Shown here piece after piece: positions 1-64,000 of a stretch of 64,000 nucleotides of DNA. This DNA comes from Lacihabitans soyangensis (GTDB lineage Bacteria; Bacteroidota; Bacteroidia; Cytophagales; Spirosomataceae). The translations under genes were made by a program, and so were the position numbers. The stretch lies in assembly GCF_024343775.1 (NCBI RefSeq), contig NZ_RJUF01000192.1:1-64000 (forward strand), read 5' to 3'. The notes below the pieces were generated by a model. That model had not been told where the DNA came from, did no database searches, and saw nothing but the letters and a program-made list of their open reading frames with translations. The first letter of the stretch is position 1. Each line of letters opens with the position of its first letter.

Positions 1-442
1 ACCTTGGTTTCTCTCTTCTTCCAATGTAAGTGATATCCGAAACCCAAACCTGATTTGGTCTTTTTATATCAATATTTAGGATTAGATTATCATGCTTTTT
101 AAACCGATGTTTAGAGTTTGTAGTTACATGATAACGGCGTCTTGGCTGAATAAAAAGATGATTTGCTTTCATTATCGCAAAGAATTTATCTCTGCCAATA
201 TCAAGACTTTGTAGCTCTTTATTTAAGATATAGTATAACTTTTTGCCACCAATCATTGGCATCGTTTTTCTAACTTCTAATATCATATCCACAACTACTT
301 CGGCTTTAAAAATCTTGACCTCCTTTCTTTTTATACTCCTGTAATACACCTGTCTATCAATCCCGAACAAATGACAGGCAAAACTCAAGGTTTGGTTTTC
401 TTCTTGTCTAAATTGATCGATTGTTCGGGTGAGGAGTTTTTT
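1..442 (-). CDS. IS3-family transposase OrfB (partial, -1 frame of orfA)
   Basis: This minus-strand frame is open from the orfA overlap to the window edge and reads as an IS150/IS3-type OrfB. It has the N-terminal segment SFACHLFGIDRQVYYR, then a basic linker (QPRRRYHVTTNS), then VWVSDITYIG, which carries the first aspartate of the DDE catalytic triad. The second D and the E lie outside the window. I saw no convincing independent start. The frame is -1 relative to orfA and is most simply reached by slippage at the A AAA AAC heptamer at 436-442, giving an OrfAB fusion transposase. Confidence 0.85.
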
Positions 443-813
443 CGGATATCAATTTGATATTCTTTTTCAGCTAAATTTATCATCATATCAAAGATGATTG
501 CTTTTTTATCTGAAACATTGGCTAAATGTTCATAATAAGCTCTTTGTTTTTCTAAAAGCTTAACCTTAGCCTCAAGCTCCATTATTCTTTGCTCAGGTGT
601 TTTCGGCATATGAGATGGCGTTTGATTTTCCCAATCAAAGTTACCGTATTTTCGCAGCCAAACTGTAATTGTCGCTCTACCTTGTATCCCATATTTCCTT
701 TGAGCTCCACGAATTGAAATTTCTCCACGTTCAACTTCATGAACTATCTGAAGCTTTAAACTCATACTGTAATCTTTTTGACTACGCTTAACATAATTTA
801 CTCGTTCTTCCAT
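385..813 (-). CDS. IS3-family transposase OrfA (helix-turn-helix)
   Basis: A 142-residue DNA-binding subunit of an IS3-type transposase. The N-terminal half (about residues 14-58) is a helix-turn-helix of the transposase_8 kind (LKLQIVHEVERGEISIRGAQ, then a TITVWLRKYG segment). Residues 75-100 form a leucine-zipper-like coiled coil (IMELEAKVKLLEKQRAYYEH), used in this family for OrfA and OrfAB multimerisation. It overlaps orfB, which lies in the -1 frame. The gene starts about 40 bp inside the inferred IS end, as usual for IS3 elements. Confidence 0.9.
   Translation of the reverse strand: MEERVNYVKRSQKDYSMSLKLQIVHEVERGEISIRGAQRKYGIQGRATITVWLRKYGNFDWENQTPSHMPKTPEQRIMELEAKVKLLEKQRAYYEHLANVSDKKAIIFDMMINLAEKEYQIDIRKNSSPEQSINLDKKKTKP
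436..442 (-). promoter_or_regulatory. Putative -1 programmed frameshift heptamer
   Basis: On the minus strand the orfA frame reads CGA AAA AAC, giving the canonical slippery heptamer A AAA AAC. Slipping back one base here leads into the open orfB frame (KKLLTRTIDQFRQEENQ...). IS3-family elements commonly make OrfAB by such slippage. I did not identify a stimulatory stem-loop. Confidence 0.6.
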
Positions 814-862
814 TTTGATACTTTTTTGTGTATCGCTATTTCAGGACAAGACATTTTACCCA

Positions 863-900
863 AAAAAAGAGGCTGCCTACTTATCAGTCAACCTCTTTTT
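863..900 (-). terminator. Rho-independent terminator for the PepSY-repeat lipoprotein gene
   Basis: On the minus strand AGAGGTTG pairs with CAGCCTCT (one wobble) and is followed by a run of T. It sits about 28 bp after the stop codon of the leftward gene ending at 928. Confidence 0.7.
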
Positions 901-927
901 GAATGTTTCACAGGAAACCTACTATGT

Positions 928-2319
928 TTATCCTTTTCTAGCGGCTAGAAAACCGCCTTCTCCATCAAATGTCACAAAATAAAGGTCAGTACCAAGTTTG
1001 ATAATCACCTGATAACTAACCAGTTTTTCAGCAACAACAGACTTTGTACCTTTTTGATAAACATATCCCGAATATTTTTTATCTAGATATTCCTTTGCCT
1101 TAGCGGGAAGGTCTGTCACTTTTATCTCTTTTATAGAAATCATAGTATCATTTATTCCCGTACTATTTACTTTAACGGTTTTGGCTTTATCATCCATAAC
1201 ATATTCGTAAAGCATATTGTCGGCTGAAATGAGTATAGTAAAAGTTTTACCTTCACTTTGTGTTTTAATGAGCACCTTAAGCACCTTGTACTCTTTATGT
1301 TTGGTAGCTAGGTAAGTTACTATTTCTTTAGTCAGATCTTTTTCATCACCTACTTTAGTGGTAGCGGCGTCAGCTATAACAGTACCCAATTCAGATTTAG
1401 CAATTAATTTAAACTTGTCGTCAAATTTTAAATTTAGAACTTTGCCATTGTGTTTAACTATTATTTGATAATAAGCAATCTTTCCATCTTTTTTATAAAC
1501 GGTTCCTTTTTGGTAGAGATATCCGGCAAATTCTTTAGTTAATAAAGATTTGATGTCTGCTGGAAGATCTTTTTCGGCTATTTCAACTATTTGATTACTA
1601 CTGTCTTTTTGACCTGAGCTAGACTCCTTTATTAATGTACCATCTTCATTGTAAACCAACTCATAAACAGTCAAGTCTTTGCTTACGACAACCGTATATG
1701 TTTTTTTGGTGTCTTGCTTTAGGAGTAATGCCTTGATAAATTTATAATCTCCCAATTTGGTTTTAATGGCCGTTTTAATAGCAGTTGGAAGATCCGCTTC
1801 CGAAACCATAACCGCCTTGTTTGCATTGTCTTTTGAAGTATTTACTTCCTTAGCGTCTTTAGGCAGCACCATAAGAAGCACCAAAGTTCCTTTGGCATCA
1901 AAAACCAAAGTTATATATGAACCCTCTTTGGTTAATATCAGTATTTTATGACCATCAGATGCCTTGTTTTTGTCGAGGTTTTCAATAACTGACTTTACCG
2001 TACTTCCGGGATAGTTTTTATCAATAAACTCTTTAGCAGAGGCTGGAAGCTCGGCATTGGTTAGAAATTTAGAATATTCAGATATTATTCCCGAATTATT
2101 AATAACAAGACCCATGTCTTTGGCTTTCCATTTGAATCGGTATTCCCAAAGTTTTTGTTTTTCAATTTCTTCATATTTTCCATCAGTAGCATCTGGAAAT
2201 TCAGTTTTCACTATGTTAGAGACTAAATCTGGTACCGATACTGAATCTGTAGGTGTTAAGGTTTCAGTTTTTGTGCAGGCAAAAATTACTAGAGTTAAAA
2301 ATAGACTTAAGTATTTCAT
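928..2319 (-). CDS. Lipoprotein with six tandem PepSY-like repeats
   Basis: A 463-aa protein with a lipoprotein signal ending at Cys15 (VIFAC), so probably lipid-anchored in the envelope. The mature part is six repeats of about 60-70 residues, near residues 28-84, 85-150, 172-232, 246-308, 325-386 and 398-463. Most start with a [ST]xxDLPxxIxxxLxxxF-like helix and continue into a strand-rich YxVxIxxxGxxxxLxFDxxG segment. This is the PepSY-like (DUF2874/BLIP-like) pattern of Bacteroidetes secreted proteins. Repeats 3 and 5 resemble each other, as do 4 and 6 (both have GYxYQKG), which suggests duplication of a two-repeat unit. The molecular role is unknown; PepSY-like domains are often thought to bind or inhibit other proteins. 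It is transcribed alone and has its own terminator. Confidence 0.75.
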   Translation of the reverse strand: MKYLSLFLTLVIFACTKTETLTPTDSVSVPDLVSNIVKTEFPDATDGKYEEIEKQKLWEYRFKWKAKDMGLVINNSGIISEYSKFLTNAELPASAKEFIDKNYPGSTVKSVIENLDKNKASDGHKILILTKEGSYITLVFDAKGTLVLLMVLPKDAKEVNTSKDNANKAVMVSEADLPTAIKTAIKTKLGDYKFIKALLLKQDTKKTYTVVVSKDLTVYELVYNEDGTLIKESSSGQKDSSNQIVEIAEKDLPADIKSLLTKEFAGYLYQKGTVYKKDGKIAYYQIIVKHNGKVLNLKFDDKFKLIAKSELGTVIADAATTKVGDEKDLTKEIVTYLATKHKEYKVLKVLIKTQSEGKTFTILISADNMLYEYVMDDKAKTVKVNSTGINDTMISIKEIKVTDLPAKAKEYLDKKYSGYVYQKGTKSVVAEKLVSYQVIIKLGTDLYFVTFDGEGGFLAARKG

Positions 2320-2443
2320 TTTAATAAGTTTTATGATGTTTAAAGCCGCAAAAATCTTTCCAGAAAACGAATTTTTTTAAACAATATTTAAAAAAATAAG
2401 AATTGGAAATTTTTTAAACTTCTCAGCTTTTGATTTCTGAGTG

Positions 2444-2643
2444 TCATAAACTTAATTCAGGAGCTATTTTAATCCGAATTTCCTGTTTTTTATCCATAAA
2501 TCCACCATAATCCTTTCTATCAAAAACAACGTTTTTATCAACATTTCTTTCAAACTTTCCGATGGTTTGGCTCGGCATTAAAAGTACTTCTATTTCTGCA
2601 TGTTTGTTATTAACTTTATTTTTAAGATTGGATAAAATCTAAA
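2444..2643 (-). pseudogene. Orphan open frame, possible gene remnant
   Basis: In the gap between two leftward genes, one minus-strand frame stays open for about 65 codons from a TAG near 2643 to a TGA at 2444-2446. Its only ATG is at 2578, giving 44 aa (MPSQTIGKFERNVDKN, ending IKIAPELSL). The codons look protein-like. I do not recognise it. It could be a short real gene or the 3' remnant of a lost gene. The rest of 2320-2646 is AT-rich and shows no other feature. Confidence 0.3.
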
Positions 2644-2646
2644 GGA

Positions 2647-4611
2647 TTATTTCTTTCTGTATACCCGACACTCGTGCTCCGCCACAAAATCAACAGAAGA
2701 ATAGACAAGCTCGAAATTATCCTTTTCAGAAAAAGAAAGCATTTCTACAGGATGAAAATTAACCATAAAGCAATAATTCCCAACGCTCCATTCAGCCACA
2801 AAATTGGTTTTAGACGGCTTTGAAATCCACTTAAAATCTGCAAATTGGGTTTCTTTTTGGATGGTTTCGAATAGAAGCTTCATTTTTTCTAATTCAGCAA
2901 AAAGGCCGTAGTTTTTGCCCCAAATAAAAGGTCCGTGGGTCACTTTATCGGTTTCGGCGTCGTCGTTTATCTGAAAAACGTAGAGTTTGGTATATTCTTC
3001 GTTCAGACCACGTTCGAGGTGTGCGTTGCGACATTCAAAGCCCAAAGACATGTAGGAAGGAAGAATAGGTAAGAAAAGCCCTACAAAAAATCTCAAATGA
3101 TTGCCTTTTTTGTAAAATTCATCAAATCTGGGGTCGTCTTTGTCGGCCGTAATCATCGTGAAATTTGGTGCGAATTTTCTATTTTCGGCCAACGAAATAT
3201 ATTCCTCTAACTGAGTCATAAACACATCTGAACCTACCGGCGAGGCTTGAAGGTCCCCAAGCGTACTGTCGGCTTCTATGGCTTCTAGGTGGTCTATTTC
3301 GTTACCATAACCCATGGTGTCGGGTGGAGCGATGAAGGTCTCTGCAAAAAATCCGAAATGCTTTACGCCATTGGCTACTATATAGTTTTTGATTGCTTTC
3401 AGCGGGTCATAAAACTCACCTATTTCGCTTGGAACACCTCCTGACCTTGGCTGCACATGTGCCATATCGCCACGCATAAAATCAAAGTTATAAGCTTGTT
3501 GGCATTCGTAATATTTCTGACATACGTATTCCCAAGCGGGTACGTTTGGATTGTCAAATTCTAGCTCTTGATTATGTTCTGCATGATAAAACTTGTATCT
3601 GGCCAGTGGCCCAAACACCCTAGACATGGCTTCGGGCCTATCAAATTGGTAGTTGTACCATTTGTTGCCCATTTTGTCATAAATGAAGTCTTTCTCTACC
3701 AAATGCAGTCCTCTGTAGGGCGGTGCCATCGTTACAGGTAGGGTTTCTAGGCCATGGTAGAGCAACTGTTGCATCATCTCAAGTCTCCTGCTTAGTCTTT
3801 TATCTCGCTCATCAACCCGCCCAAACAGAATTTCGAGCCTTTGTTGTTCGCTAAGAATCGGATTCTTGAAATCAAAAAATACCGATTTGCTGTAAGAAAT
3901 CAAACTGCCATTAGCTGTGCCATTTTGGTTTAAATATGCCCAAATAATATCTTCTACTTCAAGCCCATTTTGGGTATTTACTGCTAAAATGGTATGCTCT
4001 TTTCGTTTTACCCACTCAAACATTTGTGGATGCAAAAACACCAACTCCGAGAACCTATCGGTATGCGGAATTACATCCAATCCCACCGATTTTCCCATCA
4101 TGTGGATTAAGTTCGTCACCACTTTCAGTTGTTTTTCTACAGTATCGAGGCTTGGGATGGCATTTTTTAATTCTTCGCTAAAAAATTCGGGGTTGATATT
4201 CCAGCTTATTTTACCATACAAACTGGACACTACGCCAGGCTCCCAAATGGGCAAAATATGAATGGAATCGTGGCCGCTGCCTGTAGTTAGTAAATATTTT
4301 ATAAGGTTAAAGAAATTGCCAATTGTCCGAATATTCACACCAACCATATTGCTGGTTTTTAGCCAGTCGCCGTTTTGTTGGCCTTTTAGCGGACTAGGAT
4401 AGGTAACACTCGGGTTAAGAGCTTGTCCAAGTTTATCAGTTCCGAATCTCGATTGAAGAATTTGAAATATGTCGAACACATTCAGTCCTACCGCAATTTC
4501 GGGAATGAGCTGCTTTACAAAACTTGTTTCATGATTAGAATAGGCAATCTTATATACAGAATGGCCATTTCTCCACACATCAAAGGGACTTTGAATGGGG
4601 TTGTTTTCCAT
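2647..4611 (-). CDS. GH13-like (alpha-amylase superfamily) glycosidase
   Basis: About 654 aa without a signal peptide, so probably cytoplasmic. The four short regions typical of GH13 barrels can be traced: GLDVIPHTDRF near residue 178 (region I, usually DVVxNH), FDFMRGDMAH near 377-386 (region II, with the likely nucleophile Asp382), FGFFAETF near 419-426 (region III, acid Glu424), and TADKDDPRF further on (region IV). The match to classical amylases is distant, so the substrate cannot be named. I chose the ATG at 4611 (MENNPIQ) over the upstream start at 4653, which adds an unlikely hydrophobic leader. It stands alone between a leftward lipoprotein gene and a divergent secreted protein gene. 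Confidence 0.6.
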   Translation of the reverse strand: MENNPIQSPFDVWRNGHSVYKIAYSNHETSFVKQLIPEIAVGLNVFDIFQILQSRFGTDKLGQALNPSVTYPSPLKGQQNGDWLKTSNMVGVNIRTIGNFFNLIKYLLTTGSGHDSIHILPIWEPGVVSSLYGKISWNINPEFFSEELKNAIPSLDTVEKQLKVVTNLIHMMGKSVGLDVIPHTDRFSELVFLHPQMFEWVKRKEHTILAVNTQNGLEVEDIIWAYLNQNGTANGSLISYSKSVFFDFKNPILSEQQRLEILFGRVDERDKRLSRRLEMMQQLLYHGLETLPVTMAPPYRGLHLVEKDFIYDKMGNKWYNYQFDRPEAMSRVFGPLARYKFYHAEHNQELEFDNPNVPAWEYVCQKYYECQQAYNFDFMRGDMAHVQPRSGGVPSEIGEFYDPLKAIKNYIVANGVKHFGFFAETFIAPPDTMGYGNEIDHLEAIEADSTLGDLQASPVGSDVFMTQLEEYISLAENRKFAPNFTMITADKDDPRFDEFYKKGNHLRFFVGLFLPILPSYMSLGFECRNAHLERGLNEEYTKLYVFQINDDAETDKVTHGPFIWGKNYGLFAELEKMKLLFETIQKETQFADFKWISKPSKTNFVAEWSVGNYCFMVNFHPVEMLSFSEKDNFELVYSSVDFVAEHECRVYRKK

Positions 4612-4775
4612 CGTTTCTTTATTATCATAGGTATTTAATAACAAAACTATCAATTATTGAGAAAATCTGACACATATTTTGATTTTTTTGACTTTCTATC
4701 GACTGAGAAAATCGGGTTGAGGGACAATAAATCTAAAGATTCAGGTAGAGATTCAGCTAATATTTTGTGCTTTTT

Positions 4776-4805
4776 TTTGATTACATAAAACAAAAACTAC
4801 CTTTG
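4776..4805 (+). promoter_or_regulatory. Bacteroidetes-type promoter for the zincin-MORN gene
   Basis: A TTTG box at 4776-4779 and TACCTTTG at 4798-4805 are 18 bp apart. They match the -33 TTTG / -7 TAnnTTTG consensus of the Bacteroidetes housekeeping sigma factor, 55 bp before the ATG at 4860. Confidence 0.6.
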
Positions 4806-4859
4806 AATATTATTTTATCTAGAAATTTCGTTTCTCTCCAATACTTATAAATTCTATAA

Positions 4860-5960
4860 ATGAAGGCCATTCTCACAGGTTTGCTTTTTGCAGTAGTTTC
4901 ACATTTTTCATTTGCCCAAAACAATTCCGAAATTATAGTCGGTAAAAACTATTATGGCCAAGCTATAAACGAGCGTGAAATTTGTAACTGGGTGGCGTTT
5001 TCGACTCGACCAGAGGTTAGCAAAGCCATAGAAAACATTGTGAGACGTTCGGGCTTAAAGCAGAATTTTTATGTGATGGAATGCCCGAATACCGATAATT
5101 GCTTTGCCGCAACCCGAAATGGCGAGCGTTTGATAGTTTATGACCCCAAGTTTATTAACAAACTCAGCAACGTAACAAAAACAGACTGGGGGGCTTTGAG
5201 TATTTTGGCACACGAAATAGGGCATCATTTGCAAGGACATACCATCAAACAAGGCGGTTCAGAGCATGAAAAAGAATTGGAGGCGGATGAGTTTTCGGGC
5301 TTTGTGATGTATCAAATGGGTGCAAAACTGAAGGAAGCCCAATCGGCTATAGCGAGTTTAACCACCGAATATACCACCTCAACACATCCTCCGAGAAGTT
5401 TGAGGCTGAAGTCAATAGAGAAGGGCTACATGAATGCTCGTGAGTTATACCCTGACATTCAAGGGAATAAATCAGAAAGAAAGCCAGAGGTTCCGGCTGA
5501 AAAAGTCATGGATGAAATTATAATTGAAACTACAGTATCCAACGACCCGGAGACGTTGCCAGTTCGTAAAAAGGGCTGCGTTGATGGCAATTGCCTTGAG
5601 GGATTTGGTGTAGCTATTAATTCTAAAACGTCTGAAAAATTTGAGGGGAATTGGCACATGGGTAAACGTCATGGTCAGGGTGTAGAATATTACAAAGACG
5701 GTAAAAAGAAATACGAAGGCTCGTTTGCTAACAGTTTATATAATGGAAAAGGCACACTTTTCTTTAAAAATGGGGATAAATACATTGGAGGATTTTACCA
5801 AGGTAAAATGCACGGCTACCAAAGTACCTACATTTATAGAAACGGCGATAGATTAACAGTTGACTACATTGCTGGCCAAAAACAAGGAAAAGCCAAGGTG
5901 ATTTATTATGGCGGGGTAGAGGGCACAAAATACTTCAAAAACGACGAAGAAATTTTCTAA
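4860..5960 (+). CDS. Secreted zinc metallopeptidase-like protein with C-terminal MORN repeats
   Basis: 366 aa with a signal peptide (about residues 1-19, cut after SFA). A zincin core follows: HEIGH at residues 118-122, and ELEADEFSG with Glu139 as probable third zinc ligand and Asp143 four residues on, the spacing seen in M48-type gluzincins. From about residue 255 to the end there are MORN-type repeats (FEGNWHMGKRHGQG, YEGSFANSLYNGKG, YIGGFYQGKMHG, and a weaker fourth). A short Cys-containing segment (KKGCVDGNCLEGFG) links the two. No membrane anchor follows the signal, so it is probably periplasmic. MORN repeats often mediate membrane or protein contacts; the substrate is unknown. It is monocistronic with a clear promoter. 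Confidence 0.75.
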   Translation: MKAILTGLLFAVVSHFSFAQNNSEIIVGKNYYGQAINEREICNWVAFSTRPEVSKAIENIVRRSGLKQNFYVMECPNTDNCFAATRNGERLIVYDPKFINKLSNVTKTDWGALSILAHEIGHHLQGHTIKQGGSEHEKELEADEFSGFVMYQMGAKLKEAQSAIASLTTEYTTSTHPPRSLRLKSIEKGYMNARELYPDIQGNKSERKPEVPAEKVMDEIIIETTVSNDPETLPVRKKGCVDGNCLEGFGVAINSKTSEKFEGNWHMGKRHGQGVEYYKDGKKKYEGSFANSLYNGKGTLFFKNGDKYIGGFYQGKMHGYQSTYIYRNGDRLTVDYIAGQKQGKAKVIYYGGVEGTKYFKNDEEIF

Positions 5961-6077
5961 ATTAATTTGGTAATCAATACTTTTTGCAGATTATTTTTCT
6001 TCTAAAATATTATTAAGAGCTTCAGTGGTTTTCAAATAAAAAACCAGCTTTCTGCATTTCGAGCATAAAATTTCTTT

Positions 6078-6085
6078 TATATTTG
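6078..6085 (+). promoter_or_regulatory. Putative -7 box of accD
   Basis: TATATTTG matches TAnnTTTG and lies 24 bp before the accD ATG. No good -33 TTTG was found at the expected distance. Confidence 0.4.
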
Positions 6086-6108
6086 CCCCTCCAAAATCTT
6101 ACCATTTT

Positions 6109-6957
6109 ATGTCTTGGTTTAGAAGAACTGAAAAAGGGATTAACACTCCTACTGAGCTCAAACGCGAAACTCCTGACGGACTTTGGTATCAATGTCCTGA
6201 GTGTAAAAACGTAATGCATACCCGTGAACACAAGCAAAATGCCTTTACATGTGTTCATTGCAACTATCACGACAAAATTGGTTCAGAGGCATATTTTAAC
6301 CTCTTGTTTGACGAAGGGGCTTTCACGGAATTAGACAAAGATATGATTTCGGGCGATCCCTTGAAGTTTGTGGATACCAAGGCTTATCCTGATCGTATTA
6401 AGACTACCGTAGAAAAATCGGGACTTAAAGATGCTTGTCGAACTGCATATGGCAAAATGCATGGGAAGGAGGTAACTATTTCCTGTATGGATTTCGGCTT
6501 TATTGGCGGCTCAATGGGCTCGGTGGTTGGTGAAAAAATTGCCCGCGGAATTAGCCACGCCATTAAGACCAAAACGCCATTTTTGATGATTTCAAAGTCT
6601 GGCGGAGCCAGAATGATGGAGGCTGGATTTTCATTGATGCAAATGGCCAAAACTTCAGCAAAATTGGCCCTATTAGAAGAAGCAAAACTTCCTTACATAT
6701 CACTTTTGACCGACCCAACTACCGGTGGTGTAACGGCATCCTTTGCTATGTTAGGCGACTTCAATGTAGCCGAACCCGGCTCATTGATTGGCTTTGCTGG
6801 TCCAAGAATCATTAAAGAAACCATTGGAAAAGACCTCCCGAAAGGATTCCAGACGGCCGAGTTTATTCTCGAACACGGTTTTCTAGACTTTATCGTTGAC
6901 CGCAAAGACCTTAAAGATAAATTAGCCAGTCTTTTAGCTTTATTGGCAAAGAAATAA
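6109..6957 (+). CDS. accD: Acetyl-CoA carboxylase carboxyltransferase subunit beta
   Basis: 282 aa, the usual AccD length. It forms the carboxyltransferase with AccA and moves the carboxyl group from carboxybiotin to acetyl-CoA, giving malonyl-CoA for fatty acid synthesis in the cytoplasm. The N-terminal four-cysteine zinc ribbon is present (CPEC at about residues 31-34 and CVHC about 20 residues later). The crotonase-like core has the oxyanion-hole glycines ([10 protein letters not shown], then [12 protein letters not shown]) and the [11 protein letters not shown] segment. It is followed by a convergent gene after only 18 bp. Confidence 0.97.
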
Positions 6958-6975
6958 GTTGCTTGACCTCGGTTC

Positions 6976-7872
6976 TTACTGCTTCGGTCTAGCCTTACTT
7001 TTGTCTATCACAGTTTCAAAGGTGCTTACTTTTGAAACAAAAAAGGCACCCAAAGCTTTTTTTGTTGACTTGCTGTTCAGATTAATAATGTTGGTAGGTA
7101 TGTTACTCAACGGCGTAGCAAATATTCCTCCATTAGAAGATTCCTGCCTTAGTTGCAGCAGAAAGTAGTAAGCCTCTGTAGGAATAGAAAACAATTCTAC
7201 TTTCAGTTTATCCTTGTCCGAAAACAAAGTTTGGTTCAGCGATTGTCGGATAGGCAAAATAAACATCAGACCATCGGACTTTGAACCTGGCGAAAATCCA
7301 GCATCGTAGGCCAGTGTAATATCTGTAGGTTTAAACCTCAAAGTATCGTTTTTGTAAGACCTTACCAGATAAGTATCTCCTTCACCCACGGGGTCATTGG
7401 CATAAAATTGTGCAAGAAAACCATCCTTCGGGCCGCCATTCGGGGGTGCAATTGGGAAACTAAATACCTCATACGCAATAGAATCTATTTTTGGGACCCT
7501 TTTGAGCTGGGAGAGGGAATAATACTGCTCATTTTCATATTTTACAGCTAATGCCACTTGCTCGTTTTCTTTTAAAAACTTTCCAGCTTTTGGTTTATAG
7601 GTATAAACACCGTCGTTGTTTGGGTCGGTAAAGACATGGGCGGTGCTGTCTTGGTTATATACGATTACCTCTGCACCCAACGCTGGTTTGGGGGCAGCAT
7701 CCTCAAAATAGGGCTGCGAAATAGTTAGTTTCACGCTTTGTTCTTTGTCTTCGTCAGTAAGCCAAGCATCTACTACTAGCTGATTTACTCCGTCCTTTAC
7801 TTCTAAATCTATTACTTCTTCACAAGAAAATAGAGCAGCGGAGACTATAAGTATTGATAATATTTTTTTCAT
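6976..7872 (-). CDS. DUF4249 domain-containing lipoprotein
   Basis: 298 aa with a lipobox (AALFSC, Cys17). The pattern EEVIDLEV...LVVDAWLTDED...V.LTISQPYF...GAEV.V is the signature start of DUF4249. This family is found almost only in Bacteroidetes beside TonB-dependent receptors. The stop of the receptor gene is 6 bp upstream of this ATG, so the two form one transcription unit. By analogy with SusD-like partners it may sit on the outer-membrane surface and help the receptor bind its ligand; that role is inferred. Confidence 0.85.
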   Translation of the reverse strand: MKKILSILIVSAALFSCEEVIDLEVKDGVNQLVVDAWLTDEDKEQSVKLTISQPYFEDAAPKPALGAEVIVYNQDSTAHVFTDPNNDGVYTYKPKAGKFLKENEQVALAVKYENEQYYSLSQLKRVPKIDSIAYEVFSFPIAPPNGGPKDGFLAQFYANDPVGEGDTYLVRSYKNDTLRFKPTDITLAYDAGFSPGSKSDGLMFILPIRQSLNQTLFSDKDKLKVELFSIPTEAYYFLLQLRQESSNGGIFATPLSNIPTNIINLNSKSTKKALGAFFVSKVSTFETVIDKSKARPKQ

Positions 7873-7878
7873 GATTTT

Positions 7879-10263
7879 TTAGAATTTGAAATTGTATGTA
7901 ACTGCAGGAATAATAGCGGCAAAAACCGAGTATTTTACTGCCTCAGTTTTGGAAGGGTCATCAGGATTTTGACGCACATACACCGAAAAAGGATTTTTTC
8001 TGTTATAAACATTATATACCGAAAACACCCACTCACTTTCGCCTTTGCCAAACAAAGCATGTTTATTTTTACGGGTAGCTGAGTAGTCCAGTCTATGGCT
8101 GTTTGGAATTCTATAAGTATTTCTATCATCGGTATAATTGTGAGGAAGTGCAATTCCTTGCCACGCAAACTTATTGGTCGGGAAACTTGCCGGGGTGCCA
8201 CTGGAGAAGGATAACGTTGTACCCATAGACCATTTTTTGGTCAAGTCAAGAATTCCAACCACCGATATATTATGGGCTTTGTCAATTCTGCTGGCGTACC
8301 AATCGTTGTTATTTAGCCCATCAATTTTTCTTTCTGTTCGTGCTAGCGTATAACTCACCCAACCATTAAGTTTGCCTTTATTTTTTTTCACAAAAAACTC
8401 CGCACCATAAGCTCTACCGATACCGTACATGAGGTCGCCCTCAACTGCTGGATTAAGTAACAAATCCGCATTTCTTATGTAATCAATCTGGTTTTTTAGA
8501 GTTTTGTAATAAACTTCTACGGAACTTTCGTAAAGGTTTTCAGAAAAATTCTTGAATAAGCCCAAAGCTACTTGATCGGAGAGTTGCGGCTTGATGTTGT
8601 TACTGCTTGGTGTCCAAACGTCAAGAGGTGACGAAGCCACGGTGTTAGAGAGCAAATGAATGTACTGTGCCAATCTATTGTACCCTAGTTTTATAGAGGT
8701 GCTGTTGTTTATTCCTAAATTCAGGGCAATTCTTGGCTCCAAGTTGCCATAGTTTTTGATGGCTTCTCCTTTTTCAGACGTTCGAGTTGAGGTTATTGCT
8801 TTTCTCTCTCCAGGTGTAGTATTTTCATTAAAAGTGTAAACCGTTCCAGGTCCCATGTAGCTGTAGAAAGAATACCTCAGGCCATAGTTAAGAGTAAGTT
8901 TGTCAGTCAGTTTTTGCTCATTACCAACATACAGAGCCGATTCCATGGCATATTTACTATCTAAGCCAATGGAGCGAGATTGCCCACCCGAAACCGCAGT
9001 GGCTTGTCCAGGATTAAAAGTGTAATAGATTGCTTGTCCTCCAAAGGATATGGTGTTTTTGGAGTTTAGATAATAATTAAAATCAGGTTTTATGCTGTAA
9101 TTCAATATGTTGGACTTCCATTCAAAAGAATCTTGGTCATTTTCATTTGACAAATCAGAGTCGAGTGAGTAGTCATAGTTTGAGTAAAAGACGGTTGTGT
9201 TCAGGAACAATTTATTGTTGAAAACATGGTTCCATCGAAAAGAAGTGGTGGAGTTTCCCCAGTTGAATCCAAAGTCAGCTCCGAACACATCCCGACCGAA
9301 GTAGCCAGAAAGAAAAATAGTATTTTTGTCGTTTATTTTGTAATTGGTTTTGGCCGTAAAATCATAGAAGTAGAATCTTGACCCTTTCAAGTCGGAGTTT
9401 AGAAATGGCTTTGCCAGAATGTCGATATATGATCTTCGCAAGGCGACTATAAAACTTCCTTTTTCTTTTAGGAATGGTCTTTCATAAGCAAATCTTGAGA
9501 AAATTGTTCCCAATCCACCCGAGAATTCAGGTTTTTTCGAATTTCCCTCCTTCATTCTTACGTCTAATATAGAAGAAACTCTTCCTCCGTAGGTGGCAGG
9601 TATTCCTCCTTTTATCAGTTTAACGTCTTTCACTACATCGGGGTTAAAAACCGAGAAGAATCCGAACAGGTGGGAGGAATTATAGACAGGGGCCTCGTCC
9701 AGTAAAACTAAGTTTTGATCTATTCCGCCACCTCTCACATTAAAGCCAGATGATCCCTCTCCAACGGAGCTTACACCGGGTAGAAACTGTATGCTCCTTA
9801 TAACATCTACTTCCCCAAGAAATGCGGGCATCTTTTTGATGGTTTTCATTTCCACTTTATTCACCGACATCTCCACATTTTTCACATTGTCATCCTCTCG
9901 TTTTCCTGTCACTACTACTTCATCAAGAAGCTTTCCTTCTTCAGTGAGCTCGAAGTTCAGTGTTTGATTATTGTCTAGCGTATATTCTTTTGAAACAGAG
10001 TTGTAGCCTATGTAGCTTACAACAAGTGTGTATTTTCCTTGTGGTGCCGTGATGGAGTAAAAACCGTAAACATTGGTACTTGCACCTATTTTAAGTTCTT
10101 TCAAAAACACGTTTACCCCTATCATGCCTTCGCCATTTTTGGCATCACTTACTTTACCGCTTATTGTAAAATTAGTTTGAGCATTGCATGGATTAGCTGT
10201 GGCAAAAACGAAAAGGAAAAATAGAAAGTGCTTAAAATTAAAAGGTTTTGTAAAGTATGACAT
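7879..10263 (-). CDS. TonB-dependent outer-membrane receptor
   Basis: About 794 aa. A signal peptide ends near PCNAQ, followed by a carboxypeptidase-regulatory-like domain (FTISGKVSDAKNGEGMIGVNVFL, about residues 30-115). The plug domain comes next (FLPGVSSVGEGSSGFNVRGG, about 205-225; GGIPATYGGRVSS further on), then a long beta-barrel ending in VTYNFKF with the terminal aromatic typical of barrels. It imports an unknown ligand using TonB energy. I start it at the ATG at 10263 (MSYFTKPFNFKHFL): the longer reading from 10398 adds 45 residues that precede the signal peptide. Co-transcribed with the DUF4249 lipoprotein. Confidence 0.92.
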   Translation of the reverse strand: MSYFTKPFNFKHFLFFLFVFATANPCNAQTNFTISGKVSDAKNGEGMIGVNVFLKELKIGASTNVYGFYSITAPQGKYTLVVSYIGYNSVSKEYTLDNNQTLNFELTEEGKLLDEVVVTGKREDDNVKNVEMSVNKVEMKTIKKMPAFLGEVDVIRSIQFLPGVSSVGEGSSGFNVRGGGIDQNLVLLDEAPVYNSSHLFGFFSVFNPDVVKDVKLIKGGIPATYGGRVSSILDVRMKEGNSKKPEFSGGLGTIFSRFAYERPFLKEKGSFIVALRRSYIDILAKPFLNSDLKGSRFYFYDFTAKTNYKINDKNTIFLSGYFGRDVFGADFGFNWGNSTTSFRWNHVFNNKLFLNTTVFYSNYDYSLDSDLSNENDQDSFEWKSNILNYSIKPDFNYYLNSKNTISFGGQAIYYTFNPGQATAVSGGQSRSIGLDSKYAMESALYVGNEQKLTDKLTLNYGLRYSFYSYMGPGTVYTFNENTTPGERKAITSTRTSEKGEAIKNYGNLEPRIALNLGINNSTSIKLGYNRLAQYIHLLSNTVASSPLDVWTPSSNNIKPQLSDQVALGLFKNFSENLYESSVEVYYKTLKNQIDYIRNADLLLNPAVEGDLMYGIGRAYGAEFFVKKNKGKLNGWVSYTLARTERKIDGLNNNDWYASRIDKAHNISVVGILDLTKKWSMGTTLSFSSGTPASFPTNKFAWQGIALPHNYTDDRNTYRIPNSHRLDYSATRKNKHALFGKGESEWVFSVYNVYNRKNPFSVYVRQNPDDPSKTEAVKYSVFAAIIPAVTYNFKF

Positions 10264-10445
10264 CTTTAAATATTTGGATTCTTTATAATCGCTGAGGAAT
10301 GTATTTCTAACGTTTAACTTAAATAAATAGTTTTTGAATCTATTTTTTATAAAATTGTCACTATAAAATCTTTCTATTGTTCTAAATTGATTAATCACTT
10401 TTTAAATTATTTTAATAAGTGTGCCTGTTTAATTAATAATTGCTT

Positions 10446-10453
10446 TATTTTTG
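10446..10453 (+). promoter_or_regulatory. Putative -7 box of the nagB fusion gene
   Basis: TATTTTTG matches TAnnTTTG and lies 26 bp before the ATG at 10480, in the divergent region shared with the TonB receptor gene. A weak TGTTT stands about 20 bp further upstream. Confidence 0.4.
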
Positions 10454-10479
10454 TAAAAAAAACACCTAATTGATTCATC

Positions 10480-12399
10480 ATGAGTAGTCCTCTTTTCAAA
10501 GAACCCATTGCATACGAAAAAATACCAACTAGGATTTTTACTGATCCTCGTGAAGCTTCAAAATCTGTTGCTCATGAAATCGCGGAATTGATAAAATTAA
10601 AGCAAAGGGAAGGTAAAAGCTGTGTTTTGGGTTTAGCCACTGGGTCTTCGCCAAAGACGGTTTATGCCGAGCTTATTCGTTTACACCGGGAGGAAGGCTT
10701 GAGTTTCAAAAACGTGGTGTCGTTTAATCTCGACGAATATTACCCGATGGAGCCAGATGCCATTCAAAGTTATTGGCGGTTCATGAAAGAGCAATTGTTT
10801 GACCATGTGGATATTCCAAAAGAGAACTATTTTATTCCGCTCGGAGATATTCCTCAGAGCCAAATAGAGGATTTTTGTAAAAGTTACGAGGCAAAAATCG
10901 ACAGTTTGGGCGGCTTAGATTTTCAGCTTTTGGGTATAGGTGGTAACGGTCACATAGGTTTTAACGAACCTGGCTCACTGATAAACTCCAAAACTCGTTT
11001 GATGATGTTAGATCATTCCACAAGAGCTGCTGCCGTTATGGATTTTGGAGGAGAACTCATAAAAGTACCAAAGAAGGCTATTACAATGGGTGTGTCTAAA
11101 ATACTTCAGGCTAAAAGAGTGGTATTGCTCGCCTGGGGAGAGAGAAAAGCAGGAATGATAGCTGACGCCGTGGAGGGATCGGTTTCGGAGCATAATCCAT
11201 CTTCATATTTACAAAGTCATGGCAATGTGCTTTTTGTTGTAGATACCGCGGCTGCTTCAGAACTTAAAAGAATGAAGTCACCATGGCTAGTTGAAGACGT
11301 CACTTGGGACAGTCAAATGACCAAGAAGGCTGTTTGCAGTTTGGCTTTAGATCTTAAGAAACCGATTCTTAAACTGACCAACAAAGATTATAACGACAAT
11401 GGTTTGTCAGACCTTTTGGCAGGTTACGGCCAAGCGTATGAAATAAATATTGAGGTATTTAACCAATTGCAGCATTCTATTTCGGGTTGGCCAGGTGGCA
11501 AACCGAATGCTGATGATACCAATAGACCAGAGCGTGCATTACCAGAAAGGAAAAGAGTAATTATCTTCAGTCCGCACCCTGACGACGATATCATCTCTAT
11601 GGGTGGAACTTTCCAACGCTTGGTAGATCAAGGCCATGAAGTACATGTGGCGTACCAGACCTCTGGAAATATCGCCGTTTCTGATGATGAGGCCATCAGG
11701 TTTATAGATTTTGTGGTTGACTTTAATCGTCAGTTTGGTATTAATAACGACGAGACCACCAAGATTTTTGAAGATGCGAAATCATTTCTTTTAAACAAAA
11801 AAGATAGTGAATTGGATACAGCGGAAGTTAGACATGTGAAAGGTTTAATCCGAAAAGGAGAAGCCAAAAACACTTGTAGATTTGTTGGAATTCCGGTCGA
11901 AAACGCACATTTCATGAATATGCCGTTTTATGAAACTGGTCAAGTACAGAAAGCACCGCTCGGTAAAAAAGACATAGAAATAACCAAAGAGTTGATTGAA
12001 AAAATCAAACCTCATCAAATATACGCAGCAGGAGATTTGGCCGACCCACATGGAACTCACAAAGTGTGTCTAGACGCCATTATGGATGCAGTGAAGGAAC
12101 TCAAGCACAAAAACTTCATGAAGGATTGTTGGGTTTGGCTATACAGGGGTGCATGGGCTGAGTGGGAAATTCATGAGATAGAAATGGCGGTACCGATGAG
12201 TCCCGACCAGGTTATTCAGAAACGCTTGGGTATATTCAAGCATCAATCTCAAAAAGATGGCGTGGTTTTCCAAGGTTCAGATGCCCGTGAGTTTTGGCAA
12301 AGAGCAGAGGAGCGAAACGCTACCACAGCAGAACTTTATAACAAACTAGGTCTAGCCGAATATCAAGCTATGGAGGCCTTTGTTAGGTGGAAATATTAA
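10480..12399 (+). CDS. nagB: Glucosamine-6-phosphate deaminase fused to a PIG-L (LmbE) deacetylase domain
   Basis: 639 aa, against about 265 for a plain NagB. Residues 1-300 are a NagB domain: GLATGSSPKTVYAEL (phosphate loop), FNLDEYYPM, and GIGGNGHIGFNEPG with the catalytic residues. It converts glucosamine-6-phosphate to fructose-6-phosphate and ammonia. Residues about 350-600 are a PIG-L/LmbE domain: FSPHPDDDIISMGG carries the zinc-binding H-x-D-D motif, and HGTHKVC is a later metal-site segment. PIG-L enzymes remove N-acetyl groups from sugars, so one chain could deacetylate and then deaminate an amino sugar. This two-domain form is known in Bacteroidetes, but the substrate of the second domain is inferred. 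A terminator follows. Confidence 0.93.
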   Translation: MSSPLFKEPIAYEKIPTRIFTDPREASKSVAHEIAELIKLKQREGKSCVLGLATGSSPKTVYAELIRLHREEGLSFKNVVSFNLDEYYPMEPDAIQSYWRFMKEQLFDHVDIPKENYFIPLGDIPQSQIEDFCKSYEAKIDSLGGLDFQLLGIGGNGHIGFNEPGSLINSKTRLMMLDHSTRAAAVMDFGGELIKVPKKAITMGVSKILQAKRVVLLAWGERKAGMIADAVEGSVSEHNPSSYLQSHGNVLFVVDTAAASELKRMKSPWLVEDVTWDSQMTKKAVCSLALDLKKPILKLTNKDYNDNGLSDLLAGYGQAYEINIEVFNQLQHSISGWPGGKPNADDTNRPERALPERKRVIIFSPHPDDDIISMGGTFQRLVDQGHEVHVAYQTSGNIAVSDDEAIRFIDFVVDFNRQFGINNDETTKIFEDAKSFLLNKKDSELDTAEVRHVKGLIRKGEAKNTCRFVGIPVENAHFMNMPFYETGQVQKAPLGKKDIEITKELIEKIKPHQIYAAGDLADPHGTHKVCLDAIMDAVKELKHKNFMKDCWVWLYRGAWAEWEIHEIEMAVPMSPDQVIQKRLGIFKHQSQKDGVVFQGSDAREFWQRAEERNATTAELYNKLGLAEYQAMEAFVRWKY

Positions 12400-12425
12400 A
12401 TCAATTTATTTAACCCTAGATATAC

Positions 12426-12456
12426 AAGTCTACTTCTTTTGAGGTAGACTTTTTTG
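12426..12456 (+). terminator. Terminator of the nagB fusion gene
   Basis: AAGTCTAC and GTAGACTT form an 8-bp stem (12426-12433 with 12444-12451), followed directly by a T run. It begins 27 bp after the stop codon. Confidence 0.85.
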
Positions 12457-12805
12457 CTTATGGTTATTCCATGGAAATATATCCGTCCAACTGGCTGATG
12501 GAAAACTTACGAGTCGTCGGGTTGATTTCGGTTAAGGCATCCTTATTCAATAAAAAAATTTTTAATTTGCCAGAAATACTAAATCTTTTTATTAATATTG
12601 GTAAAAGAATCAACCCTTAAGTGTTTAAAATCTAGATAAATAGGTTTTATTGAACTTGATTTCTAAAAAATTTATAATTTTTTTGATACCAAGCAACAAC
12701 AAATTAGGATTATTCAAATAATTTATTTTACTTTACTGACATATGGTACGTTTTTTGTAATAAGTTCCTTGTGCTTTCAAATATAAGCGTACCTAACCAA
12801 CCATT
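12457..12805. other. AT-rich intergenic region
   Basis: About 350 bp between the nagB terminator and the 51-aa gene. I found no open frame over 15 codons, tRNA or clear hairpin. It probably holds the promoter of the small gene, but no convincing TAnnTTTG box was seen. Confidence 0.5.
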
Positions 12806-12961
12806 ATGAAGAAAATAAATTTTTTTATGACCGTTCAATGGCTAATTTTTATGCCATTGATACTTCCATTAGGAATTATTACTGGTGCTTTCGAGGGTGT
12901 TAAGAAAACATTTGAGCAGGCTTCGTCAGACATTCTTGAGAAACAAGAAGTTGTTTCTTAA
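12806..12961 (+). CDS. Small single-span membrane protein (51 aa)
   Basis: The ATG at 12806 opens 51 codons to TAA at 12959-12961. The product starts MKKINFFMTVQWLIFMPL and continues with a Pro- and Gly-containing hydrophobic stretch (LILPLGIITGAFEG). It ends in a charged helix (VKKTFEQASSDILEKQEVVS). This gives one probable transmembrane span with basic residues on both sides. The last 4 bases overlap the stop codon of the convergent pseudouridine synthase gene. The start follows a long AT-rich leader. No function can be assigned. Confidence 0.65.
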   Translation: MKKINFFMTVQWLIFMPLILPLGIITGAFEGVKKTFEQASSDILEKQEVVS

Positions 12962-13689
12962 TGAACAAAGCCGAGGTTTCCTAATTTGATTTCTTCGTCG
13001 TCGAGACTCAGGAACTCTTCCCAGAACGGCTGCTCAGGAACGGCCGCTCTACAAATTATTGGCTCGTTTTTTACGGGATGTATGAAATATATACGTCTTG
13101 CATGAAGATTTATCGATCCATCTTGATTTCCTCTTGGCGAACCGTACTTCACATCACCTTTGATGGCACACCCTAGAGATGCCAGCTGAACCCTTATTTG
13201 ATGCGGTCTGCCAGTAATTGGGCTCACTTCTATCAAATGATATTTATTAATGTTACCCATGTATCGGTAAGTAAGTTCGGCTTTTTGTGAGTCAGGTACT
13301 TCTGTGTCGTAAGCTGTTACGGTGTTAGAGGAGCTATCTTTCTTTAACCAATGTACCAGTTTGCCTGCTTTTTTTTCAGGTTTTTTGTAGGTAATTGCCC
13401 AATAGGTTTTTTGAACCAGTCTTTTTCTAAAAATCTCATTCATTCTTGTAAGAGCCTTAGAGGTTTTTGCAAAAACCACAATTCCACTTACAGGCCTGTC
13501 GAGTCTGTGAATAGTACCCAAGAAAACATCGCCTGGTTTATTATGAGTTACTTTTATGTATTCTTTTACATAATCCTCTAGGGTTTTATCTTTGGTGATG
13601 TCTTCATGCACCAACACACCCGCAGCTTTGTTAACTATTATCAGGTGGTTATCTTCATATATTACGTGAAAAGGTTCTTTTGTCTTCAT
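12958..13689 (-). CDS. RluA-family pseudouridine synthase
   Basis: 243 aa. It isomerises specific uridines in rRNA or tRNA to pseudouridine. The family motif HRLDRPVSG (about residues 61-69) carries the catalytic aspartate. IIVNKAAGVLVHED near the start and SPITGRPHQIRVQLASLGCAI near residue 160 are also diagnostic. There is no S4 domain, so it belongs to the short RluA/RluC-like class; the target base is unknown. Its start is 1 bp after the dxr stop, so it is the second gene of a dxr operon. Confidence 0.92.
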   Translation of the reverse strand: MKTKEPFHVIYEDNHLIIVNKAAGVLVHEDITKDKTLEDYVKEYIKVTHNKPGDVFLGTIHRLDRPVSGIVVFAKTSKALTRMNEIFRKRLVQKTYWAITYKKPEKKAGKLVHWLKKDSSSNTVTAYDTEVPDSQKAELTYRYMGNINKYHLIEVSPITGRPHQIRVQLASLGCAIKGDVKYGSPRGNQDGSINLHARRIYFIHPVKNEPIICRAAVPEQPFWEEFLSLDDEEIKLGNLGFVH

Positions 13690-13690
13690 G

Positions 13691-14842
13691 TTATTTTATT
13701 TTGTTTAAAGCTGCTTGTCTTGTTGATTTGTCGGTTTCTATGTAATCTTCCAGAGAAGGCTTTTCTATAAAATTAATCGTCTGCATGCAGAACTCTATGA
13801 CGTCTGACATTTCTAAAAACCCTATTTTATCTCTCAAAAACGCATCCACCGCAACTTCATTGGCGGCGTTTAGTATGCAGGGCATGTTTCCACCTTTTTT
13901 GAGTGCTTCAAAAGCAAGGCTTAAGTTTCTAAATGTCTCTAAGTCTGGTTTTTCGAAAGTCAGATTTGGGTAATTTATAAAATCAAACCTCGGAAAGTCA
14001 GACTTTAATCTTCTCGGAAAACCGAGTGCATATTGAATCGGTAACTTCATATCTGGCAGACCTAATTGTGCTTTTATGCTACCGTCCTCGAACTGCACCA
14101 AGGAATGGACTATACTTTGTGGATGGACTATGACTTCAATTTGTTCTGGCTTAAGGTCAAAAAGCCATTTGGCCTCTATAACCTCCAAACCTTTGTTCAT
14201 CATGCTAGCTGAGTCGATGGTTATTTTTGCCCCCATATCCCAGTTGGGATGTTTTAAGGCTTGTTCTTTTTTTACATTTTTAAGAAAAGATCTATCTTTT
14301 CCTCTAAATGGTCCACCTGATGCCGTTAGTATAATCTTTTCGATAGGATTTATATATTCACCAACCAAACATTGGAAAATAGCTGAATGCTCAGAATCTA
14401 CCGGTAAAATATCGATTTTATTTTCAATGGCCAGTTTTGTAACTATCTCTCCAGCAACCACCAAGGTTTCTTTGTTAGCCAAAGCGATGTGTTTTCCTGC
14501 TTTTATGGCGTTGATGGTTGGTATTAGTCCAGAATAGCCCACCAAGGCTGTTAAAACGGTATGTATATTTTCATTTTCTACCACCGAAGCCAAGGATTTT
14601 TGACCACAATACACCTTAATATCTAATGGTTCAAGGGCTGCGTTCACTTTGTCGTAAAGCGTTTCTTCACCAATAACCACCACGTTTGGTTTGAATTTAA
14701 CGGCCTGCTCAATGAGTAAATCGGCATTTGACTGAGCGGTCAAAACTTCTACTTCGAAGATATCGCTATTGGCAGCTATTACATCTAAGGCTTGTGTTCC
14801 GATAGAACCCGTTGAACCCAATATGGCAATTTTTTTCTTCAT
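13691..14842 (-). CDS. dxr: 1-deoxy-D-xylulose 5-phosphate reductoisomerase
   Basis: 384 aa including a preceding TTG; I take the ATG at 14842 (MKKKIAILGSTGSIGTQ). It catalyses the NADPH-dependent rearrangement and reduction of DXP to MEP in the non-mevalonate isoprenoid pathway. Visible motifs are the Rossmann loop GSTGSIGTQAL, ALANKETLVVAG, the metal-binding segment LPVDSEHSAIFQ, the active-site loop LTASGGPFR, and HPNWDMGAKITIDSASMMNKGLEVIEA. The length is close to normal. It forms an operon with the following pseudouridine synthase gene. Confidence 0.97.
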   Translation of the reverse strand: MKKKIAILGSTGSIGTQALDVIAANSDIFEVEVLTAQSNADLLIEQAVKFKPNVVVIGEETLYDKVNAALEPLDIKVYCGQKSLASVVENENIHTVLTALVGYSGLIPTINAIKAGKHIALANKETLVVAGEIVTKLAIENKIDILPVDSEHSAIFQCLVGEYINPIEKIILTASGGPFRGKDRSFLKNVKKEQALKHPNWDMGAKITIDSASMMNKGLEVIEAKWLFDLKPEQIEVIVHPQSIVHSLVQFEDGSIKAQLGLPDMKLPIQYALGFPRRLKSDFPRFDFINYPNLTFEKPDLETFRNLSLAFEALKKGGNMPCILNAANEVAVDAFLRDKIGFLEMSDVIEFCMQTINFIEKPSLEDYIETDKSTRQAALNKIK

Positions 14843-14937
14843 CAAAAATCCTTAAAACTAAAATGGTTTGCAAAAGTAGTGGTTTTGTAGCTAAAAGTGG
14901 CTAGTTGTTAGGAATATGTGATAATGATTGGTTTGAT

Positions 14938-15000
14938 GGCCCACAGATGACATTCCGATAGCTATCGGAACAAGTAACGCTGATTAACACGGATTAGATT
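14938..15000. repeat. Intergenic palindrome with a GATTAACACGGATT repeat
   Basis: The perfect 18-bp palindrome TTCCGATAGCTATCGGAA lies at 14953-14970. It is preceded by CCCACAGATGAC and followed by GCTGATTAACACGGATTAGA. Such sequences are common non-coding interspersed repeats in Bacteroidetes genomes. A related GGCACGCAGATGACGCAGATG stretch occurs near 55718. Confidence 0.5.
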
Positions 15001-15036
15001 GAAAAATGTGTATGTTCAATGAGTAATTTTATGGTT

Positions 15037-15597
15037 TTAATCTTGAAAATCCATCATCACAATATTCCAATTACTTTCTGTAAAACTGTCATAAAACGTA
15101 TGAATCACTTCAAACCCACTTTTTTGGTGGGCTTTTAGTGAACGGGGATTATGTTCGCTTATGTCGGTTACGGCAAAATCGTATTTAGACTTTAGCTCTT
15201 CTTTATAAAATGCGTAGAGTTTTTCTACCAAACCTTGGCCTCTGTAGTTTTTGTCGATACAAAGTTGACCGACGAAAATGTAATTGTACCCGGTCATGGG
15301 GCGGTTTTTGTAGGTTAAACTTGCCACGGTAGAGAACAATTCATTAAAAACGGGCATGTCTTGGGCAGCACTTTCGACCATAGCTATGGCATAGGCGACA
15401 ACTATATTATTATCAGTAATTACAACACATGGCTCAGAGAGATTGATTTTTTTCAATTGCTCAAAAGTATGCTCGGCCGTTACAAATCCCTGAGATTCTT
15501 TTTCGGTCTCTGACAAATATTTCTTGAGATTTCGCTTTTGTAAATCTAGAATTTGATTCAGACTTTCGTCTGTGAGTGCTCGCTCGAATTTCAACAT
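15037..15597 (-). CDS. GNAT-family N-acetyltransferase
   Basis: 186 aa. It has a GNAT fold with an acetyl-CoA-binding motif A: FVGQLCIDKNYRGQGLVEKLYAFYKEE (about residues 107-133, with the R-G-Q-G loop), then FAVTDISEHNPRSLKAHQKSGFEVI as the C-terminal motif B region. It transfers an acyl group to an amine of an unknown small molecule or protein. It lies downstream of ahcY in the same direction, but a terminator separates them, so it probably has its own promoter. Confidence 0.85.
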   Translation of the reverse strand: MLKFERALTDESLNQILDLQKRNLKKYLSETEKESQGFVTAEHTFEQLKKINLSEPCVVITDNNIVVAYAIAMVESAAQDMPVFNELFSTVASLTYKNRPMTGYNYIFVGQLCIDKNYRGQGLVEKLYAFYKEELKSKYDFAVTDISEHNPRSLKAHQKSGFEVIHTFYDSFTESNWNIVMMDFQD

Positions 15598-15603
15598 AAA
15601 ATA

Positions 15604-15636
15604 AAAAAACCATCCTCACCAAAAGTAAGGATGGTT
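15604..15636 (-). terminator. Terminator of ahcY
   Basis: AACCATCCT (15608-15616) pairs with AGGATGGTT (15628-15636). On the minus strand the stem is followed by seven T. It lies 20 bp after the ahcY stop. Confidence 0.85.
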
Positions 15637-15656
15637 CGTCTAAAAAACAATATTTA

Positions 15657-16970
15657 TTAGTATCTGTACATTTCTGACTTGAAAGGTCCTTCAACATTAA
15701 CGCCTATGTAATCAGCTTGTTCTTTTGAAAGCGTATCCAATTTGGCACCCACGTGAGCCAAGTGGAAAGCAGCAACTTTCTCGTCCAATGCTTTTGGCAA
15801 CACATAAACTTTTTTGTCATAAGCCGCAGTATTGGTCCAAAGTTCTATTTGAGCAAGAGTTTGGTTTGAGAATGAGCAAGACATCACAAATGATGGGTGA
15901 CCCATTGCACAACCCAAGTTCACCAATCTACCTTCTGCCAATATGATAATGTCTTTACCTTCTACTGTATACATATCTACTTGTGGCTTAATTACATTCT
16001 TGGTGCTGCCATAGTTTTGGTTTAACCAAGCCATGTCGATCTCATTGTCGAAGTGGCCGATGTTACAAACGATGGCTTTGTCACGCATTTTCAAGAAATG
16101 CTCGCTTCTGATGATTTTGTAATTACCTGTTGCTGTTACAAATATTTGAGCTCTTGTACAAGCCTCGTCCATGGTTACAACTTCGTAGCCATCCATTGCT
16201 GCTTGCAAAGCACATATTGGATCAATTTCCGTCACCAATACTCTACAACCTGCACCTCTTAGTGAATCAGCTGAGCCTTTGCCTACGTCGCCGTATCCAG
16301 CCACAGCAGCAACTTTACCAGCCAACATCAAGTCAGTAGCACGACGGATAGCATCTACCAATGACTCTTTACAGCCATATTTATTATCGAATTTCGATTT
16401 TGTAACCGAGTCGTTAACGTTGATAGCTGGCAACAATAAAGTACCATTTTTCATTCTTTCGTAAAGACGGTGAACTCCGGTAGTAGTTTCTTCAGAAAGA
16501 CCTTTGATGCCACTTACTAACTCAGGATAAACATCAAAAACCATATTAGTCAAATCACCGCCATCGTCAAGAATCATGTTCAATGGTTGTTTTTCTTCGC
16601 CAAAGAACAAGGTTTGCTCAATACACCAGTCAAATTCTTCGGCTGTTTGACCTTTCCAAGCGTAAACCTGAATACCAGCGGCAGCTATGGCAGCGGCAGC
16701 GTGGTCTTGTGTAGAGAAGATGTTACATGAAGACCAAGTAACCTCGGCTCCTAGTTCTACCAATGTTTCTATCAAAACGGCCGTCTGGATAGTCATGTGT
16801 AGACATCCGGCTACTCTTGCACCTGCTAATGGCTTAGATGGGCCGTATTCTTTTCTGATTTCCATCAAACCTGGCATTTCTGCTTCGGCCAATTGTATTT
16901 CTTTACGACCCCACTCGGCCAAAGAGATGTCCTTCACTTTGTAAGGAACGTATGCATTTTCTGATTTCAT
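15657..16970 (-). CDS. ahcY: Adenosylhomocysteinase (S-adenosylhomocysteine hydrolase)
   Basis: 437 aa, the normal length. It reversibly splits S-adenosylhomocysteine into adenosine and homocysteine, recycling the product of methylation reactions. Evidence: the N-terminal substrate domain ([16 protein letters not shown]), [13 protein letters not shown] with active-site Lys and Asp, the NAD-binding loop [29 protein letters not shown], and the C-terminal FKSEMYRY that contributes to the neighbouring subunit's NAD site. It has its own terminator. Confidence 0.98.
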
Positions 16971-17028
16971 AAAAAGGTATTTTATCTATAAATACTTATT
17001 AATTTGTTGCTATTGTCTAATAACTGTG

Positions 17029-17036
17029 CAAAATTA
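17029..17036 (-). promoter_or_regulatory. Putative -7 box of ahcY
   Basis: The minus strand reads TAATTTTG, matching TAnnTTTG, 58 bp upstream of the ahcY ATG. A TTTG lies about 14 bp further upstream, shorter than the usual spacing. No riboswitch-like fold was recognised in the leader. Confidence 0.35.
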
Positions 17037-17139
17037 ATATAAAATATCTGCAAAATAAAAGAATTTTAGTAAAAATGACTACTCGGGCTTCGAGTTGTTA
17101 TTTTTTATGCTTAAAATCTGGGTTTTCGAATAACCAAAA

Positions 17140-17171
17140 ACAAAAAAGACCCGGCCAAGCCGAGTCTTTTT
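17140..17171 (-). terminator. Terminator after the frameshifted FKBP gene
   Basis: AAAAAGACCCGGCC and GCCGAGTCTTTTT pair around a short loop (17142-17171), with a T run on the minus strand. It lies 25 bp after the restored stop codon at 17196. Confidence 0.8.
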
Positions 17172-17195
17172 CAGTGTTTAAATTAAATACAAAGA

Positions 17196-18061
17196 CTACT
17201 TCCCGTTTACGGTAAGTACTTCTATATCAAATATCAATGGGGTATAAGGCGGTATGGAACCACTTCCGTTGGTGCCATAACCTATAGAAGAAGGGAAAAT
17301 AATTCTAGCCTTTTCACCTTTTCTAAGTTTTGAAATCCCTCGGTAAATCCCGCTATGGCCGAAGAGGAGCCTATAACCACACCGAATGTTCCGCTATCAA
17401 AGCTGGTTTCATTTAGGAACATTCCGTTGTATTTCACAGTTACATTATCACCCGTTTTCAGAGAATCGTTAGTGGTTTTTGCATTCGTTCGAATAAAACG
17501 TAAGCCAGAGCTTGTTTTTTCGGTAACTGTTAGGCCTTTCTTTTTTACGTAATTATTGATTTTATCGTCCTCCGACAGCAAGTCTATTAGTTCTATTTCG
17601 GCCACGATAACTGCGTATTTCTCAATTCCAGCGGGAGGGTTTTCGTAGTAAGCCTGATAAGAAGGAATCAGGAATGTACCCTTTTCTCCTTCTTTTAACA
17701 GCAATAAGGCATATTTGAATCCGTCGAAAGCCTGAGTAGTGTAGAAATTGAACATGGCCGAGTCAGCGGCTGTTTTTTTTACGATTTCTTTGCCTTCAAT
17801 AGTTTTTAAAGAATAAGCCACATGCAAGTCATAAGCCGACGAAACGGCCAAGCCTGCACTGTTGGTTTTTGAGATGTTGTAATATATACCTGTAGACGCG
17901 TTTTTGGTAAGTGTCAAAGAGTTGGTCTGACCATATTCTACCATCTTCAACTCCTCGTTTTTTGCCAAAACGTCAAGGTCAGTTTCGACGTACTTTCCTA
18001 AACAAGAGGACAATAAAACACTTGATACTATTAAAACCGCGAACCTTTTCAATAAAAACAT
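17196..18061 (-). pseudogene. FKBP-type peptidyl-prolyl isomerase lipoprotein, frameshifted near the C-terminus
   Basis: The gene starts with a lipobox signal (SSVLLSSC, Cys20) and carries an N-terminal FKBP-like half and a C-terminal FKBP domain. The unshifted frame ends at 17282 as ...EGFQNLEKVKRLELFSLLL, which is not FKBP sequence. After one missing base near 17336-17339 the adjacent frame gives ISKLRKGEKARIIFPSSIGYG, then GSIPPYTPLIFDIEVL and a stop at 17196. That is the exact FKBP ending, nearly identical in pattern to the FKBP at 29694-30164. The intact tail suggests a very recent mutation or a sequencing error. It lies in tandem after the other FKBP gene. Confidence 0.85.
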
Positions 18062-18103
18062 TTCAAATACTATTTAAAAATAAAGAACGATAAACTCAAG
18101 TTA

Positions 18104-18940
18104 TTATTTCTTGATATCATTTAATGTAATATCAAAAACTAGAGGTGTGTTAGGAGGAATTGGACCACCACCTTGCTCACCATAGGCCAATGCCGAAGGA
18201 ATAACAAATGTGCTTTTGCCTCCTTTTTTCATTGTTTTCAGAGCAAGTTCCCAACCTGGAATCACTTTGCTTTGACCTAGTGGCACCTCAAAAGGCTGAC
18301 CATTTGACTGGTCGAATATTTTGCCATCCATAAACTTACCTACATATTCTACTACTACGGTTTGTCCATCTACTGGCGTTGCCCCGGCACCCACACTATT
18401 TTCTGTGTAGTATATTCCTTCGGCAGTTTTTAGAGCGTTTTTCATGCTTTTGGCCGCAAAATCCGCAATAGTTTTTGGTTCAAGAGATTTTTTATCTGCC
18501 AATTCTTTGTCAAATTCGGCTCTTGTTTGCACTTTGTGCATTTTCACGATAAACTTCAAATCGCTTCCTTTTGCAATTCCCGGCGAAAGTGGTTGTCCCA
18601 TTAGCTTAAACAATGAGTCAGCGTTTACTAACACCGTGGTGCTATCACCTTCGCCAATGTGATAAAGTGCATTCTCAAAAGAACCTTTAAACGCTCCTTT
18701 TTGAATAGGAACAATGAAGGCTTGTCCTTCTTTGTAACTGTCTTTAATCACAGAGTCAGTTGCGGTTTTGATAATTAAATCAAAAGAAATAATATCTCCG
18801 TCTTTACCAACTTTGCCCGATTTCCCTTTTTCGTGGATTTGCAATCTGTCACCGTCTTTGGTGGTGGTTACCTTGAACTTGTCACAAGAAACCAAGCCTA
18901 AAACAGCGAGGATTGTCAAAACGCTAAATGTAAATTTCAT
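18104..18940 (-). CDS. FKBP-type peptidyl-prolyl isomerase lipoprotein, two FKBP-like domains
   Basis: 278 aa with a lipobox (VLGLVSC, Cys19), so lipid-anchored in the envelope. Residues about 40-135 form a degenerate FKBP-like domain (GDIISFDLIIKT...GEGDSTTVLV). Residues about 185-278 form a complete one: GQTVVVEYVGKFMDGKIFDQS, PFEVPLGQSKVIPGWELAL, and ALAYGEQGGGPIPPNTPLVFDI. It probably assists proline isomerisation during folding of exported proteins. The frameshifted paralogue lies 42 bp downstream in the same direction. Confidence 0.93.
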   Translation of the reverse strand: MKFTFSVLTILAVLGLVSCDKFKVTTTKDGDRLQIHEKGKSGKVGKDGDIISFDLIIKTATDSVIKDSYKEGQAFIVPIQKGAFKGSFENALYHIGEGDSTTVLVNADSLFKLMGQPLSPGIAKGSDLKFIVKMHKVQTRAEFDKELADKKSLEPKTIADFAAKSMKNALKTAEGIYYTENSVGAGATPVDGQTVVVEYVGKFMDGKIFDQSNGQPFEVPLGQSKVIPGWELALKTMKKGGKSTFVIPSALAYGEQGGGPIPPNTPLVFDITLNDIKK

Positions 18941-18968
18941 CTGTTTGTATTTTATGATTATAAAAATG

Positions 18969-20015
18969 TTAATTTGGTTGTAATTCTAATTGAGATTTTA
19001 AATAAGGGAGCAAAGTTAAGAATTTTTGGACAGTTTCTTCAAGAGATAGATTTGACCTACCTCCGGCAGCATTTTTATGACCACCACCTTCGAAGTAATC
19101 TCGGGCTAAATCAGCCACCGAAAAATCATGGACAGATCTAAATGAAATCTTTATGAGTCCTTCTTTTTCAATAAAAATGGCAGACATTACTGAGCCCGCG
19201 ATGGACAAACCGTAATTTACAATTCCCTCGGTGTCGCCGTTTTTGGAATTGTATTTTTTTAATTCTTTTTCTGAGATAGAAGTATAGCAAACTCTGTACT
19301 CAGGCAAATAAGTCATTTTTTTGCTCAACACATAGCCAAGAAATTGGAGCTTCTCGAAATCGTTTTGGTCAAAAAGACTCCTATTTATAGATGAAGGTAC
19401 CACGCCTTTGGCCAAAAGTTTTCCCGCAATATTGTGCACTTCGGGCGTAGTGGCCGGATATTTAAAAGAGCCGGTGTCTGTCAAAAGGCCTGTATATAAG
19501 CATGTGGCTACATCAAGGTCAATCATAGACTCATGCCCTAGTTTAACAATCATTTGATATATAAGCTCGCAAGTGGACGAAGCGTGCTCGTTCCAATATA
19601 GTAAATCTCCAAAGCTTTCAGGTTGTTCGTGGTGGTCTATGATTATTTTCTTGGAAAAAGAATTCAAGACTGCGTCTTTCATATCTTTCATTCGAGAACC
19701 CGACGAAAAGTCTGTACAAAAAATTAAGTCTGCTTCGGCAATGAGTTCGTTGGCAAGTGCTTTGTTTTTATTATCATAAACCACGATAGCCGGAACACCA
19801 GGCATCCACGCTATGAAATCGGCATAATCTGTAGGGCTGATGAAAGTTACTTTCTCGATATCAAATTGTTTGAGATAGTTCCAAAGTCCCAAAGCCGAAC
19901 CAAAGGCATCGCCGTCAGGATTTTGGTGACTCGTGATTACAATATTTTTAGCTTTTTTGGTCCAATCTAAATATAAATCCAGCTTCTGTTTGTCGTCCGT
20001 AAAATACTCTACCAT
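18969..20015 (-). CDS. DHH/DHHA1-family phosphoesterase (NrnA-like)
   Basis: About 348 aa. The N-terminal DHH domain has HQNPDGDAFGSALGLWNYL (metal-binding DxD), CTDFSS and DHHEQPE. The C-terminal DHHA1 domain ends in GGGHKNAAGGRS. This is the pattern of the NrnA class, cytoplasmic enzymes that degrade short oligoribonucleotides and/or dephosphorylate 3'-phosphoadenosine 5'-phosphate. I take the ATG at 20015 (MVEYFTDD); the longer reading begins at a TTG four codons upstream. It is divergent from ndk. Confidence 0.92.
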   Translation of the reverse strand: MVEYFTDDKQKLDLYLDWTKKAKNIVITSHQNPDGDAFGSALGLWNYLKQFDIEKVTFISPTDYADFIAWMPGVPAIVVYDNKNKALANELIAEADLIFCTDFSSGSRMKDMKDAVLNSFSKKIIIDHHEQPESFGDLLYWNEHASSTCELIYQMIVKLGHESMIDLDVATCLYTGLLTDTGSFKYPATTPEVHNIAGKLLAKGVVPSSINRSLFDQNDFEKLQFLGYVLSKKMTYLPEYRVCYTSISEKELKKYNSKNGDTEGIVNYGLSIAGSVMSAIFIEKEGLIKISFRSVHDFSVADLARDYFEGGGHKNAAGGRSNLSLEETVQKFLTLLPYLKSQLELQPN

Positions 20016-20087
20016 ATTATTTTTCAATTCGTTCGCAATTTACGAAGCTATTTCTTTAAAAACTCTAGTTGCTACAAATAATAGAAC

Positions 20088-20120
20088 TTGTAAAAACACA
20101 GCTAAAATGTATTATTTTTG
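20088..20120 (+). promoter_or_regulatory. Promoter of ndk
   Basis: TTG at 20088-20090 and TATTTTTG at 20113-20120 are 22 bp apart and match the Bacteroidetes -33/-7 consensus, 18 bp before the ndk ATG. Confidence 0.5.
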
Positions 20121-20137
20121 CAAAAAAATAAATTAAC

Positions 20138-20557
20138 ATGCCGAATAATAGAACATACTCCATGGTAAAACCACACGCGGTGGCAGATAACCATGTAGGA
20201 GGAATTTTGAAAATGATAGAAGAGGGTGGATTTAGAATTGTGGCCCTGAAAAAAACGCAACTGACAGCAGCTCAGGCTGGAAAATTTTATGAAGTTCATG
20301 CCGAGCGTCCTTTTTACGGTGAACTGTGCCAAATGATGTCTGAAGGTCCTATCGTAGCTATGATTTTGGAAAAGGAAAATGCCGTTGCAGACTTCAGAGC
20401 CTTGATAGGTTCTACAGACCCAGCAGAGGCAGCTGAAGGAACAGTAAGAAAAGCCTACGCCAAATCAAAAGGTGAAAACGCTGTTCACGGTTCGGACTCT
20501 GACGAAAATGCGGCTATAGAAAGTGCGTTTTTCTTTAGTGGATTAGAGAGATATTAA
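20138..20557 (+). CDS. ndk: Nucleoside diphosphate kinase
   Basis: 139 aa, the normal length. It transfers phosphate between nucleoside triphosphates and diphosphates through a phosphohistidine. The N-terminus [17 protein letters not shown] matches the family start (usually MVKPDAV). The active-site segment [12 protein letters not shown] holds the catalytic histidine. A strong terminator follows. Confidence 0.97.
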
Positions 20558-20576
20558 AATTTTAGGAAATATCAGA

Positions 20577-20612
20577 AAATGGCATCTTTGTACACTAGAG
20601 ATGCCATTTTTT
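20577..20612 (+). terminator. Terminator of ndk
   Basis: AAATGGCATCT (20577-20587) pairs with AGATGCCATTT (20599-20609), followed by further T. It lies 20 bp after the ndk stop. Confidence 0.9.
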
Positions 20613-20630
20613 ATGAATAAATGATTCAAG

Positions 20631-22145
20631 ATGAGACTTTTATTGTGTTTCGGGTTGGTTTTTTTACTTATTTCATGTGGCGAAACGGTTACTAAAAAAG
20701 AGTATCAAGCTCCCGATAAGAAATGGGGAGAGCTTTTTGTGGAGGTTCAAAAACAAAAAATCTTTGAGGATTCTAAAGTTTTTGCCGATGCCACTCCAAA
20801 GTTTAAGGCAGACAGTATTTTGCTAAAATTTGAAAAGCAAATGTCAACAGAAGGATTTGATTTAAAGAAATTTGTAATCGAAAATTTCAATTTGCCGAAC
20901 TATGCTTTTGACGAAAAAAAGTCGACCTTAGACTTTGAGAAATACCTTGAAACCACCTTATTGTCACTAAAAAGAGAGCCAAATGATGACAATGGTTCAC
21001 TTATTCCGACCCGAAAAAACTACTTTGTTGGAGGAGGTAAATTCGAAGAGTCAAATTATTTCCGTAGTTATGTGATAATAAGAGCTTTACAGTCAATAAA
21101 GGAAGATACACTGGCCGTAAATCAGGCTATAAACAATGCCCAATTTATCCAAGATTTTGGACATGTGCCTGCAGGAAATCGAACTTATTATATGTCGAGA
21201 AGCAATCCGCCAGTGTTTGCATTGATGATAAAAAAACTTGCCGAAAAGGACCCTAAACAATTGGAGATTTTTGGTACACAACTTATGCGGGAATACCAAT
21301 ATTGGATGTCTTCGGAGTCAAAGGAAGAAGTTTCGAAACAAAAAGAAGCACAAGGTAGGGGCGAAAAGTCGTTTCAAAAAGTAGCATTTTTGCCCAACAA
21401 TAATCTTTTGAATAGATATTACGACAAGGAAAATGTTCCAATGGCTGAAATTTCTATTTCAGGAAAAACCACAAAGGGTTTTTACGAAAACCTGCGAGCA
21501 ACTCATGAATCCGAATGGACCGAAGGGAAAAGATGGCTTTCAAATTCCGGTCTTACCCAAACCGCCGATATTTTACCAGTTGAGCTGAATGCCCTCTTAT
21601 ATTTCATGGAAACTACTTTGAGCGAGGTATATAAAGCCAAAGGAAAAGATGATTATGCGAAAAGCTTTGCTTTGTTAGCCGAAAAACGAAAAGCTATTTT
21701 CAACGAATATTTTTGGAACGAAAGCAAGGGTTTTTATTTTGATTATGATTTCATGACTCAAAAACAAAGGGAATCTTCAACTTTGGCGGGTGTTTTTCCG
21801 CTTTTGGTCGGGTTGTCAGATCAGAAACAAGCTGATAAGGTAGCTCAAAAACTTGAGAAGGACTTTTTGAAAACAGCGGGATTGGTAAATGAGTTAAATG
21901 GCTCAGAAATAGGCACTGCCGAGTTTCAGTTTTTTGCCATAGAAGCTCTAAAAAAGTACGGTAAAGCGGATTTAGCTCAAAAAATTAAAGACAAATGGTT
22001 GAAAACCAATCGAGAATATTTTGCAAAATTTGGGAAGATTGAGAGCAATTATAATTTACTTGAACCTTTAAGCCCACAAAAAAACTCCCATCAACAAAGA
22101 ATTGACGGGAGCTTAAGTGTTTTACTAATACTTTTGAAGGAGTGA
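20631..22145 (+). CDS. Trehalase-family (GH37-like) lipoprotein with a degraded active site
   Basis: 504 aa with a lipobox (LLISC, Cys16). The family is recognisable from GHVPAGNRTYYMSRSNPP (usually G.IPNGNRSYYLSRSQPP), the GGGKFEESNYFRSY segment at 134-147, LNALLYFMET, and the (alpha/alpha)6-barrel length. The usual catalytic features are missing. Signature 1 (PGGRFREXYXWDSY) has lost its W-D pair to F-R. The ESGWDFSSRW segment with the acid Asp reads ESEWTEGKRW, so Thr297 replaces it. The QWDxPNGW signature is absent, and so is the C-terminal GGGGEY..Q.GFGWTNG block with the base Glu. It is probably not a working trehalase and may be a binding protein or act differently. The next gene is convergent. 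Confidence 0.8.
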   Translation: MRLLLCFGLVFLLISCGETVTKKEYQAPDKKWGELFVEVQKQKIFEDSKVFADATPKFKADSILLKFEKQMSTEGFDLKKFVIENFNLPNYAFDEKKSTLDFEKYLETTLLSLKREPNDDNGSLIPTRKNYFVGGGKFEESNYFRSYVIIRALQSIKEDTLAVNQAINNAQFIQDFGHVPAGNRTYYMSRSNPPVFALMIKKLAEKDPKQLEIFGTQLMREYQYWMSSESKEEVSKQKEAQGRGEKSFQKVAFLPNNNLLNRYYDKENVPMAEISISGKTTKGFYENLRATHESEWTEGKRWLSNSGLTQTADILPVELNALLYFMETTLSEVYKAKGKDDYAKSFALLAEKRKAIFNEYFWNESKGFYFDYDFMTQKQRESSTLAGVFPLLVGLSDQKQADKVAQKLEKDFLKTAGLVNELNGSEIGTAEFQFFAIEALKKYGKADLAQKIKDKWLKTNREYFAKFGKIESNYNLLEPLSPQKNSHQQRIDGSLSVLLILLKE

Positions 22146-22787
22146 TTAACGCAAATCCACCACTTCCACTCCGGGATATTTTGCCTTGTCGAAAGTGAAA
22201 AGGGCATCGGCTGCAGGTACGTTTGGCACAAATTTGTCGATTCTAAAAACCGTCTTTTTACCAGATTTATCCCAAACTTTCCAAGTTTTTATACTCTTAT
22301 CGCTCTTGTTTACAGATATTTGTATTTTGGCCACATTAGACTTGCCTGATGTTGGCGAGAGCTCAACTACTTCGTATGATGCTGCTCCTTCTTTCTTTTC
22401 TTCTTTGAAAATGTACTTATAGCCTTTTTTGTAGATACTATATATTTTGGTAGGAGAAAAATCGCTGTCATCGTTAGGGTTGAAGTCCGAAATATTCACT
22501 TCATTGGTTTCCTTAACATATGTATAAATGTCTTTACCGTTGTTGAATATCTCCTGTCCTGCGGTTTTTAGCTTGAATTTATTGCCTTTTACGGTAACAT
22601 TTCCAGTAAAAACATTGCTGAGCTTCATGTTGGCACCCTCTACACCATAAGTAAAGTTGGCGTTGAAAGTCTTCAGAGCTTTATATTTTGCACTCATGGC
22701 GTCTAATATGGCCTCGGCTTTTTTGTCTTGTGCCATAGCACTCCATACAAAAAACAGTGCTGTTATTATCAAAAATCCTTTTTTCAT
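22146..22787 (-). CDS. lolA: LolA-family outer-membrane lipoprotein carrier-like protein
   Basis: 213 aa with a signal peptide (cut after AMAQ). The mature start AEAILDAMSAKYKALKTFNANFTYG is the typical LolA opening. It continues with a GNVTVKGNKFKLKTAGQEIFNNGKDIYTYV half-barrel and an FVPNVPAADALFTFDKAKYPGVEVVDLR end. LolA shuttles lipoproteins across the periplasm. Bacteroidetes have several LolA-like proteins, so the assignment to the canonical carrier is probable, not certain. It lies 72 bp downstream of ftsK in the same direction, an arrangement often seen in this phylum. Confidence 0.88.
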   Translation of the reverse strand: MKKGFLIITALFFVWSAMAQDKKAEAILDAMSAKYKALKTFNANFTYGVEGANMKLSNVFTGNVTVKGNKFKLKTAGQEIFNNGKDIYTYVKETNEVNISDFNPNDDSDFSPTKIYSIYKKGYKYIFKEEKKEGAASYEVVELSPTSGKSNVAKIQISVNKSDKSIKTWKVWDKSGKKTVFRIDKFVPNVPAADALFTFDKAKYPGVEVVDLR

Positions 22788-22858
22788 TATTGTTTGGTAT
22801 GTTTATAGGTTAGACTCATTCTAAAGCCGATAGTTTATTTCAACTTACGTAAATCAAA

Positions 22859-25342
22859 TTAGCTTCGCTGCAAATTTCGTAAAATTTCTTCTAAATGTTC
22901 TAAATCTTTAATCAAAACTTCTCTGGCTTTGCTACCCTCAAAAGGCCCTACAATTCCAGCTCCTTCAAGCTGGTCAATGATACGCCCAGCACGGTTGTAG
23001 CCCAGCTTCATTTTTCGCTGAATGAGTGAAGTGCTTCCTTGCTGATGAATAACCAATAACCTGGCGGCATCATCAAACAATGGATCAAGCTCTTTCGGGT
23101 CAAAATCCAAGGCGTCTGGTTCGTCATCGCCATAGAATTCGGGTAGCAGGTAGGCCGATTCAAAGGCTCTTTGCTCGCCAATATATTCACAGATACTTTC
23201 TACTTCTGGGGTATCTACAAACGGGCATTGGATACGGATAATCTCTGAACCCGTTGATAGCAACATGTCTCCGTTTCCTACCAATTGCTCCGCTCCACCG
23301 GTATCCATAATGGTTCTAGAGTCTACTTTGGCAGTAACTTTGAAAGAAAGCCTTGCAGGGAAGTTGGCTTTTATTAGACCCGTAATTACGTTTACCGAAG
23401 GTCTCTGTGTAGCCACAATCAAGTGAATACCAATGGCCCTGGCCAACTGTGCCAAACGGGCAATGGGTTGCTCGACCTCTTTCCCAGCCGTCATCATTAA
23501 GTCGGCCAATTCGTCAATTACCAACACGATGTATGGTAAAAATTTGTGCCCTTTCTCAGGATTTAGTCTGCGTTTGATAAACTTGGCGTTGTATTCTTTT
23601 ATATTCCTTACCCCTGCATCTTTCAAAAGATTGTATCGGTTGTCCATCTCGATACACAATGAATTAAGTGTATTGATAACCTTCTTGGTGTCCGTAATGA
23701 TGGCTTCTTCTGCATTTGGTAGCATGGCTAAAAAATGCCTTTCTATTTTGTTGAAAAGCGTAAGTTCCACTTTCTTAGGGTCTACCAATATGAATTTTAC
23801 TTCCGATGGATGTTTTTTGTAAAGAAGTGAGGTAAGAATAACGTTCAAACCGACAGACTTTCCTTGTCCCGTGGCCCCGGCCATCAATAAGTGAGGCATT
23901 TTAGCCAAGTCAGCAATGAATATTTCGTTTGATATGGTTTTGCCTAAAATAATGGGCAATTCATAACCCGACTTTTGAAATTTATCAGAGGCCAAAACCG
24001 ATTTTATCGAAACCATTTCTCGGTTTTTGTTCGGTACTTCTATACCAATTGTGCCTTTTCCGGGCATAGGGGCAATGATACGAATGCCCAAAGCTGCAAG
24101 GTTCAGAGCAATATCGTCTTCAAGGTTTTTGATTTTAGAAATTCTCACGCCGGCTTCGGGTACAATTTCATAAAGCGTAACTGTAGGTCCGATAGTGGCT
24201 TTTATGGAAGCAATACCAATTGCAAAATTGTTAATGGTCTCCACAATCTTGTTTTTGTTGGCTTCGAGTTCTTCGTTGCTCACCTTTGGGCCATTGTTGC
24301 CATAATCCAACAACAGCGAAAGTGGCGGATATTGATAATTTGAAAGGTCGAGTTTGGGGTCATATTCTCCAAATTCTTTCAATAGTTCATCAGAATCTTC
24401 TTCTAATTGAATTTTTGACAAAATACTATCTTTGATTTCTTCCACAGAAGTTTTTTCCTCCTCTGGAGCTTCTACCGTAAAAGCTATATTTCCACCCTTA
24501 AAAGGTTCCTTTGCTAAGGAAGAAGGCTCAAAAACCACTTCTTTTTCATCGTTACTAACTGTTGACTCGGCTTTTTGATTCGGTTTTATTTTATCAAAAA
24601 ACTTATCGGCTAGCGAAGTTGACTTTGCATCTTCTTCATGGTCCTCAATTTCCTCAAAATCCTCTTCATCGTCATTTCCGAAGGTAAACTTTCTCTTTTT
24701 TGGGAAATACCTACTCAAAACATAGTCGTCGATTTTGGTAAATCCATGAAAAAACACCAACCAAATAAATAAAGATAACAGAATAACCAAGATGCCGCCA
24801 TAGCCAAACATGGCAAAAAGGAATTCATTGGTATGATAACCCAAGTTGCCAGTAAGTGTAAGTGTTTTTATTTCAAACACATAAACAAAATAGCCAAAGA
24901 AAATAGAAATAAAAAACAAGTAGAAAACCGAGCCAATGGTGTATCTGTTGAGGTTAAAACGGAACAAATCTTCCTTAAAAACAAGACGAAAACCCGAGAA
25001 AAAGATAATAGGAATTAGCAAAAACGCCGAAATACCGAACCAGATATAAATAAACCAGTGGGCGATATTCGCTCCAAACCAGCCCAGGGTGTTATTGGTT
25101 TTTTTGTCCAGTTTGGATATCACATTTTCCATACTTTCTTGCAGCACGTCTTGGTCGGCCGATCCCGTGAAAACATAAGATACAAATGCTATCAACAAAA
25201 AGACCGACAACAAAATAAGGAAAACCCCAGCTATAAATGGCAACTGGCCATTTTGAGGTATAATATTTCCCGGAATTGGGGAAGACGGACGCTTTTCAGA
25301 CGGCTTGGTGGCCTTCTTTTTAGCTCGAAAAGAATTGGACAT
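22859..25342 (-). CDS. ftsK: DNA translocase FtsK/SpoIIIE
   Basis: About 827 aa. Four hydrophobic segments lie near the start (FIAGVFLILLSVFLLIAFVS; WFIYIWFGISAFLLIPIIFF; TIGSVFYLFFISIFFGYFVY; GGILVILLSLFIWLVFF). An acidic linker follows, then the RecA-like motor with Walker A GATGQGKSVGLN and Walker B IVLVIDELADLMM. A C-terminal winged-helix gamma domain follows (SLIQRKMKLGYNRAGRIIDQLE). It pumps chromosome ends through the division septum and anchors there. I use the ATG at 25342 (MSNSFRAKKKATKPSEK), because the 42 residues upstream of it do not look like FtsK. Confidence 0.96.
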   Translation of the reverse strand: MSNSFRAKKKATKPSEKRPSSPIPGNIIPQNGQLPFIAGVFLILLSVFLLIAFVSYVFTGSADQDVLQESMENVISKLDKKTNNTLGWFGANIAHWFIYIWFGISAFLLIPIIFFSGFRLVFKEDLFRFNLNRYTIGSVFYLFFISIFFGYFVYVFEIKTLTLTGNLGYHTNEFLFAMFGYGGILVILLSLFIWLVFFHGFTKIDDYVLSRYFPKKRKFTFGNDDEEDFEEIEDHEEDAKSTSLADKFFDKIKPNQKAESTVSNDEKEVVFEPSSLAKEPFKGGNIAFTVEAPEEEKTSVEEIKDSILSKIQLEEDSDELLKEFGEYDPKLDLSNYQYPPLSLLLDYGNNGPKVSNEELEANKNKIVETINNFAIGIASIKATIGPTVTLYEIVPEAGVRISKIKNLEDDIALNLAALGIRIIAPMPGKGTIGIEVPNKNREMVSIKSVLASDKFQKSGYELPIILGKTISNEIFIADLAKMPHLLMAGATGQGKSVGLNVILTSLLYKKHPSEVKFILVDPKKVELTLFNKIERHFLAMLPNAEEAIITDTKKVINTLNSLCIEMDNRYNLLKDAGVRNIKEYNAKFIKRRLNPEKGHKFLPYIVLVIDELADLMMTAGKEVEQPIARLAQLARAIGIHLIVATQRPSVNVITGLIKANFPARLSFKVTAKVDSRTIMDTGGAEQLVGNGDMLLSTGSEIIRIQCPFVDTPEVESICEYIGEQRAFESAYLLPEFYGDDEPDALDFDPKELDPLFDDAARLLVIHQQGSTSLIQRKMKLGYNRAGRIIDQLEGAGIVGPFEGSKAREVLIKDLEHLEEILRNLQRS

Positions 25343-25639
25343 CGTAGTATTTTTATGGGAAAGCGAATGTTCAACAAAATTAAAACATTTTAAACGAACA
25401 TCAGCTAAACTTCTTTTTCTTTTTGGGTAAAATTTGTTTAAAACTAAGTATAATAATCTGAATGTCACAAAAGACTTTGAACTAAATAATTATCAATCAG
25501 ATTTTTGTGATGCACAGTTTCCACCTGATATTTTTAAATTACGGCAAGGTTTAAAGAATAAATCTAGGCTTGGTCATTATTAATTTTTTTTATTAAAACC
25601 TATTGACTAAATTTATTGGACAATATTCAACCATAAAAA
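25343..25639. other. Divergent intergenic region between ftsK and the ThuA-like gene
   Basis: About 297 bp of AT-rich DNA that must hold two divergent promoters. I saw no RNA gene, hairpin or clear TAnnTTTG box. Confidence 0.4.
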
Positions 25640-26494
25640 ATGCAGAAATTAATCCTTCTTTTTGGGCTATTCATTGGCCTATCATTTTCAGAAAATTTGT
25701 TGGCTCAAAAAAAACCTTTGATTGTGTTCGTTTGTGGCGATCATGAGTACAGTGGCGAAGAAACCTTACCCATTTTGGCGAAAGAATTGGAGAAAAACTA
25801 TGGTTTTGACGTAAAAGTTTTAAAATCGTATCCCAATCAAAACGCTGAAAAAAATATACCAGGTTTAGAAATTTTGAAAGAGGCTGATTTGGCAGTTTTT
25901 TATTTGCGTTGGAGGCAGTTGGTTCCCGAACAACTCGCAATGATTGATGATTATTTGAAATCAGGCAAACCGATAATGGGTTTTAGAACCACAACCCATG
26001 CTTTTAATTTCCCGAAGGGTCATGAGTCAGAAAAATGGAATGCATTTGGGGAGTTTGCTCTTAACTCACCTCCAGGATGGGGTGGTAAAGCGGCCCACAC
26101 GCATTATGGACACAACAGCACCACTGATGTTTCTGTAATTCCGAAGGCAAAAAAACACCCTATTCTTAAGGGTGTATCTCCAAATTTTCATGTTAGTTCG
26201 TGGTTATATAGAGTTTTGCCTGACTATCCAACCAAAGGTTCGGAATGGCTTTTAATGGGCAAATCAGTTAATCCAGACAAAGCGGCCATCGATAATCCAG
26301 TGGCTTGGGTTGGAACAAATTCTTTCGGTGCCAAAGTTTTCACTACTACGCTCGGTCATCCAGAAGATTTTTCAGTCGAAGCATTTCAAAGGCTGCTAAT
26401 CAACGCCATTCACTGGGAACTTGGGCTTAGAGTACCTAAAAAATGGAAAGGAAAAATAGATATCAATGTGCCTTATAGAGGCATGGTTAATTAA
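25640..26494 (+). CDS. Secreted ThuA-like domain protein
   Basis: 284 aa with a signal peptide (cut after LLAQ). The core KKPLIVFVCGDHEYSGEETLPILAKEL is the opening strand of a ThuA-like, class-I glutamine-amidotransferase-like fold. ADLAVFYLRWRQL, GKPIMGFRTTTHAFN and VFTTTLGHPEDFSVEAFQRLLINAIHWELG are also typical. ThuA-like proteins of Bacteroidetes and Planctomycetes accompany sugar-oxidising or haem-binding proteins, as here. The catalytic role is not established. The next gene starts 27 bp downstream, so the two are probably co-transcribed. Confidence 0.85.
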   Translation: MQKLILLFGLFIGLSFSENLLAQKKPLIVFVCGDHEYSGEETLPILAKELEKNYGFDVKVLKSYPNQNAEKNIPGLEILKEADLAVFYLRWRQLVPEQLAMIDDYLKSGKPIMGFRTTTHAFNFPKGHESEKWNAFGEFALNSPPGWGGKAAHTHYGHNSTTDVSVIPKAKKHPILKGVSPNFHVSSWLYRVLPDYPTKGSEWLLMGKSVNPDKAAIDNPVAWVGTNSFGAKVFTTTLGHPEDFSVEAFQRLLINAIHWELGLRVPKKWKGKIDINVPYRGMVN

Positions 26495-26521
26495 TGTTTC
26501 AAAATATTATCAATTTATATC

Positions 26522-29500
26522 ATGGCCTTTAGCTTAAAATTTATTCTCCTTTTTTTTGTTTTTACTTTTTCAAATTTTGACTCATTTCATTGGTTCAAAC
26601 CTAGCGTCATAGAACTAAAAAACGACAATCACATTTCTATGGTTGGTGGAAATTTGGGCTCTAGAATGATGAATTATGGGCATTTCGAGACAGAAATATA
26701 TGTTCGAAATCCAGACAAAAATCTCACCATCAGAAATATGTGTGATGGCGGCGACACGCCAGGTTTTAGACCACATGCCAGTAGAAATTTACCTTGGGCC
26801 TTCCCAGGTGCAGAGAAATTCCAGACCGAATACGCTAAGAATTCGGAAAGCGAAGGTCATTTTGAAACTCCTGATCAATGGCTTACCCGTCTGAAAACAG
26901 ACGTAATAATTGGATTTTTTGGTTACAGTGAGTCTTTTCAAGGACCAGCTGGCTTACAAAACTTTAAAAACGAGTTGGACGCATTTATAAAACATACCAA
27001 GAGCCAAAAATATAATGGAAGTGAGGCTCCAAAACTAGCCATTGTTTCTCCAATTGCCTTCGAGGATTTGTCTGCCCAGTTCGATTTGCCAAATGGAGTA
27101 AAGGAAAACGCAAATCTATGGTTGTACACGCAAGGGATGAAAGAAATTTGTGCAAAAAATGATATTCTATTTGTAGACGCCTTTACTCCTTCAAAAAAAT
27201 GGTATGACACTACAAAGGAGGCACTAACCATAGATGGCTCGCAATTAAATGAGGAAGGATATAAAAAATTCTCACTCCTAATTACGGATTCTATTTTTGG
27301 CAACTTTGAACCAATGAAGGATCAAAATAGAAGACTAATCCATGCCGCCGTGATGGAAAAAAACTGGATGTGGCACAACGACTACAAAATACCGAACGGA
27401 GTGCACGCTTATGGAAGAAGATACAATCCCTTTGGACCAGACAACTATCCTGACGAAATAGCCAAAATCAGAGAGATGACGGATATCAGAGACAGAGCGA
27501 TTTGGCTTGCAGCCTCCAAAGGAGAAAAACTTGATGTGGCAGCAGAAGACAAGAAAACAAGGACTTTGCCTCCAGTAAAAACCAATTTTAACCCAGAAAA
27601 AAACGGGAGTCTTGAATATTTATACGGTCAAGATGCATTGGATAAACTCAAAGTGCCAGCTGGATATAAAATTGAGCTATTTGCCTCGGAGAAAGAATTT
27701 ACTGATTTGGCCAACCCTGTTCAGATGTCTTTTGATGGAAAAGGACGTCTATGGGTGGCTACTATGCCCAGCTATCCGCATTATAAACCTGGTGATACTA
27801 AGCCAAATGATAAAATTCTGATTTTGGAAGACACCAACAACGACGGTAAAGCCGACAAGCAAACGATTTTTGTGGAAGGGCTTCACTTACCTTTAGGTTT
27901 TGAAATCGCTCCAGAGGGTGTTTATGTTTCTCAAGGGACTAACTTAAAACTTTTTACGGACACCAATGGCGACGATAAAGCTGACAAAATGGATATTATT
28001 CTGAGCGGCTTTGACGATCACGACACGCACCATAACAGCAGTGCATTTTGTGCGGATCCTTCTGGGGCTATTTATTCGGGTGAAGGAGTGTTTCTACATA
28101 CCAATGTTGAAACTTCTTATGGAACAGTGAGAGCCACAAATGGTGGATTTTACAGATATAGCCCACAATTAAAAAAATTGGAAAGAACTGCACAGCTCGC
28201 CATTCCTAATCCATGGGGAATAGCTTTTGATCATTGGGGCCAGCCATTTTTTGCTGAAACTTCGAGCCCAGACGTGCGGTGGATGATGCCCGGAACGGTT
28301 TTGCCCCGTTATGGCGAAGCTACTCATAAAGGCTTTCAGTTGATAGAAAAAGACCACATGGTACGTCCAACTTCTGGTTTGGAATTTCTCTGGAGTAGAC
28401 ATTTTCCTGACGAAGTACAGGGCGACATGCTGATAAACAACACGATTGGATTTTTAGGAACAAAACAGCATAGTGTCGTAGATGACGGCACGGGTTATAA
28501 AACCAAGCACCGTCAAGATTTGATTGTGAGCGAAGACCGTAACTTCAGACCTGTAGATATGGAAATAGCTCCTGATGGCTCATTATATGTTATTGATTGG
28601 CACAATATTCTTATTGGACACATGCAGCACAATGCCCGCGATCCACTGCGTGACCATGTGCATGGAAGAGTTTACAGAGTTACCTATCCTTCAAGACCAT
28701 TAGTTACCCCGGCCAAAATAGACGGTGCAAGTATTGAAACGCTACTGGATAATCTCAAACTGCCAGAATACCGCACCAGATATCGCACTCGCAGAGAGCT
28801 GAGAGGAAGAAACCTCAAAGAAGTTTTACCAAAAGTGACAGCTTGGGTGGCTGGCTTAGACAAAAATGATCCGAAATATGAACATCATGTCTTAGAAGCA
28901 CTTTGGGTTACTTGGGGCTTGGGCAAAGTTGATCAGAAATTGTTAAAACAAATGCTGAAGGCCAAGGATTATCATGCACGGGCAGCAGCTGTCGAGGTTT
29001 TGAGATTCACCACTCACCAAGTGCCAGATCATGCTCAATTATTGACTCAAGCTGCTCAAGATGAAAATAGTAGGGTGAGATTGGATGCCATAGTGGCCGC
29101 TTCATGGATTGGAAAAACGAAGGGTTTACCTGTATTAGCAGCAGCCGAAAAAAAACCTTTAGATGAATGGATGATTCATGCACATAAAACGGCAGTGGCT
29201 CATTTAAGTGGAAAAGCCGTAGTTAAAGAAAAGGCAGCCGTAGTTGCCAGTGTTTTAAAAGGCAAAGACCTAGAAATGTTTAACTTAGGAAGAGAGATTT
29301 ACAACAAAGAAGGCTACTGTGGTACCTGTCACCAGGCAGATGGTAAAGGACTTCCGGCATCAGGTTTTCCACCTTTGTCGGGAACAAACTGGGTCCAAGG
29401 AAGCGAAGAAAGACTAATAAAAATAGTTCTGAATGGTTTGATGGGAGAGATTGAGGTGAATGGTAAAAAATTCCCTGGTCAAGTACCCATGACTCCTTAC

Positions 29501-29680
29501 AGTGGTTTATTGAATGATAAGGAAGTAGCGGCAGTAACTACTTATGTAAGAAATTCATTTGGAAATCAAGCTTCGCCAGTTCAACCCGAAAAAGTGAAGC
29601 AGGTAAGGGCTGCAACTGTAAAAAAGAAAGATTTTTATAGCCCAAGACAGCTTTTGGAAATGCATCCAATGGAAAAATGA
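26522..29680 (+). CDS. PVC-type haem-binding / sorbosone-dehydrogenase-like protein with SGNH N-terminus, HEAT-like region and cytochrome c C-terminus
   Basis: 1052 aa, probably exported. Residues about 35-260 resemble a GDSL/SGNH hydrolase (MVGGNLGSRMMNYG; DGSQLNEEGYKKF). The usual catalytic D-x-x-H there reads D238-G-S-Q241, so this module may be inactive. Residues about 370-740 form a six-bladed propeller of the L-sorbosone/glucose dehydrogenase type (AGYKIELFASEKEFTDLANP; DTNNDGKADKQTIFV; YVIDWHNILIGHMQHN). Residues about 750-920 are helical, HEAT-like (YHARAAAVEVLR; SRVRLDAIVAASWIG). A class-I cytochrome c domain ends the chain: C933-G-T-C-H937, with a likely axial Met in PGQVPMTPYSG. 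It probably passes electrons from a periplasmic sugar or alcohol oxidation to the respiratory chain; the substrate is unknown. Confidence 0.85.
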   Translation: MAFSLKFILLFFVFTFSNFDSFHWFKPSVIELKNDNHISMVGGNLGSRMMNYGHFETEIYVRNPDKNLTIRNMCDGGDTPGFRPHASRNLPWAFPGAEKFQTEYAKNSESEGHFETPDQWLTRLKTDVIIGFFGYSESFQGPAGLQNFKNELDAFIKHTKSQKYNGSEAPKLAIVSPIAFEDLSAQFDLPNGVKENANLWLYTQGMKEICAKNDILFVDAFTPSKKWYDTTKEALTIDGSQLNEEGYKKFSLLITDSIFGNFEPMKDQNRRLIHAAVMEKNWMWHNDYKIPNGVHAYGRRYNPFGPDNYPDEIAKIREMTDIRDRAIWLAASKGEKLDVAAEDKKTRTLPPVKTNFNPEKNGSLEYLYGQDALDKLKVPAGYKIELFASEKEFTDLANPVQMSFDGKGRLWVATMPSYPHYKPGDTKPNDKILILEDTNNDGKADKQTIFVEGLHLPLGFEIAPEGVYVSQGTNLKLFTDTNGDDKADKMDIILSGFDDHDTHHNSSAFCADPSGAIYSGEGVFLHTNVETSYGTVRATNGGFYRYSPQLKKLERTAQLAIPNPWGIAFDHWGQPFFAETSSPDVRWMMPGTVLPRYGEATHKGFQLIEKDHMVRPTSGLEFLWSRHFPDEVQGDMLINNTIGFLGTKQHSVVDDGTGYKTKHRQDLIVSEDRNFRPVDMEIAPDGSLYVIDWHNILIGHMQHNARDPLRDHVHGRVYRVTYPSRPLVTPAKIDGASIETLLDNLKLPEYRTRYRTRRELRGRNLKEVLPKVTAWVAGLDKNDPKYEHHVLEALWVTWGLGKVDQKLLKQMLKAKDYHARAAAVEVLRFTTHQVPDHAQLLTQAAQDENSRVRLDAIVAASWIGKTKGLPVLAAAEKKPLDEWMIHAHKTAVAHLSGKAVVKEKAAVVASVLKGKDLEMFNLGREIYNKEGYCGTCHQADGKGLPASGFPPLSGTNWVQGSEERLIKIVLNGLMGEIEVNGKKFPGQVPMTPYSGLLNDKEVAAVTTYVRNSFGNQASPVQPEKVKQVRAATVKKKDFYSPRQLLEMHPMEK

Positions 29681-29693
29681 CGTAGTTTTGTGC

Positions 29694-30164
29694 ATGAAAA
29701 AATTTAGCATACTTGTTTTAATGTCATTTTGTTTAGGAACATTGGCTTGCGGAACAAAAAAAGTAAAAGAAAATAAAATGCAAGAATCAGAAGAAGTACA
29801 GATAGAAAATTACATCAAGAAGAATGCTATAAAGGTGGACTTCAAGTCTAACAGTGGCTTAAGGTTTATTCTTAATCAGGAAGCAAAAGATGGAATGTCT
29901 TTAAAACAAGGGCAGTCGGTAAAAGTAAAATATTCAGGTAGTTTGCTTAATGATAAGCAGTTTGATGCCGGTTCTTTTAATTTTATATTGGGTGTTGGGC
30001 AGGTGATTACAGGCTTCGACGAAGGCATAGCCAAACTGAAAGTTGGAGAAAAAGGAACGCTGATTTTCCCATCGTCTATAGGTTATGGAGCGGCGGGAGC
30101 GGGTAGCGATATTCCACCAAATTCGCCTTTGATTTTTGAAATAGAAGTTTTAGCAGCTCGGTAA
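29694..30164 (+). CDS. FKBP-type peptidyl-prolyl isomerase lipoprotein (short)
   Basis: About 156 aa with a lipobox (LGTLACG, Cys19). A single complete FKBP domain covers about residues 60-156: GQSVKVKYSGSLLNDKQFDAG, FILGVGQVITGFDEGIAKLKVGEKGTLIFP, GYGAAGAGSDIPPNSPLIFEIEVL. I take the ATG at 29694; the longer reading uses an upstream TTG. It starts 13 bp after the cytochrome protein and may help fold exported proteins of this group. It is the best template for repairing the frameshifted FKBP at 17196-18061. Confidence 0.92.
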   Translation: MKKFSILVLMSFCLGTLACGTKKVKENKMQESEEVQIENYIKKNAIKVDFKSNSGLRFILNQEAKDGMSLKQGQSVKVKYSGSLLNDKQFDAGSFNFILGVGQVITGFDEGIAKLKVGEKGTLIFPSSIGYGAAGAGSDIPPNSPLIFEIEVLAAR

Positions 30165-30167
30165 AAC

Positions 30168-30238
30168 GATTTTCCTAAATTGTTATACATATCGATTTTT
30201 TTATATTCTTGAAAATCGTACAGCAATTTAGGAAAATT
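30168..30238. terminator. Nested bidirectional terminator-like hairpin
   Basis: Outer arms TTTTCCTAAATTG (30170-30182) and CAATTTAGGAAAA (30224-30236) are exact reverse complements. Inside lies a second hairpin, CGATTTT (30193-30199) with AAAATCG (30212-30218). It fills the gap between two convergent genes and likely terminates both. Confidence 0.6.
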
Positions 30239-30241
30239 GCT

Positions 30242-30823
30242 CTACAGTTGCTCTTTTTTGAGCCACTTTTCGGCATATTTTGGTGTGTAGTTTTCCATTT
30301 TTTGAAGTAGTTGATCAATGTCTTCATCTACTACCACGAGGTCTCTATTTTCCTTTTTCAAGAAACCCTCTTCTACCATTACATCCATTTGCTTGAGGAG
30401 GTGGTCATAAAATCCGTTTACGTTCAAAATACCCACTGGTTTTTGATGCAGGCCCAATTGTCCCCAGGTGAGAATCTCAAAAAGTTCGTCCATACTGCCA
30501 AATCCACCCGGCATAGTGATAATCCCGTCCGAAATTTCCTCCATTTTAGCTTTCCTTTGGTGCATGGTTTCCACCACGATTATTTCTGTGAGGTTCGGGT
30601 TCGCTACTTCCATCTTTACCAAAAAATCAGGTATGATGCCGATGGCTTTTCCCCCGTTTTCCATCACGGTTCTCGATATTACGCCCATAAGTCCTACATT
30701 TCCAGCTCCGTAGATGAGAGTTATGTTTCTTTTGTTGAGGGCCAAACCTAGTTCTTTGGCAGTTTCTACATAAATTTCTTTGTTGCCCGAGTTGGCACCA
30801 CAATACACCAAAATTGAATTCAT
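30242..30823 (-). CDS. LOG-family protein (cytokinin riboside 5'-monophosphate phosphoribohydrolase-like)
   Basis: About 193 aa from the ATG at 30823 (MNSILVYCGANSGNKE); the longer frame to 30856 adds 11 residues that are not typical. Features of the TIGR00730/LOG family are the SGN-type start, LIYGAGNVGLMGVISRTVMENGGKAIGIIP, and MPGGFGSMDELFEI, where the signature PGGxGTxxE has Ser for Thr. The family hydrolyses nucleoside 5'-monophosphates at the ribose-base bond. In bacteria the physiological role is often unclear. Confidence 0.9.
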   Translation of the reverse strand: MNSILVYCGANSGNKEIYVETAKELGLALNKRNITLIYGAGNVGLMGVISRTVMENGGKAIGIIPDFLVKMEVANPNLTEIIVVETMHQRKAKMEEISDGIITMPGGFGSMDELFEILTWGQLGLHQKPVGILNVNGFYDHLLKQMDVMVEEGFLKKENRDLVVVDEDIDQLLQKMENYTPKYAEKWLKKEQL

Positions 30824-31037
30824 CGTAAGCTCTAAAATATTCTGTTTATGTTCCAAAAGTACATTTATTTCTTCTTTCGCGTAAATAATAGGTACAAATT
30901 AATCATTTGGCTTTGTATTTGCTTTATTACAGTTTTAATCGATAATTAAGTCTATAAAATTGCTCTCCAAAGCAAAATGATGGTTTTTTTATTTACTTTT
31001 ATTGATACTTAGGATTTATTAAACATAATTAACAAAA

Positions 31038-31502
31038 ATGAAATTCTTAAAACTTCGGTCTGTTGCTTTGGTAGCAGTATTACTCATTGGATTGGGTGGT
31101 TGTAAAAAAGAGGATGTTGGACCAAACTCCAAAATTGTTGGTACCTGGAAAATAAGTAGTGCTGTTTTCAAAGATTCCTCAGGTTCTTTAGACTTTTGGG
31201 CTCTTTATAATGCTTTTTACGCTTGTACCAAGGAAATTACGATGTCATTTACCGAAGACGGGAAGTATTCGGTTTCAGAGCCGGCTAATTGTGTTGATGA
31301 AGACGGTCTATCATTGTTTTTGTTTACCAAAACGGGCACATTTACACTTACTGACGATATTTCTTTAGATATTATAGAGAGCGACGCCACTCCTTATAAG
31401 GGCAAGGTTGTGTTTGCAGACGGTAAATTTACCTGGACTTACGACGAGGTATTTCAGGGGGAAGCCACTACACTAACAGTCACATTTACAAAGGTAAAAT
31501 AA
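31038..31502 (+). CDS. Lipocalin-like domain lipoprotein
   Basis: 154 aa with a lipobox (LIGLGGC, Cys22). The mature part begins NSKIVGTWKISSAVFK and continues with ITMSFTEDGKYSVSE and GTFTLTDDISLDII...TLTVTFTKVK. This is the lipocalin-like beta-sandwich/barrel pattern common in Bacteroidetes lipoproteins. The ligand is unknown. It is monocistronic, with a strong hairpin after it. Confidence 0.7.
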   Translation: MKFLKLRSVALVAVLLIGLGGCKKEDVGPNSKIVGTWKISSAVFKDSSGSLDFWALYNAFYACTKEITMSFTEDGKYSVSEPANCVDEDGLSLFLFTKTGTFTLTDDISLDIIESDATPYKGKVVFADGKFTWTYDEVFQGEATTLTVTFTKVK

Positions 31503-31516
31503 ATGAGTAATGTAGA

Positions 31517-31557
31517 AAATGGTGATTCGTTTATACGACGAATCACCATTTTTTTAT
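31517..31557. terminator. Terminator between convergent genes
   Basis: AAATGGTGATTCGT (31517-31530) and ACGAATCACCATTT (31538-31551) are exact reverse complements around a 7-base loop, with a T run on the plus strand. It lies 15 bp after the lipocalin-like gene. The convergent gene's stop lies at the far edge of the hairpin. Confidence 0.9.
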
Positions 31558-32816
31558 TTTCTGCCGCTATAAGTTATCTTGAATATAGTACCCCCAAGGT
31601 CATCGCTAACGTACAGTGCCCCATCTGGACCTTGAGCCAAACCGCAAGGGCGATGTTGAATAGGACCAGTTGGCTTCACCAAGTCAGTTCCAGCAAAATT
31701 ATCTGCAAAAATCTCCCATTTACCTGTTGGTTTTCCATTGACAAATGGCACAAAAGCCACCAAATAACCTTTTTTCAATTCTGGTGATTGACCATGAAAG
31801 GCAATGAATGCCCCATTTCGATATTTGGCAGGAAACATTTTTCCTGTATAAAACAGCAAGTCATTTGGGCCTAAATGTGCAGGAAAAGCTACCAAGGGAT
31901 CAATGGCTTTTTCGCCTCCTGTCATTTTTCCGTCTCCGCCATATTCAGGAGCCACGATTTTCTTCTTCTGAAATTGATCATAATATATATACGGCCAGCC
32001 AGCGTCATCTCCTTCTTTCATCTCGTAAAGGGTTTCTGCCGGAAGTTCTTGGCTTTGTTTTGGGGTATAATATTGCGGATAAAAATCATGAAATTGTCCT
32101 CGGCCATGGATGGTTACAAAAAGGGAATTGGTTTTGTTGTTCCAAGCAGTACCAACGGCATTTTTTACACCTGTAGCAAAACGTTTTCCGTCTGCATAGG
32201 TTTGATTCAGTTTATCAGCATTAAACTTCCAAATACCACCAGCAGAATCTAGAATAGTGCATGGCATCATTCCTTTTCCTGTGCCTTTTTCTCTACATGG
32301 GTCATTGTAAGACCCTACCGTCACGTATATGTTGTTGGCATTGTCCAATACGAATGGTTTGGCATTGTCTCGGCCTTTATCTACCAAGCCTTCAACAATT
32401 TCCTCTGGGGCATCAATATTGATGATTTCTTCCTTTTCATTGAGTTTGTACCTCATAACTCCAGTATTGGATGAAGCGTACAAGTAACCGTTTTTTATGG
32501 TAATTCCGGTTCCAGGATAGTTTCCGAACATTTCGGTCTTTTCTATTTTGCCGTCTTTATTGTCATCTCTGAGTACTACTATTCCTTTTCCTTCCTTCAG
32601 TTTAGAAAGTTTTGCGTAGATTACGCCGTTCTTAGAGACCGTCAGATGGCGAGTAGAACCCAGTTCTGTTCCGAGAATGGTAGCCTTAAAGCCAGTAGGA
32701 ACCGTGATTTCACTTTTGGGAACATCAGGTGGAGTTTTCTTTCGGATTATTTCAGAAGGCTTAAAGGAGATAATAACAAACGATGCCAAAGTGGCCAAAA
32801 TCAAAGTTTTTTTCAT
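31554..32816 (-). CDS. PQQ-dependent sugar dehydrogenase-like (sorbosone dehydrogenase) exported protein
   Basis: About 420 aa from the ATG at 32816 (MKKTLILATLASFVIISF), with an uncleaved or atypical signal. It reads as a six-bladed propeller of the soluble glucose/sorbosone dehydrogenase family: VPTGFKATILG, ITIKNGYLYASSNTGVMRYKL, VTVGSYNDPC, FATGVKNAVGTAWNN, LFVTIHGRGQFHDFYP, EMKEGDDAGWPYIYYD, HRPCGLAQGPDGALYVSDDLGGTIFKI. It probably oxidises a sugar in the periplasm using PQQ; the cofactor is inferred from the family. It may work with the cytochrome-containing protein at 26522-29680. Confidence 0.82.
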   Translation of the reverse strand: MKKTLILATLASFVIISFKPSEIIRKKTPPDVPKSEITVPTGFKATILGTELGSTRHLTVSKNGVIYAKLSKLKEGKGIVVLRDDNKDGKIEKTEMFGNYPGTGITIKNGYLYASSNTGVMRYKLNEKEEIINIDAPEEIVEGLVDKGRDNAKPFVLDNANNIYVTVGSYNDPCREKGTGKGMMPCTILDSAGGIWKFNADKLNQTYADGKRFATGVKNAVGTAWNNKTNSLFVTIHGRGQFHDFYPQYYTPKQSQELPAETLYEMKEGDDAGWPYIYYDQFQKKKIVAPEYGGDGKMTGGEKAIDPLVAFPAHLGPNDLLFYTGKMFPAKYRNGAFIAFHGQSPELKKGYLVAFVPFVNGKPTGKWEIFADNFAGTDLVKPTGPIQHRPCGLAQGPDGALYVSDDLGGTIFKITYSGRK

Positions 32817-32903
32817 GTTTTTAAGGAAGAATAAATGTTTTATAAATGTAAATGGATTTTTTGTAAAACCCACACATAATTCTTCCAAAACGGACTTTAG
32901 TCT

Positions 32904-33857
32904 TTAAAAAAACGAAACTCCCTCCAAGTTTTCTTTTACAGAATTGGGTATTTCGATGTTTAAAAATTTACAAACTGATGGAAAAATATCAACCACAGCC
33001 AAGCCATTTTTGAATCTTGGATTTTTGGGCTTTTTATTTGTGGCAATCCAAGTTTCACGCTCTCTGTCTGATTGTCCACCGTGATTTTTGCCAGTTTGTG
33101 CGTCACGACCATGGTCGGTAGTTACTATCAATAGCCAGTCTTCTTTGAACTTCTTCTCTCTAAGACTTACTGCCTCATATACTTGACCAATCAATTGGTC
33201 TGCGTGTTCAACAGATTCGTAGAAAGTTTTACTGTCACCATGTCTATGGCCCATGTCATCGGTAAATTCCAAATATAACCAAGATACATCTGGGCCCTTT
33301 GATTTTATGGTTTCTGCAGCTTTTTCGGTTACAAGTTTGTCAATATTTTTGATGTAAATCTTATTTTTATCGTGTGGGAATGCCACTGTATCCAATTCAT
33401 AACCATCATATTTATAGTCTATAGTCAAGTTGTTAGTAGCTGTAAGCCCTTCGCCCAAAAGCTTGGTGCGGTTGTCGAGCCAAGTAGAGAAAACCCCTAG
33501 CTTAAAGTTTGGATTTGCTTCTTTTGCGACTTTGAAAAAAGTGGGATAGTTATAATTCGGGGCCTCTATACCATTTCCCCAAACATTGTGTTTGTTGGCC
33601 CAAGTGCCGGTTAGCATGGAATTATAGCCAACGGCCGATATGGTCGGCGATTCAGTTTTTCCACCTTTTTCGCCACCAACATATGCTTTACCAAAACCAC
33701 CTTTGGAGGTAAGTTTATCTAAATGAGGAGTATTTACTTTGGTAATAACATCGTAAGGAATGCCATCAACTAATATTACCAATACCTTTTTTTGTTGGGC
33801 GAAGGAAAGTGTTAAAAAGAAAAGATTGAATATAAATAAAAAGATTCCTGTTTTCAT
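32904..33857 (-). CDS. Secreted alkaline-phosphatase-superfamily phosphodiesterase
   Basis: 317 aa with a signal peptide (cut after LSFAQ). The core VLVILVDGIPYDVI opens the alkaline phosphatase/nucleotide pyrophosphatase fold with its first metal-binding aspartate. SPTISAVGYNSMLTGTW carries a Ser/Thr in the nucleophile region. FTDDMGHRHGD and VTTDHGRDAQTGKNHGGQ carry the later metal ligands (D-x-x-x-H, D-H and H). It probably hydrolyses phosphodiester or pyrophosphate bonds in the periplasm. It lies upstream of the sugar dehydrogenase gene in the same direction. Confidence 0.85.
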   Translation of the reverse strand: MKTGIFLFIFNLFFLTLSFAQQKKVLVILVDGIPYDVITKVNTPHLDKLTSKGGFGKAYVGGEKGGKTESPTISAVGYNSMLTGTWANKHNVWGNGIEAPNYNYPTFFKVAKEANPNFKLGVFSTWLDNRTKLLGEGLTATNNLTIDYKYDGYELDTVAFPHDKNKIYIKNIDKLVTEKAAETIKSKGPDVSWLYLEFTDDMGHRHGDSKTFYESVEHADQLIGQVYEAVSLREKKFKEDWLLIVTTDHGRDAQTGKNHGGQSDRERETWIATNKKPKNPRFKNGLAVVDIFPSVCKFLNIEIPNSVKENLEGVSFF

Positions 33858-33970
33858 TTTGGAATTAAAAGTTTTGTCAAATTAAAATTAAAAAAAAGAC
33901 AAAAACCTAAAACCAAAAACATTTAATATAAAAATAACAGGTCGGGAAATTGATTTCGGACTTGATTGAA

Positions 33971-33997
33971 TAAAAAAAGGAGGTCAAAGACCTCCTT
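33971..33997 (-). terminator. Stranded original terminator of the tRNA-Met gene
   Basis: AAGGAGGTC (33977-33985) pairs with GACCTCCTT (33989-33997), with a T run on the minus strand. It abuts attL. No leftward gene precedes it now. Before the element inserted it would have followed the tRNA directly, so it is the displaced tRNA terminator. Confidence 0.75.
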
Positions 33998-34012
33998 GAG
34001 TAGCGGGAACAG
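33998..34012. repeat. attL, 15-bp direct repeat
   Basis: GAGTAGCGGGAACAG is identical to 39682-39696. The flanking bases differ on both sides, so the repeat is exactly 15 bp. Confidence 0.85.
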
Positions 34013-34151
34013 TGCTAACACCTACTTAATTTGATACTTTCTCAAACCTTTGTAAAATGTCATAAAAACACTATTCTTAATGCTTTTGAAGGCTATTTTG
34101 TCTTTTAGATTGTTTAACTACATTAATCTAAATATTGTATTTATTAACAAA

Positions 34152-34176
34152 AATGCGTAACCATTTGCGTAACCAA
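34152..34176 (+). repeat. Left arm-type repeat with two TGCGTAACC copies
   Basis: A 25-bp sequence with TGCGTAACC at 34154-34162 and 34166-34174. It recurs with one mismatch at 39603-39627 in the same orientation. It lies 140 bp inside attL and just upstream of the integrase gene, so it may also overlap the integrase promoter. It is a likely binding site for the integrase arm-binding domain. Confidence 0.65.
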
Positions 34177-34222
34177 TTAATCTAATCATTATCTTTGAAT
34201 AGCAATTAAAAAAGATACTATT

Positions 34223-35485
34223 ATGGCAAATGCCTTTTTTAGATTACGAAAAGCCAAAGATAACAAAGAACAATTGATTTATGTAGGTTATAGATTTGGA
34301 CAAGACCAGTTAATTCATTCAACAGGCATCAAAGTTTTGCCTAAACATTGGGATTTTAAAAAGTCACGTGTCAAAAACATAGTGGAGTTTTTCCCTAAAG
34401 ACGAAGTGAATGCTTTTCTTACTGACTTAGCAAATTTTATAAATACTACCGCAACGATTTATAAAACTCAAAAACAGGAGTTAAGCAAAGAAGTACTTAA
34501 AAACGAAATAGACCTTTTTATAAATCCTGAAAAGGCATTGAAAGATAAGCCTAAAAACTTATTTGCTTTTATCGAAAAGTTTATTCTTGATTCAAAAGAA
34601 GGGAGGAGGCAAATTGACGGCAAAGAGGTCAATGAGCGTACAATTAAAAGATATAGCACCACCTTTTCAATAATTAAAGACTTTCAGTGCCAATATGAAA
34701 GGGTTATTGATTTCAACAACATAGATATTGATTTCTATAAGGATTTCAACAACTACATGACCAAAGTAAAAAACTATGCACCAGCGACAATGGGCAAGCA
34801 TATCTCCACACTAAAGACTTTTCTAAAGGAAGCAACAGAGGAAGGTATAAATACGAATTTGAAGTTTCAAAGTAAGGCTTTTAAAGTGGTTGAAACAGAA
34901 TCAGATACGATTGCACTTTCTGAAAATGAACTACTTGAAATGTACCAGTTAGATTTGTCTCAAAACGCTAGATTGGAAAAAGTAAGGGATTTATTTATCA
35001 TAGGTGCAAATACAGGACTTAGATTCTCAGATTTTACAGATATTCAAGCAGAAAACATTAAAAAGGACGCTAACGGTTATTCCTTGGATATTATCCAATT
35101 CAAGACCAAAAATAGGGTTATAGTGCCATTAAATGATATAGCGTTAGAGATACTTCAAAAATACAATTTCAAGCTTCCTCCTGCCATAAGTAACCAAAAA
35201 TTCAATGGTTACATTAAAGAGGTTGCAATTTTAGTTGAAAGCTTACACGACAAATACACCAAAGTTGTAACTAAGGGAGGAAAAACAGAGGAGATTGTAC
35301 TTTGCAAGTGGGAAATGGTGTCAAGCCATACAGGCAGAAGAAGCTATTGTACTAATGCTTATGAACGTGGAACACCTGCAATTTCATTAATACAGATTTC
35401 AGGACATAAGACCGAAAAAAGCTTTTTGAAGTACATTAAGACATCAAAAGCAAAACACGCTGAAATAGTTAGAAAACATCAATAA
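34223..35485 (+). CDS. Tyrosine recombinase / integrase
   Basis: 420 aa, typical of Bacteroidetes integrases with an arm-binding domain, a SAM-like core-binding domain and a catalytic domain. Residues about 1-90 are the arm-binding region (MANAFFRLRKAKDNKEQLIYVGYRF). Residues about 110-215 are the core-binding domain (LFAFIEKFILDSKE...PATMGKHISTLKTFLKEA). The catalytic set is complete: Arg in GANTGLRFSDFTDI, Lys in the FKTKNRVIVPL hairpin, SSHTGRRSYCTNAY (H-x-x-R), SGHKTEKS, and the nucleophilic Tyr in FLKYIKTS. It should integrate and excise the element between the two 15-bp repeats. The next gene starts 3 bp after its stop. Confidence 0.95.
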   Translation: MANAFFRLRKAKDNKEQLIYVGYRFGQDQLIHSTGIKVLPKHWDFKKSRVKNIVEFFPKDEVNAFLTDLANFINTTATIYKTQKQELSKEVLKNEIDLFINPEKALKDKPKNLFAFIEKFILDSKEGRRQIDGKEVNERTIKRYSTTFSIIKDFQCQYERVIDFNNIDIDFYKDFNNYMTKVKNYAPATMGKHISTLKTFLKEATEEGINTNLKFQSKAFKVVETESDTIALSENELLEMYQLDLSQNARLEKVRDLFIIGANTGLRFSDFTDIQAENIKKDANGYSLDIIQFKTKNRVIVPLNDIALEILQKYNFKLPPAISNQKFNGYIKEVAILVESLHDKYTKVVTKGGKTEEIVLCKWEMVSSHTGRRSYCTNAYERGTPAISLIQISGHKTEKSFLKYIKTSKAKHAEIVRKHQ

Positions 35486-35488
35486 AAT

Positions 35489-36403
35489 ATGGGAAAGGAA
35501 TTTACACCAAACATTGAGCATTTTAAAAATTTTGAAAGCTTAAATTTTAAAGAAAGAATTGAACTATGCTTTGTGAAAAACAATCTTGATACCTTCAATA
35601 TTGGTATAGATGAAAATAATGTGTACGCAATTTCAGGAATAAAATATTTAGATTTGTATCAAGTGCCTGAGGGTAAAAAATATTATTATTTACACCCTAA
35701 AAGCGAAGAAGAAGAAAATATAATAATTAGCATTTTTGAGGATAATGATTTCTTTATAGGTAGAAATTTCGGCTCATTTGATTCGAAAGTTGACCAAGTA
35801 TTATCATTTGACTTTTTAAAAGAAAATTGGCGAATTAGGTTTGAAAAAGCCCCACTAAAAGACGAATTTCTATCTGAAGAAATCATACAAATCAAATATA
35901 GAATTGAGCATAGCAATGGTATATTAAACCATTTTAAAGAGTTTTATGACTTAGGTGTAAGAAAAGGGAAAAATGGAGGTATGATAAATCATTATTTCTG
36001 GCAATTGTATTTTAAATATTATGAAGCCTATAGCATTTTTTCAAGTTTTCATACTTTGGTTAGTTGTTTGAAAACATATTATAATGGTTATTTTATGTTT
36101 GAATATTATGCCTTTTTAAGAAAAGGAGGTATTGAGGAATTAAATCTCAGTTATAAAGCAAAAACAGATTCTAAAATAATTAAATCTCCGACAAAAACAG
36201 AAAAACTTTTAATTCCTAATTTAGTAAAAGAGACAACTAAAAATCCAAATATTTCAAAAACTGATTTAGCCCAATCGATGGAAAGGAGCGGAGTATGTAG
36301 AGAGAGAACGGTTTTTGCATTTTTCAAAAAAATAGACATGGGAAAAGTTAAGATTAATGACTTTACTGCAATTTACCTAGAAAAATACTCTTCAATCAAC
36401 TAG
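35489..36403 (+). CDS. Unknown 304-aa protein co-transcribed with the integrase
   Basis: It starts 3 bp after the integrase stop and is therefore probably part of the same transcript. No signal peptide or membrane span is evident. The middle (about 150-215) is rich in aromatic residues (NHYFWQLYFKYYEAYSIFSSF). The last 70 residues read like a helix-turn-helix (LLIPNLVKETTKNPNISKTD, then LAQSMERSGVCRERTVFAFF), so DNA binding is possible. I do not recognise the family. It could regulate integration or excision, or be accessory cargo. Confidence 0.6.
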   Translation: MGKEFTPNIEHFKNFESLNFKERIELCFVKNNLDTFNIGIDENNVYAISGIKYLDLYQVPEGKKYYYLHPKSEEEENIIISIFEDNDFFIGRNFGSFDSKVDQVLSFDFLKENWRIRFEKAPLKDEFLSEEIIQIKYRIEHSNGILNHFKEFYDLGVRKGKNGGMINHYFWQLYFKYYEAYSIFSSFHTLVSCLKTYYNGYFMFEYYAFLRKGGIEELNLSYKAKTDSKIIKSPTKTEKLLIPNLVKETTKNPNISKTDLAQSMERSGVCRERTVFAFFKKIDMGKVKINDFTAIYLEKYSSIN

Positions 36404-36434
36404 CTTATATTCAAACACTTAGACTGTCTATTCT

Positions 36435-36470
36435 ACTGAAAATTTTCAGTTTACTTCATTAATTTTCAGT
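36435..36470. promoter_or_regulatory. Putative operator: 16-bp palindrome plus a half site
   Basis: ACTGAAAATTTTCAGT (36435-36450) is a perfect palindrome. Its right half AATTTTCAGT recurs at 36461-36470, 20 bp on, or about two helical turns. It lies 60-95 bp before the HTH gene at 36530. This suits a repressor or excisionase operator, or short iterons for the replication protein. Confidence 0.55.
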
Positions 36471-36529
36471 GGATTACTATTTTTTTTGCATATTAATTTG
36501 TGTTCAAGTTTAATAAAAACAAGAATACA

Positions 36530-36799
36530 ATGGGCAATCCTTTCGAAATTATTGAAGCTAAGCTTTCTTCAATTGAAATCTATCTACAAAAGCTTAAACC
36601 AGTTGAATTGCCTCCACTAAAAGAGGACGAACGATTCCTAGACACCAAACAAGTAGCAGAACTTTACGGAGTTTCTTCTGTAAGTATTTGGCAATGGGAA
36701 AAGGCTAATATTCTAAAGTCTTACAGAATCGGGAATCTTAAAAGATTCAAATATTCAGAATTGTTAGAATCTCCAAAACTTATTCAAAGAAGAAAATGA
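36530..36799 (+). CDS. Excisionase-like helix-turn-helix protein
   Basis: 89 aa from the ATG at 36530 (MGNPFEIIEAKL); an in-frame GTG at 36500 would add 10 residues. Residues about 38-88 are a MerR-like HTH_17 domain: FLDTKQVAELYGVSSVSIWQWEKANILKSYRIGNLKRFKYSELLE. This is the usual pattern of Bacteroidetes excisionases and element regulators. A short helix precedes it. The stop overlaps the next start as ATGA, so the two genes are translationally coupled. Confidence 0.85.
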   Translation: MGNPFEIIEAKLSSIEIYLQKLKPVELPPLKEDERFLDTKQVAELYGVSSVSIWQWEKANILKSYRIGNLKRFKYSELLESPKLIQRRK

Positions 36800-37107
36800 G
36801 AAATATAGATTCTTTTTTGCAGAAAAGTTCGGGAGAGGACAAGGCAAACGAAAACCACTTTATTGCTCAATTTAACAAAGTGTATTTGGAGTATTTTGAA
36901 GAGCCACAATCAATGAAGTCAGTTGCTAAAAAGCTAGAAATTGATAGGAGTAGTGTTTGTTGGTACAATAGACTAATGAGATTAAATGGTAGAATTTGGG
37001 TTGCAAAAAAAGCTAGGTGTCCATACTCTAAAAGAATAGTATTTTACTATACTACAAATCCAAGATTAGTACCTCCTTCAAGTCAATTAAGTCTATTTGA
37101 CCAATGA
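36796..37107 (+). CDS. Small winged-helix-like protein of Bacteroidetes mobile elements
   Basis: 103 aa. The middle MKSVAKKLEIDRSSVCWYNRLMRLNGRIWVAKKARCPYSKRIVFYYTTNP looks like a winged helix: a recognition helix followed by a basic wing. The ending PPSSQLSLF resembles short proteins I associate with Bacteroidetes integrative elements, from memory only. It probably binds DNA. Both ends overlap neighbouring genes by ATGA, placing it in a three-gene coupled unit. Confidence 0.65.
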   Translation: MRNIDSFLQKSSGEDKANENHFIAQFNKVYLEYFEEPQSMKSVAKKLEIDRSSVCWYNRLMRLNGRIWVAKKARCPYSKRIVFYYTTNPRLVPPSSQLSLFDQ

Positions 37108-38117
37108 TAGATTTTATCAAAATTGAAAGGCTAAAAAGTGGTGTTAGGGGAAACCCACTTTTAAATGGAAAATGGATTCTTACAAGTAACGAGGATGCAG
37201 TTTTTTTAAAAGAGGAGGCTATTTACAACAAGCTAACGTTTGAAACCAAAAAGGCCAAAGAGTCCGATAAATACTATTCAAAAGTTAGTGGGAGTATTCA
37301 TTATTATTTCAATGGAGGTTTACACAATTACAATGATTTTTCATTTACTAACATTGTGGAGGTTGTTGATGAAATCAGCGAACAGTTCGAAATTGACCAT
37401 GCTAACGAGTTGAATAACCTTGAATTTGGGGTAAACGTTAAATTACCATTTGAGCCAAAACTTATTCTTGATAACCTAGTGACCCATAAGGGGAAAAAAT
37501 TTTCTCATATTACCAATCAAGGTAAAAATTACCATCAGTGCGAACACACTCAATTTATTATCAAAATGTATCACAAAAGTTTGCAGTTTGGTTTAGCTGA
37601 AAACATACTCAGGTTTGAAATTAAGGTTTTCAAAATGCAGTACCTCCACCGAAATGGAATAGATATAAAGAGCCTAAAATGCTTAAAAAACAAAGCCATT
37701 TATGAGCCGCTAGGGAGGCTTTTATTAAAGGTCTTTGATGAAATCTTAATTGATTGTGAGAATCTTGATACAAGCGTATTAACGGATGCCGAAAAGGCTA
37801 CTTACCTATTGGCAACGAAACCAAATACTTGGAAAAGAAATAATAGACTAGATTCAAAAGGGCAAAAACAACTCCAAAGGTTATTAGAAAAGTATCATAA
37901 ACTAATAAATCGGCATACTAAAGGAACAACCAATAAACACAAAGTTGAAGAATTGATAGAAGAAAAATGGAATGAATTGTCCGAAATTTACCACTCCGCA
38001 AAAACAATAATTCAGGATAACATTGTCCAATATTTACTATTTAAGTATAATGTAAGTTTCGGACATAAGCCATTTATCCACTACCAAAGGCCAAGTATTT
38101 ACAACAGAGATTTTTGA
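37104..38117 (+). CDS. Putative replication initiation protein
   Basis: 337 aa, beginning MIDFIKIERLKSG. The segments ELNNLEFGVNVKLPF, FIIKMYHKSLQFG and NILRFEIKVFKMQYLHRNGI have the layout of replication initiators of the phage X / gpII kind, where a 'KxYxK ... LRxExxxxxxxxL' core is common. That similarity is remote and judged by eye. The C-terminal third is basic and helical (KRNNRLDSKGQKQLQRLLEKYHKLINRH). No HUH motif is obvious. If correct, the excised circle could replicate. It is translationally coupled to the upstream gene. Confidence 0.5.
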   Translation: MIDFIKIERLKSGVRGNPLLNGKWILTSNEDAVFLKEEAIYNKLTFETKKAKESDKYYSKVSGSIHYYFNGGLHNYNDFSFTNIVEVVDEISEQFEIDHANELNNLEFGVNVKLPFEPKLILDNLVTHKGKKFSHITNQGKNYHQCEHTQFIIKMYHKSLQFGLAENILRFEIKVFKMQYLHRNGIDIKSLKCLKNKAIYEPLGRLLLKVFDEILIDCENLDTSVLTDAEKATYLLATKPNTWKRNNRLDSKGQKQLQRLLEKYHKLINRHTKGTTNKHKVEELIEEKWNELSEIYHSAKTIIQDNIVQYLLFKYNVSFGHKPFIHYQRPSIYNRDF

Positions 38118-38145
38118 AAAGAACAGAGATTTACAAAAAGTAGAA

Positions 38146-38547
38146 ATGAAAGGATTTACAAATAATATTCATGGACGACCTAAAGGTGTACCAAACAAAG
38201 TGACCGCTGAATTACGGTCTTTGCTTCACGATTTTGTGACGGAGGAATGGGAGGCTATAAAAAGTGATTTTAGACAATTACAGCCAAAGGAACGCCTTAT
38301 CTATTACGAAAAGATTTTGCAGTATTGTATCCCTAAGAATAGCAAATCAGGACTTGATTCAGAGGAGGCAAAGATTGAACAACCCATTTTTGAGACAATC
38401 CACTGTTATGAGATTGATTTGGAAAAAATCCAATATCAAGACTTAAAAGAAATGATTCAGGATTCTGAAATATTTATGAGTACTAGGCATAAGGCACAAT
38501 TTCGATTAGAACTGCCTGACAATCACAGACAATATGAAGCAGATTAG
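38146..38547 (+). CDS. GRPKG-motif protein of mobile elements
   Basis: 133 aa. The start IHGRPKGVPNKVTAELRSLLHDFV has an AT-hook-like GRPKG followed by a helix, a pattern I recall from many Bacteroidetes phage and element proteins. Residues about 40-65 (LQPKERLIYYEKILQYCIPK) continue it. The C-terminal half is acidic and not recognised. It may bind DNA. It lies 28 bp after the putative replication gene. Confidence 0.6.
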   Translation: MKGFTNNIHGRPKGVPNKVTAELRSLLHDFVTEEWEAIKSDFRQLQPKERLIYYEKILQYCIPKNSKSGLDSEEAKIEQPIFETIHCYEIDLEKIQYQDLKEMIQDSEIFMSTRHKAQFRLELPDNHRQYEAD

Positions 38548-38635
38548 AATAAAAAAAGTTGTAATTGGCGTTTACAATTTCATTGTTGAATACTTATCAG
38601 AATTGCTAATATTAGCAGTTTTAATTTTTGGTTGA
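38534..38635 (+). CDS. 33-aa hydrophobic peptide
   Basis: ATG at 38534 to TGA at 38633-38635, overlapping the last 14 bases of the GRPKG-motif gene in another frame. The product starts MKQIRIKKVVIGVYNFIVEY and ends LSELLILAVLIFG. It has a basic N-terminus and one membrane-spanning stretch, the profile of small membrane toxins, holins or inner-membrane regulators. Its length is near the limit for trust, but composition and coupling favour it. Confidence 0.4.
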   Translation: MKQIRIKKVVIGVYNFIVEYLSELLILAVLIFG

Positions 38636-38783
38636 TAATCTTTTAAGATAAAGATAAAATTGAGCCATAACCACCAAAAGGAAAATAATGGAGGGGTACT
38701 TCAAATCCTTAAATCAAAACACTTTGGTTACTGTAGACTCAGCAAAACAAAACCGATTCCTAATTTCGAAGGTAGGGGGTCAT

Positions 38784-39521
38784 TTACTTAAAATGGCTAA
38801 GTACTTTGTATTTTATTAAGGTATTCGTGGCTGAAAGTATTTCAATTTTTAATCCTTTAAATCCCACTAACGTACTTTCGTTCAAATCATATTGAATATC
38901 TTGTGTAAAGCTCGGTCTAGCAAGGTCATTTGAGAACTCTCGGTAAATAAATTTAATTGAATTCCCAACTTTTCCATTGTAAATAAATTCCTGTTTAAAC
39001 GATAACTCTTTATTCAAAACAACTTTTTTTTGCTTTATATCAATTAATTCTTTGGATTTAGTTGCCCTAATCAAAGCGGGGTCGGTTAGTTCTATATTCA
39101 AATCTACAGGTACTAAACTTGGTACAATTTTATAGTACTTTAAATCAGGAGAAATCATTAGAATAGAATATAAATTTTGAACATAAGATTTAACTAACTT
39201 ATCTTGTTGAACATAACATTTATCTACACAAACATAATAATTCCATTTAGCAGATTTCTGAACCAAATATAAATCAGTTGGTTCTATGCTAACAAATGCA
39301 CCAAATGTACTTTTTTCTAATGACTTATTTAAATGGATACCATCATAAACCTCCTGAATAGTTTTATCGACCAATGTAGAACCAATTTCACCTTCTGATT
39401 CACTACCAATTTCAGGAAAGAAAATCATTTCTTTGGAAGGTTTTAGAATTTGGGCAATCAAGAAATTAGTATTCGATAGAATGAGGAATAAAGAAAAAGC
39501 GAGGATTAGTCTTTTTATCAT
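38784..39521 (-). CDS. Secreted cargo protein of unknown function
   Basis: 245 aa with a signal peptide (MIKRLILAFSLFLILSNTNFLIAQ). The mature part is strand-rich with no motif I recognise. It has two close cysteines (YVCVDKCYV, near residue 95). It is the only leftward gene in the element and lies next to attR, the usual place for accessory cargo. Its transcription is independent of the rightward module. It might act on the host envelope, but nothing in the sequence shows how. Confidence 0.65.
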   Translation of the reverse strand: MIKRLILAFSLFLILSNTNFLIAQILKPSKEMIFFPEIGSESEGEIGSTLVDKTIQEVYDGIHLNKSLEKSTFGAFVSIEPTDLYLVQKSAKWNYYVCVDKCYVQQDKLVKSYVQNLYSILMISPDLKYYKIVPSLVPVDLNIELTDPALIRATKSKELIDIKQKKVVLNKELSFKQEFIYNGKVGNSIKFIYREFSNDLARPSFTQDIQYDLNESTLVGFKGLKIEILSATNTLIKYKVLSHFK

Positions 39522-39602
39522 GTTTATTTTAGTTTTATGCTAAGGTCTAAAAAAAAAGCAAATTTATAAAGTAACAGACAAAAAAGATTGGCAATTTATT
39601 TA

Positions 39603-39627
39603 AATGCGTAACCGTTTGCGTAACCAA
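39603..39627 (+). repeat. Right arm-type repeat with two TGCGTAACC copies
   Basis: TGCGTAACC at 39605-39613 and 39617-39625, matching 34152-34176 with one mismatch and the same orientation. It lies 55 bp inside attR. Confidence 0.65.
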
Positions 39628-39633
39628 GAGCAA

Positions 39634-39675
39634 TAAAAAAAGTCGTAACTAATTGATAAGCAATTGATTACGACC
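39634..39675 (-). terminator. Element-encoded replacement terminator for tRNA-Met
   Basis: On the minus strand, 10 bases after the tRNA discriminator base, GTCGTAA pairs with TTACGAC (39668-39674 with 39642-39648). The stem extends through AATTG/CAATT and ends in seven T. It lies inside the element. Confidence 0.75.
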
Positions 39676-39681
39676 TTTAAA

Positions 39682-39696
39682 GAGTAGCGGGAACAG
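39682..39696. repeat. attR, 15-bp direct repeat in the 3' end of tRNA-Met
   Basis: GAGTAGCGGGAACAG, identical to 33998-34012. Twelve of its bases are the last 12 bases of the tRNA, so the gene stays intact after insertion. Confidence 0.85.
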
Positions 39697-39757
39697 GACT
39701 CGAACCTGTGACCTTCGGGTTATGAGCCCGACGAGCTGCCAACTGCTCCATCCCGCG
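39685..39757 (-). tRNA. Initiator tRNA-Met (CAT anticodon)
   Basis: A complete 73-nt cloverleaf on the minus strand starts CGCGGGATGGAGCAG. The anticodon stem-loop is CGGG-CTCATAA-CCCG, the T arm is ACAGG-TTCGAGT-CCTGT, and the acceptor 3' side is TCCCGCT with discriminator A. The three G:C pairs in the anticodon stem and the unpaired first position (C1:T72) mark an initiator tRNA. CCA is not encoded. The 3' end is the element's attachment site. Confidence 0.95.
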
Positions 39758-39970
39758 ATATTGGACTGCAAAGGTAAGATAAATTTTTCTATTATCAAGA
39801 ATATTTGTAAAAAAATGCGAATTTGATATTTAAATTGCAATTTGTTTAAATAAAAGACTCATAGAAATTCTCCATACTTTAAAAGTGAATTAGTAAAAAA
39901 TAGTACATTTAGAAAATGTAAAATTATTAATCCAGGGGTTTCAATTTTTAAATTATCTCATTAAAAACAT

Positions 39971-41020
39971 ATGTTAAATAATTTTTCGAAAGCGATCTTT
40001 TTTTTATTAATTTATCTTTTTTTGGTCACTACAATTCATGCACAAAAATTAAATCCTGGAATTCATGAAACAGCCTATAAGCTTATTTTAAGCGATAAAT
40101 TTAAAGATGCTGAGAACTTAATATTGAAAAAAGCTATTGACGGGGATATTGAAGCTCAATATTTAATTTCAATATTGTACAAATACGCGGTTAGTTCTTC
40201 TGATAAAATTGGAAAAAAAGCTTGGGCTAATTTTGAGTTTTGGCTGTCGAAGGCAAATAGTAATAAATGGATTCCTAGTGTAACAACAACAAACATCGAT
40301 ACCCTTGGTATACAGTATTTATCGTCTACAACAAATAATTGGGATTTGGTAAAATACAACCTTAAATCTAAAGTTGGTTTTATTGAATTTGGAGAAAGCA
40401 AACGTGATAATATTATTAAACATGCAGCAAAAAATAATATTTATGATTCACAAGTTTATTATTATAAGAATATTCAAAAGGTGGTAAAGGATTCTTCAGA
40501 TTTATTTATCAGTTTATTGAAAACAGCAGCCAATAATGACCATTATATAGCTAAAGCTGACTTGGCATTATTTTATCATAATGGATATTATATGGAAAAG
40601 AACATAGATTCCTCTATACATTGGTATGGGAAATATTTGGAATCAGGAATAAATGAATATAATCAGGATTTATATTCTCTTTATGAAATAGGAAAAGACT
40701 TTGAAAATGATTTGGAGAAGGGGCTTACTACTTATAAGAGATTTCTTAGTATATCAAGGAAGAATAGTCAAGAAATGCAAGAAGAGAACTTTCTAGCAAA
40801 TATAGGAGAACTTTACTTGAAAAAAGAAGAGCCCAAAATTGCTATTAAATATTACAAAAAAGCTCTTAAAGTAAACCCCTTTACTAGGAGAACTTACTAT
40901 TACTACAAATTAGGGTTTTTATATTCAAAATTGAAAAAATATAACAAGTCATATTATTATTTACAAAGATCAGATTTCGAGGAAGCAAGAAATCTAATTA
41001 GAGAATTGAATAAGAGGTAA
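39971..41020 (+). CDS. Secreted Sel1/TPR-repeat protein
   Basis: 349 aa with a signal peptide (cut near TIHAQ). The remainder is helical repeats. Early Sel1-like units (AYKLILSDKFKDAENLILKKAIDGDIEAQYLISILY) are followed by HYIAKADLALFYHNGYYMEKNIDSSIHWYGKYL. A C-terminal TPR pair ends it (NIGELYLKKEEPKIAIKYYKKALKVNP; YYYKLGFLYSKLKKYNKSYYYLQRS). Such repeats mediate protein-protein contacts. The partner is unknown. It lies just upstream of the LTA-synthase-like gene, with a 26-bp gap. Confidence 0.75.
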   Translation: MLNNFSKAIFFLLIYLFLVTTIHAQKLNPGIHETAYKLILSDKFKDAENLILKKAIDGDIEAQYLISILYKYAVSSSDKIGKKAWANFEFWLSKANSNKWIPSVTTTNIDTLGIQYLSSTTNNWDLVKYNLKSKVGFIEFGESKRDNIIKHAAKNNIYDSQVYYYKNIQKVVKDSSDLFISLLKTAANNDHYIAKADLALFYHNGYYMEKNIDSSIHWYGKYLESGINEYNQDLYSLYEIGKDFENDLEKGLTTYKRFLSISRKNSQEMQEENFLANIGELYLKKEEPKIAIKYYKKALKVNPFTRRTYYYYKLGFLYSKLKKYNKSYYYLQRSDFEEARNLIRELNKR

Positions 41021-41046
41021 CTCTTTTAAACGTATCCATTTTGATT

Positions 41047-42963
41047 ATGTTATCTTTATTCAATAGGTTTCTCAAATATACACCTTCAGTCCTTATCATC
41101 AAGATATTAGCTGTTTTAGTTTTGTTTTCCTTATCTCGAATACACTTCTATTTTTCCAATCTTGATTTTTTCCATAATATAAGCTTTCAAGAGTTCACAA
41201 AGATTTTACAGGGCGGTGTTAGATATGATATAGTTAGTGTTCTTTACCTAAATCTACCTTTTATTTTAATTTATATTTTCCCAGGAAATCATCTGCAGGG
41301 TAAGAAATTCAGAGTTTTTACAGATGTTTTGTTTTTTATGACCAATGCTATTGGCCTTCTGGCCAATTGTATCGATGGGGTTTACTATCAATTTAATCTT
41401 CGACGGTCTATTTACTCCAGTTTGGTGGAGCTTCAAGATATCAATAATTTGGGCGTTTTGTTGCTTAGCTTTTTTACACGCTACTGGTCTGTTTGGGTAG
41501 TTTGGGTATTTTTTTTGGTTAGTATTTGGTTGATTATCAAACATATAAAACCTTCAAGAGGTTTTAAAAACAAACATACCCAATTTGATTTTGCTTTCAT
41601 TTCGGTCTTTTTTATTGTGGCAGGCCTGCGTGGAGGTGATCTGTATCATTCCACAAGGCCTTTGGGGCTCAATCATGCCGGAGAGTATGTAAAACAGCCG
41701 CATCATACGGCATTGGTTTACAATACACCTTTTACCATTTTCAAAACCTTGGGAGGTGGTAAAATTAAGAAGCTAACTTTTTTTCAAAATGAAATTGAGC
41801 TTGAGAAAGCGTTCAATCCTATTCATTTGCCCGATTCAAGTAATACTTTCAGGCCTTACAATGTTGTTGTTATAGTTATTGAAAGCTACAGCGAAGAAGC
41901 TTCAGGTGTAGTAAATAAAGATAAAACAACTGGCGGATTCACCCCTTTTTTGGATTCTTTGCGACAAAAGTCATTCTACTCGGAGTATAGTTTGGCCAAC
42001 GGTAAAAAGTCTATTGAGGCACTTCCGGCTATTTGGTGCAGTCTACCAAGCTTTAAGCAACCTTTTGTGCTTTCTTCGTTTTCAACCAATAAGTTAAATA
42101 GCTTACCAAGTATGCTGAAAAGCAAAGGATACCACACATCGTTTTTTCATGGAGCCCCGAACGGCTCAATGGGTTTTCAGTCGTTTGCCAATTTGGTAGG
42201 CATAGATCATTATTTTGGAAAAAAGGAATACGCTAATGAATCGGACTCTGATGGTATTTGGGGTATCTGGGACGAGCCATTTTTGCAGTTTTTTGGCAAA
42301 AAACTCGACCAATTTCCTCAGCCTTTTTTTAGTACGGTTTTTACGCTGTCGTCTCACGATCCGTTCAAAATACCGAGGCATCTAGAAGGCAAATTTAAAA
42401 AAGGCCCACATCCGATTTATGAAACACTCAGCTATACAGATTATGCCTTAAAACGTTTTTTTGAATCTATAAAAAATAAGCCGTGGTTCGGAAATACTGT
42501 ATTTGTCATAACCGCAGACCACACTAGCTCTCATGCTACTATACCAACTTTCAGCAATAACGCAGGGCGATTTCGGATACCTATTTTCATTTATTTTCCA
42601 GAAATAATAAAGCCCACAAAAACAGAAAAAATGATCCAGCAGATCGATATATTTCCGAGTTTGATGGGTTTATTGAAAGTTGAAAAACCATTTTTGGCAT
42701 TTGGGAGAAATGTATTTGATTCATCAAAAGACGACTACGCCATCAATTATTTTGAAAACTACCAATGGCACTCTGGAAAATATGTTATGCTCTTTGACGG
42801 TGAAAAACCGCAGGGATTATTTAATTTTGCAAATGATGGATTGCTGAAAAATAATTTATCGAAAAAAGAGCCTCAAAGATTGGGTGAAATGCAATTACAA
42901 GCGAAAGGATTTCTCCAACAATATCAAAACAGATTGATAGAAAACAGATTAACAGTAGAATGA
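41047..42963 (+). CDS. LTA synthase / sulfatase-family phosphoglycerol transferase-like membrane protein
   Basis: About 638 aa. Four or five membrane spans lie in residues 1-200 (IIKILAVLVLFSLSRIHFYF; LYLNLPFILIYIFPG; WSVWVVWVFFLVSIWLII; FAFISVFFIVAGLRGG), followed by an extracytoplasmic sulfatase-like domain. Visible motifs: VVIVIESYSEEASG (metal-binding Glu), LANGKKSIEALPAIWCSLP (Ser in the nucleophile region), SYTDYALKRFFE, and ITADHTSS (metal-binding Asp-His). The family moves phosphoglycerol or phosphoethanolamine groups onto envelope glycans or lipids. I start at the ATG at 41047. The stop overlaps the era start as ATGA. Confidence 0.85.
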   Translation: MLSLFNRFLKYTPSVLIIKILAVLVLFSLSRIHFYFSNLDFFHNISFQEFTKILQGGVRYDIVSVLYLNLPFILIYIFPGNHLQGKKFRVFTDVLFFMTNAIGLLANCIDGVYYQFNLRRSIYSSLVELQDINNLGVLLLSFFTRYWSVWVVWVFFLVSIWLIIKHIKPSRGFKNKHTQFDFAFISVFFIVAGLRGGDLYHSTRPLGLNHAGEYVKQPHHTALVYNTPFTIFKTLGGGKIKKLTFFQNEIELEKAFNPIHLPDSSNTFRPYNVVVIVIESYSEEASGVVNKDKTTGGFTPFLDSLRQKSFYSEYSLANGKKSIEALPAIWCSLPSFKQPFVLSSFSTNKLNSLPSMLKSKGYHTSFFHGAPNGSMGFQSFANLVGIDHYFGKKEYANESDSDGIWGIWDEPFLQFFGKKLDQFPQPFFSTVFTLSSHDPFKIPRHLEGKFKKGPHPIYETLSYTDYALKRFFESIKNKPWFGNTVFVITADHTSSHATIPTFSNNAGRFRIPIFIYFPEIIKPTKTEKMIQQIDIFPSLMGLLKVEKPFLAFGRNVFDSSKDDYAINYFENYQWHSGKYVMLFDGEKPQGLFNFANDGLLKNNLSKKEPQRLGEMQLQAKGFLQQYQNRLIENRLTVE

Positions 42964-43847
42964 AAGAGCACAAGGCGGGATTTATTAGTATTGTTGGCAA
43001 GCCAAATGTAGGAAAATCTACCTTGATGAATCAGCTAGTGGGCGAGAAATTGTCTATCATCACCTCCAAGGCTCAGACTACTCGCCACAGAATAATGGGA
43101 ATCGTTAATGGCGAAACGGAAGACTTTGATTTTCAGTTGGTTTACAGTGACACTCCTGGTATCATAAAGCCACTTTATGAGCTTCATAACGCCATGATGG
43201 AGTTTGTACACGGTTCTATCGAAGACGGGGATGTAATACTTTTTGTGACGGACATTTATGAGAAATACGACGAAGAAGATGTCATTCAGAAATTGCAAAA
43301 ATGTCAAAGTCCGATAATATTGATTATCAATAAGATAGATTTATCAACCCCAGAAATTGTTCAAGAAAAAATAGATCATTGGAAAGCGGTTCTGAATCCA
43401 AGTTTAATTCTTTCGATTTCGGCACTCCAAAAAGTAGGTATTGACGGACTTCTGGAAAATATCATCAATTTAATGCCTGTTCATCCGCCATACTTTCCAA
43501 AAGAAGAGCTTACCGATAAGCCCGAAAGGTTCTTTGCGGCTGAAATCATCAGGGAAAAAATATTTTTGAATTATAAAAAAGAAGTACCTTATAGTTGCGA
43601 GGTGGTAATCACGGCCTTTAAAGAATCTGACGATATCATTAAGGTTTCTAGCGAAATTTATGTAGAAAGAGCTACTCAAAGAGCAATTTTACTAGGCCAT
43701 AAGGGAGAGCGAATCAAGGTTGTCGGTACTGAGGCGAGAAAGGAAATGGAACAGTTTTTTGGTAAAAAAGTGTTTCTCGAGCAGTATATTAAAGTAGAGC
43801 CCGATTGGCGTCAGCAAAAAAACAAATTGGAACGCTTTGGGTATTAA
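42960..43847 (+). CDS. era: GTPase Era
   Basis: 295 aa, the normal length. It binds 16S rRNA and helps 30S ribosome maturation. GTPase motifs: G1 GKPNVGKSTL (residues 11-20), G2 in TTRHRIMG, G3 DTPGI, G4 NKID, G5 SALQ. The C-terminal KH domain contains VVITAFKE, IYVERATQRAILLGHKGERIKVVG and FLEQYIKVEPDWR. Translation is coupled to the upstream LTA-synthase-like gene by a 4-bp overlap. Confidence 0.97.
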   Translation: MKEHKAGFISIVGKPNVGKSTLMNQLVGEKLSIITSKAQTTRHRIMGIVNGETEDFDFQLVYSDTPGIIKPLYELHNAMMEFVHGSIEDGDVILFVTDIYEKYDEEDVIQKLQKCQSPIILIINKIDLSTPEIVQEKIDHWKAVLNPSLILSISALQKVGIDGLLENIINLMPVHPPYFPKEELTDKPERFFAAEIIREKIFLNYKKEVPYSCEVVITAFKESDDIIKVSSEIYVERATQRAILLGHKGERIKVVGTEARKEMEQFFGKKVFLEQYIKVEPDWRQQKNKLERFGY

Positions 43848-43996
43848 ATTTTTAAGAATTGCTTTAATACACCGTTTAATAGGATTAATAAGCAAGTTGG
43901 TTAACACCAATATTTCGGCATGGTAGTTGGTTCTAAAAATGAAGAAAAACAAAATATAATTATTACTTTAGAGTTTTAAAACATTCCTAATAAAAA

Positions 43997-44506
43997 ATGA
44001 AATTAGAACAAAAAAATAGCAAAGAACTGGTTTTTGAATCTATTGCAGAATTTATAACAAATGAAGGATTCTCAGTTATTTCGAAGGATCAAAATCGCCC
44101 TTGGGGAGGTTTTTTTGTGATTGATGAATCTCAGGCACCAGCGTTTATAAACAAATTTTTTTCACATCTGAGTCTAGAGGATTTCGCAGGTTTCGAGAAA
44201 CTCAGCCCAAAAATATTGGTAGTAGCACCACAAATGCGGCTTTCGTGGCAGTATCACCACCGTAGAGCCGAAATATGGAAGCTGATTGGTGGCGTGGCTG
44301 GCGTAGTGATATCAGACACCGACCAAGAAACCATACCGCAGCCATTACAAATAGGGCAGGTAATAAACCTGAAGTGTGGCGAAAGACACAGACTTTTGGG
44401 AGCAGATGGTTGGGGAGTTGTAGCGGAAATATGGCAACACACCGATAAAGAAAATCCTTCTAATGAAGATGATATTGTTAGAGTTCAAGACGATTTTGGA
44501 AGGTGA
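43997..44506 (+). CDS. Cupin-domain protein (mannose-6-phosphate isomerase type II-like)
   Basis: 169 aa. The core NRPWGGFFVI (about residues 34-43), LSWQYHHRRAEIWKLIGGVAGVV and INLKCGERHRLLGADGWGVVAEIWQH is the cupin of the C-terminal phosphomannose isomerase domain of ManC-type enzymes. It has the HH..R.E metal-binding pattern and the later His. It stands alone, without the nucleotidyltransferase half. It may isomerise or bind a sugar phosphate. A terminator hairpin follows. Confidence 0.8.
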   Translation: MKLEQKNSKELVFESIAEFITNEGFSVISKDQNRPWGGFFVIDESQAPAFINKFFSHLSLEDFAGFEKLSPKILVVAPQMRLSWQYHHRRAEIWKLIGGVAGVVISDTDQETIPQPLQIGQVINLKCGERHRLLGADGWGVVAEIWQHTDKENPSNEDDIVRVQDDFGR

Positions 44507-44524
44507 GAAATTTTTTTAAACGTT

Positions 44525-44559
44525 AGACCATAACCGTAAAGAGTTTTGGTCTTTTTTTT
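44525..44559 (+). terminator. Terminator after the cupin gene
   Basis: AGACCA (44525-44530) pairs with TGGTCT (44547-44552). The pairing extends inward with one mismatch, and seven or more T follow. Confidence 0.75.
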
Positions 44560-44586
44560 GCTACAAATTCTTGAAACCACATTTAA

Positions 44587-45375
44587 ATGAATTCTTATTT
44601 TAAGAGCATTATTTATTCCACAATCAGTTGTTTTATTTTTTCATCTTCTTTTTCTCAAGACAGGATTCTTACTAAAAAAGGGGATACCTTAAGTGTTTTT
44701 GTGAAAAATATTGAAGCTTTAAAGGTTTTTTATGTCAAAACAAACACTCAGTTATCTGAAACATTAGAAATTTCAAAATCCACTCTTCATAAAATAATAT
44801 GGAGAACTGGTAAGGAATATATCATAGATCAGGAATACGAAAATTTAGTATTATCGTCAGCTCTGAAAAATCAGAATTTGGGGACTCCTAGCAATCAAAA
44901 GGCTACTAAGGATGTCCTTTCAAAGGATGTATTAACAACTAAACAAAATATTTTATTTCCAGAAATAAAAATTGATACTTTGCCTCCTGCTCCAATTTTG
45001 AAGCGAGGATATAGGTTTTTTTACTACGTCTATAAGGTAAATGGTCAACGTGTTAAGGCTAAGAAGATGGAAGAGGTCATGAGGAAGTATGACCAACAAA
45101 GTCATTTTATATTTTCAGATGGCCTTTATGATGTTAAAATCCATAGGAGGAATTTTTGGATAGGAACAGCCGCTAGATTAGCAAGTATACCGTTGGTTTA
45201 TGTAAGCCCTGAATTACAAGGTGGAGTGAGTTTTGGACTTAGTATTTACAATTTTGTGCAAGAATTGAAAGTCTGGAAAGGCCGCAGAGCCATGAAAAAC
45301 GCCATTAATTTATACAATAATAAGCGGAAGTCAAATATCTTAAAACCTGTGAATGCAGTCATAAGGCCACGTTAA
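44587..45375 (+). CDS. Exported protein of unknown function
   Basis: 262 aa with a signal peptide (cut after SSSFSQ). The N-terminal region DRILTKKGDTLSVFVKNIEALKVFYVKT...STLHKIIWRTGKEYII resembles short secreted Bacteroidetes proteins of unknown role that open with a 'GD.....V..I....V.Y' strand pattern. Near residues 195-220 a weakly hydrophobic stretch (IGTAARLASIPLVYVSPELQGGVSFGLSIYNF) may contact a membrane. No catalytic motif is visible. It is transcribed alone and converges with the SMP-30-like gene after 8 bp. Confidence 0.6.
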   Translation: MNSYFKSIIYSTISCFIFSSSFSQDRILTKKGDTLSVFVKNIEALKVFYVKTNTQLSETLEISKSTLHKIIWRTGKEYIIDQEYENLVLSSALKNQNLGTPSNQKATKDVLSKDVLTTKQNILFPEIKIDTLPPAPILKRGYRFFYYVYKVNGQRVKAKKMEEVMRKYDQQSHFIFSDGLYDVKIHRRNFWIGTAARLASIPLVYVSPELQGGVSFGLSIYNFVQELKVWKGRRAMKNAINLYNNKRKSNILKPVNAVIRPR

Positions 45376-45383
45376 TCTTGATC

Positions 45384-46286
45384 TCAATTCACCCCTTTCA
45401 CATTCATATCTAAAGTGTAAACAGAATCAGAAGCCGTAATAAACAACATTTTACGGTTTTTACCACCAAAACAAATATTGGCCGTCCAACCTGATGGAAC
45501 AGGAATTTTGGCAATTTGCTTGCCAGTTTTGTCAAAAACTGTAACGCCTCTGCCTGTTAAATAAAGATTTCCTTCTGAGTCGGTCGTCATTCCGTCTGAT
45601 CCCATACTAGCAAAAAGGGTCCGATTGGTTAATTTCCCTTCACCGCTGATTTCATATCTGTAGGTTTTACTTGCTCCAATATCTGCCACGTAGAGTAATT
45701 TGCCATCTCCACTACCAACAATTCCATTCGGTTGTTTAAAGTCTTCATCCATAATAATGGCAGTTTTGGCATCTTTTGGCAAATAATAGAGCCTTCTTTT
45801 GTCTATTTCCTGAGTCTTTCTTGTCCAATATTCTCTCGGATAAAAAGGGTCTGTGAAATAAATTCCGCCATTGCTATCTTGCCAAAGGTCGTTTGGTCCA
45901 TTCAATAGTTTTCCTTCGAAATTATCAAGCAAAACGGTGTGATTTCCCTTTTTGTCAATTGACCACAACTGATTTTTCTCATCAGCACACGACAAAATAT
46001 TTCCTTTTTTGTCAAAATATAGACCGTTTGAGCGACCCGCATTTTCCAAGAAAACACTCAGTTGGCCTTTGGTATCATATTTCCAAATCCTATTATTGGG
46101 CTGATCGGTAAAAAACACATTTCCTTTTTTGTCGACAGCGGGTCCTTCAGTGAATTTAAATTGGTTTGAAACTTTAATGAGTTTGGCACCTTTTTTAACA
46201 ATATTTAAGGTGTCAAAATCTTGTGCAAAAGCACTCCAACTTGCTAGAGATAAAAGAATTATGAACTTAAATTGTATTTTTTTCAT
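45384..46286 (-). CDS. SMP-30/gluconolactonase-family exported protein
   Basis: 300 aa with a signal peptide (cut after SAFAQ). The six-bladed propeller pattern is clear: FKFTEGPAVDKKGNVFFTDQPNNRIWKYD, AGRSNGLYFDKKGNILSCADEKNQLW, LLNGPNDLWQDSNGGIYFTDP, PNGIVGSGDGKLLYVADIGASKTYRYEI, MGSDGMTTDSEGNLYLTG. The metal-binding Glu, Asn and Asp of the family are present (TEGP, NGPND, SDGM). It probably hydrolyses a sugar lactone in the periplasm. It starts 4 bp after the permease stop, so the two are co-transcribed. Confidence 0.9.
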   Translation of the reverse strand: MKKIQFKFIILLSLASWSAFAQDFDTLNIVKKGAKLIKVSNQFKFTEGPAVDKKGNVFFTDQPNNRIWKYDTKGQLSVFLENAGRSNGLYFDKKGNILSCADEKNQLWSIDKKGNHTVLLDNFEGKLLNGPNDLWQDSNGGIYFTDPFYPREYWTRKTQEIDKRRLYYLPKDAKTAIIMDEDFKQPNGIVGSGDGKLLYVADIGASKTYRYEISGEGKLTNRTLFASMGSDGMTTDSEGNLYLTGRGVTVFDKTGKQIAKIPVPSGWTANICFGGKNRKMLFITASDSVYTLDMNVKGVN

Positions 46287-46290
46287 GAAA

Positions 46291-47967
46291 TTAAGCTTTG
46301 TTCAGTTTACTGTTTTTGTATCCGTAAAGAAAATAAATGGCGATACCTATTACTACCCAAATAAGGAACATTCTCCAGTTTGACCAACCCAACTCCGTCA
46401 TTAAATAAAGATTGGTAAGGATGCCCATCACAGGCAGGAGCGAAAATTTGTATTTCAAAGCCATAATTGAAATGGCCAACCAAGCTAGCCAAAAAACAAT
46501 TATAAGAGGTTTTTCACCTATGTGAGCGAAGACGCCATCTGTATTGTATTTTGTCCAAAATAATGCAGCAAGAAAAGTTATTCCAATGATAAATTTCCCA
46601 TTGATGTATGGAACCCTGAATTTAGAATTTTTGCTAAGCCCCGTGTGGTCCATGTAAAGTATGCCACAACATACCAAGATAAATGCAAAGAAGGTACCAA
46701 CGCTGGTAAGGTCAATAAAAAACTGCATGTTCATAAAAAGCGAAGGGATTCCCACAAAAAGGCCGGTGATGATAGTTGCAAAACTTGGGGTCTTATATTT
46801 TTTATGAATTTTGGAAAATTTCTTTGGCAACAGACCATCTCTACTCATTACCATCCAGATACGAGGTTGGCCAACTTGATAAGCCAACAAAGCACTAGTG
46901 ATGGCAACTACGGCACTTACGGATATAATGCCAGCCATCCAATCGAAATTTACCTTTTCGAAAACATAGGCCAATGGATCATTAACTCCCAATTCTTTAT
47001 AATTTACCATACCAGTCAGCACCAAGGTAATTACGACGTATAATATTGTACAAATCGCCAAAGTAATCAACATCGCTTTGGGCAAATCTCTTTGTGGATC
47101 TTTACACTCTTCGGCAGTAGTGGAGATGGAGTCAAAACCTATAAAGGCAAAAAATACAGAAGCTACACTCATCATAACACCCTTCATGCCATTGGGGGCA
47201 AAGGGTTTCCAGTTGGCAGTGTCTATGTAAAATACACCTCCGACTATAACCAGTAATATGACTGCCAACTTAATAACCACTAAAATATTTGAGGCATTGC
47301 GAGACTCTTTGATGCCGGTATATATCAATGCCGTAATAAGGCCAGTTATAGCTCCAGCAGGTAGGTTGAATATGATTTTTATCCCCGCAAAAGTCGGAGC
47401 ATCAACGTATGCTTGTGCCAATGCTTTCATATTTGAAGCTATTTCTCCCAAGGTACCATTTGCTGTTGCTTTCTGTACGTCTTGATACGCTAACTTTGCT
47501 GTGCCGGCATCAATAGCAAGCCAACGAGGAAAATGTATTCGGAAAATATTTTCCAACATACTCACAAAATATTCGGACCATGAAATGGCCACAACCATGT
47601 TAGAAACCGCATATTCAAGAACCAATGCCCAGCCTATAATCCATGCGAAAAGTTCGCCAAAAGACACATAAGCATAGGTATATGCACTGCCGCTCACGGG
47701 AACTGTGGAGGCAAATTGAGCATAACTCAAAGCTGTAAAAACACATGCGATGGCAGTAAATACGAATAAAAGCGAAACTGCTGGGCCTCCGTTGAAACTA
47801 GCTCGACCAATGGTACTGAAAATACCAGCACCTATGATGGCCGCTATTCCGAACATGGTTAAGTCTCTGACGCCAAGCACTTTTGCTAGGCCGCTACCAT
47901 GTTCTACAGAATTGACATCTTTGATGGCTTGGTCAATATTTTTTCTACGAAAAAGTGATTTTAACAT
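46291..47967 (-). CDS. Amino acid permease (APC superfamily, cationic amino acid transporter-like)
   Basis: 558 aa with about 12-13 membrane spans. The start LAKVLGVRDLTMFGIAAIIGAGIFSTIG carries the unwound-helix GAGIF substrate motif of APC transporters. GSAYTYAYVSFGELFAWIIGWALVLEYAVS and FFAFIGFDSISTTAEECKDPQRDLPKAM are typical of the CAT subfamily. A long loop lies between helices 4 and 5 (about residues 150-200). It imports an amino acid or related compound by proton or sodium coupling; the substrate is not predictable. The SMP-30-like gene follows after 4 bp. Confidence 0.93.
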   Translation of the reverse strand: MLKSLFRRKNIDQAIKDVNSVEHGSGLAKVLGVRDLTMFGIAAIIGAGIFSTIGRASFNGGPAVSLLFVFTAIACVFTALSYAQFASTVPVSGSAYTYAYVSFGELFAWIIGWALVLEYAVSNMVVAISWSEYFVSMLENIFRIHFPRWLAIDAGTAKLAYQDVQKATANGTLGEIASNMKALAQAYVDAPTFAGIKIIFNLPAGAITGLITALIYTGIKESRNASNILVVIKLAVILLVIVGGVFYIDTANWKPFAPNGMKGVMMSVASVFFAFIGFDSISTTAEECKDPQRDLPKAMLITLAICTILYVVITLVLTGMVNYKELGVNDPLAYVFEKVNFDWMAGIISVSAVVAITSALLAYQVGQPRIWMVMSRDGLLPKKFSKIHKKYKTPSFATIITGLFVGIPSLFMNMQFFIDLTSVGTFFAFILVCCGILYMDHTGLSKNSKFRVPYINGKFIIGITFLAALFWTKYNTDGVFAHIGEKPLIIVFWLAWLAISIMALKYKFSLLPVMGILTNLYLMTELGWSNWRMFLIWVVIGIAIYFLYGYKNSKLNKA

Positions 47968-48172
47968 AGCAATTAGGGTTTATTATTTTGTTGATTTACC
48001 AAAAACTAGGGGTTTTTGTTGTAAAAGAATTCATGTAAAATTATTAAAAAAATGCCGCTATGCTAATTTAAAGGTCATTTTATTACAAGTGGTGCGATTT
48101 TCCAAAAGTCACAATAAGTTTATCCGGGATTTGAAAAATCGATCTACATTAGCCGTTTAACTTAAAAAGCCG

Positions 48173-48180
48173 TACTTTTG
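48173..48180 (+). promoter_or_regulatory. Putative -7 box of purH
   Basis: TACTTTTG matches TAnnTTTG, 22 bp before the purH ATG. No clear -33 TTTG was found. Confidence 0.4.
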
Positions 48181-48202
48181 CACAAAATTTCAAAAAATCA
48201 AT

Positions 48203-49717
48203 ATGTCAAAGAAAATTGAGTCGGCACTCATTTCGGTGTTTTATAAAGATGGTTTAGACAAGATAGTTAAACTTTTACACGACAATGACGTAAAAATCTA
48301 TTCAACTGGAGGTACGCAAAGCTTCATTGAAGAAATGGGAATTCCAGTTATTGCAGTTGAAGACTTGACTTCTTATCCTTCTATTTTTGGAGGAAGAGTA
48401 AAAACCCTTCACCCTAAAGTTTTTGGAGGGATTTTGCACCGTAGAGACAACGAAGATGACGTAAAAACAGCTGCAGAACTCGAAATCCCGGCTATTGATT
48501 TAGTAATTGTTGACCTTTATCCTTTTGAAGAAACAGTAGCTTCGGGTGCTTCCGAGGATGATATTATTGAGAAGATAGACATTGGTGGAATAGCTTTGAT
48601 TCGTGGAGCAGCTAAAAACTTCCAAGACGTACTCATAGTTTCTTCAAGAACTCAATACGACGATGTTTTTGAAATTCTTTCTGCCAAAAACTGTGGAACT
48701 GATTTCGAAGATAGAAAGAGATATGCCAAGTTAGCATTTGGTACAAGCTCACATTACGACTCGGCTATTCATGCCTATTTCGCTGGTATCGAGGACGGCG
48801 GAAATTTCAGAGCTTCACAACAAATTCCATTAAGATATGGAGAAAACCCGCATCAATCCGCTAGTTTTTATGGAAATCTAGACGAAATGTTTACGCAATT
48901 GCACGGAAAAGAACTTTCGTACAACAACCTTATGGATGTGGATGCCTGCGTGCGTTTGATAGAAGAGTTTGAAGATTTGACATATGTAATAGTAAAACAT
49001 AACAATGCTTGTGGAGTGGCTACTGCCACAACTTCGAAGCAAGCTTATCTAAATGCTCTATCGTGCGATCCGGTCTCGGCTTTCGGAGGAGTAATTATTA
49101 CCAACGGCAATGTTGATTTAGCTACGGCGGAGGAGTTACATAAACTTTTCTTCGAAATTCTGATTGCTCCGTCTTTTGATGCCGATGCTTTAGAGATTTT
49201 GAAAAAGAAAAAAGACCGCAGATTATTAATCAAAAAAGAAGTAAAAACGTCGAAAAAGCAATTTAGGACTCTTCTGAATGGTGTTTTGGAGCAAGACAAA
49301 GACCTTTCGACTGAAAAAACGGCTGACTTTAAAGTCGTAACCAAAAGGGTTCCGACAGATGACCAAAATAAGGCATTAGAGTTTGCATTGAAAATATGTA
49401 AACATCTAAAATCCAATAATGTTGTTCTCGCCAAAGACGGTCAATTGCTGGCTAGTGGAGTAGGTCAAACCTCTAGAGTAGATGCCCTAAAACAAGCAAT
49501 AGACAAAGCCAAAGAATTTGGATTTGATTTAAACGGTTCGGTAATGGCTTCTGAAGCCTTTTTCCCTTTTCCTGACTGTGTAGAAATTGCAGGAAATGTT
49601 GGCGTAACAGCAGTTGTTCAACCTGGAGGCTCTATAAAAGATCAGCTGTCAATCGATTACTGTGATGAAAACAACATCGCGATGGTTATGACTGGGGTAA
49701 GACATTTTTTACATTGA
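48203..49717 (+). CDS. purH: Bifunctional AICAR formyltransferase / IMP cyclohydrolase
   Basis: 504 aa, the normal length. It catalyses the last two steps of de novo IMP synthesis. The N-terminal IMP cyclohydrolase (MGS-like) domain has YSTGGTQSFIEEMGIPV, GGRVKTLHPKVFGGILHRR and DLVIVDLYPFEE. The C-terminal formyltransferase domain has RYGENPHQSASFYG, VKHNNACGVA (catalytic Lys-His), SCDPVSAFGGVI, and SEAFFPFPDCVEIAG, ending VMTGVRHFLH. It is transcribed alone and followed by a hairpin. Confidence 0.97.
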   Translation: MSKKIESALISVFYKDGLDKIVKLLHDNDVKIYSTGGTQSFIEEMGIPVIAVEDLTSYPSIFGGRVKTLHPKVFGGILHRRDNEDDVKTAAELEIPAIDLVIVDLYPFEETVASGASEDDIIEKIDIGGIALIRGAAKNFQDVLIVSSRTQYDDVFEILSAKNCGTDFEDRKRYAKLAFGTSSHYDSAIHAYFAGIEDGGNFRASQQIPLRYGENPHQSASFYGNLDEMFTQLHGKELSYNNLMDVDACVRLIEEFEDLTYVIVKHNNACGVATATTSKQAYLNALSCDPVSAFGGVIITNGNVDLATAEELHKLFFEILIAPSFDADALEILKKKKDRRLLIKKEVKTSKKQFRTLLNGVLEQDKDLSTEKTADFKVVTKRVPTDDQNKALEFALKICKHLKSNNVVLAKDGQLLASGVGQTSRVDALKQAIDKAKEFGFDLNGSVMASEAFFPFPDCVEIAGNVGVTAVVQPGGSIKDQLSIDYCDENNIAMVMTGVRHFLH

Positions 49718-49776
49718 TAAAGTATGGTCAGACCACAGGTAGGACCTGAAGAATGCCAAAACATCTAGAATCGTAA

Positions 49777-49810
49777 AGCAGAAATTCGAATTCGGATTTC
49801 TGCTTTTTTG
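49777..49810 (+). terminator. Terminator after purH
   Basis: AGCAGAAAT (49777-49785) pairs with ATTTCTGCT (49796-49804), followed by six T. It lies 60 bp after the purH stop. Confidence 0.85.
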
Positions 49811-49919
49811 TATTCATCAAAAACAGATTTTCAGACATGAAATGTCAAATCACCAAACAAATGCTTATTTTGCACAAAAAAGCTGATAGCTAAATGCTAA
49901 AAGCCAAAAGCTATAAACA

Positions 49920-51314
49920 ATGAAACTACAATTTTACGGAGCGGCTCAACAAGTTACAGGTAGCAAACATCTTTTAACGACCTCAAAAGGCTCAAAAATA
50001 CTTTTGGATTGTGGGATGTTTCAAGGTATCGATACTAGCGAAATGAATCTCAATTTTGGGTTTAATCCTGCTGAGGTAGACTATTTGCTGCTTTCTCATG
50101 CACACATAGACCACACAGGATTGGTACCAAGGTTGGTAAAAAAGGGTTTTAAAGGCCAGATTTTTTGTACTGCAGCCACCAAAAGTCTCTGCGAAATTAT
50201 GCTGATGGATTCAGCAAGAATTCAGGAGCGTGACTTAGAGCGTGTAAACAAGCGAAGAAAGAATAGGGGAGAAGACGAATTAGAACTCCTTTATGAAGAA
50301 GAAGATGTCAATGAAGCCTTGGCATTATTTAATATCGTGAAATTGAATCAGGCCTTCTACTTGGAATCAGGCGTTAGAATAGAATATTTTAATGCTGGAC
50401 ATATTTTGGGAAGTGCAGGTATTTTGATTCATCTGGAGGAAGAAAATGAAACCAAGAAAATATATTTCACTGGTGATATTGGCCGACCTAACGATAAAAT
50501 CTTAAGAAGTCCGTCAAGTTTTCCGCAGGTAGATTATTTAATTTGTGAATCAACTTATGGCGATCGTTTGCACGAACCAGAGCTGGATATGAAAGCTCAT
50601 TTATTAGATTTGGTTCACAAAACTTGCGTAGTAAAGCGTGGCAAACTAATCATTCCGGCCTTTGCGGTGGATAGAACGCAAGAATTGGTCTTTGCATTAG
50701 ACCAACTTGAGTCTGAAGGTAAATTACCAAGAATCCCCGTTTATGTAGATAGCCCATTGGCTGTTAATGCCACCATGGTCATGAAAAAACATAGGGAAGA
50801 CTTTAACCCTGATATTCTTAAATACATAGAAAGAGACGGTGATGCATTTGGTTTTGACAATCTCCATTATGTTACCGAAGTAGAGGATTCAAAAGCACTA
50901 AATGAGTCGAAAGAACCTTGTATAATTATCTCAGCATCAGGCATGGCCGAGGCAGGAAGAATTAAACATCACATAGCCAATAATGTTGAAGATCCCGATA
51001 ATACTATCCTGATGGTGGGGTATTGTTCGCCAAATTCTTTGGGTGCTATGCTAAAGACTGGTCAGCCAACTGTCAAAATTTTCGGACAGGAAAAAATCGT
51101 AAAGGCCGAAATTGCAGTGATGGATTCTTTTTCGGCTCACGCCGATTATTCAGAGATAATTGAATTGTTGAAGTGCCAAGATCCCTCAAAAGTTAAAAAT
51201 CTATTTTTAGTTCATGGAGAATACAAAACTCAGCAGGCTTTCAAAGAAAAGCTAAAAGCTGAGGGTTTTAAAAATGTAATAATACCAAGTCAAGCTGAAA
51301 GCTTCGCTTTTTAA
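49920..51314 (+). CDS. MBL-fold RNA-processing exonuclease-like protein (beta-CASP family)
   Basis: 464 aa. Metallo-beta-lactamase motif HAHIDHTG (residues 60-67) binds two metals, with further ligands in FNAGHILGSAG and FTGDIGR. The beta-CASP cap follows (PAFAVDRTQELVFALDQLE; DSPLAVNATMVMKKH). ISASGMAEAGRIKHHIAN and FSAHADYSEIIELLK end in the VHGEYKTQQAFKEKL RNA-specificity region. This is the YSH1/CPSF-73-like bacterial class, probably an RNA endo- or exonuclease; some members act on other phosphoesters. The preceding 40 bp contains a degenerate AGCTNATAGCTAAA-type repeat. Confidence 0.9.
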   Translation: MKLQFYGAAQQVTGSKHLLTTSKGSKILLDCGMFQGIDTSEMNLNFGFNPAEVDYLLLSHAHIDHTGLVPRLVKKGFKGQIFCTAATKSLCEIMLMDSARIQERDLERVNKRRKNRGEDELELLYEEEDVNEALALFNIVKLNQAFYLESGVRIEYFNAGHILGSAGILIHLEEENETKKIYFTGDIGRPNDKILRSPSSFPQVDYLICESTYGDRLHEPELDMKAHLLDLVHKTCVVKRGKLIIPAFAVDRTQELVFALDQLESEGKLPRIPVYVDSPLAVNATMVMKKHREDFNPDILKYIERDGDAFGFDNLHYVTEVEDSKALNESKEPCIIISASGMAEAGRIKHHIANNVEDPDNTILMVGYCSPNSLGAMLKTGQPTVKIFGQEKIVKAEIAVMDSFSAHADYSEIIELLKCQDPSKVKNLFLVHGEYKTQQAFKEKLKAEGFKNVIIPSQAESFAF

Positions 51315-51328
51315 ACAATGTAAAAATA

Positions 51329-51784
51329 ATGCAAAGAGTATTTCTAATAATCGTGACATTGAGTTTCTTTGGTTTTACATCCTTAGAAATTGTAAAACCT
51401 GTAAAATGGAGCTTTTCCAGCAATCCTACCAAGGCAAGCGTTGGACAGACGGTCGATTTAATTTTTACTGGAAAAATAGACAAAGGCTGGTATTTGTACA
51501 GCTCAGAACTAAAAGTTGAAGGCCCAATGCCCACAGAAGTAGAATTTACGTCCAACGGAACCTTTCAAAAAGTGGGTAAATTGGTACCCGTGAATCCAAA
51601 GGAGAAATATGATGAAATTTGGGCTGGAAAAGTAAATTACTTCGTAAAAGAGGCTAAATTTATCCAGAAAGTTAAGATTCTAAAAACTGGTGCGGTGATT
51701 GAAGGAAAGATAGTTTGTCAAACTTGTACCGAAAAAGATGGGAAATGTGTGCCAAACAAAGACAAGTTTAGCTTTAAGCTTTAA
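51329..51784 (+). CDS. Exported DsbD N-terminal-domain-like protein
   Basis: 151 aa with a signal peptide. The fold pattern KPVKWSFSSNPTKASVGQTVDLIFTGKIDKGWYLYSSEL...PTEVEF and KFIQKVKILKTGAVIEGKIVCQTCTEKDGKCVPNKDKFSF matches the N-terminal immunoglobulin-like domain of DsbD (also called disulphide bond corrector). It keeps the C-x-x-C pair (CQTC) plus a third Cys. It has no membrane or thioredoxin part, so it likely passes reducing power between periplasmic thiol proteins. It follows the MBL gene by 14 bp. Confidence 0.8.
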   Translation: MQRVFLIIVTLSFFGFTSLEIVKPVKWSFSSNPTKASVGQTVDLIFTGKIDKGWYLYSSELKVEGPMPTEVEFTSNGTFQKVGKLVPVNPKEKYDEIWAGKVNYFVKEAKFIQKVKILKTGAVIEGKIVCQTCTEKDGKCVPNKDKFSFKL

Positions 51785-51792
51785 TTGATTCT

Positions 51793-52038
51793 TTAGGAAT
51801 TTCCGAGACCAATTACTTTTTGAAGAGTAGCATTGATTTTATCGTATTCCAAAGTCCATCCAAAATTTGTTTCGAGAGATTCTGTGGCTTTATTGTAGGC
51901 CAATTGCATTCTAAATTCTCTTATTTTGGTAAGAACAAGCTTAGAATGTTCTTTATCGTTTTTGGAAATAGCCAACTTGGCTTCTTTTACCAAAACTTTG
52001 TTTGCTTTATCAATTTTCGGTATTTGGCAAGATTTCAT
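51793..52038 (-). CDS. Small unknown protein (81 aa) coupled to the upstream gene
   Basis: From the ATG at 52038 (MKSCQIPKIDKANKVLVKEA) to 51793. The ATG overlaps the stop of the upstream 318-aa gene as ATGA, which decides this start over the longer frame from 52092. The product is helical and basic, with no signal peptide (KLVLTKIREFRMQLAYNKATES). I do not recognise it. It ends 8 bp from the convergent DsbD-N-like gene. Confidence 0.6.
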   Translation of the reverse strand: MKSCQIPKIDKANKVLVKEAKLAISKNDKEHSKLVLTKIREFRMQLAYNKATESLETNFGWTLEYDKINATLQKVIGLGNS

Positions 52039-52991
52039 TTTATACTTGAAGGAAAAATTTCTAAATCCTTTACCAATTCTGGGGAAGTCCATTTGCTTCT
52101 ATCTAGTACCAAAGATTGTATGGCACCACCAGTTGTTTTATATTCATTTTCGGTGGTTTGTGCCACTTCGCTTTCGAAAACCAGAGCCGTTTTTCCTTCT
52201 TTTAGTACAATTTTATAAACGTCGTATTTGGCCGAATGGCTGATAATTGGTAGACCAAATTTCTGTTCCAAATCCAAATCGATATATGTACGAATCTCAT
52301 CAATTTTTGCCCAAAAAGGAGTAAATAAGGAAGGGCCGGCATTTCCTTTTGGAATAATTTTATATAATGTATAACCGCTATTTGCGACTATTTTCTTTGG
52401 AATTGAGCTACCACTGATTACTATAGATTCCACAAATTGCGGTGCAGCTGCTTCAGTTTTCATATCTTCAATTATACTTTTTTTCAAATCCGAAGGATTT
52501 ATCCCGAAGGTTTTGAAGGAGGAAGAATTGCCTAGGCTATCAAAATTAAACCTTAAACTATCGGCCCACCAAGTACGCTTTAAAAATACGATATTTTTAT
52601 AATTTGTATCGCCGTTTATTTCATTTTTGAGATAGTTAAATCTACTTGGATTTCTGTTTAAAAATGCGGCTGTTTTTCGTAACACCATTGCCATTTTTCT
52701 TAAACTATCATCGGCAATACAAACTCTCCAAGCATTCACTAATCCTTTTTCGCCAAAAAAATTCTCCAAAGAGCTTGTAGAGAAATCATTTTTAAAAGTT
52801 ACTTTTTCTAAAGAATCTCGTAAGTTTTTATCAATTAAATAATTAAGAGAATCAAGGTGGTTGGATGCGTAGTCAAAGCTATCTGTTTTGGAAACTGATA
52901 TTTTCGAAGTTACCTCAAATACTGCATTTTGACCGGTAACAAATAAACATACTGAAAAATAGGTACTTAATAATAGAATTGCTTTTCGCAT
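52035..52991 (-). CDS. Exported protein of unknown function (318 aa)
   Basis: It has a signal peptide (LLLSTYFSVCLFVTGQ). The mature N-terminal part is helical and charged (DYASNHLDSLNYLIDKNLRDSLEK). The C-terminal half looks strand-rich (YTLYKIIPKGNAGPSLFTPFWAKIDEIRTYIDLDLEQKFGLPIISHSAKYDVYKI). No family or catalytic motif is recognised. It is translationally coupled to the 81-aa gene that follows, so the two products may work together. Confidence 0.65.
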   Translation of the reverse strand: MRKAILLLSTYFSVCLFVTGQNAVFEVTSKISVSKTDSFDYASNHLDSLNYLIDKNLRDSLEKVTFKNDFSTSSLENFFGEKGLVNAWRVCIADDSLRKMAMVLRKTAAFLNRNPSRFNYLKNEINGDTNYKNIVFLKRTWWADSLRFNFDSLGNSSSFKTFGINPSDLKKSIIEDMKTEAAAPQFVESIVISGSSIPKKIVANSGYTLYKIIPKGNAGPSLFTPFWAKIDEIRTYIDLDLEQKFGLPIISHSAKYDVYKIVLKEGKTALVFESEVAQTTENEYKTTGGAIQSLVLDRSKWTSPELVKDLEIFPSSIK

Positions 52992-53164
52992 TGAATTTTA
53001 TAAAATGGCTATACGTCAAAATTAGCACATTTCTTACAAATCCCTCACAGATTTAAGAATGTTAGACATGGCTTTAAATTAAGTGCTTATGGTTAGTTCT
53101 ATTTTTAAAAGGGGATTTAATTAGTGCAATTGCTCTATAAATATAAGGATTTTGCCTTATAAGT

Positions 53165-54646
53165 TTATACTCTTTTAGGTTCCAATTCCCTCCCCTCAAA
53201 TAAATCTAACCGCATGTTCACGCAGGCCGGAATTTCGTCCTCATAATGGGTAACAAAAACCAAGGTTTTATTTTGATGAACGGCAATTTCATTCAGAACT
53301 GTCCTAAAAAAGACCATTTGGTTATAATCTAAGCCTTGACACGGTTCGTCGAGAATTAGCAATGCGGGATTTTTCACTAAGGCCCTAGCCAAAAATACCA
53401 GTCTTTGTTGTCCAAAAGACAATTGATTGAGTTTTCTGTCTTTTACTTCAGCGAGATTAACCAACCTCAAGTATAGTTCGGTTAGCTCCATCTGTTGTTC
53501 GGTGAGTTTTTGAAACAGTCCGGCCGAATCAAAAAATCCAGATGCCACCACTTTCCAAACCGTACAGTTTTTGTTGAAATAAAGATGAAGCTCGGGCGAC
53601 ACAAAGCCCATTTTTTTCTTTAAATCCCATATACTTTCACCACTGCCTCGTTTTTTGTCAAAAAGAAACAATTGGTTTTGGTAACATTGTGGATTGTCTC
53701 CCGTTATGAGCGATAAGAGCGAGCTTTTTCCCGACCCATTTGACCCCATCAGTGCCCATTTCTCACCGTTTTTAACTTCCCAATTAATATCTTGCAGTAC
53801 TAGTTTACTGCCGTATTTCACATGGCCATCATTGATTTTTATGGCCGTTTCAAAACTATCAAATTGACGAATAGATAAACTTTCTATTTTCTTCAGAACT
53901 TCACCGTCTATACTATAAGATTTGGAGGATTTTGGGACAAAATCAGTTAGTTTTCCTGAAAATAACACTCTGCCTTTTTCCAAAAATAGTGCTTTTTCAA
54001 ATTTTTCTGGAATATCATGAGCATTCGCGACCAGTATAATTTGAGTTTCTGTAAAGTCCGATAGTAACAACTTTAACTCTGCCCGACTTTTTATGTCTAA
54101 TCCTGTAAACGGGTTGTCTAAAAGCAATATGTCTGGTTTCTTCAAAAGGGCACTGGCTATTAATGTCCTGCGAGTTTCTCCATTAGATAGTGAAGTGAGT
54201 TTTTGATGAAGTAAGTGTTCTAGCTTTAACTTTTGTACAATTAATGCCAGCCAATCCTCCGAATACAGAGGCAGTTTTGTTTCGACAGAGTTTTCATTTA
54301 TAGTACCGATTGGCACGACCTGATTTTGCAGAACTTCATAGACGGTCGGCCCCAATTCTGCATCTTGAGAATTGAATCTTTGTTGATAATATTGATAAAC
54401 AGGCCCAACCAATCTGTGAAAACTATAGTCTCGATTTACACTTACTATTTTCTTTGATTTGTCTTTTTCTATTTTGCCTTTACTTGGAAAAACAGAACCA
54501 GCTATGGCATCCAAAAATGTACTTTTGCCTGAACCGCTTTCGCCTAAAACCACTAGATTTTCATTGTTTTCACTTTGAAAATTGAAGTCAGAAAGAATGG
54601 TAAAGTTGTTTTTAGAAATTTCTACATTTTTGAAAACGACGGACAT
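53165..54646 (-). CDS. ABC ATPase with two nucleotide-binding domains (ModF-like)
   Basis: 493 aa with no membrane part. NBD1 has Walker A GESGSGKST (about residues 35-43), signature LSNGETRRT and Walker B ILLLDNPF. NBD2 has Walker A GSNGSGKSS, signature LSFGQQRLV and Walker B LLILDEPCQGLDYNQ. Two fused ATPases without permease spans match ModF/PhrA-like proteins, linked in some bacteria to molybdate uptake or photorepair. No transporter gene is adjacent, so the role is open. It is divergent from the carbamoyltransferase gene. Confidence 0.85.
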   Translation of the reverse strand: MSVVFKNVEISKNNFTILSDFNFQSENNENLVVLGESGSGKSTFLDAIAGSVFPSKGKIEKDKSKKIVSVNRDYSFHRLVGPVYQYYQQRFNSQDAELGPTVYEVLQNQVVPIGTINENSVETKLPLYSEDWLALIVQKLKLEHLLHQKLTSLSNGETRRTLIASALLKKPDILLLDNPFTGLDIKSRAELKLLLSDFTETQIILVANAHDIPEKFEKALFLEKGRVLFSGKLTDFVPKSSKSYSIDGEVLKKIESLSIRQFDSFETAIKINDGHVKYGSKLVLQDINWEVKNGEKWALMGSNGSGKSSLLSLITGDNPQCYQNQLFLFDKKRGSGESIWDLKKKMGFVSPELHLYFNKNCTVWKVVASGFFDSAGLFQKLTEQQMELTELYLRLVNLAEVKDRKLNQLSFGQQRLVFLARALVKNPALLILDEPCQGLDYNQMVFFRTVLNEIAVHQNKTLVFVTHYEDEIPACVNMRLDLFEGRELEPKRV

Positions 54647-54725
54647 AATTTATGGTTTTTCGGGGCAAATTAAGAGATTTTTCAATTTTTTCTTTCTCGA
54701 TGAAGCTTTAAAATTGCTTTAAAGC

Positions 54726-54733
54726 TACATTTG
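54726..54733 (+). promoter_or_regulatory. Putative -7 box of the carbamoyltransferase gene
   Basis: TACATTTG matches TAnnTTTG, 29 bp before the ATG at 54763. Confidence 0.4.
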
Positions 54734-54762
54734 TTCAATTTTTATCAAGCGTATAACAAGAA

Positions 54763-55716
54763 ATGAAGCATTTTATAAATCTCAATGACGTTTCAGACGT
54801 AACCGAACTCGTAAAACTAGGATTAGAACAAAAAGCTAATCCGTTTGCCAATAAACATTTGGGATTAAACAAAACTATAGGGCTTTTGTTTTTCAACTCA
54901 AGCTTACGCACGCGTATTTCTACCCAAAAAGCGGCGATGAATCTTGGAATGAACGTCATAGTGATGAATGTTGGGTCGGATTCGTGGCAACTGGAGTTTG
55001 AGGATGGCGTCATAATGGATCAGGGAAAAGCCGAACATATCAAAGAAGCGGCAGCGGTTTTGGGTCAATATTGTGATATTATTGCCGTAAGGGCTTTTGC
55101 AGAGTTGAAAGACCGTAATGATGACTACAAAGAAACAGTTTTGGAGAGTTTTAGGAAATATGCTGGAGTGCCAATCATCAATTTGGAGTCTGCTACACGA
55201 CATCCTTGTCAATCTTTGGCCGATTTGATTACCATCGAAGAGCTTAAAACCAAGGAAAAACCGAAAGTAGTACTCACTTGGGCACCGCATTTTAAACCAC
55301 TTCCTCAGGCGGTGGGCAATTCGTTTGCTGAATGGGTTCTTATGACTGATTATGAATTCGTGATAGCCAATCCTGAAGGATATGATTTATCGCCAGAAAT
55401 CAGAAAAAATGCTAAAGTCGTCCACTCTCAAGAGGAAGCCTTTGCTGGTGCAGATTTTATTTATGCCAAAAACTGGTCGTCGTATGAGCAATACGGACAA
55501 GTACTCACACAAGACCCTTCTTGGAAAATTACGCCAGAAAAAATGGCTCTGACCAACAATGCCAAGTTCATGCATTGTTTGCCTGTTAGACGTGGCCTAA
55601 AGGTATCTGACGAAGTTTTGGATGCTGATTACTCAGCTGTTATCCAACAAGCAGGAAACCGCGTTTGGTCTGTACAGGCAGTTATTAAGCAGATTTTGGA
55701 GGGATTGGCCGTTTAA
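54763..55716 (+). CDS. argF': N-succinylornithine (or N-acetylornithine) carbamoyltransferase
   Basis: 317 aa. It transfers the carbamoyl group to an N-acylated ornithine in arginine synthesis, the Bacteroidetes variant pathway. Motifs: carbamoyl-phosphate loop FFNSSLRTRIST, MNVGSDSWQLEF, NLESATRHPCQSLADL, LTWAPHFKPLPQAVGNSF, and MHCLPVRRGLKVSDEVLD. The acyl-specificity position (Pro90 in the Bacteroides succinylornithine enzyme, Glu92 in the Xanthomonas acetylornithine enzyme) is Ala90 here (DQGKAEHIKEA). A small non-acidic residue fits the succinyl form. No other arg genes are in the window. Confidence 0.92.
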   Translation: MKHFINLNDVSDVTELVKLGLEQKANPFANKHLGLNKTIGLLFFNSSLRTRISTQKAAMNLGMNVIVMNVGSDSWQLEFEDGVIMDQGKAEHIKEAAAVLGQYCDIIAVRAFAELKDRNDDYKETVLESFRKYAGVPIINLESATRHPCQSLADLITIEELKTKEKPKVVLTWAPHFKPLPQAVGNSFAEWVLMTDYEFVIANPEGYDLSPEIRKNAKVVHSQEEAFAGADFIYAKNWSSYEQYGQVLTQDPSWKITPEKMALTNNAKFMHCLPVRRGLKVSDEVLDADYSAVIQQAGNRVWSVQAVIKQILEGLAV

Positions 55717-56018
55717 ATGGCACGCAGATGACGCAGATGCATGCAACACTGATTTTTAAGGATTTTTTATTCCTTTTAGTAGTGTATAAGGGGCTCTACA
55801 AGAAGGTATGAGTTTTAAAAAAAATTTCTCATAAAGCTACAGTCTGCCTTAATGTTTTGGGAAGTTTCAGTTGGGACGTGGCTTCGACAGGCTCAGCCTG
55901 ACAGCGGTTGTCTCCCTGAGCTTGTCGAAGTGTCTCCCTGAGCTTGTCGAAGGGGCGTTTTGTTATATATTTGACATTTTTTATTAGATTGGTTACCCAA
56001 AAGTGCCATTGAGTTAGC
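55717..56018. repeat. Intergenic repeat patch
   Basis: It starts with GGCACGCAGATGACGCAGATG, a common Bacteroidetes interspersed repeat. At 55882-55903 comes CTTCGACAGGCTCAGCCTGACA, followed by two exact tandem copies of TGTCTCCCTGAGCTTGTCGAAG (55909-55930 and 55931-55952). The first and later units are largely inverted copies, so the patch can fold into alternative hairpins. No coding content is believable here. Confidence 0.75.
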
Positions 56019-56053
56019 AAGAGTTGACAACTTTCTAAAAGTTGTCAACTCTT
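56019..56053. repeat. Perfect 16-bp inverted repeat
   Basis: AAGAGTTGACAACTTT (56019-56034) and AAAGTTGTCAACTCTT (56038-56053) are exact reverse complements with a 3-base loop. No T run follows on either strand, so it is not a standard terminator. Confidence 0.7.
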
Positions 56054-56116
56054 AATATCTAAAACTCCGTTTACCCTATACAATCAACCATTAGCGGAAC
56101 TTCATTTGGAATTTTT

Positions 56117-56124
56117 TATATTTG
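56117..56124 (+). promoter_or_regulatory. Putative -7 box of the DJ-1/PfpI gene
   Basis: TATATTTG matches TAnnTTTG, 26 bp before the ATG at 56151. Confidence 0.4.
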
Positions 56125-56150
56125 TTCTTTATTCAACCTAATTTAATACA

Positions 56151-56714
56151 ATGTCAAAGAAAGGAAAAATTCTTATTATTACTGGTGATGCTGGCGAAGG
56201 TTACGAGTGTTTATATGGCAAACACCGCTTTGAAGAAGCTGGTTATGAGTCTGTTATTGCTGCACCAAGTGTAAAAAGGCTCAATTTGGTCATCCATGAT
56301 TTTGAGCCGGGCTGGGATACTTATGTTGAAAAACCTGGGTATTTGGTGGAGTCTGACATTGCGTTTGATGATGTAAAAGTTGAAGAATATTTGGCCGTTT
56401 TGATTTTGGGTGGAAGAGCACCCGAGTTTTTACGACACAATGATAAAGTGATAGAAATTGTAAGAGCATTTGACAAAGCCGATAAATTTATCTTCTCTAT
56501 TTGCCATGGAATTCAGATTCTCACGGCCGCTGGTTTGGTTAAAGGCAAAACTGTTACTTGCTACGAAAACGTACGTTTCGAAGTAGAAGCCTGTGGAGGC
56601 AATTTTGTAGGTAAAAACGAAGCTGTTAGAGACGGAAGATACGTTTCTGGTCAAACGTGGCAATCGCACCCAGATTTTTATAGAATGGTTTTTGAGTGTT
56701 TGGGGGAGGGGTGA
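56151..56714 (+). CDS. DJ-1/PfpI-family protein
   Basis: 187 aa. The opening KGKILIITGDAGEGYECLYGKHRFEEAGYESVIAAPS has the conserved acidic residue near the active site. AVLILGGRAPEFLRHN and FIFSICHGIQILTAAGL (nucleophile-elbow Cys-His, about residues 118-119) are the family core. QTWQSHPDFYRMVFECL ends it. Members act as cysteine peptidases, glyoxalase III or deglycases; which applies here is not evident. It is monocistronic. Confidence 0.9.
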   Translation: MSKKGKILIITGDAGEGYECLYGKHRFEEAGYESVIAAPSVKRLNLVIHDFEPGWDTYVEKPGYLVESDIAFDDVKVEEYLAVLILGGRAPEFLRHNDKVIEIVRAFDKADKFIFSICHGIQILTAAGLVKGKTVTCYENVRFEVEACGGNFVGKNEAVRDGRYVSGQTWQSHPDFYRMVFECLGEG

Positions 56715-56791
56715 TAATAATAATAGGTAGTTGATTAGAAGGCCGATGGCATCCAATTCAAAGTCGGAAGACTAAGCATAGTTGAACTAAC

Positions 56792-57481
56792 TTAATATAA
56801 GTAAGTGTTATTTATTGGTACCTTTTGCAAGGATATTTGCTTAATGTAAGAATTTTCGATTACCATCAGTTTTCTTTTTACAGCATCGAAAACCAAAACT
56901 TTGGCATCACTACTTTTTGCAATATAGTTGTTGGCTGAAATTACAATTATTTTATTGTCTAAAAGTTCAATTTGTCCATTAAACGTTCTTTTGTCAAAGA
57001 AATTTAATATTGCAATAGTTAATAAAAACATTGTTGTAGCTACTACGATTACATGCGTATTGAAAACTTTATGCTTCTTATTAGAAAGCCATTTAAAATA
57101 CACTTTGTCTAAAACTAAGATACCAATTAGTAAAAGCCCGATGATGAACCACAAAACTAAAGAATGAGATATATTAATCACTTTAATAAATATCCATCCG
57201 GTACAAAAATATATACCCATGTAGTTATAAGACTTGTCCTCTGATAATTGGTATTTATGAAATCTTTCAATTATGAACATTATCAGTAAAATTATGAATA
57301 TAAAATCACTGAAAAGCAAGCCCAAGGATTCTCCAATTATATCTTGAATTCCAAAGTACAACCAAATGTCTATTCCTTCAAAAGAATATAAATTCATTAT
57401 GATAAATGACATTAATATGGTTATTAGAAATGAATACTCTGATAATTTTTTGATAATTTTGGCAATTTCTAGATGCTCCAT
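56792..57481 (-). CDS. Multi-span membrane protein of unknown function
   Basis: 229 aa with about five membrane segments in residues 15-165 (YSFLITILMSFIIMNLYSF; LGLLFSDFIFIILLIMFIIE; YMGIYFCTGWIFIKVINISH; LVLWFIIGLLLIGILVLD; VIVVATTMFLLTIAILNFF). A strand-rich soluble tail follows (GQIELLDNKIIVISANNYIAKSSDAKVLVFDAVKRKLMVIENS). No family is recognised. It is transcribed alone, convergent with the DJ-1 gene. Confidence 0.65.
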   Translation of the reverse strand: MEHLEIAKIIKKLSEYSFLITILMSFIIMNLYSFEGIDIWLYFGIQDIIGESLGLLFSDFIFIILLIMFIIERFHKYQLSEDKSYNYMGIYFCTGWIFIKVINISHSLVLWFIIGLLLIGILVLDKVYFKWLSNKKHKVFNTHVIVVATTMFLLTIAILNFFDKRTFNGQIELLDNKIIVISANNYIAKSSDAKVLVFDAVKRKLMVIENSYIKQISLQKVPINNTYLY

Positions 57482-57586
57482 TGAGATTTTCAGGTTTATT
57501 TACTAGCTATTCAGGTCCACACTTTGACCTATTCCCTACTTCAAAATAAGATAAAGAGGATTTTCAATTCGAAATTACAAACTTCT

Positions 57587-58225
57587 TCACTTCCCAACCG
57601 CCACAGCAGGGTTTCCAAAAACAGTTGCTTCTTCTTTTACGTCTTCAATGACAACAGAACCGGCACCAATTCGTGCGTTTTTGCCGATTTTTATGCCTGA
57701 AACTATTATGGCTCCACTTCCTATGAAGGCTCCGTTTTCTATTGTTACTTCGGCATTTATAATTGCTCCGTTGCCAATTTCTACAAATTCGCCAACTTCG
57801 GCTTGGGTGTCAACTACTGCATTTGAGAGAATTACCGTGTGATTTCCTATTTTTGAGCCTTGGTTTATTACTGCTCCTGCGGCTATCAATATTCCATGTC
57901 CAAGTTCAGCGTCTTCAGAAACTATTGCTTTTCCATGTATGGCATTCACGGGCATAGTTTTTCTTCTTTCCAAAAGCATTTTTACTACTTTCTCTTTGTG
58001 GGTTTTGTTTTCTAAGGCCACAAAAGCCTCAGTTTTATTGCCGATGATTTTCAAAAAGCCGTCGTCTGCTGGATCTCCAAGAACCAAAACTTCAGAGATT
58101 TCGGTATTATGAAGTTTTTGATTATCGTCCAGAAAGCCATAAATAAGGACTTCGTTGCTACTGAAAATGTCAAGAGCTATTCTTCCCAAGTTTCCAGCAC
58201 CAAATATCACCACAGGGTTTTTCAT
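57587..58225 (-). CDS. NeuD/PglD-like sugar O-acyltransferase
   Basis: 212 aa. A Rossmann-like N-terminal domain (VVIFGAGNLGRIALDIF...EVLIYGFLDDNQKLHN) is followed by left-handed beta-helix hexapeptide repeats (about residues 100-205: NHTVILSNAVVDTQAEVGEFVEIGNGAIINAEVTIENGAFIGSGAII). The catalytic His is expected in the NAIHGKAIVSEDAELGHG segment. The family acetylates nucleotide-linked amino sugars or sialic acids for surface glycans. No glycan cluster is adjacent, so the acceptor is unknown. Confidence 0.88.
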   Translation of the reverse strand: MKNPVVIFGAGNLGRIALDIFSSNEVLIYGFLDDNQKLHNTEISEVLVLGDPADDGFLKIIGNKTEAFVALENKTHKEKVVKMLLERRKTMPVNAIHGKAIVSEDAELGHGILIAAGAVINQGSKIGNHTVILSNAVVDTQAEVGEFVEIGNGAIINAEVTIENGAFIGSGAIIVSGIKIGKNARIGAGSVVIEDVKEEATVFGNPAVAVGK

Positions 58226-58296
58226 AAAATTCTATTTTTTTGCAAAACTAATGAGGAATACCCACTAAACTAAGAGAATAGGGTAGAAAATGGCTT

Positions 58297-59181
58297 TTAA
58301 CCTCGCCCGCTTTTTAATTCTTCCTTGTAAATTTTTCTTTGATTTTTGAATGTATTAGCTGCAAAATCAAACAATATATTGAAGGCAAAAGGAATGTGGT
58401 CAGAAAGTATGCCTCCGTAAATGGCTTGGTCAAATTCCTTGAGGGCTTCGTCAAGTCGTTCGTTTTCAAGGGTCTTTGTTATCTCGGAGGTGGTCATGGT
58501 AGAGTAAGGTTTTTTAAGCAACCACTCCAAATGGTTTTTCCACAGTACCAGTCCGTTTTCTATATTCTTAAAGTTTTTTGGGGTTTTGCTCAGTTTCTTG
58601 TAGGCTGTCGCAAACTTTTGTTGTTTTTGGTTAAATCGCCAAACCAAAATGCTTCTGTATATTATTTTTCCAAACAAAGCCCAAAACAAACCAACTGAAA
58701 TAAGCAAAACAACAACATAATAAAGAAACTTTGGGAAGTTAAAATCCAGCGGTACATCAAAGTAACCAGTTGATTTTTTGATGATTGGATTTTTGAAATC
58801 CTGAGAGTCTAAAGAGGATTTCAATTTTACTGTGGCAATATTCGAAAAAATTTTCGTCTTTGAGCGAATACTCTGAACGGGTAACGATAAAGAATAACTG
58901 GTATCCACTTTAAAAGTTATGAGTTTGTAAACTACGCTGTCTAAACTTCGGCCACCCTGAGTTTTTGTTGGGAAATAATCAATATCTACAAGTTCAAATG
59001 GTTTAAAATTAGACGTGGAGTCAGGAAACAGTAAGTCAGTTTTGCCAGAATGCAGAAAAGTTAGCGAAAATGCAATGGGTTTACCTATGGACAAAGAGTC
59101 GCTTTCGAAGTAGGCTTTGGGTTTTTGAGAAAAACCAAAATGCGTCAAAAGAATAAACATAAAGACGTAAGCGTTTCTCAT
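58297..59181 (-). CDS. BatD-like membrane protein paired with the DUF58 gene
   Basis: 294 aa with a signal peptide (cut after HFGFSQ). An immunoglobulin-like periplasmic region covers about residues 20-150 (KAYFESDSLSIGKPIAFSLTFLHSGKTDLLFPD). One membrane span lies near 155-180 (FLYYVVVLLISVGLFWALFGKIIY), then a helical cytoplasmic tail (WKNHLEWLLKKPYSTMTTSEIT). This topology fits the BatD/DUF4381-like proteins of aerotolerance-type operons. Its ATG overlaps the DUF58 stop, so the two are translationally coupled. Confidence 0.7.
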   Translation of the reverse strand: MRNAYVFMFILLTHFGFSQKPKAYFESDSLSIGKPIAFSLTFLHSGKTDLLFPDSTSNFKPFELVDIDYFPTKTQGGRSLDSVVYKLITFKVDTSYSLSLPVQSIRSKTKIFSNIATVKLKSSLDSQDFKNPIIKKSTGYFDVPLDFNFPKFLYYVVVLLISVGLFWALFGKIIYRSILVWRFNQKQQKFATAYKKLSKTPKNFKNIENGLVLWKNHLEWLLKKPYSTMTTSEITKTLENERLDEALKEFDQAIYGGILSDHIPFAFNILFDFAANTFKNQRKIYKEELKSGRG

Positions 59182-60038
59182 TTGCGGTATCTAAAAAGTT
59201 GTATTAAACTGCTTACATAGTCCGAACCCGATTCTATCGAAAGATAATTGGCCTTATTTTGCTTACAAAGTTTTTCGAGTTGATTGCTATTATCCTCAAA
59301 CAAATCCTTCATTTCACGCTTAAAAAATCTTGAACTTGTGTTTATCCATGATGTTTTGCCAGCTTCTTTGTCGTAAACTGGCACTATGCCGAGGCTGGGT
59401 AAATTAACCTCGCGTTTATCGAAAATATGCAAAACAACCAGGTCGTGTTTACGGGCCAATGCTTTTAGGTTGTGGGCGTAGTCTTTGTCAAGAAAATCAG
59501 AAATCAAAATAATCACACTCTTACGTTTCAGAATATTCAAAGCAAAAGCTATGGCTTCCTGTAAATTTGTTTTGAGCGAAAGCGGCTCAAGCCGGAACAT
59601 TTTAGAAATGAGGTTATAAGCTTGCTTCATGCCCGCCTCAGGCTTAAGATAAAGTTCTTTTTGATCAGAGAAACAATACAAACCCACTTGACTAGCCTCT
59701 TTTATGGCCGAAAGCGTGAGAACGCCACAAATTTCCTTGGCAGTATCTATTTTAAGAGAGCCGTCTTTGCCGACATCTTGCGAGCCGCTGACGTCGAGCA
59801 TAAAAAACACGGTTTGTTCTTTTTCCTCTTTGAAAATCTTTACATAGGCTCCGTGGCCTTTGGCGGTAGCAACCCAGTCGATTGCCCTGACATCATCGCC
59901 ATATTGGTAGGTTCTGAGGTCGCTAAACTCCAAACCAGTACCTTTAAAAACCGAGCTAAAGTTGCCATTCAGGTGCGAATTGACAGCCTTTCTGATTTTT
60001 ATTTCGTACTTGTTGAGCTTATTGATGATGTCTTTCAC
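59178..60038 (-). CDS. DUF58 domain-containing protein
   Basis: 286 aa. The signature GTGLEFSDLRTYQYGDDVRAIDWVATAKGHGAYVKIFKEEKE (about residues 34-75) is the DUF58 core, and LMLDVSGSQ-like FFMLDVSGSQDVG begins a von Willebrand A-like metal site. DUF58 proteins usually work with a MoxR ATPase and VWA membrane proteins in envelope stress or protein maturation. No moxR is upstream here. The start is a GTG at 60038; no ATG fits better. Confidence 0.9.
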   Translation of the reverse strand: MKDIINKLNKYEIKIRKAVNSHLNGNFSSVFKGTGLEFSDLRTYQYGDDVRAIDWVATAKGHGAYVKIFKEEKEQTVFFMLDVSGSQDVGKDGSLKIDTAKEICGVLTLSAIKEASQVGLYCFSDQKELYLKPEAGMKQAYNLISKMFRLEPLSLKTNLQEAIAFALNILKRKSVIILISDFLDKDYAHNLKALARKHDLVVLHIFDKREVNLPSLGIVPVYDKEAGKTSWINTSSRFFKREMKDLFEDNSNQLEKLCKQNKANYLSIESGSDYVSSLIQLFRYRK

Positions 60039-60105
60039 TCTACCAAACTTTCTGTTTTAACGAAATTTATGAACTTTGATTTAACCCCACTCCCTTATAA
60101 TTACT

Positions 60106-60113
60106 TATTTTTG
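60106..60113 (+). promoter_or_regulatory. Putative -7 box of the DUF4296 operon
   Basis: TATTTTTG matches TAnnTTTG, 26 bp before the TTG start at 60140. A TTTG lies 27 bp further upstream, slightly long. Confidence 0.4.
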
Positions 60114-60139
60114 TTTTTAATATCTAAAAAATAAAGACA

Positions 60140-60484
60140 TTGGGTAATTTTGGCATAAAAATAGTATTTATTTCGTTGACATGTTTTTTTTCTTGCAAGT
60201 CTTCGTCCGAAGATGTGATTGATAAAAAAACTATGGCGATAGTTTTTGCTGAATTAAAAACCGCAGAAGCTAAAGTAAGTAGATTAAACCTGACTGGAGT
60301 AGATTCATCAAGAGTTGCCTTTAAATATTTAGAGAAACAGATTTACAAAAAATACAAAGTAGACTCAGCACAGTATCTTAAAAGCTTTGATTTCTACGCC
60401 AAAGACAAAAAACAACTGCTATCTATTTATATCGAGGCAGAAAAAATAATTGAAAAAAACAAAAATAAAAATACGGCTTACTGA
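60140..60484 (+). CDS. DUF4296 domain-containing lipoprotein
   Basis: 114 aa with a lipobox (SLTCFFSC, Cys19). The mature part VIDKKTMAIVFAELKTAEAKVSRLN...YKVDSAQYLKSFDFYAKDKKQLLSIYIEAEKIIEK matches DUF4296, a short helical Bacteroidetes lipoprotein family. No ATG precedes the signal; an in-frame stop lies at 60125, so the TTG at 60140 is the likely start. The mannosyltransferase gene begins one base after its stop codon. Confidence 0.8.
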   Translation: MGNFGIKIVFISLTCFFSCKSSSEDVIDKKTMAIVFAELKTAEAKVSRLNLTGVDSSRVAFKYLEKQIYKKYKVDSAQYLKSFDFYAKDKKQLLSIYIEAEKIIEKNKNKNTAY

Positions 60485-61213
60485 ATGAAAAATCTGGTAA
60501 TCATACCTACCTACAACGAAATCGAAAACATCGAGGCCATCATCAAAGCGGTTTTTAACTTACCCGTTTGGTTTGATGTTTTGATAGTAGACGATGGTTC
60601 GCCAGATGGTACGGCTCAAAAAGTAAAAGAACTTCAGCAGCTGTTTCCTTCACAACTGCATTTGGAGGAACGTAAGGGAAAACAAGGCTTGGGTACGGCC
60701 TATATTCATGGTTTTAAATGGGCTTTGGCCAAAGGCTTTCAGTATATTTATGAGATGGACGCCGATTTTTCTCATAATCCTGCCGACTTAGTAAAATTAT
60801 ACAAAGCGTGTTTGGAAGAAGGAAACGACGTAGCCATTGGTTCTCGATATATCAACGGTGTAAATGTAGTCAACTGGCCCATTGGCCGAGTATTGATGTC
60901 TTATGGAGCCGGAATTTATGTAAGATTTTTGACCGGCATGCCTATTATGGACCCTACGGGTGGTTTTATTTGCTATTCGAGAGAAGTATTAGAAACGATT
61001 CCTTTAGATAAAATCCGTTTTGTGGGTTATGCCTTTCAGATAGAGATGAAATTTAATGCTTATCTGTTTAAATTTAAGATAAAAGAGGTGCCTATCATTT
61101 TTACTGATAGGACACTCGGACAATCTAAAATGTCAACCAAAATATTCCAAGAAGCCGTTTTTGGTGTTGTAATGATGAAAATCTGGAGCCTCTTTAAGAG
61201 CTTCAAAAGATAA
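60485..61213 (+). CDS. Polyprenol-phosphate mannosyltransferase (GT2, dolichol-phosphate mannose synthase-like)
   Basis: 242 aa. The GT2 fold is clear: LVIIPTYNEIENIEAIIKAV, VLIVDDGSPDGTA (nucleotide-binding DDGSPDGT), KQGLGTAYIHGFKWAL, EMDADFSHNPADL (DxD metal motif), GSRYINGVNVVNWP, and MDPTGGFICYSREVLE. It uses GDP-mannose or another nucleotide sugar to load polyprenyl phosphate at the inner membrane, providing a sugar donor for envelope glycans. No membrane span follows, as in soluble-type DPM synthases. It follows the DUF4296 gene directly and is co-transcribed. Confidence 0.93.
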   Translation: MKNLVIIPTYNEIENIEAIIKAVFNLPVWFDVLIVDDGSPDGTAQKVKELQQLFPSQLHLEERKGKQGLGTAYIHGFKWALAKGFQYIYEMDADFSHNPADLVKLYKACLEEGNDVAIGSRYINGVNVVNWPIGRVLMSYGAGIYVRFLTGMPIMDPTGGFICYSREVLETIPLDKIRFVGYAFQIEMKFNAYLFKFKIKEVPIIFTDRTLGQSKMSTKIFQEAVFGVVMMKIWSLFKSFKR

Positions 61214-61219
61214 AAACTT

Positions 61220-62857
61220 CTACTTTTTAGCCTTCAAGGCATCTAATTGATCTTGTCTAACGGTTGGGTATTTTATGCCCAATTGCTCCAAATAAGTGCT
61301 GTATTTGCTTGGGTCATAATGATACTTTTTAAGCTCAGGATTGAAAGTTTGCATTATGCTGGTATTCAACTGAATAGCTGGCTTGTCATCTTTCGAAATC
61401 AATGGCGTGTACTTTTGGTCTTTGGTTTGAACATTGTTGTAATACTCCCAGGCATCTTTTAGAATTTGAGGTTTGTAGAGCAAATCCAGAATCGTCATTG
61501 CTTCAACCTTCGCACCTGCCGTACAACCTTTATGGGCTATCGGAGTAGCCATGGTAATGGCATTTGCCCAGTGGTGACCTGGCATGCCTGGCATATTTGA
61601 AGGATATCTTAGTACAATGGTAGGTAATGACCAAGAAATATCAGCGATGTCGTCAGAACCACCTTGTCTGATAACCAAAGGCGAATAGACAGGCTCAGAA
61701 ACGGAGTCTAATTCCATGGCCAAACCATTAATTTCAGGAGATTTTAATTCTATTTGTGATGCTTTAGCGAGAAGCTGATCTTCTTCCGACCATTTAGGTA
61801 AACCCACCTTCTTGATATTTTGGTAAGCAGTAGCAGCCAAAGCCTTATTGAAATGCCCCGGCCAAGCACTTCCCAATATCTCGTAAGTGAATTTTGTGTC
61901 TGTCATAAGTGCGGCACCTTCGGCGATTTTTATCCCGTTATCGAATAAATTCTTGATTTTAGGATAAGTTCTTTCTCTGAAATAGTACCAAACTGTGGCT
62001 TTTGATGGAACCACGTTGGGCTGGTCGCCGCCATCAGAAATTACGTAGTGCGACCTTTGTGTAGTTTCCAAATGCTCTCTTTTGAAGTTCCAGCCGATAT
62101 TCATTAACTCTACAGCATCCAAGGCACTCTTTCCTCTCCAAGGTGCTCCTGCGGCATGTGCGGCTGCACCTTCAAAATGAAATTTTACAGAAACCAAGCC
62201 TGTGTTTCCTGCATCGCCCCAAGACACTCCAAGATTGTTGGCCACATGGGTAAAAATGCAAGCATCCACATCTTTGAAATAGCCTTCTCGCACAAAAATA
62301 GCCTTTGTACCAACCTGTTCCTCAGCCACACCCGGCCAAAGCATGAGCGTGCCTGGTATTTTTTCTCTTTCCATGATCTCTTTCAAAGCCAGAGCGGCAG
62401 TAATGTTAAGTGCCTGACCTGAATTATGACCTTCGCCATGGCCTGGAGCACCTTCCACAATTGGATCTTTGTAGGCCACTCCCGGCTTTTGAGATGCTTT
62501 CGGGATACAATCCACATCGGAGCCGATAGCAATAACGGGTTTACCGCTTCCCCATTTGGCTATCCATGCTGTCGGAATATTGGCAATGCCCTTTTCTACT
62601 GTAAAACCTTTCTTTTCTAATAGTTCGGTGAGGTATTTTGAGGTTTCATACTCTTGAAAGCCCAGCTCGCTGAAGCTAAACAGCATATCGTTGATTTCTT
62701 GGGTGAGTTTTTGGTTGTTGTCTATTTTGGTGATAACCTCTTGTTTCAGTAGCTCCAGTTTATCTGGTTCAGCAGGTTTCTTTTTAGTGTTTTTCTGAGA
62801 ATAGGCATAATTTGCCACAATCGTGACAAAAAGAAGGAAGAGTATGTTTTTTTTCAT
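61220..62857 (-). CDS. Exported M20-family amidohydrolase
   Basis: About 545 aa from the ATG at 62857 (MKKNILFLLFVTIVANYAYSQ), a clear signal peptide. The M20 fold shows AIGSDVDCIPKASQKPGV, GAPGHGEGHNSGQALNITAAL (metal-binding His and Gly region), WPGVAEEQVGTKAIFV (catalytic Glu pair), FHFEGAAAHAAGAPWRGKSALDAVELM (dimerisation domain entrance), and PGMPGHHWANAITMATPIAHKG. It matches the AbgB/indole-acetyl-amino acid hydrolase branch, which cleaves N-acyl amino acids. The substrate is unknown. It converges with the mannosyltransferase gene. Confidence 0.9.
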   Translation of the reverse strand: MKKNILFLLFVTIVANYAYSQKNTKKKPAEPDKLELLKQEVITKIDNNQKLTQEINDMLFSFSELGFQEYETSKYLTELLEKKGFTVEKGIANIPTAWIAKWGSGKPVIAIGSDVDCIPKASQKPGVAYKDPIVEGAPGHGEGHNSGQALNITAALALKEIMEREKIPGTLMLWPGVAEEQVGTKAIFVREGYFKDVDACIFTHVANNLGVSWGDAGNTGLVSVKFHFEGAAAHAAGAPWRGKSALDAVELMNIGWNFKREHLETTQRSHYVISDGGDQPNVVPSKATVWYYFRERTYPKIKNLFDNGIKIAEGAALMTDTKFTYEILGSAWPGHFNKALAATAYQNIKKVGLPKWSEEDQLLAKASQIELKSPEINGLAMELDSVSEPVYSPLVIRQGGSDDIADISWSLPTIVLRYPSNMPGMPGHHWANAITMATPIAHKGCTAGAKVEAMTILDLLYKPQILKDAWEYYNNVQTKDQKYTPLISKDDKPAIQLNTSIMQTFNPELKKYHYDPSKYSTYLEQLGIKYPTVRQDQLDALKAKK

Positions 62858-62958
62858 AGTTTGAGAGAGTTTTTTCTTTGTCAAATATATCCAAATTTTG
62901 ATTTGAGGACTACATTGGCTACCTTTATTTTATTAAACCTTGTCATCAACCCTTTTTT

Positions 62959-64000
62959 ATGAAAATTAAAATTGCCTTATTTCTATTCCTAATTCCCTCG
63001 TTTGTTTTCCCTCAAGTTGGTCTAGATTACTACTTACCCAAAAACGTAACTTATAACAGTAAAATACCTACACCAAAGGCTTTCCTTGGTTATGAGGTAG
63101 GGGAGCAACACGCCAGTCCTTATGAAATTTTTGCCTATTACAGAGAAGTAGCCAAGTATTCGGATAGGATAAAATTAGAAACCTACGCTCGTTCTTTCGA
63201 AAATCGGGAGTTGATGTTGGCCACAGTTTCTTCACCAAAAAACCTAGCAAATATTGATCAAATTAGAACAGAGCATTTAAAGTTGGCCAATTCTGAGGTT
63301 TCGAAAAACCTTAAACCCGAGCAAATGCCTATAGTAGTTTGGATGGGTTATTCGGTACACGGAAATGAGGCCTCTGGTATGAATTCTTCCTTGTTGACGA
63401 TTTATTATCTCGCAGCAGCCCAAGGAGCTGAGATAGACGCATTATTAAATGAAAGTATAATTTTAGTAGACCCCAGTATTAATCCTGATGGTGCAACTAG
63501 GTTTTCAACTTGGGTAAACCAAAATAAGAGCCAAAGCTTGGTTTCGGATGCCAATTCTAGAGAGTTTAAAGAAACTTGGCCAGGAGGTCGTACCAATCAC
63601 TATTGGTTTGATATGAACCGCGACTGGCTTTACCAACAATTGCCCGAAAGTAAAGGTCGTTTGGTGAAATATTATGACTGGTTGCCCAATGTCTTGACGG
63701 ACCATCACGAGATGGGAAGCAACTCTACATTTTTCTTTCAACCCGGCATACCTGCACGTACACACCCGATGACACCCGTTAAAAACATTGAACTAACGAG
63801 TAAAATCGGGCAGTTTCATGCCGCTGGATTGGATAGTATTGGCTCTTATTATTATACCAAAGAAAACTACGATGACTTCTATTATGGTAAAGGTTCAACA
63901 CTTCCGGATGTGAACGGTGCCATAGGGATTTTGTTCGAACAAGCTTCTTCTCGCGGACATTTGCAAGAGAGTGTCAATGGTATTTTGAGTTTCCCTTTTA
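62959..64000 (+). CDS. M14-family zinc carboxypeptidase (partial)
   Basis: The frame opens at the ATG at 62959 and is still open at the window edge (347 codons). A signal peptide (MKIKIALFLFLIPSFVFPQ) is followed by an M14 domain: YARSFENRELMLATVSSP, WMGYSVHGNEASGMNSSLL (zinc-binding H-x-x-E in HGNE), PSINPDGATRF, FDMNRDWLYQQ (substrate-binding Asn-Arg) and LTDHHEMGSN (third zinc ligand). It probably removes C-terminal residues from peptides in the periplasm. The last 30 visible residues (LFEQASSRGHLQE) approach the catalytic-Glu region. Confidence 0.9.
   Translation, partial: MKIKIALFLFLIPSFVFPQVGLDYYLPKNVTYNSKIPTPKAFLGYEVGEQHASPYEIFAYYREVAKYSDRIKLETYARSFENRELMLATVSSPKNLANIDQIRTEHLKLANSEVSKNLKPEQMPIVVWMGYSVHGNEASGMNSSLLTIYYLAAAQGAEIDALLNESIILVDPSINPDGATRFSTWVNQNKSQSLVSDANSREFKETWPGGRTNHYWFDMNRDWLYQQLPESKGRLVKYYDWLPNVLTDHHEMGSNSTFFFQPGIPARTHPMTPVKNIELTSKIGQFHAAGLDSIGSYYYTKENYDDFYYGKGSTLPDVNGAIGILFEQASSRGHLQESVNGILSFPF

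What the first reader, a model, noticed from the sequence alone, without database searches (positions are those of the whole stretch)
33998..39696. Compact 5.7-kb integrative element in initiator tRNA-Met with no recognisable transfer genes
The sequence shows a 15-bp direct repeat at both ends, the right copy being the tRNA 3' end, and a complete tyrosine recombinase. It also shows an excisionase-like HTH, a coupled winged-helix-like protein, a putative replication initiator, a GRPKG-motif protein, a 33-aa hydrophobic peptide and one secreted cargo gene. From family knowledge, larger Bacteroidetes elements carry Mob/Tra or phage genes; this one shows none. I infer a minimal replicating and integrating unit that depends on a helper for transfer, or an undescribed satellite.
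Basis: partly seen in the sequence, partly recalled or inferred. Interest (0 to 1): 0.8.

Follow-up and report, generated by a model that had tools for sequence, protein, structure and literature searches.

The report
Small tRNA-integrated element with rolling-circle initiator
A 5.7-kb stretch of DNA inserted itself at the start-tRNA gene of a Bacteroidota bacterium and belongs to a common but apparently undescribed family of small mobile elements that carry their own likely DNA-nicking enzyme and probably borrow another element's machinery to travel.

Summary
A 15-bp repeat (33998-34012 / 39682-39696) flanks a 5.7-kb block at initiator tRNA-Met; four of nine other same-genus genomes show the site clearly uninserted. 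Tyrosine recombinase, excisionase-like HTH and paired putative arm sites sit where expected. The block is one of a family: its 337-aa protein has matches in 40 of 198 related genomes (own included; 13 of 296 across the phylum). Int and xis lie upstream of it in 34 of 43 loci read. In 19 of the 27 loci with a tRNA nearby, a tRNA-end repeat longer than in any of 100 shuffles delimits the element. One tRNA-Arg site in two near-identical regions holds two different members. The 337-aa protein has no Pfam replication match, but its model matches Rep_trans rolling-circle initiators and its invariant residues fit their active site; such proteins act as relaxases in Firmicutes. So 'no transfer genes' is too strong: no HUH relaxase or T4SS, but a candidate initiator/relaxase. 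Best reading: a replicating, integrating, helper-dependent, IME-like element. Transfer is not shown and three helper markers are missing from its genome; a phage satellite is not excluded. The element also brings a new terminator for the tRNA it separates from its native one.

The parts
33977..33997 (-). native intrinsic terminator of the initiator tRNA, now separated from it, left of attL
   Evidence: Hairpin plus T-run (fold -13.4 kcal/mol, z -3.5); a like hairpin sits directly behind the tRNA in uninserted same-genus genomes.
33998..34012 (.). attL core, 15-bp direct repeat
   Evidence: beats 100 of 100 shuffles.
34151..34176 (.). left putative integrase arm sites (two copies of NTGCGTAACC, 12 bp apart)
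   Evidence: 26-bp direct repeat, 96% to the right copy; subterminal repeats also in several relatives, e.g. L048, L050, L054, L065, L070, L075, L081. Function inferred.
34223..35485 (+). tyrosine recombinase (integrase), 420 aa
   Evidence: Pfam PF17293, PF13102, PF00589; phrog_1 6.6e-24.
35489..36403 (+). 304-aa protein in the variable slot between int and xis; function unknown
   Evidence: No relative in 197 other genomes; hhalign to 34 slot proteins all below 1% probability; one of 35 slot proteins matches RteC PF09357 at 7e-7, not this one; AF2 model useless, pLDDT 34.9.
36429..36476 (.). palindromic region with CTGAAAATTTTCAG plus a further AATTTTCAG, putative operator or origin before the xis operon
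   Evidence: Inverted repeat 88%; role inferred.
36500..36799 (+). excisionase-like HTH (GTG start 36500, or ATG 36530)
   Evidence: HTH_17 5.9e-7, phrog_66 4.5e-9; family present upstream of rep in 39 of 43 loci.
36796..37107 (+). 103-aa putative DNA-binding protein, probably translationally coupled
   Evidence: phrog_1123 3.3e-4; homologue in the same slot of L080.
37104..38117 (+). 337-aa Rep_trans-like rolling-circle initiator, candidate relaxase
   Evidence: AF2 pLDDT 89.6; Foldseek top hits RepDE 4cwe/4cwc 4.8e-8/1.7e-7 and RepSTK1 4cij; invariant K154, Y156, K158, R170, E172.
38146..38547 (+). 133-aa GRPKG-motif protein
   Evidence: phrog_15261 4.4e-4; homologues after rep in L080 and L084.
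38534..38635 (+). 33-aa hydrophobic peptide ORF, may not be a gene
   Evidence: Present; no family match at E<=0.1 (best phrog_33261 at 0.15).
38784..39521 (-). putatively secreted 245-aa cargo protein
   Evidence: phrog_1353 5.6e-33; 83% homologue elsewhere in same-genus G298.
39602..39627 (.). right putative integrase arm sites
39638..39678 (-). element-borne replacement terminator for the tRNA
   Evidence: Fold -15.2 kcal/mol, z -5.8, followed by a U-run.
39682..39696 (.). attR core, at the tRNA 3' end
39684..39757 (-). initiator tRNA-Met(CAU), target gene kept whole
   Evidence: ARAGORN.

Best explanation
A complete site-specific integrative element of a family widespread in Bacteroidota. 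Int recombines the 15-bp tRNA-fMet 3' end with attP, rebuilding the tRNA and giving it the element's own terminator. The xis-wh-rep operon, perhaps controlled by the 304-aa protein, drives excision. The Rep_trans-like protein then nicks one strand of the circle, maintains it by rolling-circle replication, and serves as the relaxase that hands the strand to a helper conjugation pore. Shown by sequence or model: insertion at the tRNA, family membership and initiator fold. Inferred: excision, replication, relaxase role and helper.
For: Direct repeat and int/xis. Uninserted sites: the joined flanks match continuously in G303, G298, G296 and G300 of 9 other same-genus genomes, and none of the 9 has a Rep match. 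Rep matches in 40 of 198 and 13 of 296 genomes, own genome counted in both. Int and xis upstream of rep on its strand in 34 of 43 loci. 27 of 43 loci have a tRNA nearby; 19 of these have a tRNA-end repeat that delimits the element, each longer than in any of 100 shuffles, against 0 of 3 bystander tRNAs. Same tRNA-Arg site with 11 of 11 matched flanking ORFs 92-100% identical but Reps 26% identical, L053 and L079. Rep fold: RepDE and RepSTK1, the six PDB chains at E<=0.001. Active-site fit to Rep_trans: K-x-Y-x-K with Q mostly at +5, R-x-E, E-x-G-x-N and D3. Precedent: a Rep_trans relaxase is needed for mobilisation of a streptococcal IME (PMC7563843, passages).
Against: The own genome (99.9% complete) has no match to PF03432, TIGR03783 or PF05707 at E<=0.001, so no helper is seen. 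Co-occurrence of Rep with TraG is weak: 19 of 40 versus 45 of 158, odds ratio 2.3, p 0.02; within the family 1.8-2.0, p 0.06-0.10 with the family size estimated. No oriT or nick site was identified. No PF02486 match in any of 40 Reps at E<=0.1. Foldseek superpositions have high rmsd (7-9 A) and TM at most 0.53. Eight of the 27 loci with a tRNA nearby show no tRNA-end repeat, and the 19 were selected by having one. The 304-aa protein has no demonstrated role.
Confidence: 0.55

Rival explanations
1. A phage satellite: it excises on helper-phage induction, replicates with its own Rep and is packaged in helper capsids; the GRPKG protein might redirect packaging.
For: The plan int, xis-like HTH, regulator, rep and small proteins resembles satellites (recalled). 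GRPKG, HTH, wh and cargo proteins match phage families phrog_15261, 66, 1123 and 1353. In relatives, three accessory ORFs match PHROG tail-spike, tail-fibre or virion families (best 2e-70); three also match Peptidase_S74 in Pfam, probably the same ones. Relatives carry defence cargo: Type III and IIG restriction, DarT/macro.
Against: No terminase, portal or capsid name among the 25 families shown of 53 (Pfam) and of 90 (PHROGs) for 116 accessory ORFs; the rest of the lists was not shown. No relative in IMG/VR by close-match scans. For Rep one unannotated faecal scaffold is the only hit in the phage collection.
Confidence: 0.2
2. An integrative rolling-circle plasmid with no dedicated transfer: it replicates when excised and spreads by transformation, vesicles or chance mobilisation.
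For: The Rep_trans fold is the pT181-type plasmid initiator fold. No HUH relaxase or T4SS recognised in the element and no helper marker in the genome.
Against: No match to Rep in 72,556 plasmid records. The family spans several taxonomic families and one site holds different members, which asks for efficient transfer.
Confidence: 0.2
3. A filamentous-phage (inovirus) remnant or satellite: Rep of gpII type and the 33-aa peptide a coat protein.
For: Of 11 BFVD hits at E<=0.001 the two with names are Inoviridae proteins, best 1.5e-6. The 5.7-kb size and a small hydrophobic ORF fit.
Against: No Zot-type ATPase match in the own genome or among the Pfam families shown for accessory ORFs. Integration uses a tRNA-specific recombinase with an xis-like gene. 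The 33-aa ORF could not be tested against relatives, since the ORF set began at 45 aa.
Confidence: 0.05

Closest known systems
Streptococcal integrative mobilizable elements with Rep_trans (MobT-like) relaxase, e.g. IME_oriT
   Same: Small, integrase, direct repeats, no mating pore, Rep_trans-type protein as DNA-processing enzyme (PMC7563843, passages).
   Different: Ours has no PF02486 match, sits in a tRNA 3' end, lies in Bacteroidota, has an int-slot protein-xis-rep arrangement and no demonstrated transfer.
NBU1/NBU2 and other Bacteroidetes IMEs
   Same: tRNA 3'-end integration in Bacteroidota for NBU1 and NBU2, integrase plus excisionase, further proteins needed for excision (PMC5704250, passages).
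   Different: Those are listed with a MobP relaxase; no PF03432 match is present here in the whole genome.
pT181-type Rep_trans initiators (RepDE, RepSTK1)
   Same: Best PDB fold matches and corresponding catalytic positions.
   Different: Sequence identity 13-15%; glutamate and asparagine where Rep_trans has two aspartates, lysine where it has an arginine; own C-terminal helical region.
Phage-inducible chromosomal islands
   Same: Size and int/xis/rep plan (recalled).
   Different: No packaging gene recognised in the window element; no phage context found.

Membership tests
Integrative element (site-specific, tRNA) | Integrase plus flanking direct repeat at the tRNA 3' end | tested here: met
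Integrative element (site-specific, tRNA) | Uninserted site in relatives | tested here: met
   continuous in 4 of 9 same-genus genomes, partial in 5; three of the four carry 1-4 extra degenerate tRNA-end/terminator copies there.
Integrative element (site-specific, tRNA) | Excised circle | not testable with these tools
   No reads available.
Rep_trans (PF02486) | Match to the Pfam model | tested here: not met
   (0 of 40 Reps at E<=0.1).
Rep_trans (PF02486) | Fold of RepDE/RepSTK1 | tested here: met
   six chains at E<=0.001, TM up to 0.53, rmsd 7.4-9.0 A; predicted model, not solved.
Rep_trans (PF02486) | Catalytic Tyr with R/K neighbours and three acidic metal ligands | tested here: met
   Y156, K154, K158, R170, E172 in 40 of 40; E107 39 of 40; D3 36 of 40. 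Correspondence by motif and spacing, not by superposed coordinates.
IME | Own integration/excision module and no mating pore | tested here: met
   int and xis-like gene, no T4SS family. Excision itself not tested.
IME | Relaxase or oriT used by a helper | tested here: inconclusive
   Candidate Rep_trans-like relaxase; no oriT found; transfer not testable.
IME | Compatible helper element in the same genome | tested here: not met
   No TIGR03783 or PF03432 match; a helper may be in another host.
NBU-type Bacteroidetes IME | MobP (HUH) relaxase | tested here: not met
Phage satellite (PICI-like) | Packaging or capsid-redirecting gene | tested here: inconclusive
   None recognised in the window; in relatives only the top 25 families were shown, among them tail-spike/virion names in three ORFs.
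Inovirus | pI/Zot morphogenesis ATPase | tested here: not met
   whole genome.

The most novel reading that the evidence does not exclude
A large undescribed superfamily of 5-12-kb Bacteroidota elements whose single non-HUH, Rep_trans-like protein both replicates the excised circle and acts as relaxase. It would be a main rolling-circle mobilisation lineage of the phylum, shuttling anti-phage defence genes between tRNA sites.
Probability: 0.35. Interest if true: 0.75.

Novelty: new variant of a known kind. Interest (0 to 1): 0.55.

Why it matters
Non-canonical IMEs with a Rep_trans relaxase are described from Firmicutes in the papers seen here. This points to a counterpart in Bacteroidota that relaxase-based surveys would miss, because its initiator has no Pfam match. 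About a fifth of the related genomes examined have it (40 of 198, own included). Some members carry restriction or DarT/macro genes, so the family may move defence genes. The replaced tRNA terminator is a concrete example of how such elements may limit harm when they enter an essential tRNA gene.

Tried and rejected
Chance repeat: rejected, 0 of 100 shuffles reach 15 bp. A larger unrelated duplication: rejected, exact identity stops after 15 bases (81% over 26) and the site is uninserted in relatives. RteC identity for the 304-aa protein: not shown; hhalign below 1% to all 34 other slot proteins, one other slot protein of 35 hits RteC, structure model unusable. Plasmid origin of Rep: no plasmid record matches. 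Sequence search of solved structures with the Rep profile gave three weak hits (best E 0.008), none a replication protein. Viral-contig scans for rep, int, GRPKG and the 304-aa protein gave no relative; they find close relatives only. Helper test by TraG co-occurrence: weak and confounded (family size estimated from handle numbers). Cargo as part of a sister element: its 83% homologue in G298 lies in a stretch with no int, xis or rep match.

Rows dropped: the Rep alignment used 40 of 44 family ORFs (those of L017, L063 and L064 left out as split or fused). The accessory scan used 116 of 143 ORFs of at least 60 aa in 21 delimited elements; the 27 left out were almost all xis-family ORFs and the tandem-repeat ORFs of L075. 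Regions were fetched for 40 of the Rep matches; two further loci came. Two of the 21 elements (L068, L070) have repeats but no tRNA called and are not in the count of 19.
Full report
Observation. The block 33998-39696 is bounded by a 15-bp direct repeat whose right copy covers the 3' end of initiator tRNA-Met. Inside are a complete tyrosine recombinase, a 304-aa orphan, an excisionase-like HTH, a 103-aa protein and a 337-aa protein in a coupled run, a GRPKG protein, a 33-aa ORF and a divergently oriented gene with a signal-like N-terminus. A second, internal 26-bp repeat with two NTGCGTAACC copies lies 153 bp from the left end and about 70 bp from the right end. It is the usual place for integrase arm sites; that role is inferred. 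G+C is 31% against 38% on the left and 34% on the right.

Is it inserted? In the genus, 0 of 9 other genomes have a match to the 337-aa protein. The joined flanks match without a break in G303 and G298 (97%, bases 2-145 of 145), G296 (96%, 2-137) and G300 (95%, 6-135); the other five match only in part. The left-flank 317-aa gene lies beside the uninserted tRNA in G298 and G303. In G298, G303 and G296 the site also has degenerate copies of tRNA end plus terminator, about 102 bp each; the window has none. So the uninserted site of these three is not the exact reverse of the window.

The family. Rep matches occur in 13 of 296 genomes drawn across the phylum and 40 of 198 relatives, the own genome counted in both. 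Two named genomes, Joostella atrarenae and Galbibacter marinus, have them too. I read 43 loci: the window, 40 fetched stretches and the two named ones; some genomes gave two. Int lies upstream on the same strand in 37 of 43, xis in 39 of 43 and both in 34 of 43; some misses are at contig ends. A divergent 193-501-aa protein fills the slot between int and xis in 35 loci, the window included. A tRNA lies nearby in 27 of 43. In 19 of these the tRNA end is repeated exactly at the other side of the element: 13-49 bp, sizes 5.1-12.2 kb, at tRNA-Met, Arg, Thr, Phe, Leu and Glu. All 19 repeats are longer than in any of 100 shuffles, which 3 bystander tRNAs in the same loci are not; the 19 were picked because they have a repeat. 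In L053 and L079 the matched flanking ORFs are 92-100% identical in 11 of 11 cases while the Reps are 26% identical, so one site has been filled by different elements.

The initiator. The alignment of 40 Reps has five invariant residues, K154, Y156, K158, R170 and E172. No member matches a Pfam replication family at E<=0.1. The AlphaFold2 model is confident (pLDDT 89.6). Foldseek's six PDB hits at E<=0.001 are RepDE and RepSTK1, the Rep_trans structures; in BFVD, of 11 such hits the two with names are Inoviridae proteins. In RepDE (RepSTK1) the site holds R189 (R177), Y191 (Y179), K193 (K181), E196 (Q184), R212 (R194), E214 (E196), D142 (D116) and D46 (D9) (PMC4797284, passages). Here K154, Y156, K158, Q161, R170, E172, E107 and D3 hold the corresponding order and similar spacing (Q161 in 31 of 40, D3 in 36 of 40). 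The correspondence is by motif, not by superposition.

The terminators. The native tRNA terminator lies outside attL, and the element carries its own hairpin and U-run just inside attR (z -5.8). By eye on the folds, 14 of 16 elements with the tRNA at the rep end have such a hairpin with a T-rich tail inside. The simple scan found one in 13 of these 16 (two of them weak) and in 1 of the 3 elements with the tRNA at the int end (weak); outside the distal att it found one in 18 of 19. Only the two window hairpins were tested against shuffles.

How it works. Int and xis would give integration and excision. Rep most likely nicks and replicates the circle. For transfer, Rep_trans proteins are both relaxase and replication initiator in Tn916 and ICEBs1 (PMC5704250, passages) and relaxase in a streptococcal IME (PMC7563843, passages), so I favour helper conjugation with Rep as relaxase. 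This is inference. Against it, the own genome shows no match to PF03432, TIGR03783 or PF05707, and the Rep-TraG association is weak. A phage satellite and a plain integrative plasmid remain open.

Cargo. The 245-aa gene matches a phage family of unknown function, with partial hits in 34 phage records, none covering 80%. A DNA homologue (83.5% over 699 bp) is in G298. Among the accessory ORFs of the 21 delimited elements are Type III and IIG restriction enzymes and DarT/macro proteins; those calls do not say which element each comes from.

Literature. Searches for Rep_trans with Bacteroidetes and integrative, MOBT with Bacteroidota, rolling-circle tRNA elements, RteC elements, Bacteroidota satellites and filamentous satellites listed no paper that describes this family by title, abstract or the passages I saw. 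The held library lacks most subscription journals. In the passages seen of the ocean survey PMC11104534, MOBT rows are from other phyla or unassigned and the one Bacteroidetes row is MOBP1. The host's name is not known to me; a Cytophagales-like Bacteroidota is my guess.

Noticed in passing
L109, L110, L111 (G298, G303, G296), downstream of tRNA-fMet: One to four degenerate ~102-bp tandem copies of the tRNA 3' part plus terminator follow the initiator tRNA; absent from the window.
   Followed up: partly
L063, 839-aa ORF starting at 9438 in the rep-oriented locus: A single ORF joins a Rep (residues about 31-295) to a tyrosine recombinase (about 424-827), a possible natural initiator-integrase fusion.
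   Followed up: partly
L073 (G311), about 13.0-17.0 kb in the rep-oriented locus: A run of repeat-derived ORFs near the element looks like a CRISPR array (reading recalled, not tested).
   Followed up: no
window 38760-39573 and L118: The cargo gene plus some upstream DNA has an 83% DNA homologue in G298, beside a transposase-like ORF (transposase is my reading).
   Followed up: yes
accessory ORFs of the 21 delimited elements: Cargo includes Type III and Type IIG restriction enzymes and DarT/macro proteins, i.e. anti-phage defence (the element is not named there).
   Followed up: partly
L119 (MT835707.1, faecal scaffold): An unverified 'Bacteriophage sp.' scaffold holds a family Rep with xis-like genes and several integrases, so gut bacteria may carry the family too.
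   Followed up: partly
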